From a virus, in IMG/VR virus record IMGVR_UViG_3300044796_000197, positions 1-22,660 of that record: a DNA stretch of 22,660 nt. One strand, given 5' to 3'. The translations under genes and the position numbers were made by a program. Shown one piece after another: positions 1 through 22,660 of this stretch. Numbering within the stretch: position 1 is the stretch's first letter; every line of letters begins with the position of its first letter. The notes beneath the pieces were generated by a model that was not told the DNA's origin, did no database searches, and worked only from the letters and a program-made list of their open reading frames with translations.

Positions 1-2178
1 AACTTGGTCAAGGTCAGGTACTAAGCGTGGTGGCAAGAAACCAAGTGTCAGCGTGGCGTATTCAGGGTACGTATCAACGCGCACAATCTGTAGCAGCAAA
101 CTGTCTACGAAAGTGCCGAACCCTTGCAAGCCAACCATTAGGCCAGGTTTTAGCAGTGTCAGGTCGTATTCGGGGTACATAACAGTAATGGTGGTTTGGT
201 TTTGTTCGGTGTCGTTACCCAGTACATCAGCTTCGGCCACCGTGTAAGCCGTTGCCTGGTCGACCACGTTGCTGTCGCTAGGTCGGTCAAGTCGCGGGCC
301 GTACTGCGCAATGCTAGTCGGGTTGCTGTAGTTAACATAAATGCTGTCGGTATCCCCGCTTGGAACGCCCCCGGTAAAGTAGGCGTTATTGATTAAGTTT
401 TCAATGGTGGCAATAATAGTTACCTGGGTTAAGTCGTGGTCTTTAGTAAACGTAATGTCTGCAACAGTGTTGGCTTCTTTGAAGTACAGCGTGTCAGTGC
501 CAAGGTCAACATAGAAATACCAAGCGCTTGGTGACAGTTGCAGCACTGTTTGTATACCTTCGTAAATACTATTGGTATTGAATTCACAGCTAAGGCTTAG
601 GGTAGTCGGGGTAATTGTGCTGCTGTCATAAGTAATTAGGCCGCCACGGGCAATGTAGTCATTCATTATAGGTTCAAGAATGCCGGCTACCGGTTCAACA
701 GTCGTAAAGGTTGCGGTCGTACTTCCGGTACCACTAAAGGTTTCGAAGTATAGGTCACCGGTAATTGGGTAGTAGCCACCGCCACCGCCCCCACCGTAGC
801 TTTGGTAGTAGGCTGTGCCGTAAGAATAGACCGCTGTATTTTGGTAAGCAATTTGTATGCTGTCGCCAGGGTCAACTGTGACAGTGAAAAAGTACTCCGT
901 GCCTGACACGGTAATAAGTTCGGTAGGCAACGCAAACTGTACAACCGCTTCGCTAGGACAACTCACATACTGGGTTATTGAGCCTAGCAGTGTTTGCTGT
1001 CCAGGGTTGTTATAAATATTGATGGTCACATTTGCGTAACCCAAAAAAGCCAGGTTAAGGGCGCCCAGGTTGGTAGTCCCAGCCTGCCATGTCTGACCAA
1101 ACGCCTGAAAAGCTGCACCTTTACTATCGGCGTCAATAGTTCCAAACACATTTGAAGCCCCTTGTGCGACGTCAGACGTAAAGGTATATGGATAGCCCCG
1201 TAACATGAAGTTGTCTAGGTCTTGGCCGTTGCTATAGACCAGCATACTTATACTTTCGGCACCGCTGTCGCTGGTTGTAGCACCTCCAGAACCGTCACCA
1301 TTACCGCCATAACTTGCTTCCCAACGTTCTAATTCACCCTGAAAAACAACTTTGCCATTCGGGTGCCAGTAACCTACGTCATAGACAACTATTTGGTTAC
1401 CGTTCTGAATTAAGGCTTGCGGCCCGGTTCCTAGTGACACCATGGGGACTTGCCCCTCGTCGGTAAGCTGGTTTAAGTTTTCGTCAGTGAGTAAGTTGCC
1501 GCTTTCGTCAGTCAGGTCATTACCAGGTAAATATGGTGTGTCGGGTGAAACAGCACAGGTAATAGCTAAAGTGGTACCTGCCGTGTTAACATCTTGGCTC
1601 GTTTGGTATGGTGTAGTTACTTTTGGTAGACTGCCAATGAATTGACCCGCGGAGTTAAATACCTGGTAAATATAACGGTGCGGGACGTAAGCGGGGCCAG
1701 TATGCCACCATACCGTTATTTCAACACCATTCAAATTAACATTAGCGTCCGAAGGGTCATGCGTAGCACTAAAAGAAAAGTAGACGCCAAAGCCAGAACT
1801 GTTTATGTCGCTAGGTGACCAGCTTCCACCCCACAAGCTAGTCGAGTCACCAACTGTATAAGTTGCTACCGAACCGCCGGCGCCCCCGGCCATGCCAGTG
1901 CCTTTAGTTAAGTTAATGAAGGGGCCAGCAAGGTTGTTACCGTAAACATTATATTGCACCTGTATGCCGTCAATTACCGCGGTAGAAGGTATGCTAAAAC
2001 CAAAGTTACTAACTAGTAGTTCGTTAGTAGGGCTGCCGTCAAAGACATCTATAAAATAGCTAGCCGAAGCGTAGTTAGAAGAACCCGGTGCTTGGTAGGC
2101 GTAGCTAGGGTTTGTCCATGCTACTGGGCCGCCTTCGTCTACGGCCGAAGTTCCTAAGTATGGGCCTTCCGGTGACAT
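1..2178 (-). CDS. Tail baseplate hub / minor tail protein with carbohydrate-binding-like modules (partial, C-terminus off the left edge)
   Basis: This is an open frame of 726 codons from an ATG at 2178 to the window edge with no stop, so the C-terminus is missing. The start shares one base with the stop of the distal tail gene (TAATG). Residues 1-170 look like a beta jelly-roll. A run of three LTDE motifs lies near residues 222-243. A hub-like strand region around 255-288 ends in ELERWEASYGG. A second beta domain spans about 300-460 and is followed by seven consecutive glycines (462-468). From about 485 onward the sequence resembles the hub proteins of siphophages (the ReqiPepy6 Gp37-like type), with patterns such as ITYDSSTI, WYFYVDLGTD and a late LENLIN-like strand (IENLINNAYFTGG). 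The position after tape measure and distal tail genes fits a hub at the tail tip. Hub assignment is by context and general pattern. The beta modules are probably for adsorption, which is inference. Confidence 0.75.
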   Translation of the reverse strand, partial: MSPEGPYLGTSAVDEGGPVAWTNPSYAYQAPGSSNYASASYFIDVFDGSPTNELLVSNFGFSIPSTAVIDGIQVQYNVYGNNLAGPFINLTKGTGMAGGAGGSVATYTVGDSTSLWGGSWSPSDINSSGFGVYFSFSATHDPSDANVNLNGVEITVWWHTGPAYVPHRYIYQVFNSAGQFIGSLPKVTTPYQTSQDVNTAGTTLAITCAVSPDTPYLPGNDLTDESGNLLTDENLNQLTDEGQVPMVSLGTGPQALIQNGNQIVVYDVGYWHPNGKVVFQGELERWEASYGGNGDGSGGATTSDSGAESISMLVYSNGQDLDNFMLRGYPYTFTSDVAQGASNVFGTIDADSKGAAFQAFGQTWQAGTTNLGALNLAFLGYANVTINIYNNPGQQTLLGSITQYVSCPSEAVVQFALPTELITVSGTEYFFTVTVDPGDSIQIAYQNTAVYSYGTAYYQSYGGGGGGGYYPITGDLYFETFSGTGSTTATFTTVEPVAGILEPIMNDYIARGGLITYDSSTITPTTLSLSCEFNTNSIYEGIQTVLQLSPSAWYFYVDLGTDTLYFKEANTVADITFTKDHDLTQVTIIATIENLINNAYFTGGVPSGDTDSIYVNYSNPTSIAQYGPRLDRPSDSNVVDQATAYTVAEADVLGNDTEQNQTTITVMYPEYDLTLLKPGLMVGLQGFGTFVDSLLLQIVRVDTYPEYATLTLGFLPPRLVPDLDQV

Positions 2179-3374
2179 TAAGCGTACCCTTCATAGTAGA
2201 CACTACTAATAGTCACCGTGCGACTAGAAAAGCTGTCATTGTAATATAGCGTTTGTGCGCCGGGTGGGAATTCAGGAAAGGCGCCACTGAAGTTAACGTT
2301 GGCACCGTTTACCGTAACCGTCTTGCCGCCACAATCAATTACCAATACGTCACCGTCTGACCAGCTGCGGTTAACCGTAACGGCTTGGCCATTATTACTG
2401 TTACCAAATTGAACGTAGGCACTGCTACTTGGCAGCACACTGACGTCGTCTAAGTACCACGTGCCGGACGCCGGACTTGTTGAAGTAAAGTCAAGTTCCT
2501 GGGTTGTGCTAGTAGCTGTGAAGCTCAGGAAAACTTGCTGCCAGCTAGTTGTTAGCGTGGCATTTGTAGTCACGGCAGCGGCACCCATAGTTACTAGTTC
2601 ACCACCAGCATTGCCGCGAAGCCATGCTGTCACGTCATAGACTTGGCCCACAGTCAAACCGCTAACTTCCTGCAGTTCCCAGCCATAGTTGCCACCAGTT
2701 GCAGTGGAAGCGTTAATCATTTTCATGTCATAGGTGCCGCTGTGTGGCGACGTGGTAACGACTGAAGCCGTGCCGACACCGCCGCTAGACCATGGCGTTA
2801 GTGCGTCAGTTTCAAAGCCGGGGTTGGTAACTAAGTTAGTGCCACCAGTACTGGAACTGCCCAAGGTAATTGTTGTTATAGGCAACTGGTAAGGCGCAGT
2901 GCCTAAGAAAGTATAATTTGCGGTTAGTGGTAATGACGTTTGGTTAGAAGCTGACCAAGCACTTGTCGTGCCGGGCGCGTAGCCAAACGGGTTGTCACAA
3001 GTAAATTCAACTGCGAACTTGGCATACGTCAAACCGCCGGGCCGCTGAATAGTAGTTTTGGTAACGGTTCCGGTGTAGTTACGGGTTGTGCCGTTCCAGC
3101 CAATAACTAGCGGCAAGTCGTTGCCAATTAGGTAACCTTTGAATGTATCTATAAGAGCGTCTAGGCCGGTAAAGCTGCCGCCGTTCAATGTGCCGGAAAT
3201 AGTAATAATGCGATTCGGGTAAGCAATGAAGGGAATTTTACTAAAGTTGGCGTGGGCTAGTGGGTACTGCTTGGCGTCTATAGTCGGCAAGCTCATGTGG
3301 TCAATATTGTCAGTCAGAATACTGCTGGTCTGCAGGGAATTGCCGTTATAAGTAATGGTGGTTCCTGGGTTCAT
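2178..3374 (-). CDS. Distal tail protein (Dit) with inserted carbohydrate-binding module
   Basis: This 398-residue protein is the likely ring that joins the tail tube to the baseplate hub. Residues 1-140 fit the Dit N-terminal domain: a strand-rich start, IDAKQYPLAHANF, then IITISGTLNGG, and the typical FTCDNPFGYAPG ending. Residues about 180-315 form a module of the CBM4/9-like type, opening with NLVTNPGFETD and ending with GTWYLDDVSVLP, a common start and end of such jelly-rolls. The remaining C-terminal strands (from about 320) complete the usual second Dit domain, so the module sits inside or just before it. The start is supported by GGGGAG seven bases upstream of the ATG, and the gene begins three bases after the tape measure stop. 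Such 'evolved' Dits are known in Gram-positive siphophages and bind host sugars. Here the sugar specificity is unknown. Confidence 0.85.
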   Translation of the reverse strand: MNPGTTITYNGNSLQTSSILTDNIDHMSLPTIDAKQYPLAHANFSKIPFIAYPNRIITISGTLNGGSFTGLDALIDTFKGYLIGNDLPLVIGWNGTTRNYTGTVTKTTIQRPGGLTYAKFAVEFTCDNPFGYAPGTTSAWSASNQTSLPLTANYTFLGTAPYQLPITTITLGSSSTGGTNLVTNPGFETDALTPWSSGGVGTASVVTTSPHSGTYDMKMINASTATGGNYGWELQEVSGLTVGQVYDVTAWLRGNAGGELVTMGAAAVTTNATLTTSWQQVFLSFTATSTTQELDFTSTSPASGTWYLDDVSVLPSSSAYVQFGNSNNGQAVTVNRSWSDGDVLVIDCGGKTVTVNGANVNFSGAFPEFPPGAQTLYYNDSFSSRTVTISSVYYEGYA

Positions 3375-3376
3375 AA

Positions 3377-5794
3377 TTACACTCCCCTACTAGCTGTTAA
3401 GCCTTTGCCAACGGCAAGGTTGTCCAAGTCCATTTGGGTAATCCAGGCACTGACGGCTGCGGCTGTCGACAGAACCACTTGGCCAATAGTAACGCTGTGG
3501 CTGTTGTTTGTCGTACTGCTGCTGCCCATAACGCTGCCTAGTGCTGCATTGGTCTGGGTGTTCGGAAGCACACTGCTGCCAGTAGGTAACATAACAAGTT
3601 CTGGCCCGTTTTCGCCGACCATAGCCATACCGCCGCCGAAGTTTGTAACACCGCCGGCAAAGCCCGGAATGTGTAAGTCATGGCCAATGTCTTTAACTAG
3701 GTTAACGCCAGTACTGCCCACCGCCTTGGCAATGTCGTCCGGCAAACCAATAAACAAATTGGCAATGTCTTTAATAGCTTGTGACGCCCAGCTTTTCAGC
3801 TGGTTACCTAGCGTGTCCAAGGCGTGGTCTAAGTTGCCACTGCCGGTTATAACGTCGTCAATAACATGCCAGAAGTCGTCAAACACTTCGTAGGTATCAA
3901 CGACCGTAGCTTTTATGTCCCTGAAGGCGCCAACCCCAATTTCAATGGCGCTGCGCAATACGTTAAATGCTATTTCTGTCGTTTGAATAGTTACTATAAG
4001 TGGCATAAAGCCGGCTTTGACCATGTCTATTAAAGCTTCCTGGGCCTGTTTGTTGCTGCTAATGAAGTTGACTATTGGCCCAATTGTATTGGCAAAGTCT
4101 TTCATGGCTTCGGTTAAGTAGGGAAGTAGCGCCGTACCAATTTTAATAGCCAGGGTTTCAACAACTTGTTCGGCGCGGGCTAGTTGTGTATTAAAGTTAC
4201 CCTGAACCTGTGACCACTCCTGAATGTTGCTGCCGCCCTGCTTGGCACTAGCGGAAATAGCTTTTACGTTATTGTCGAAAGTTGCAGTATGGCCACCGGT
4301 CAATAGCAATGCTGCAGAAAGGGCGTCACTTTGTCCGGTCATGGCTTGCAGTTCAGCACGGAAAGTCGGGCTGTCATTAACGGCACTTGTCAGGGCATTA
4401 TTAAAACTAGTTGTTTGGTTGTAGGTCGCTTCAAATTGTTTACCTAAGTTAGTTAGGCCTTCCGGCAAAGCCTGTACTTGTGTACGGTAGTCAGCAAAAC
4501 TAATACTTCCGTTGACTAATTCCGTGGCCAAGCTTTGCAGTTGTGGCGGCATAGCTTTAAGTTCGGTATTCATGTCAGCTGTAGCTACGGTTGAGTTCTT
4601 CATGGCGCTTTGAATAACTAGACCGTCTGGCCCCATGTGTTCTTCAATGGCGTTAAACATTTCGCTTAAGGTGCCGGTCAAACCTTCCTTACCAATGTTC
4701 TTGGAAACGTCCTGCGCGTTTAAGCCCATTGCTTGGAAAGCTGCAATTTGCTGGGTTGTCATTTTGGTTAGTGTGGCAATAAGTGCGTTGACGTCTTGGG
4801 CGGCATTCTGGGCGTCTTTACCGCCAGCCGTTAAGGTAACGACCGCACCTGTGACTTGGCCTATGGAAATACCGGCCGCGTTAGCTGAAGGTAGCACCGT
4901 GGAAAGCGCGCTAGACAAGTCTTGCAAAGTTGTCTTACCACGACTAACAGCAGTAACCAATTCGTTAGTAATATTGGTAGCTTTGTCAGCCGGAACATTG
5001 TAGTCGACCATGGCCGTTGTTACGGCGTTAGCAACTGTTGCCAGGCTAGCATTTTCAGCTTTGGCAGCTTCAGCAGAAGCGGTCAAAATGTCTAGGCCAT
5101 CTGCAGCCGTATAGCCGGCTGACGAAATGTAGTACAAGCCGCTGGTTAACTGCTTGGTGCTTTCGCCGGTTTCAGTAGCAATGTTCTCAATGCCAGTTTC
5201 CAAAGTTTTAAGTGGCGCGGTTTCACCGGCTGTCGTGTATAGCTGGGTTATAGACTGTTGGAAGTCAGCCGCGCTTTTAACAATAATTGCAGTCGCACCG
5301 GCAATTGCTGCACCGGCTAAAACATACGGGTTGGTTATGGCGCCGGCAAGTCCGGCTGTACCTAGCGCACCTTTGGCAACGTCAGTGCCGGCAGCACTAA
5401 CATCTTGTGCGGCACCAGCTTCGCCGGCCGCCACGCCAACTTCGCGGTAACTGGCAATCATAGCGTCATTGGAAGCAATAACTACGTCGGCTGTACCTTG
5501 GGTGGCGTCACCCAAAATAGTTATGCCGCCAACTGCATCAGTTGTGGCGCCGGCAATAGTTGCCAGGTTTGCTTCAAGGTCAGCGCTGCTAGCACCTAGG
5601 CTAACAAAGCTGGCGTCCATTTCGTCTAGCGCACCAGTGACAGCACCAGCTGTAGCTTCCGCTGTGCCACTTAAGGTATCTAATGAAGCCTGGGTACTGT
5701 CTAGCGCAGCGTTGGTTTCGTCAACACCGGCTGTGTCACTTACGGTGCTTATTAAGACGCCTACATTGCTGGTTGGTGAAAGTGTTGGGCTCAT
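3377..5794 (-). CDS. Tail tape measure protein
   Basis: The largest complete gene of the window (805 residues) lies directly after the frameshifted chaperone, the standard tape-measure position. The N-terminal 140 residues are Ala/Asp/Thr-rich and helical. A Gly/Ala-rich hydrophobic segment spans about 142-172, suitable for a membrane-active tail protein. The following 200 residues (ETAPLKTLETG, YYISSAGYTAADGLD, TAMVDYNVPADKATNI) match the TP901-type tape measure core. Residues 714-737 carry the common C-terminal motif GGVTNFGGGMAMVGENGPEL. By the usual relation of about 0.15 nm per residue the tail would be near 120 nm. It is the scaffold for tube polymerisation and is probably released into the cell envelope at injection. 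The start ATG has only a distant AAGGA about 15 bases upstream, so translation may be coupled to the preceding frameshift reading frame. Confidence 0.93.
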   Translation of the reverse strand: MSPTLSPTSNVGVLISTVSDTAGVDETNAALDSTQASLDTLSGTAEATAGAVTGALDEMDASFVSLGASSADLEANLATIAGATTDAVGGITILGDATQGTADVVIASNDAMIASYREVGVAAGEAGAAQDVSAAGTDVAKGALGTAGLAGAITNPYVLAGAAIAGATAIIVKSAADFQQSITQLYTTAGETAPLKTLETGIENIATETGESTKQLTSGLYYISSAGYTAADGLDILTASAEAAKAENASLATVANAVTTAMVDYNVPADKATNITNELVTAVSRGKTTLQDLSSALSTVLPSANAAGISIGQVTGAVVTLTAGGKDAQNAAQDVNALIATLTKMTTQQIAAFQAMGLNAQDVSKNIGKEGLTGTLSEMFNAIEEHMGPDGLVIQSAMKNSTVATADMNTELKAMPPQLQSLATELVNGSISFADYRTQVQALPEGLTNLGKQFEATYNQTTSFNNALTSAVNDSPTFRAELQAMTGQSDALSAALLLTGGHTATFDNNVKAISASAKQGGSNIQEWSQVQGNFNTQLARAEQVVETLAIKIGTALLPYLTEAMKDFANTIGPIVNFISSNKQAQEALIDMVKAGFMPLIVTIQTTEIAFNVLRSAIEIGVGAFRDIKATVVDTYEVFDDFWHVIDDVITGSGNLDHALDTLGNQLKSWASQAIKDIANLFIGLPDDIAKAVGSTGVNLVKDIGHDLHIPGFAGGVTNFGGGMAMVGENGPELVMLPTGSSVLPNTQTNAALGSVMGSSSTTNNSHSVTIGQVVLSTAAAVSAWITQMDLDNLAVGKGLTASRGV

Positions 5795-5818
5795 GGTGTT
5801 TATGTTTAATCCTTAAGC

Positions 5819-6074
5819 TTATTCTATCTTTTTTTGTGCCCTAGGAGTACCCCATTCTTCTTCAAGGTAAAGCATTTCCCGGTCGTTGTTAAAAGCATTC
5901 AGGGGCATTGTCATAGCTTCCTGGTAGCTGACACCCATAGCGCGCCGGTAAAACAAAATAGCGTATTCAATTGGTGCCGGCGGCAGGTCACCTTCTTGTG
6001 GTTCCTCACCACGCCTGACTGCTTCCAGGCGCGAACGCCTAGCTTCTAGGTGGGCTATTAGCTGCTTTTTTTTT
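5819..6074 (-). CDS. Tail assembly chaperone, -1 frameshift extension (gpGT-type)
   Basis: Between the chaperone stop at 6058 and the tape measure the minus strand stays open in the -1 frame for 82 codons after the slip, ending with TAA at 5819-5821. No good independent start with a ribosome binding site is present: the first ATG in this frame is well inside. Nine consecutive A residues on the coding strand (6066-6074) give the slippery site A-AAA-AAA just before the zero-frame stop. Slipping back one base replaces K-S-S-stop with K-K-Q-L-I-A-H-L and continues through a charged helical stretch, RRSRLEAVRRGEEPQEG, to a Glu-rich end. The fused product would be 203 residues. The arrangement is the lambda G/GT type, where a minor fusion form links tube subunits to the tape measure. 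Frame arithmetic and absence of stops are directly visible. Frameshift efficiency is inferred. Confidence 0.85.
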
Positions 6075-6429
6075 CCGGTGTAAGGGGTGGCTCACCCTGT
6101 TCAGTTTTCAGGGTAAGCAAGTAACGTTGGTCAACTGGGTTCATACGGGCGACCGTGTCAAACGTAATGTCGGCTACTTGGTCAGTACCGTACTCGCAAA
6201 TGTTCCAGTCCTTAATACGTGACAACAAAGCTTTTAGACCACGCACAACCCGGTTGGGGTCAAGGTCACTAAACGCTTCCAAGTCACCAACCATGTTAGG
6301 GCCAATGTCCAACATAACCCAACCCTGGTTTTCTTTTGGTACTTCTTTGCCTTCGTCGTCGACAGACGTGCTGGGCAAATAGAACTTCTTAATGTTCTGG
6401 TTGGTTGGTGGTGTGAATAGCTGTGGCAT
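6058..6429 (-). CDS. Tail assembly chaperone (gpG-like)
   Basis: This 123-residue protein lies between the tail tube and tape measure genes, the canonical site of tail assembly chaperones. It opens MPQLFTPPTNQNIKKFYLPS and has an acidic, helical middle (GDLEAFSDLDPNRVVRGLKALLSRIKDW) resembling the small chaperones that coat the tape measure during tail assembly. It ends EKKSS at the slippery A9 run. The start overlaps the tube stop as TAATG without an obvious ribosome binding site, so translational coupling is likely. Most ribosomes should make this short form; a fraction would frameshift into the downstream frame. The family is very divergent, so the call rests on position, size and the frameshift signal rather than on clear motifs. 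Confidence 0.85.
   Translation of the reverse strand: MPQLFTPPTNQNIKKFYLPSTSVDDEGKEVPKENQGWVMLDIGPNMVGDLEAFSDLDPNRVVRGLKALLSRIKDWNICEYGTDQVADITFDTVARMNPVDQRYLLTLKTEQGEPPLTPEKKSS
6066..6074 (-). promoter_or_regulatory. Programmed -1 ribosomal frameshift site (A9 slippery run)
   Basis: The coding strand reads GG followed by nine A and then GC. In the zero frame this is GAA AAA AAA AGC AGC TAA, giving the heptamer A-AAA-AAA three codons before the stop. A one-base backward slip enters the open frame ending at 5819. The coordinate arithmetic fits: the zero-frame stop has low base 6058, and the extension stop has low base 5819, one register apart in the -1 direction. I did not identify a clear stimulatory hairpin. 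Confidence 0.8.
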
Positions 6430-7844
6430 TATGCAATTGGGTTAATGGCATTAGTTACTGAAAGTAGGAAACCGGCGCTGCTAGAACTGCTATAGTTCGG
6501 GTGCATTTTAATGGTTTCGTAGTTGACGCTTTTAGCTTTTAGCTGTGGCAATGGGTTGTCAGGTACAGCTTGTGGAATTTCAATTTGGAACTGGTACTGG
6601 TTAGTTGCACCGGCATAATGGGTAATAATTATGGCCGTGTTTGTCAGCAACTTATATAGCTGAATGTCGTTAGTCAGGTCAAAGAATTTCTTAACTGTAC
6701 AGGACATATTGCCAGTAGTTCGAATTAAGCTAGCTGGGTCGGGCGAACCAAACCTTTGACTTCCGCTGTCTTTTTCAAAGTTGTTCATTAGTTCCCAGGT
6801 GCTTTCAAGTTCAACCTTTGTAACTGCGGCACTGGCTGCAGCAGTAAGGTTTGTACCGAACTGCCAAGTAGTATTGCTGGCCAGGAACGTGCTAAGTAGG
6901 TTGAAGCTAGGTGTAGCTGGTCGAAGGTACATGTAGTCACCGCTGACAAAGCCGGTAACGTTGGTAACCGTAGTAATTTGGGTCGCATTAACAATGGTTG
7001 CAATGGTTGCGTCAGTGTAGCTGCTGCCGCCCTGGTGGTAGAAGCGAATTAGATCGCCGACAACTAAGCCAGCTGTTGGTGTAGAAGTGTAGGCTGTTTC
7101 AAAAGTAACGGTGTATGGGTTGCTGCCAGTTGGTGTGGCTGAAAGCTGGGCGCCAATAAAGCTACCTAGTGCGCTGGCGCCGACTTTAACTTGCATTTCG
7201 TTCTTGTTCCAGCTGGGCTTCATATTGTCGAACATAACACCGAAGAAACGCTTAACGAAGTTGCCGGTTGAAATGTCCATAGTGTAGCTTTTGGTCGCTA
7301 CCGTGGTAGCTGTTGGCCCGGCTAGTGTGAATGGCCAAGTAGTAGAACCGGTTGTGAAAGCTGAAAAAGTAATGGTGCTGTCGCCAGTACCGCTAGCCTT
7401 GGTCAAAGTACCAGAAGCTGACGGTGCGCTAGGGCCAGTAACTATTAGGGTGGTGGCGCTAGCAATAGTAGCGGTGACGGTAAACGTAAAGCCGTTGTTA
7501 GTATAGGTTGCGCCGACAGTAGCGTTAGCGCTGGTACAGGTTATGGTGTAGGTAGTGACAGCTGTGCCGCGACTAAATAAACCGTCAAGGAAATAAGTAA
7601 GCGTGTTGGGTTCAGCAACAACGGTTACGTCACCCTTGTGGGTACGAAAACCTGGTAGTGTCTGAAAAGTCTCAAATGGTTGGCCGAAAATAGGGGTCTG
7701 GTCTTGAAGACTATAATCGGTCGTCATAGTTTCGTCTTGTAATAATGTCCAGTCGTCGGGTGTAACGGCTGTACCAATAGTAGTTTCGGGTGCTAAACCT
7801 AGATAGCCAAGGTTACCAACCCTTTCAAGGCCTTGTAATGCCAT
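6429..7844 (-). CDS. Tail tube (major tail) protein with inserted beta domains
   Basis: At 471 residues it is much longer than a minimal tail tube subunit of about 150-250. The N-terminus (NLGYLGLAPETTIGTAVTPD) and C-terminal part (QLYKLLTNTAIIITHYAG, FQIEIPQAVPDNPLPQLKAK) have the character of siphophage tube proteins that follow a tail terminator gene. Residues about 97-162 form a Thr-rich beta insertion (ATVGATYTNNGFTFTVTAT, LTKASGTGDSTITFS), and a second insertion covers about 225-310 (TAGLVVGDLIRFYHQGGS, FVSGDYMYLRPATPSF). The inserts would sit on the outside of the tube. The start is supported by AAGGAG eight bases upstream and a TAATG overlap with the preceding gene. A high-copy product is expected. 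Confidence 0.85.
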   Translation of the reverse strand: MALQGLERVGNLGYLGLAPETTIGTAVTPDDWTLLQDETMTTDYSLQDQTPIFGQPFETFQTLPGFRTHKGDVTVVAEPNTLTYFLDGLFSRGTAVTTYTITCTSANATVGATYTNNGFTFTVTATIASATTLIVTGPSAPSASGTLTKASGTGDSTITFSAFTTGSTTWPFTLAGPTATTVATKSYTMDISTGNFVKRFFGVMFDNMKPSWNKNEMQVKVGASALGSFIGAQLSATPTGSNPYTVTFETAYTSTPTAGLVVGDLIRFYHQGGSSYTDATIATIVNATQITTVTNVTGFVSGDYMYLRPATPSFNLLSTFLASNTTWQFGTNLTAAASAAVTKVELESTWELMNNFEKDSGSQRFGSPDPASLIRTTGNMSCTVKKFFDLTNDIQLYKLLTNTAIIITHYAGATNQYQFQIEIPQAVPDNPLPQLKAKSVNYETIKMHPNYSSSSSAGFLLSVTNAINPIA

Positions 7845-8140
7845 TATGCGTTCTCCTTAGTTTCTGTTTTTATAGCTTGATTGTCAGCTGGTGGTGTAGC
7901 AGCTGGTTTGTCAGCATTAACAGGTGGCGTAGCAGGTGCCACAGGCTTGTCAGCAGATGTAGACTGTTCAGTATTAGGTGGTGTAGGTTGTTCATTTTCT
8001 ACTGGTTCGAAGTTGGGGTTTTCAAGAAGTGTTGGGTTAGTCGTTACTAAAACACCCTTGTTGTCACTGGTACCGTAACCCGGAACAAAAAGGCTTCGGC
8101 CTCTCTTTTCCTTATAGGTGTAAGTTTTGTTTTCAGCCAT
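7844..8140 (-). CDS. Small Pro/Ala-rich protein between tail terminator and tail tube
   Basis: This 98-residue protein matches no family I can name. Residues 1-45 include a basic start (TYTYKEKRGRSLFVPGYG) and an Asn/Pro-containing stretch; residues 46-98 are almost entirely Pro, Ala, Thr, Asp and Lys and are surely disordered. An AGAGGA box precedes the ATG by about 11 bases. It shares its stop with the tail tube start (TAATG), so it is probably expressed together with the tube. Its composition recalls the tail of the 144-residue protein at 15755-16189. It may be a flexible virion linker or an assembly factor, but function is unknown. Confidence 0.7.
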   Translation of the reverse strand: MAENKTYTYKEKRGRSLFVPGYGTSDNKGVLVTTNPTLLENPNFEPVENEQPTPPNTEQSTSADKPVAPATPPVNADKPAATPPADNQAIKTETKENA

Positions 8141-8182
8141 GTTGCTATTATCCTCTCATTTATGCTTATGTTTTGTCAATAA

Positions 8183-8701
8183 CTAACCAATGTTTAGCGG
8201 CCGCTGAACAAACACGCGGCGCCACAGCTGCATATTAACGTCAGCAACGCACAAGGTTGGTTCGCCCGGCTTGGGTATAATGTCATATTTGGTAGTAACG
8301 TCAGAATTTATAATCCACGTTCCCATAGTCAAGAAGGTACGCAGTACATAGTAAACGGTGCCTTGTTTGAATTCGTTGGTATTAACAGGGTCTTGACCTT
8401 CAATAATGTTCTGCAGGTGACGCATAGTTGTGGTTCGAATATTGGCACTTCCGACGTCGTCGGCAATGTTTAGTATGAACGTCAGCTGGTAAGTTTCGTG
8501 TACTTCGTCGGTTTGGGTTGGCCCAATGACGGCCTGCCCAGTCATTTTCTGTACTATGCAAACCGGGAAGTCCGGGGCCGGTGGTGGCGTCAAAGGCGTG
8601 GCTTCAAAGTAAGTATTGAATTTGTAGGCTAGGTTAGTCTGCAGCAGTTCAATTAAATGTGTCGTAGTGTCAGGTGCATATTGGCTCTGTTGGTCGTCCA
8701 T
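8183..8701 (-). CDS. Tail terminator protein
   Basis: A 172-residue protein sits between the gpG-like completion protein and the tube genes, the usual place of the tail terminator that caps the tube and joins it to the neck. It starts with a helix (THLIELLQTNLAYKFNTYFE), followed by FPVCIVQKMTG and alternating strands (HETYQLTFILNIADD) and the helix TTTMRHLQNIIEG. This alpha/beta pattern fits lambda gpU/HK97 gp10-neighbour type terminators. It starts directly after the preceding stop (TAAATG). The family is divergent and the identification depends on order, size and secondary structure pattern. Confidence 0.7.
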   Translation of the reverse strand: MDDQQSQYAPDTTTHLIELLQTNLAYKFNTYFEATPLTPPPAPDFPVCIVQKMTGQAVIGPTQTDEVHETYQLTFILNIADDVGSANIRTTTMRHLQNIIEGQDPVNTNEFKQGTVYYVLRTFLTMGTWIINSDVTTKYDIIPKPGEPTLCVADVNMQLWRRVFVQRPLNIG

Positions 8702-9199
8702 TTAAGCCCCCATTGTGCTGTCAATTTTAGCCCGCACGTCGGCTTCAATTACTTGTGTTACTAAACTTTCGACAGCCGCATTAACGCCAAGCATAGGACG
8801 GGCGGGTAAGTTCTTGCCGCGGCCAACACCAGGAACGACGCCGTCGCCTTTTTCACCGGTGCCTAGCTGGTTGTATGCAAAGTACTTAACGTGGTTGGAA
8901 ATAAACAAACTGACAGGGGTAATGTCATTATAAAAACCTTCCTGCATGGCACCGCTGCGCTGCAGTATTCCGCGACCTGGCCACTTTCGTATTTTTTCTT
9001 TTACGGTTGTGTCTTTTAATGCGCGCCAGCTACTGCCTAATGCTTCACCGGAACTGACAAAAACCGTTTCAGAATAATAACGAAGCAGGGCTGTACCCAG
9101 CGAAGTTAGGGCACCCGTAAAGTCGTGCAGACTGTCACCCAAAGCACCAAGTCGTGTTTGGGCGTCGTCTAAACCGGTGACTGTGACAGTTATTTGCAT
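8702..9199 (-). CDS. Virion morphogenesis / tail completion protein (Mu gpG-like)
   Basis: This 165-residue protein resembles the phage virion morphogenesis family (Mu gpG, P2 gpS, Pfam Phage_tail_S type). The visible family pattern is an amphipathic N-terminal region with LGALGDSLHDF, then SSGEALGSSWRALKDTTVKEK, the typical GILQRSGAMQEGF (compare 'L-x-x-S-G-x-L' in the family), SNHVKYFAYNQLGTG, and the late NLPARPMLGVN, equivalent to the conserved 'R-P-F-L-G' block. It likely acts at the head-tail or tail completion step. The start overlaps the connector stop as TAATG with GAGGAA upstream. Confidence 0.88.
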   Translation of the reverse strand: MQITVTVTGLDDAQTRLGALGDSLHDFTGALTSLGTALLRYYSETVFVSSGEALGSSWRALKDTTVKEKIRKWPGRGILQRSGAMQEGFYNDITPVSLFISNHVKYFAYNQLGTGEKGDGVVPGVGRGKNLPARPMLGVNAAVESLVTQVIEADVRAKIDSTMGA

Positions 9200-10170
9200 T
9201 AGTATTCCTCGTGTATTTTGAACTGTGGGCCGTAGTCACCACCTTCAGAAAGGGGTGTAGTGCTGGTTGTCTCGTCTGGCCAGCCGCCAACACCGTGGCC
9301 TTCTTCAACAGTTAGTTCAATAAAGTTAGCGTCTTCAAGTACGACAGTTCGGGTAACTAGGTCGTCCAAACTGGTGTGTTCACCGCCGCCATTACGTGCT
9401 TTGTTGGCCATATCACCACCATCTTTAGCCATTGCCGGGTTAACGCTTTGGTACATTTCGTGCTTCAGTTCACCGGCCGCAATGTTCTTAACAATTTGTA
9501 CTACTATAGGGTTAGTAGGAACCGGCAACGGGAAGTCATAAACCGGCAACAGTGCGCCGTTTAACTCTTTTTCGGCACTGTCGCGAAACTCAGCAATTAT
9601 GTCATTTGTGACGTTGGGCGAAGTAGTGAAGCCGGCCGCACGTCTAATTTGGTCAACACTAACATAGTGGACTACGCCACTTTGGACAGCCACGCTGTCG
9701 CTTAATTGTGTAGTTGCACCTGAACTGGGGTTGTAATAAAGGAACTTATACCATTCACCGGGTACGTTAGCGGTGTCGTTGTATAGTGTAGTAACTTGGC
9801 TACCGTCTATAGCCACTGTTGCTAGCAAGCTAAAGTTAGCGTCAGGTGGTTGTACGCCGTTGGCATAAATGTCTTCGGCACTATAAATTTGAATTTGGCT
9901 ACCGAACAGCATGTAGACTGGGTCATTTTCATTGTGTGGTTGCAAAGTGACACCAGTTAAAGGTAGGGAACTGGCCGCAGATGGTGAAGCTGCAGTTACT
10001 AATTCTGTGCTATTGCCGCCAGGTTGACCAACAAGTACCGGGCCTGCGCCAAAGTCCACAGTATTTTGAATGGGTAAACTACTTGCGCCAGCCGCAATGT
10101 CGACCGTCAAAGGCGACTGCTTTACTACGTTTAGCGACCCAAAGTTTTTGATTTTTAGCGTTTGTGACAT
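9199..10170 (-). CDS. Head-tail connector (gp6/gp36-like adaptor) with N-terminal beta domain
   Basis: This 323-residue protein combines two parts. Residues about 1-155 are strand-rich, with the pattern of a virion beta module (IAAGASSLPIQNTVDFGAG, LTGVTLQPHNENDPVY). Residues about 161-255 are helical and match adaptor proteins of the DUF1320/HK97 gp6 kind: VDQIRRAAGFTTSPNVTND, then EFRDSAEKELNGALLPVYD and IVVQIVKNIAAGELKHEMY, including the conserved early Ile-Arg and the late helix. The C-terminus is acidic and extended. Usual adaptors have about 100-150 residues, so the N-terminal module is an addition. AAGGAG lies five bases before the ATG. It sits upstream of the gpG-like gene, as expected for neck genes. 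Confidence 0.75.
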   Translation of the reverse strand: MSQTLKIKNFGSLNVVKQSPLTVDIAAGASSLPIQNTVDFGAGPVLVGQPGGNSTELVTAASPSAASSLPLTGVTLQPHNENDPVYMLFGSQIQIYSAEDIYANGVQPPDANFSLLATVAIDGSQVTTLYNDTANVPGEWYKFLYYNPSSGATTQLSDSVAVQSGVVHYVSVDQIRRAAGFTTSPNVTNDIIAEFRDSAEKELNGALLPVYDFPLPVPTNPIVVQIVKNIAAGELKHEMYQSVNPAMAKDGGDMANKARNGGGEHTSLDDLVTRTVVLEDANFIELTVEEGHGVGGWPDETTSTTPLSEGGDYGPQFKIHEEY

Positions 10171-10202
10171 GGTTACTCCTTATATTATCATAGTGCTTTA
10201 GC

Positions 10203-10817
10203 TTACCGTAGGTACAATAGCCCGTCGTTTTCGTCTAAGAAAATTGGCTGACTTGGTGCTTGACCAATAATGCGTGACGTGGTTGTTTGCATAGCTCCCA
10301 ACATTCGTTGAATAGCACTGGTGGTAGACTGCAGCGCAGTCACATTATTTTGAATACGGCTTAGGGTTCCGTTCGTCTGGGTAGCGCCCCCAGTTATTCT
10401 TGACTTAGTTGGCTGGGTGGCAGTTAAACCAATGTCACTAATACGTGACTTGGTGGTCGTCGTTCGGGTATTGTTAATCTGAATTCGTGACTTGGTGGGT
10501 TGGGCAGTAGTGTAGCTATTTTGAATTCTACTTTTAGTGCCACTAGTTTGGGTTAAGTTTGGGTTCTGAATTCGTGACTTCGTTGGTTGCGTCGCTGTTT
10601 TGCTGCTTGTGACCCTGGACTTGGTAAGTTGGGTAGCGGTTTCGCTATTTTGTATACGTGACTTGGTGGGTTGTGTGGCACTTTCACCAGCGTTAGTTAT
10701 TCGGCTTTTAGTAACCTGGGTGTGTGTATAGCTATTTTGAATACGGCTTAGGGTTGTCTGCGTGGCAGTATTATTTTGGGTTTCGGGAATTAGTATTGTT
10801 AGCGTTTCACCGTACAT
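10203..10817 (-). CDS. TQ-x-T-K-S-R-I tandem repeat protein, long paralogue
   Basis: This 204-residue protein is made almost wholly of 12 tandem units of 12-15 residues after an N-terminal MYGETLTILIPETQNNT. The consensus unit is A-T-Q-P-T-K-S-R-I-Q-N-S-x-T; Ser-Arg-Ile/Val is the most constant part. The last two units are degenerate, and the C-terminus (QPIFLDENDGLLYLR) is a non-repeat cap. There is no signal peptide and no Cys. The regular length and alternating polar/hydrophobic pattern suggest a beta-solenoid or fibrous spike, but this is inference. The units use different synonymous codons, so selection acts on protein. It is translationally coupled (GGAG and TAATG) to the shorter paralogue upstream. 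No family assignment is made. Confidence 0.85.
   Translation of the reverse strand: MYGETLTILIPETQNNTATQTTLSRIQNSYTHTQVTKSRITNAGESATQPTKSRIQNSETATQLTKSRVTSSKTATQPTKSRIQNPNLTQTSGTKSRIQNSYTTAQPTKSRIQINNTRTTTTKSRISDIGLTATQPTKSRITGGATQTNGTLSRIQNNVTALQSTTSAIQRMLGAMQTTTSRIIGQAPSQPIFLDENDGLLYLR
10203..10817 (-). repeat. Twelve tandem coding repeats of about 42 bases
   Basis: The repeat units of the long paralogue are visible in DNA as a recurring block, for example CGTGACTTGGTGGGTTG (plus strand) near 10485 and 10655, with many synonymous variants elsewhere (ATACGTGAC, CTTGACTTAG, CTGGACTTGG). Units are in frame and 36-45 bases long. They are degenerate and contain no unique spacers, so this is not a CRISPR array. 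Confidence 0.85.
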
Positions 10818-11176
10818 TAGTACAACTCCAATTCATTGGTTTCGTTGTCTAGGTAAAGCGGCGTAGTTTGGGTTTGCTGCGCATTGCCCTGGGCCATATA
10901 AGCACCGCCCATATACGAACCGGCAAGTACACCGTTTTCTGGTTCTTCGACCGTAAAGAATAGTAGTATTCGTGAAGTGGTGCCTTGAATGGCTATCAAC
11001 CCGGCATTTTGAATTCGCGACCGGGTAGTGCCTTGCGGCTGCGTGTGGTTGTCGGTTACATAACTTTTGGTGGTCTGGGTGGTTGAAGCAAAGTTTTGTA
11101 TGGCAGACTGAACAGGCTGCGTCGCAGTGACGTTATGTATCCCAGGGATAACGATTGTAAGTGTTTCGCCATACAT
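10817..11176 (-). CDS. TQ-SRI repeat protein, short paralogue
   Basis: This 119-residue protein shares the start MYGETLTI-IP with the next gene and carries four degenerate repeat units of the same kind (ATQPVQSAIQN, TQTTKSYVTDNH, TQPQGTTRSRIQN, AIQGTTSRI) over residues about 17-70. The C-terminal 50 residues differ: FTVEEPENGVLAGSYMGGAY, a Gln-rich spacer and PLYLDNETNELELY. That ending resembles the PIFLDENDGLLYLR cap of the long paralogue, so both proteins have the same three-part plan: leader, repeats, cap. The pair most likely arose by duplication followed by expansion of the repeats in the downstream copy. Function is unknown; context suggests a virion component. The ribosome binding site is weak. 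Confidence 0.78.
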   Translation of the reverse strand: MYGETLTIVIPGIHNVTATQPVQSAIQNFASTTQTTKSYVTDNHTQPQGTTRSRIQNAGLIAIQGTTSRILLFFTVEEPENGVLAGSYMGGAYMAQGNAQQTQTTPLYLDNETNELELY

Positions 11177-11193
11177 TTCATTTTTGCTTTACT

Positions 11194-11541
11194 CTAAACG
11201 TATTGCAGTACCTTCCAGGGGAAGTTACGACCTGTTCCGTATGTTTGTTTAATGGTGAACGAAAGCGAAGTTGCCCCAGTCAAGTCGTTACCAATAGGCA
11301 CGCTGACTTTAATAAGGTCATCTGTCAATTGCGCGCCATAAAATTGCTGGAAAAAGGCTACACGTTTTGTGCCGCCACTTAAAACGGTTTGGTAAGCGCG
11401 AAGCTCCAAAACGTCGCCGGCTGCCATGTTTACTGTGTCGACATGAAAGCTGTAAACGCCCGTGGCGCTGACGTCGCAAACGTCGCTTTCTGTACCTATG
11501 ACGGCCGACAATGTACCGTCGTTATATGCTGAAACTGCCAT
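11194..11541 (-). CDS. Conserved small virion-associated protein
   Basis: This 115-residue protein has the pattern of a small beta-sandwich found in many phage structural modules: MAVSAYNDGTLSAVIGTE, GVYSFHVDTVNMAAGDVLEL, then AFFQQFYGAQLTDDLIKVSV, SLSFTIKQTYGTGRNFPWKV. I recall similar proteins in metagenomic phages next to virion glycosidases, but cannot name a function. AAGGAG is nine bases upstream, and the ATG overlaps the preceding stop as TAATG. It follows the paralogue pair and probably belongs to the same virion sub-assembly. No catalytic motif is visible. Confidence 0.78.
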   Translation of the reverse strand: MAVSAYNDGTLSAVIGTESDVCDVSATGVYSFHVDTVNMAAGDVLELRAYQTVLSGGTKRVAFFQQFYGAQLTDDLIKVSVPIGNDLTGATSLSFTIKQTYGTGRNFPWKVLQYV

Positions 11542-12083
11542 TATATTACACTCCTTGTTGTTAATCCGACTATTGGAATATAGTCGCTTGTTGCTGTTGC
11601 TAAAGTCGCTGACGCTGGCAGTGGGTACGCCGTTGCCATTTGTGCTAGACCGGTCATTTTATCGTATGAAAGTGTACCGGTCGAACCTCTGTAAAGCGTT
11701 GCGGACGTGCTACTTTCGGCCACCGCAAAGTAATATGTGCCTGGCGATAGCTCTAGCCCGGTTACAGAAAATGACTGAATTGCCGAAGTGCCACTTTGCG
11801 CTGTGCCGCCGTTTGACCAAAGTTTCGTTCCGCCTAAACTGTATATTCCGACGTCTATATTGCCGGCTGCAGTCGCACCGTTAATTACGAACATTGAAAG
11901 CGGCTTAATATTCGTAAAGACTGCGAAGGGTAGAAATATTGCACGGTTAGCACTTGGAAACACTAGCGAGCTAATACCGCTACCAAACTGCTCGTTGTCT
12001 ATGTCTTCTAGGAAGTTACCTAAACATTCGGCTGACAGGGTGTGAATGGTTACTAATGGTTGAAGTTGGTTACGTGGCCACAT
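11541..12083 (-). CDS. Lectin-like beta-sandwich protein, paralogue 2 of a tandem pair
   Basis: This 180-residue protein aligns along its full length with the gene immediately upstream. Shared blocks include the N-terminal L-V-T/L-x-x-T-x-S-x-x-x-L-G region, AIF-PF, the GN-D-GIY block, then STAQ/GTAQ followed by the identical SGTSAIQSFSV, G-YY-A-A, and an ending of A-Q-M-A-x-A-x-x-L-P then IP-x-G-x-T-x-R-S-x-I. The fold looks like a beta jelly-roll of the kind in sugar-binding and virion decoration proteins. It starts at a TAATG overlap with AGGAGC nine bases upstream. A role in binding host polysaccharide next to the glycosidase is plausible, not shown. Confidence 0.82.
   Translation of the reverse strand: MWPRNQLQPLVTIHTLSAECLGNFLEDIDNEQFGSGISSLVFPSANRAIFLPFAVFTNIKPLSMFVINGATAAGNIDVGIYSLGGTKLWSNGGTAQSGTSAIQSFSVTGLELSPGTYYFAVAESSTSATLYRGSTGTLSYDKMTGLAQMATAYPLPASATLATATSDYIPIVGLTTRSVI
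11776..11806 (-). repeat. 31-base exact direct repeat, copy in paralogue 2
   Basis: This block is identical to 12318-12348 and codes for the SGTSAIQSF core shared by the two paralogues. It shows either recent duplication, gene conversion or very strong local constraint, because flanking codons differ much more. Confidence 0.9.
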
Positions 12084-12619
12084 TATATAAAGCTCCTATT
12101 CGTTGCCCCAATAAGGGGTATTAAAGTATTCGCAACACTGGCAAAGGTTACGGTCGAAGGTAGAGCAAAAGCTGAAGCCATTTGTGCCATACCCATAACT
12201 TGTAAGAATGGTGCAATGGTTGGCGACTGTGCAAACACAGTTGAAGTCGTATTGTCAAAAGCAAGTGCTAGGTAATACAAGCCGCTGTCAAGTTCTACTT
12301 GGGTGACGCTAAAACTTTGAATTGCCGAAGTGCCACTTTGCGCTGTGCTACCAGCAGAAGTTAGTTTTATGCCGTCCTGGGTGTAAATACCCATGTCGAC
12401 GTTGCCGCTAACAACAGTGCCGTTCATAAGGAACAGTGTGTTGTACTGCGTTTTCTTGGTAATTCGAAATGGCACGAATATAGCTAGGCTCCCTGTTGGC
12501 CACGCTGTGCTTGCCAAACCACCGGCTTTAGTTATTATTGAACCCAAACTAGCTTGGCTAAAAGTATTTAAGTGTACTAGGGGGTCGGGGAATAAACTGC
12601 GTGTTGGATAATCGCTCAT
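12083..12619 (-). CDS. Lectin-like beta-sandwich protein, paralogue 1 of a tandem pair
   Basis: I choose the ATG at 12619 (MSDYPTR, 178 residues), not the one six bases earlier at 12625. AAAGGA lies only two bases before the first ATG but eight before the second, and the second makes an ATGA overlap with the glycosidase stop TGA. The protein has a jelly-roll-like pattern: AIFVPFRITKKTQYNTLFLM, SGNVDMGIYTQDG, SGTSAIQSFSVTQVELDSG, YYLALAFDNTTSTVF. It is homologous to the next gene over its entire length. A 31-base stretch is identical in both copies (12318-12348 and 11776-11806). Probable virion surface or receptor-binding component, translated together with the glycosidase. Confidence 0.82.
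   Translation of the reverse strand: MSDYPTRSLFPDPLVHLNTFSQASLGSIITKAGGLASTAWPTGSLAIFVPFRITKKTQYNTLFLMNGTVVSGNVDMGIYTQDGIKLTSAGSTAQSGTSAIQSFSVTQVELDSGLYYLALAFDNTTSTVFAQSPTIAPFLQVMGMAQMASAFALPSTVTFASVANTLIPLIGATNRSFI
12318..12348 (-). repeat. 31-base exact direct repeat, copy in paralogue 1
   Basis: Partner of 11776-11806, about 540 bases apart, in the same reading frame and orientation within the tandem paralogue pair. Confidence 0.9.
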
Positions 12620-14166
12620 GTCCATAATCCTTTCATTGTATTAACTACTGTTCTAGCTGTTGGCGGTGCTTGGAACGGATTAAATGGGCAGTACGTCCAC
12701 CAACCCCAGTATTGTTCGTTCCCAAATTGGTCATTCGGCATATAGAAGTTGTCACTATTAGCGACGTTGCCAGAAGTACCCTGTGTCACACCGTCGTTGC
12801 TGCCGGTCGTTCCACCACCGCCGCCGGTTTTCCACCATTCGTCAAAGGCTTCAAAGTAAATTAGGCCGGCACAACGTGTTGGGTCAAAGGTCTCCCAAAG
12901 ACTACCACAGGCACTGGCTTGGGTTGCAAGGTCTAGCGCACTGGTTGTCTGATCCCAAGCGTCGACGCCAGTTTCAGTAATAATAAGTGGCTTGTTGTTG
13001 GTTGGGTTCCAGCTAGCAAAATAGTTTGGTGTACCTTCTATTGGGTCATTCCAGCCGCTACCAAGGTAGCTATTGGCACCGTGAAAGTCGAAGTTATTTA
13101 ACGTGCCGGCGTCTTCAACGGCAACAATACTGGCCATGTTCGGTATGTTTATGCCGGAACTAATGCCGACAATGTGGTTAGTGTCGCGTGACTTTATTGC
13201 GCCGGCCACACTATTAGCATAAGTCCACCACTTAGCAAGTGTCATACCGTAAGACGCAATGTTACCACTGTCGTTTGTTTCGTTACCGAATAAGTAGCCC
13301 ATTACTGCCGGGTGGTCGCCAAGCAAATCTACTACAGTAAGCATAGCTGTAGCTTGTTCGTTCTGGTACCATTCCGTTAATTGACTAGTGTTGTACGAAG
13401 AATAGAAATTGACATATATATCAATCATTGCATAAATACCATTGGCATAAAAGATATCCAGGGCTTTACGCCACTGCGCTATGTTGGCTTGACCCATAAC
13501 CCCCTGGGTCGCATTGCCAGGCGAGTAAGTGAAGTAACAGCGAATAGTATTGCCCCCCATGTTGTTTTTACCGAACTGTTCAGCGAACCATTGTACCTGT
13601 GAAAGGTTAGACATTGAGTCGTAAGTCAGGCCGGTGCTAGGGTTATAGCCTGGCGGTGTTGGCCCATAGTTTATGCCTTTTATGGTGAAGTCTTCCCAGG
13701 TTGTCGTGTTTGGTGCTAGGTACTGCAGTGAAAAGCTATCAGTGCCAAAAGTACCGTTGAAGCGCCACTGCGTAGGTGTTAAGCCGCCTATAACGTTCGA
13801 ACCTTGGTTTAGGGCGGCAGTGTTGCCAGTGACTGCATTTTCTATGTCAAACAAGTTCTTGGCAGTTACACCAGCTGCAATTTGGTCGCCAACGGTTATG
13901 GTACGAACGTTGCTGTTTTCCTGGGTGCGTTCTATTGTCCAGGTGTCGTTAGCTGTACCGGCGCCAATAGACACGCCAGTAACCCTAACTATTTCACAGT
14001 TATAAACACTGCTTTGTTGGTTTCTAGGCCACACCCAAGCATTGAATGGCGGTGTAGGGAATAGTTGCGACGTGCCGTTAGGAACTTCCCAGCTAGTGCC
14101 GGTCGTAGCCGGGCTCGGTGCCAATGCTATGGACGTATAACAAAGGTTAGCGTGGTCGTCAAACAT
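12616..14166 (-). CDS. Virion-associated glycoside hydrolase, clan GH-A type
   Basis: I choose the ATG at 14166 (516 residues): it has GGAG eight bases upstream and a TAATG overlap with the preceding stop, while the ATG three codons earlier lacks both. Residues 1-110 resemble the N-terminal module of phage virion proteins (FDDHANLCYTSIALAPSPAT, then CEIVRVTGVS, TIERTQENSN, AAGVTAKNLFDIE). Residues about 130-490 look like a TIM-barrel hydrolase: FTIKGINYGP, the helix-strand GGNTIRCYF, IYAMIDIYVNFY, then YLFGNETND with probable acid/base Glu296, and PLIITETGVDAW with probable nucleophile Glu398, then LIYFEAFDEWW. The Asn-Glu pair and second strand-end Glu are clan GH-A hallmarks (GH2, GH5, GH72 and others). 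It probably degrades host capsule or cell-wall glycan. The exact family is not decided, and virion location is inferred. Confidence 0.88.
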   Translation of the reverse strand: MFDDHANLCYTSIALAPSPATTGTSWEVPNGTSQLFPTPPFNAWVWPRNQQSSVYNCEIVRVTGVSIGAGTANDTWTIERTQENSNVRTITVGDQIAAGVTAKNLFDIENAVTGNTAALNQGSNVIGGLTPTQWRFNGTFGTDSFSLQYLAPNTTTWEDFTIKGINYGPTPPGYNPSTGLTYDSMSNLSQVQWFAEQFGKNNMGGNTIRCYFTYSPGNATQGVMGQANIAQWRKALDIFYANGIYAMIDIYVNFYSSYNTSQLTEWYQNEQATAMLTVVDLLGDHPAVMGYLFGNETNDSGNIASYGMTLAKWWTYANSVAGAIKSRDTNHIVGISSGINIPNMASIVAVEDAGTLNNFDFHGANSYLGSGWNDPIEGTPNYFASWNPTNNKPLIITETGVDAWDQTTSALDLATQASACGSLWETFDPTRCAGLIYFEAFDEWWKTGGGGGTTGSNDGVTQGTSGNVANSDNFYMPNDQFGNEQYWGWWTYCPFNPFQAPPTARTVVNTMKGLWT

Positions 14167-14564
14167 TATATGCACTCCATAACGTACTGCTGCTTCTGGC
14201 CGTTGTCGTCAGTGTATTCGTAGCCAAAGCCAAAAGTACGTTTATGAGTAACTAGGGCGCCTATTTCGTTCGTTCCTGAATTATAGGCATGTGTTCGTTC
14301 GTTCTTAATGTAATAAATTGGTTTGGCATTAGCTGGTACTTCTGCCCAGTTGACGTCGTAGCGGGCAAACGTGCCGTCTGCATTAGCTTCTTGGCATACT
14401 AAAGAAAACGTCAACATTTTGCCGTGTTCGTTACTTTCCAAGTGTGCTTTTATGTCGTGAAAGGCATTGCGGCTAGCGTCTTTAATACTTACGTCGTCTT
14501 GACCGCTGACGTACTTGTGACCGTCTTCGTAAGTTGCTTCTAAACTGTATTTTAGTTGAGACAT
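14166..14564 (-). CDS. Hypothetical protein upstream of the virion glycosidase
   Basis: This 132-residue protein has an N-terminal part (SLEATYEDGHKYVSGQDDVS, then SRNAFHDIKAHLESNEHGKM) of strand-helix character and a C-terminal part of strands (AKPIYYIKNERTHAY, THKRTFGFGYEYTDDNG). I recognise no family. It has no signal peptide or membrane segment and is more charged than its beta-rich neighbours, including several His and Glu. AAAGGC precedes the ATG by six bases, and its stop overlaps the glycosidase start. Because it is coupled to the hydrolase it may help its folding or incorporation, which is only a guess. Confidence 0.72.
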   Translation of the reverse strand: MSQLKYSLEATYEDGHKYVSGQDDVSIKDASRNAFHDIKAHLESNEHGKMLTFSLVCQEANADGTFARYDVNWAEVPANAKPIYYIKNERTHAYNSGTNEIGALVTHKRTFGFGYEYTDDNGQKQQYVMECI

Positions 14565-14611
14565 TGGATTGCCTTTCTGCGCATTGTATTGCGCCCCTAA
14601 CGGTTAATTAC

Positions 14612-15103
14612 CTAGTTCTCCGTCCAGTAGTAGGTAATAGTTTCCTGGGTGGTGTCGCCAGGCGCACATGAACTTAAAGTTTGTGCTTGCAGTCGAAGTG
14701 CATTGACATAAATAGTGCCGCCGGTCGTGTATGTCGAAGTTCCGGTACCAAAAGGCGTAGTGCTGTTATTGAAGTTAGCAGAAATGCCGGAAGTACTCAT
14801 AGCGCTGTCACCACTTGCAGTGGTAGCAGGTGTAGTAAAGCTAGTTACTACTGAACCAACAATGCTGTAGCCGCTTTCTGGGTTGTTGGCTGAAATTTTA
14901 TAACCTGCTGCGCTCAAACTGTCGTAAGTCCCGGTGTGAACAGCAGCTTGGTATTTGGTCATGCTATTATTGCCAGCAACGATAGGGCTCGAGCCGTAAG
15001 CCGTTGTGCTGTCATCAATGGCCTTTAGGTTCATTTCGCTACGGGAAGCTGTAGCTGTAGCCCCAGCACCATTATATTCGGTGAATGTTACTGAACTAGC
15101 CAT
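14612..15103 (-). CDS. Conserved beta-rich virion protein
   Basis: This 163-residue protein begins MASSVTFTEYNGAGATATAS, a start I recognise from structural-module proteins of several phages, and continues with Ser/Thr/Gly-rich strands (AVHTGTYDSLSAAGYKISAN, YTTGGTIYVNALRLQ) ending in ETITYYWTEN. The pattern suggests a jelly-roll or Ig-like surface protein. A strong GGAGG lies ten bases upstream, and the start overlaps the end of the 81-residue gene by eight bases. It lies in the accessory block after the capsid gene and is a likely decoration or fibre protein. Precise role unknown. Confidence 0.75.
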   Translation of the reverse strand: MASSVTFTEYNGAGATATASRSEMNLKAIDDSTTAYGSSPIVAGNNSMTKYQAAVHTGTYDSLSAAGYKISANNPESGYSIVGSVVTSFTTPATTASGDSAMSTSGISANFNNSTTPFGTGTSTYTTGGTIYVNALRLQAQTLSSCAPGDTTQETITYYWTEN

Positions 15104-15341
15104 TGTTTTGTGCCTCCTGCTCTACTGGTACTTTATGGAAGCCAACACTGTTACCTTCTTCGTCTTTTTCAACTACTACCTGTTCGAAGTGTTCAATAAC
15201 GTTGCGTACCTGCTCTTGTGGGTGGTCGCGCTTTTCAACAGTGCCGTCTTTAACGCCGCCAGTCGGGTCAAATTTTTGGGCTGCTGCCGGCTGAACATTG
15301 GTAGCCGTTATGTTTGGTGGTGTTGTTTCTTGGTTTTCCAT
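15096..15341 (-). CDS. Small charged hypothetical protein
   Basis: This 81-residue protein is polar and probably mostly disordered. Residues 1-25 are Thr/Pro/Ala/Gln-rich, followed by a helix-like stretch (HPQEQVRNVIEHFEQVVVEK) and a Glu/Gln-rich end. It is acidic, without Cys, signal peptide or membrane segment. It overlaps the next gene by eight bases and follows the previous one closely, which supports it being real. It may be an assembly factor or linker. No family recognised. Confidence 0.65.
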   Translation of the reverse strand: MENQETTPPNITATNVQPAAAQKFDPTGGVKDGTVEKRDHPQEQVRNVIEHFEQVVVEKDEEGNSVGFHKVPVEQEAQNNG

Positions 15342-15347
15342 ATTGTT

Positions 15348-15749
15348 TTAACCTTCGTCTATAAGTAGCACGATTTTAGTTACTGAAGCGGTCGTGGTTT
15401 GGTTAGCACTAAACGTTATAGAAACCTGGTAATAGCCACTAAGTGGTACTGCCTGGTTGGTATTAGCTGTAGCGTTCGGTGTTAACAAAACCGGGTAAAC
15501 CGTATTTACTGCCAAGCTTCCTTTTGTCCAAACGGTATTGCCGTCTTGGTCAATAAGGTTGACGGTCATAGTAGCACTGCCGTCTACCGCTGCAGGGGTC
15601 GTTATAGTGACACCCTGCAGTAAGCCGTTTAACGGCAAACCTGTAGGCGCTTCAGGGTTAGTAAAACTAACAGCGGGCGTTGCAAAGGTTTCTGTAGCAC
15701 CTGGTACGACCGTAATATGTGTTGTTTGCCTAACTATTCTGAAACGCAT
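15348..15749 (-). CDS. Beta-sandwich hypothetical virion protein
   Basis: This 133-residue protein is predicted from its pattern to be an Ig-like or jelly-roll sandwich: TTHITVVPGATETFATPAVS, SATMTVNLIDQDGNTVWTKG, VPLSGYYQVSITFSANQTTT and VTKIVLLID. It contains no Cys and has few charged residues, typical of virion decoration. A GGAG is about ten bases before the ATG. It lies in the accessory block between capsid and connector genes, so a capsid decoration or fibre role is reasonable. No family is named. Confidence 0.7.
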   Translation of the reverse strand: MRFRIVRQTTHITVVPGATETFATPAVSFTNPEAPTGLPLNGLLQGVTITTPAAVDGSATMTVNLIDQDGNTVWTKGSLAVNTVYPVLLTPNATANTNQAVPLSGYYQVSITFSANQTTTASVTKIVLLIDEG

Positions 15750-15754
15750 ACTGG

Positions 15755-16189
15755 TTAAACTCCGTCAACGTCTGAAGCTGTTGGGCCTTCTTTTTGAGTT
15801 GCTGTTGGTGCTGCGGCGTGAACCACAGGCTTGGCAAGCTCGTTAGCTTGGTCTTGTACTACTTGTTTCTGTTCCGAAGTAGCTGCTTGCTGGCGCTCTT
15901 TAAGTTGCGCTTTGCGGGCTTCGTCAGCGGCAAGATTTGGCTTTTGACCGCTTCCTGCAGGTGCGGTAACGGGCAACGGTTCCTGGGCACCATTTACTAG
16001 TGTCAGGGTATGTGTTGGCGTTGTTGAAGTTTCCTTGGCCAAGCCGCGACTAATTAAGTTCTGGGCAATACTTTCGGTTAAACCGGGCGCAGTGCTGTCC
16101 AATCCGTTTTGCGAACTGTCAACGACCATTCCCTTTTTAATGTTTATGCCCATGTGGACTACGTGATCGAGCATTTCTAAGTTTGGCAT
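15755..16189 (-). CDS. Hypothetical protein with short ordered N-terminus and Ala/Gln-rich tail
   Basis: This 144-residue protein has an ordered N-terminal third (HVVHMGINIKKGMVVDSSQN, then LTESIAQNLISRGLAKE) with a strand-turn-helix look seen in small phage head-to-tail region proteins. Residues 60-144 are Ala/Gln/Pro/Glu-rich, with a possible coiled segment (LAADEARKAQLKERQQAATS). AAGGG precedes the ATG by six bases. The function is unknown; similar short proteins are frequently next to capsid genes. Its low-complexity tail resembles that of the protein at 7844-8140. Confidence 0.68.
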   Translation of the reverse strand: MPNLEMLDHVVHMGINIKKGMVVDSSQNGLDSTAPGLTESIAQNLISRGLAKETSTTPTHTLTLVNGAQEPLPVTAPAGSGQKPNLAADEARKAQLKERQQAATSEQKQVVQDQANELAKPVVHAAAPTATQKEGPTASDVDGV

Positions 16190-16217
16190 ATTATTCCCTT
16201 TCTACTACTTTAATTTA

Positions 16218-16796
16218 CTAACTGGTTCCAAATGAAGTTGCTAATGTACCTGAGCCGAAATTCAGGGCTTCTACTTGCCACAACCCGCTTGGAGTGGCGC
16301 TACTAGCTACACAGACCAAGCTTATCCGTGTACCAATTAGGCCACCGGTAGTCGTACCATTCATATTAAACGAAAGGTGCGACGTTCCGTTACCTTGGAA
16401 CAGCTCAGAGTCACCAAGAGCGGTTGCTATCAACCCGGCAATTTCAATACCTTGCATGAACGTAGTGCCAGCGTCGGTAATTATCTTATAGCTGTTGGAA
16501 GTCACAGCCGCAGTGACTAGGAAAGTGTATTTTGCGCCTACTACAGGTGCCGGCAGCGTAACTGTCGTACCTGCTGCCCGGTTCAACAGAAAAGTTGTAC
16601 CGGACTGGGCAGCGGTTGGTGCGTAGGTAGAAACATTACCAATGGCAGTTATGGTCGTGTCAGTTCCTACTGAAGAACCAGCATTTGAAATACCGCCGGG
16701 GCCAATAGTTAGACCATAGAAGTAGCCAACGTTGGCGCTATTGTTCTGCATTCCCGGTACGCCTATGGCGCCAAGGAACTTTTGAAGTACTGACAT
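16218..16796 (-). CDS. Beta-rich virion protein directly after the major capsid gene
   Basis: This 192-residue protein has a helix-like start (MSVLQKFLGAIGVPG) and then a repetitive beta core: GTTFLLNRAAGTTVTLPAPV, GAKYTFLVTAAVTSNSYKII and HLSFNMNGTTTG, WQVEALNFGSG. I have a general memory of the 'FLLNRA-G-TVTLPAP-GA-Y-F' pattern in many phage structural regions, where it is usually annotated as hypothetical or a decoration-like protein. AAAGGA lies seven bases before the ATG. The position just after the capsid gene suggests a head decoration or head fibre role. Confidence in being a real virion gene is high, in the role low. Confidence 0.75.
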   Translation of the reverse strand: MSVLQKFLGAIGVPGMQNNSANVGYFYGLTIGPGGISNAGSSVGTDTTITAIGNVSTYAPTAAQSGTTFLLNRAAGTTVTLPAPVVGAKYTFLVTAAVTSNSYKIITDAGTTFMQGIEIAGLIATALGDSELFQGNGTSHLSFNMNGTTTGGLIGTRISLVCVASSATPSGLWQVEALNFGSGTLATSFGTS

Positions 16797-16808
16797 TTAA
16801 GTTCCTTT

Positions 16809-17741
16809 CTACGCTACAGCGTTTTGTATCATGTAAATGACTTCTGGCCCTACTAGGAACTGGTCGTAGTAGTCGTTAACGCGGAAGTAAGTTGTTTTCC
16901 TGTCCATTACAGGCCAGCTATCGACGTAGCGACCATTCTTAAGTACCAAGGTGTGCATGAAGTTAACATCGCGCAACTTAGGGTTTGGTGTGTGGTGAAT
17001 TAGCCACAAATGCTTACCGACAATGTAGGTGTTGGAAGCCGCTAGGCCTTCAGAAGCGCTGTCGTAAGCAGCCCTAGCAACAACAGTGTTTTGAATACCG
17101 CTGTCAGAAAATAGGCTAGTAAACAGTTCCGTAGTCAAAGTTCCAAGCTGACTAAACTTAACACGGTCAAGTAGGTCAGGGTGGTTCTTAAGCTGCGACC
17201 AAACATAGTAACCCATGAAAATGCAGTTAGGGCTTCTTAGTCCGTTAATCTGCATAGTATTAACACCAGCTTCAATGTCTAGGAACGGTGAACCAGCACC
17301 AGTCGTAGCATTCCACTGTGTTGAAGGGTTAGCGTATTGAGTAACGTTAGTTGTAGAACTAACGTAAGCAGCCAATTCAATTTCACGCTCTAGTTGCAGC
17401 TGATCCATAAGGTAAGTTACGGTGTCCTGCTCAGGGTCTAGTGGGTCTTGGTACATGTCGTAGATGTCTTTGGTTATTCCATCTTTCAAAGCATGCTCGT
17501 TCAGTTCGCCGTAGCTATTCCACTGAACTTGCAAGTTAGCACGTGGGGTTTTAGCTTCCCCAGTCCTACGGCTGTTAACCGGTGCTTTTAGGTTTGACTT
17601 TGGGTAGTAAGCGTACTTACCAGTTTTCTTTTCGACGAGCAACACAGGTGCAACAATGTCCTGGATAAATCCAGTTGGGTCGTTGCGGTATTGCTGGCTG
17701 AAGCTTGTCAGCGGCGCGTCTATGTAAATTTGGCCATCCAT
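16809..17741 (-). CDS. Major capsid protein (HK97 fold)
   Basis: This 310-residue protein is the only capsid-sized gene after the protease and scaffold genes. The N-terminus (IYIDAPLTSFSQQYRNDPTG, IVAPVLLVEKKTGKYAYYPK) is the usual start of Mu-like/unprocessed capsid proteins; then follow the long helix (YLMDQLQLEREIELAAYVSS), the P-domain-like IFMGYYVWSQLKNHPDLLD and the late strand region HTLVLKNGRYVDSWPVMDRK. No N-terminal scaffold domain is present, fitting the separate scaffold upstream. GGAG is nine bases before the ATG. About 400 or more copies would build the head. Which HK97-type subfamily it belongs to is not decided. Confidence 0.92.
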   Translation of the reverse strand: MDGQIYIDAPLTSFSQQYRNDPTGFIQDIVAPVLLVEKKTGKYAYYPKSNLKAPVNSRRTGEAKTPRANLQVQWNSYGELNEHALKDGITKDIYDMYQDPLDPEQDTVTYLMDQLQLEREIELAAYVSSTTNVTQYANPSTQWNATTGAGSPFLDIEAGVNTMQINGLRSPNCIFMGYYVWSQLKNHPDLLDRVKFSQLGTLTTELFTSLFSDSGIQNTVVARAAYDSASEGLAASNTYIVGKHLWLIHHTPNPKLRDVNFMHTLVLKNGRYVDSWPVMDRKTTYFRVNDYYDQFLVGPEVIYMIQNAVA

Positions 17742-17773
17742 GATTTATATCTCCATTTGCCTTTCTTTGTTTC

Positions 17774-18196
17774 CTAGTACAGGAAGTTTAATGTTTGTAT
17801 TGTGAACACTTGGCCGCTTGCAGCAGCTTCAGTCGCACGACCAATAATTTGAACGACAGGTTGGCTGCCAGCAGTTGTCTGTGTGGCTGCAATGGCCTGG
17901 CCGCTGCTGTTAATGGTTACTAATGCGCCTAGGGTAATTGCGCCGCCAGCAGTAACTTTAACAGTTCCTTGCTGGTTAATTGACACGACGTCAGCTGTTC
18001 CTGTGGCGTCAGGGCAGTTATATAGAATACCAATTATTGGGTCTGTGTCTGCGGTAGCTGCTACCACTGAAACAACCCCACTGACTGTGCTTAGTTTTAC
18101 CGCAGTATATGGTGCGTCGTAGGTTGTACCACTGCTGGTAAAGTCGTGACCGCTTGGGAAGCTAAGTCTGCTTGAACCTTCTTGAAAGTTTGCCAT
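17774..18196 (-). CDS. Capsid decoration / stabilisation protein (DUF2190-like)
   Basis: This 140-residue protein lies between the protease/scaffold and the capsid gene, the place of head decoration proteins in Mu-like and lambda-like modules. Its sequence is a small-residue beta pattern: DAPYTAVKLSTVSGVVSVVA, DPIIGILYNCPDATGTADVV, GTVKVTAGGAITLGALVTIN and VVQIIGRATEAAASGQVFTI. The final part, G-A-(L/V)-x-S-G-x-x-x-x-(V/I), matches the DUF2190-type pattern. GGAG is seven bases before the start. It probably binds the mature capsid surface. Confidence 0.82.
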   Translation of the reverse strand: MANFQEGSSRLSFPSGHDFTSSGTTYDAPYTAVKLSTVSGVVSVVAATADTDPIIGILYNCPDATGTADVVSINQQGTVKVTAGGAITLGALVTINSSGQAIAATQTTAGSQPVVQIIGRATEAAASGQVFTIQTLNFLY

Positions 18197-18221
18197 GTTA
18201 TTACTCCATTACCTTTCTGGG

Positions 18222-18929
18222 TTAACCCCGGTTTACGCCTGCGGCGCTTAGTTGATCATCAGTAGCTTGCATTCGGTTAACACGTGCCCGACCTTGTTCG
18301 GCAGCTGCCTTAGCTAGGTCAGGTTCAGCAGCACGTACAGCTTCTAAAGCCTTTTCAAAACTAAGGTGTGGAACGCCTTGTTTGTCAACAGAAGCGTTAA
18401 CCTTTTCAGTAGCTTTATTCATTATTTCGCTACGTGGGTCACCGGAAATGCTATCTTCTTCGGCGTCACCAGAACCTTGAACCTTAGCTAATACTGGGTT
18501 GTCCGACAATCCAGCAAGGTCAGCTTCAATTTCTGTGCGTCCCTTTTCGTCAGCAGCCAAAAGTCGGTCTGTCCAACTGTCAATTCTGTCAGCCTTAATA
18601 GCACCCCGCTTGGCGTGTGCCAAGACTTTCTCTTTCAATTGTTCGCGCTCGCTTTTTTGGAAGCCAGCCTTTAGTGAGCCCACTTCGTCAACTAAAGTTT
18701 TAAGTTCGCTTGCTTCTACCACAACTTTGCCTTCCTCGCCGGTAACTTCCGACGCCTTTATTTGTTTTGGTTTTGTGTCTTCGTCCTCGTCAGCAGCTTT
18801 AACGGGTGCTGCTAATTCGAACTTTTCGAGCTCAGCTTTGCTAAGTTCGCTTGCGTGTGCCTGCAAAAATCGTTGTTCTTTTACGTCAACTTCGTCTGCT
18901 GCTTTAACGCGTAATGCATTGATGTCCAT
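18222..18929 (-). CDS. Nested capsid scaffold protein (in-frame internal start)
   Basis: An ATG at 18929, in frame within the protease gene (Met282), is preceded by AAAAAAAGGAGACAAGC, a very strong ribosome binding site with AGGAG about seven bases before the ATG. This is better than the site of the protease gene itself. The product of 235 residues would begin MDINALRVKAADEVDVKEQR and contain the helical, charged C-terminal part only. Mu gpZ and lambda Nu3 are made in exactly this way from the protease gene, in excess over the protease. The strong site, the frame and the domain border agree; expression is inferred. Confidence 0.82.
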   Translation of the reverse strand: MDINALRVKAADEVDVKEQRFLQAHASELSKAELEKFELAAPVKAADEDEDTKPKQIKASEVTGEEGKVVVEASELKTLVDEVGSLKAGFQKSEREQLKEKVLAHAKRGAIKADRIDSWTDRLLAADEKGRTEIEADLAGLSDNPVLAKVQGSGDAEEDSISGDPRSEIMNKATEKVNASVDKQGVPHLSFEKALEAVRAAEPDLAKAAAEQGRARVNRMQATDDQLSAAGVNRG

Positions 18930-19772
18930 GCTTGTCTCCTTTTTTTGACTTGCGTTTATGTAAATAACTGTTTGGGTACCACCTCCGTCAGAATTATTGT
19001 CTGTTTCGGAAGCAGTAACGGGTTGGTTGCCTGAAAACATTGGTCTATTCGTGAATGCGGCACCGACAATCACGTTTTGTGCGGCCACGCCGCTTTCTGG
19101 GTCGACCCACTCACCAAAAGCGCTTGGGTAAAAATCTGAACTTAAACACTTATATTCTTTGCCAAGGATCGCTGACTTGCCACTGTCAGAGAATTCAATC
19201 CCGGTAGCCCATAATTCGGCATTCCCTTCGTCGTCCTCTTTCACTTCCATGGCTTTAATCCATGCCCCAGCGTTTTTGTTGCTTTCGTGGCTATAGTCTA
19301 CAGGTATTCCGGTTGTGCCGGCACCTGCCATTCCGACGCCATTATCAAAGTTTGCCTTCATTTCTCGAATGTCGTCAGCTGAAAGCGGTACTTCTCCATA
19401 TTTTTGGGTATAAAAGTTACCGCTACGCAATAACATCATTCGCGTAGGTAGGGCTTTGGTAGTGGCGTCGGCTTCTATAGGGTGAATTGTACTTAGGCGC
19501 ACGTCGTCTGCAGCCTTTGTGTTTTTTAGGGCACTTTGAAGTTTGGTTTTAATACTGGCTTTTTCACTGTCGGGAATACCCTGCGTTTGGCTTAAGCGTG
19601 CTAGTGCGTTTCGAACATGTGGTAGGTCAACTTTTCCGTTGGCGTCTTTGTAAGGTAGTTTTCGGGTTTTACCGTCAACGAAAGCAAAGCTGCTGTCCGG
19701 CAAACTGTCGACGTAGGCGCTTGTCCAAACGGCGGCAAGTACATTAGGGGTTTCTGTTTTCATGTTTGGCAT
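18222..19772 (-). CDS. Head maturation protease with fused scaffold (Mu gpI-like)
   Basis: This 516-residue protein has three parts. Residues 14-82 match the small N-terminal domain common in Mu-like protease proteins (DUF6582 type: AYVDSLPDSSFAFVDG, then HVRNALARLSQTQGIPDS). Residues about 95-255 form the protease: GIPVDYSHESNK with probable catalytic His162, YKCLSSDFYPSAFGEW with candidate Ser211 or Ser212, and VGAAFTNRPMFSG, typical of the family. Residues 282-516 are charged and helical, with a scaffold character (LKTLVDEVGSLKAGFQKSER). Cleavage of scaffold during capsid maturation is the known role. The initiation signal is poor (GAGA far upstream), and the MuF gene before it is in the same frame with a single TGA between. 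An internal start makes the scaffold alone. Confidence 0.9.
   Translation of the reverse strand: MPNMKTETPNVLAAVWTSAYVDSLPDSSFAFVDGKTRKLPYKDANGKVDLPHVRNALARLSQTQGIPDSEKASIKTKLQSALKNTKAADDVRLSTIHPIEADATTKALPTRMMLLRSGNFYTQKYGEVPLSADDIREMKANFDNGVGMAGAGTTGIPVDYSHESNKNAGAWIKAMEVKEDDEGNAELWATGIEFSDSGKSAILGKEYKCLSSDFYPSAFGEWVDPESGVAAQNVIVGAAFTNRPMFSGNQPVTASETDNNSDGGGTQTVIYINASQKKETSMDINALRVKAADEVDVKEQRFLQAHASELSKAELEKFELAAPVKAADEDEDTKPKQIKASEVTGEEGKVVVEASELKTLVDEVGSLKAGFQKSEREQLKEKVLAHAKRGAIKADRIDSWTDRLLAADEKGRTEIEADLAGLSDNPVLAKVQGSGDAEEDSISGDPRSEIMNKATEKVNASVDKQGVPHLSFEKALEAVRAAEPDLAKAAAEQGRARVNRMQATDDQLSAAGVNRG
18931..18947 (-). promoter_or_regulatory. Strong internal ribosome binding site for nested scaffold
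   Basis: The coding strand has an A-rich run followed by AAGGAGA and the spacer CAAGC before ATG at 18929. It lies inside the protease reading frame and is one of the best ribosome binding sites in the window. Confidence 0.8.
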
Positions 19773-19808
19773 GATTGTTGTTATATTCTCAAAAACATAA
19801 GGGCTTTG

Positions 19809-20702
19809 TCAACTACTAAGCTTCGAAGCGTCGTAAGAATATATTACTATACAGCGGTCATTTGGGTGTGTCGGTACATTTGGAACACCACTAGCAAAGT
19901 TAGCGCCAAGTGCAATCCACCCGTCATTGGTATTGTCAACACATACGTCAGTAGCCCCAAAGTTTTGCCAGCTTTTAGCTTGTGCGCCGCTTTGTTCGGC
20001 ATAAGTCTGGCGCCCGTTTGCGTAGGCACGTACCGTTTCAGTCCGGGCAATCATGTCAGCACGTACTGGGTTGCTGATGACGTCACCTAAAGCGTCTGCA
20101 GCTTCTTGTTGGGTATTACCAACCTGAATGCTATTTTGAATGCTGCTAACTATTTTGTCGCGGGTAGTTTCGTCAATGCTATATGCCGGGTTCGGGTTAG
20201 GTACTAAAATGCCGTTGTCGTCGACTTTCATGCCTACCAAGTTAGCTAACTGTTCGCTAGTAAGTTTTTGAATTATGTTGTGGGTACTATCCAGTCCAAG
20301 CGGTACACCGTGTTCGGTTTCCATACTTGTGGCGCCAAGTTCTGTAGCAGTTGCTACTGTATTAAAAACTAACTTAATAAATGCCTGGTCTTGTTGGTTT
20401 ACGGCGTCCTGGTTGACCACGACGTTAACGTCGTAGGCTAGAATTTCAGAACTTTTTAGACTATTTTTTTGTTCAATAACGGCCCTGGCATACGCATACC
20501 AGTCAATAAAACTTGGTGCTTCTTTGGCAATGTCACGAAAATGCACCATGGTAAGTCGCTGCAGCCGGGCGGTTGTTTTTATAAGCGACACGTGTTGTTG
20601 CGGCGCATTTTGATAGGCTGGCGCCCAATCTTCAGCTGCCAGCAGTACTGCCGTTAAGCGTTCTAGTTCTAATAGCTTGTGCATGCCAGGTTGCATTGGC
20701 AT
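19809..20702 (-). CDS. MuF-like head morphogenesis protein
   Basis: This 297-residue protein has the MuF domain at residues about 180-290. The visible pattern is NPVRADMIARTETVRAYANG (family 'R-A-x-x-I-A-R-T-E-T'), then NFGATDVCVDNTNDGWIALG and FASGVPNVPTHPNDRC, corresponding to the family's 'C-x-x-C/N ... G ... P-P-x-H-P-N-C-R-C'. Asp replaces the penultimate Cys (HPND-R-C), so the usual metal-like cluster is incomplete. Residues 1-180 are helical. GGAG is eight bases upstream, and the start follows the portal stop TAG by two bases. It is packaged in few copies and helps portal-capsid assembly in SPP1 (gp7). It ends in TGA, and no further toxin domain is fused. Confidence 0.92.
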   Translation of the reverse strand: MPMQPGMHKLLELERLTAVLLAAEDWAPAYQNAPQQHVSLIKTTARLQRLTMVHFRDIAKEAPSFIDWYAYARAVIEQKNSLKSSEILAYDVNVVVNQDAVNQQDQAFIKLVFNTVATATELGATSMETEHGVPLGLDSTHNIIQKLTSEQLANLVGMKVDDNGILVPNPNPAYSIDETTRDKIVSSIQNSIQVGNTQQEAADALGDVISNPVRADMIARTETVRAYANGRQTYAEQSGAQAKSWQNFGATDVCVDNTNDGWIALGANFASGVPNVPTHPNDRCIVIYSYDASKLSS

Positions 20703-20704
20703 GA

Positions 20705-22267
20705 CTATTTCTCCAGTATGGCCGCAATAAGGTTTTGGCGTGCCTTCTGCGCTTCTTCAATTGCCGCTTTGGTTCGTGGGTTCGGGTAACTGTTCGGCGT
20801 ATTAGCTGGTTTATTGGCCATGTCTTTTTTCTGGTTGCTACGGGTCACAATATTGGTCTGGCGTTCTTTAAGGTGTTTGGGGTTTCTGGTGGTTTGTGGC
20901 TGCACTTTAGCCGGCATGCCGGTCTTTGGGTCAATTAAAGGCGGTACCATGCTTGGGTCGGTTGGGTTAGGGTTTTGTCCCGGGCCAAGTTGTGTTAATG
21001 GTACTGCAGCAGTTTGGGCACTACTTCGTTCATCGTAGTTTTCGTAAATGTCGTCTGGTAGGTCTGGCAAGTCTGCCCAGTCACGTACAACGTTTTCAAG
21101 GTCGGGGTCAGGTGTTAGCAAGTCAACAGCTGCTAGTAAGTTCATAAACGTACCCTTTTCAGCTAGGTTCTGGTCACCAATGTTACTAAAGCTAACTTTA
21201 GGGTAACCGTTAGGCATGTCACTAAAGTTCAGGTCACACAACTGCTGTACAAGGTCTTCGTTGAGCACACCGACAACTTCTTTGGCAACGGCTTCTAGGG
21301 CTTTTTCAAATAGCTGTGACTGGTCTGCAGACAATGCGTGCGAACCACTTGTGCCACCACTACGACTGCCGGCCAGGTCAAGGAATTGTGCCAGTACTGA
21401 CTTGTCAATTTCGTGCTGCAGGTATTCAAGTATAGGTATAAGGTCTTTTTCAATGTTGGTTTCGATCTTCATCCAGTCCAACTTACCGGTGCCCATAATG
21501 TACTTAATGTAGCCTTGCTGGTTGGCACGGAAATTCTTAAGCACGTTTTCCATTTTCTGTTCGTCGTTCTTAGACATTTTCGGTGACTGTTCAAAGACCG
21601 GTACACCAAGCGAACGTTCGGCCGCAACGGCCATAATGTTTTCAATGCGGTGTTTAATGTCCCAGTCTTTGTAGCAATAACGAAGTACGCTGACACCTTG
21701 GTAGTTGTCGCCTTCGCGGTCGTTCACAAAAACTAGCAGCTTTTCTTCTGGTATGCTTACGGTTTCGCCAATTAACTGTTGGCTAACGCCTGGGTTATGG
21801 TCTTCAGTTTCCCAACGTAGAATTGACCACTGCTTACGCCAACCAAGTTCGTTAAGTCCAATGCGGTCTTGCTTTTCGAAGGTAGTCATTTCATAAGTCT
21901 TTTCAAAAACAGCAAAGCCAAAGTCTAGTTTTCCAAGTGCGTCACGCAGGAAGTTGTACCAGTTAACGTTTTTGTTAAATAGTTCGTTCTCAACAAACCG
22001 CTGCACATACTGGTCAAATTCTTCGTCACTAGCTGCTTCTACTGACCATGTGGCTGCAAGTAATGGGTGTTTGCAAACTTTTAGCAGTGCCTGAATTGAA
22101 GCGTCAGACTTGCGCATTTTGTCGAATATGTCAATTCCGCGGCGCCATAACAGCTTTTGGTTGTATTCTTCATGGGTAATAAAGCCGCCACTAATCCACG
22201 TGCCTGGCGCACCTAATTGGGTTCCGAGACTGCTTCCAAGTATTAGGTTGTCTTTGTTATTTGCCAT
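20705..22267 (-). CDS. Portal protein (DUF935, Mu gp29-like)
   Basis: This 520-residue protein forms the dodecameric portal vertex for DNA entry. Family features include the early DKMRKSDASIQALLKVCKHP and ATWSVEAASD, LGKLDFGFAVFEKTYEM, the wing region IENIMAVAAERSLGVPVFEQ, and SHALSADQSQLFEKALEAVA (residues about 309-328), typical of DUF935 portals ('G-S-x-A-L-x-x-x-Q-x-x-L-F'). The late helix with VVGVLNEDLVQQLCDLNF then a Pro/Gln-rich tail and a basic terminal part follow. The tail (residues 420-520) is long and low-complexity. It starts 20 bases after the terminase stop. No strong ribosome binding site is visible, and its translation may be coupled to the terminase. Confidence 0.93.
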   Translation of the reverse strand: MANNKDNLILGSSLGTQLGAPGTWISGGFITHEEYNQKLLWRRGIDIFDKMRKSDASIQALLKVCKHPLLAATWSVEAASDEEFDQYVQRFVENELFNKNVNWYNFLRDALGKLDFGFAVFEKTYEMTTFEKQDRIGLNELGWRKQWSILRWETEDHNPGVSQQLIGETVSIPEEKLLVFVNDREGDNYQGVSVLRYCYKDWDIKHRIENIMAVAAERSLGVPVFEQSPKMSKNDEQKMENVLKNFRANQQGYIKYIMGTGKLDWMKIETNIEKDLIPILEYLQHEIDKSVLAQFLDLAGSRSGGTSGSHALSADQSQLFEKALEAVAKEVVGVLNEDLVQQLCDLNFSDMPNGYPKVSFSNIGDQNLAEKGTFMNLLAAVDLLTPDPDLENVVRDWADLPDLPDDIYENYDERSSAQTAAVPLTQLGPGQNPNPTDPSMVPPLIDPKTGMPAKVQPQTTRNPKHLKERQTNIVTRSNQKKDMANKPANTPNSYPNPRTKAAIEEAQKARQNLIAAILEK

Positions 22268-22286
22268 TTAGCTTAAGTTTATCACG

Positions 22287-22660
22287 TTAATACTCCGTGT
22301 CTATCCTGGCATAATTGTCGTCTTCGCCAACGTCAGTACGGCTTTCCGGCTCCCAGTCGGCGTCGTCTTCTTCTGTAGTAGCCGGGTCGGGCATTATGGT
22401 GTCAGGCGTAACTTCAATGTTGTAGTCGCCCACTTCAGCAAGTACTAACGTCAGCATAGCGCTGTCGGCATGGTCTGGGCTTTTGCCATGTAGACGTTTC
22501 TTCATTTCCTTTTTTTCTTCAATGTATATTTTACCGCCAACAAATTTGTATTCAATGCTTGACAGTTCAGCCATTAAGTCTTCTGGCTCGTTACCGTCTT
22601 CGTCCGGCATTATGTATACTTCGCCAGCCTCAAACCAGCTGCGCAGCGTCCAATACATTT
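22287..22660 (-). CDS. Terminase large subunit, C-terminal fragment (cut by the right edge)
   Basis: The open frame continues beyond the window, so only the last 124 or so codons are seen; the first Met in view is internal. The fragment has the end of the nuclease domain: MYWTLRSWFEAGEVYI, KFVGGKIYIEEKKEMKKRLH and GKSPDHADSAMLTLVLAEVG. The SPDHADS motif, with its first Asp, corresponds to the last acidic residue of the RNase H-like active site (family pattern G-x-S-P-D-x-A-D-A). It is followed by an acidic, poorly ordered tail of about 50 residues. The enzyme packages DNA into the head with ATP and cuts concatemers. Its position upstream of the portal is standard. Confidence 0.92.
   Translation of the reverse strand, partial: MYWTLRSWFEAGEVYIMPDEDGNEPEDLMAELSSIEYKFVGGKIYIEEKKEMKKRLHGKSPDHADSAMLTLVLAEVGDYNIEVTPDTIMPDPATTEEDDADWEPESRTDVGEDDNYARIDTEY

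Follow-up and report, generated by a model that had tools for sequence, protein, structure and literature searches.

A cationic 14-15-residue repeat shared by two neighbouring phage proteins and a widespread family in uncultured viruses

The stretch of DNA analysed here (the window, whose 22,660 bases make up an entire virus record) encodes two neighbouring proteins, P1 and P2, which are built from a short cationic repeat. From the searches described below, this repeat defines a large, widespread, unnamed and uncurated family in uncultured viruses, referred to here as REP, which is not peculiar to the phage of the window. We consider it somewhat probable that P1 and P2 are short members of a family of virion adhesion-module proteins of uncultured tailed phages, in which the repeat array would act as a cationic stalk or tether capturing anionic surface polymers.

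P1 (204 aa; 10203..10817, minus strand) consists of a leader, a 12-unit cationic array (about 10266-10769) and a C-terminal cap (about 10206-10256). P2 (119 aa; 10817..11176, minus strand) is a degenerate paralogue with the same leader, four units (about 10964-11128) and a longer C-terminal part, and its ORF shares a single base with that of P1 (TAATG). Both proteins start with MYGETLTI, and their C-terminal caps combine acidic residues or Asn with hydrophobic residues (PIFLDENDGLLYLR, PLYLDNETNELELY). In P1, 12 S[RA][IV] motifs were found at spacings of 14, 15, 14, 14, 15, 14, 14, 15, 14, 14 and 14 residues; SRI occurs 11 times in the array, compared to a mean of 0.28 and a maximum of 3 in shuffled sequences, and the lag-identity peaks at 14, 29 and 43 include an observed peak that was reached by none of 2000 shuffles. 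The regular 12-unit repeat of the original prediction was therefore borne out, while its period of 14 residues had to be corrected to 14-15 (mean 14.3); the additional residue falls in one and the same loop each time.

For P2, the four motifs are spaced 14, 15 and 15 residues apart (a count of 4 against a shuffle maximum of 2), and its own lag periodicity was not above chance, being reached by 28% of shuffles. The alignment of P2 with P1 scored 149 against a shuffle maximum of 69, and 128 against 67 when the leader was left out, with 47% identity over residues 1-81, which confirmed the proposed four-unit paralogue sharing a leader and a cap with the longer protein. Against a REP profile built without it, P1 scored 75.9 bits (E 7e-23), with 500 shuffles at or below 16 bits; P2 alone was not significant against the family profile (E 0.62), and its membership of the family follows from its homology to P1.

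To see how far the family extends, a degenerate DNA pattern was used that covers a pair of consecutive units at a spacing of 14 residues. In IMG/VR, 52 stretches matched this pattern. Long arrays account for about 47 of these; the proteins that contain them are roughly 300-1850 residues long and reach about 50 units. Among bacterial and archaeal genomes (257 Gb), there were 28 matching stretches, only two of which were real by profile (L074 and L060), both in phage regions. When tblastn was used with P1 and P2 in phage genomes (50,697 for P1), no relative was found, and a search with back-translated P1 and P2 proteins in viral contigs gave no match; these negative results can be explained by low complexity and divergence. 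There was no match to the repeat in Pfam, the PDB or GenBank phages, none to P1 in the PDB, and nothing at E up to 5 for the array profile against all PDB chains, and a literature search found no paper describing the repeat. Long arrays also gave Pfam matches, EzrA and HD_3 among them, which lay below the curated cut-offs and were rejected as composition noise. The only significant PHROGs match of P1 was to phrog_28838 (E 2e-7, residues 14-170), a family of 661 positions and unknown function; this likeness may reflect common composition, as tblastn finds no relative in 50,697 phage genomes. The earlier statement that no named phage family with this plan is known thus stands as far as Pfam and the PDB are concerned, although the plan itself is widespread in uncultured viruses, and the profile search that had been proposed found the family in metagenomic phages with no match to a solved structure.

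The consensus of 552 units is [KQR]-T-Q-[TSP]-[AGS]-[VITK]-[AS]-R-I-x-x-x-x-[TS], in which Q3, R8, I9 and T2 are conserved at 85-99%, the first three being nearly invariant. Additional residues are confined to the variable loop that follows I9 (4-6 residues), giving family-wide unit spacings of 14 (1032 cases), 15 (69) and 16 (59). The units of P1 are nearly saturated at synonymous sites, with a pN/pS of 0.48 in the core and 0.78 in the loop, and over the arrays tested the conserved core had a pN/pS of 0.35-0.61, compared to 0.59-0.87 at other positions, and almost all of these arrays approached saturation at their synonymous sites. A motif kept at such synonymous divergence is old and under purifying selection, and is not the product of recent DNA slippage. 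It is therefore very improbable that the repeats are low-complexity sequence that arose by recent duplication of DNA and has no independent function. The array of L025, a 166.6-kb phage contig, would agree with such an origin, as its nearly identical 15-residue units with low synonymous divergence indicate a recent expansion; however, it is unlike the other arrays, since P1 and all others tested are saturated or near-saturated at synonymous sites with the core motif kept, and the Ser and Arg codons of the repeats are drawn from both codon families.

The arrays are also set apart by their charge. Their median is +0.14 per residue (+2 per 14 residues), compared to -0.02 for 738 other ORFs of the same loci, and acidic residues (Asp/Glu) make up 0.5% of the arrays and 10.7% of the other ORFs; only 3 of the 738 other proteins are as positive as the arrays. 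In P1, the array contains 22 Lys/Arg and 3 Asp/Glu, and the calculated pI of the protein is 11.2. From this positive charge, binding of anionic polymers is a natural inference.

The window encodes a portal, a Mu-F-like protein, a capsid protein (phrog_1005), neck genes, a tape-measure protein, Dit and a hub-like ORF. P1 and P2 lie within this virion structural gene block, among head, connector, tail tube, tape measure, Dit and hub genes, and more exactly between an adhesion-like block and a connector gene; the first reading of the sequence had placed them next to virion genes. The head-tail connector-like gene directly downstream (9199..10170, minus strand; weak Gp36 and adaptor matches) has a 52% identical homologue at the same place in L014/L088. 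Further downstream are Dit (2178..3374, minus strand; phrog_33, E 1e-14) and an open, tail-hub-like ORF of 726 aa (1..2178, minus strand), which runs off the left contig end; a tail hub gene usually sits after Dit. The hub-like ORF has an N-terminal domain of about 160 aa at the place where a relative, L120, has repeat arrays. The tail-tube-like protein (6429-7844, minus strand) contains an inserted module around 'SASGTLTKASGTGDSTITFSAF' that is common with a relative of C0 in L008 (48%, 121 aa), which suggests, from this likeness, a mobile insert among unrelated virion proteins.

Directly upstream of P1 and P2 is a 115-aa gene (11194..11541, minus strand) that is 62% identical in the syntenic relative, followed by two 180-aa paralogues (11541..12083 and 12083..12625, both minus strand), which are kept in a fully syntenic relative (L038, L088). 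Beyond these, a gene at 12616..14175 (minus strand) was shown by profile matches to combine a tail-fibre-type N-terminal domain (phrog_8469) with a GH5-like glycosidase domain, and its product could possibly be a depolymerase. P1 and P2 themselves carry no domain, including a receptor-binding or enzyme head, that was recognised by Pfam or PHROGs. The position of P1 and P2 between capsid and connector genes would also fit attachment to the head or neck instead of the tail.

Two further genes of the window, C1 (14166..14564, minus strand; 'GYEYTDDNGQKQQ') and C0 (14612..15103, minus strand; 'TEYNGA...'), adjoin each other and form a conserved cassette with the repeat genes, the array gene coming after both of them in nearly all relatives. 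C0 is 55-68% identical in the nearest relatives, and C1 is upstream of the repeat genes in most relatives: it was found at most six genes upstream of the array in 42 of the 47 array loci with enough sequence, and directly adjacent to it in 24 of the 42 (some contigs being counted twice). The window has the order C0-C1-(0-5 genes)-REP, with four further genes between C1 and P2. When the search was started from C0, 25 viral loci were fetched, and an array was present downstream in most of those whose sequence reached far enough. In L114-L119, C0 and C1 are present with no repeat gene within the available sequence, and genes of 228 and 233 aa are in its place. C0 had no Pfam match, C0, C1 and the hub region had no match in the PDB, and C0 and C1 had no relative among GenBank phages; C1 weakly matched phrog_11178 in 3 of 27 members. 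The backgrounds in which the cassette occurs differ: it accompanies siphovirus-type neck and tape-measure genes in some phages and podovirus-type tail genes in others, and it is also present in a 209-kb phage.

The gene order of the window, from C0 through the connector gene, is reproduced exactly in a 37.7-kb contig, in which C0, C1, homologues of the two 180-aa paralogues and the 115-aa gene are followed by a 482-aa repeat protein (L088 3735-5180) and then the connector gene. This repeat protein has 28 units, the leader FGENYLLI and the cap DDNDHIYL. At the equivalent position in L103, only an 85-residue remnant of about two units is present. Arrays at one genomic position thus contain anywhere between about 2 and 30 units, which is the variation that a length rule requires, and it is plausible that the length of the array sets the length of the fibre.

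In other relatives, the arrays are fused to domains of the host-attachment apparatus. In L120, the arrays of a 1484-aa repeat protein lie N-terminal to a fused region homologous to the hub-like ORF of the window (1-2178); this C-terminal part of the protein is 46% identical to the ORF over 242 aa, and a second block is 40% identical. The L006 array is preceded by the end of a GH5-like domain, which is homologous to the GH5-like gene of the window; the C-terminal stretch of that gene is in turn homologous to the N-terminus of the L006 repeat protein. A sialidase-like region lies between the arrays in L089 and in a Blastocatellia contig (G754), with a Pfam BNR match below the cut-off. L008 has a minor-tail-protein match at its N-terminus, L009 and L017 have near-threshold Ig matches, and L103 encodes a protein matching phrog_8469 between C0 and C1. 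These fusions and neighbours of REP are the setting of a host-attachment module, so that the context, at least, speaks for the structural fibre or binder originally suggested.

These fusions also bear on what an array could bind. The pI of P1, its near lack of acidic residues and the adjacent head genes could all be expected of an internal virion or intracellular protein that condenses DNA or RNA by its positive charge. However, we regard this as unlikely, because the domains to which arrays are fused in relatives (glycosidase-like, sialidase-like, tail-hub) work extracellularly. Of the nucleic acid or polysaccharide binding proposed earlier, the polysaccharide part is therefore favoured, with the fusions pointing outwards, to surface polymers, and the RNA or DNA part is less likely.

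The genes for phage receptor-binding tail fibres and adhesion modules, like those for REP, belong to the virion block; relatives of REP bear enzyme or binding domains, one is fused to the hub, and the GH5-like neighbour in the window has the N-terminal domain of a PHROG tail fiber family (phrog_8469). Unlike these fibres, the REP repeat matches no tail-fibre family, P1 and P2 are without a recognisable binding head, and in positive charge the arrays greatly exceed the other proteins encoded at their loci. Gly-X-Y triplets, by which collagen-like phage fibres are known, are absent from the P1 sequence. In the triple beta-spiral shafts of the adenovirus fibre and reovirus sigma-1, a beta-type repeat of about 15 residues is used, and the number of units sets the length. 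The 14-15-residue repeat of REP is similar in this respect, but its profile matches no solved chain, and to our knowledge strong positive charge and invariant Gln and Arg are not features of such shafts.

Short regular repeats with Gln/Thr ladders are also found in beta-solenoids, such as curli CsgA, antifreeze proteins and RTX, although the period of curli is about 22. A monomeric beta-solenoid with one coil per one or two units could account for the regular 14-residue period, the conserved Gln/Thr/Ile ladder and the restriction of insertions to one loop. The solenoid that had been suggested was not predicted by AlphaFold2, which gave a pLDDT of 40 for P1 (31 rows) and 39 for a 98-residue stretch of the syntenic relative (52 rows), and there was no profile match to solved solenoids. 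As AlphaFold2 tends towards confident but false beta-solenoids for repeats (PMC11795689), its failure here speaks against a simple monomeric solenoid, which we consider doubtful.

The same two low pLDDT values, one from a run with a 52-row alignment, together with the Thr/Ser/Gln/Lys-rich composition and the variable unit number, are what would be seen if the array were an intrinsically flexible, mostly disordered polycationic tether, a brush or glue whose action depends on nothing but its length and charge. These models are compatible with a largely disordered chain, and we give this explanation about one chance in four. However, the 85-99% conservation of Q3, R8, I9 and T2 and the confinement of length change to one loop exceed the needs of a tether, and the low-confidence models still put one weak strand in each unit. 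Both runs were of the monomer only, which cannot separate a trimeric fibre from a flexible chain.

The two cellular copies of the repeat give some indication of the hosts. One (L074) is in a Saccharibacteria MAG, on a 76-kb contig with Sua5, NUDIX, RRM and sigma-factor proteins at one end and tRNA-Asn and SmpB at the other. With chromosomal genes at both ends, this copy, on G001:C23 (L121, L089, L122), is most simply explained as an integrated prophage, probably in a Saccharibacteria chromosome; its tRNA-Asn/smpB end is a possible attachment site. In a second genome of the Saccharibacteria class (G629), C0, C1 and a 1484-residue repeat protein are present on a 43-kb contig with an integrase. 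On our reading, at least some REP phages infect Saccharibacteria. The other copy (L060) is in a Blastocatellia MAG, on a 36.7-kb contig that is phage-like throughout, which leaves its host uncertain. This contig, G754:C266 (L125, L126), has several sugar- and methyltransferase-like genes upstream of C0-C1-REP, and a sialidase-like insert similar to the one in the Saccharibacteria prophage. When 380 genomes of the Saccharibacteria phylum were searched with the array profile, the known copy was the only match, and C0 gave no further carriers in 346 genomes of an actinobacterial class or in 162 of the Blastocatellia class.

Returning to the adhesion module that we favour, the array would form a stalk or tether of beta type, extended, rich in Thr and strongly cationic, whose length could change as units are gained or lost. 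For most relatives, the array would carry or space carbohydrate-binding or enzyme domains, or join the tail hub. In the phage of the window, the arrays would stand alone beside a separate GH5-like fibre and are probably attached through their common leader or cap. Their likely job would be to provide reach and multivalent electrostatic capture of anionic host-surface polymers, followed by specific binding. A broader proposal is that an undescribed repeat fold forms polycationic adhesion fibres of adjustable length, encoded in a C0-C1-REP cassette that is passed between phages of different tail types and gives a large group of uncultured phages, including those of the epibiont Saccharibacteria, a general means of attachment; this we put forward only tentatively.

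What is known of the phages of Patescibacteria and of other uncultured bacteria comes almost entirely from metagenomes, and their mode of attachment is unknown. C0-C1-REP is a recognisable, probable attachment cassette that was missed by searches of 50,697 GenBank phages and by current family libraries, and REP is an unsolved repeat with a simple consensus. The series of array lengths at one genomic position offers natural material on how repeat number relates to fibre reach. As all cellular matches in this sample were in phage regions, the cassette may also serve as a sequence marker for its phage group.
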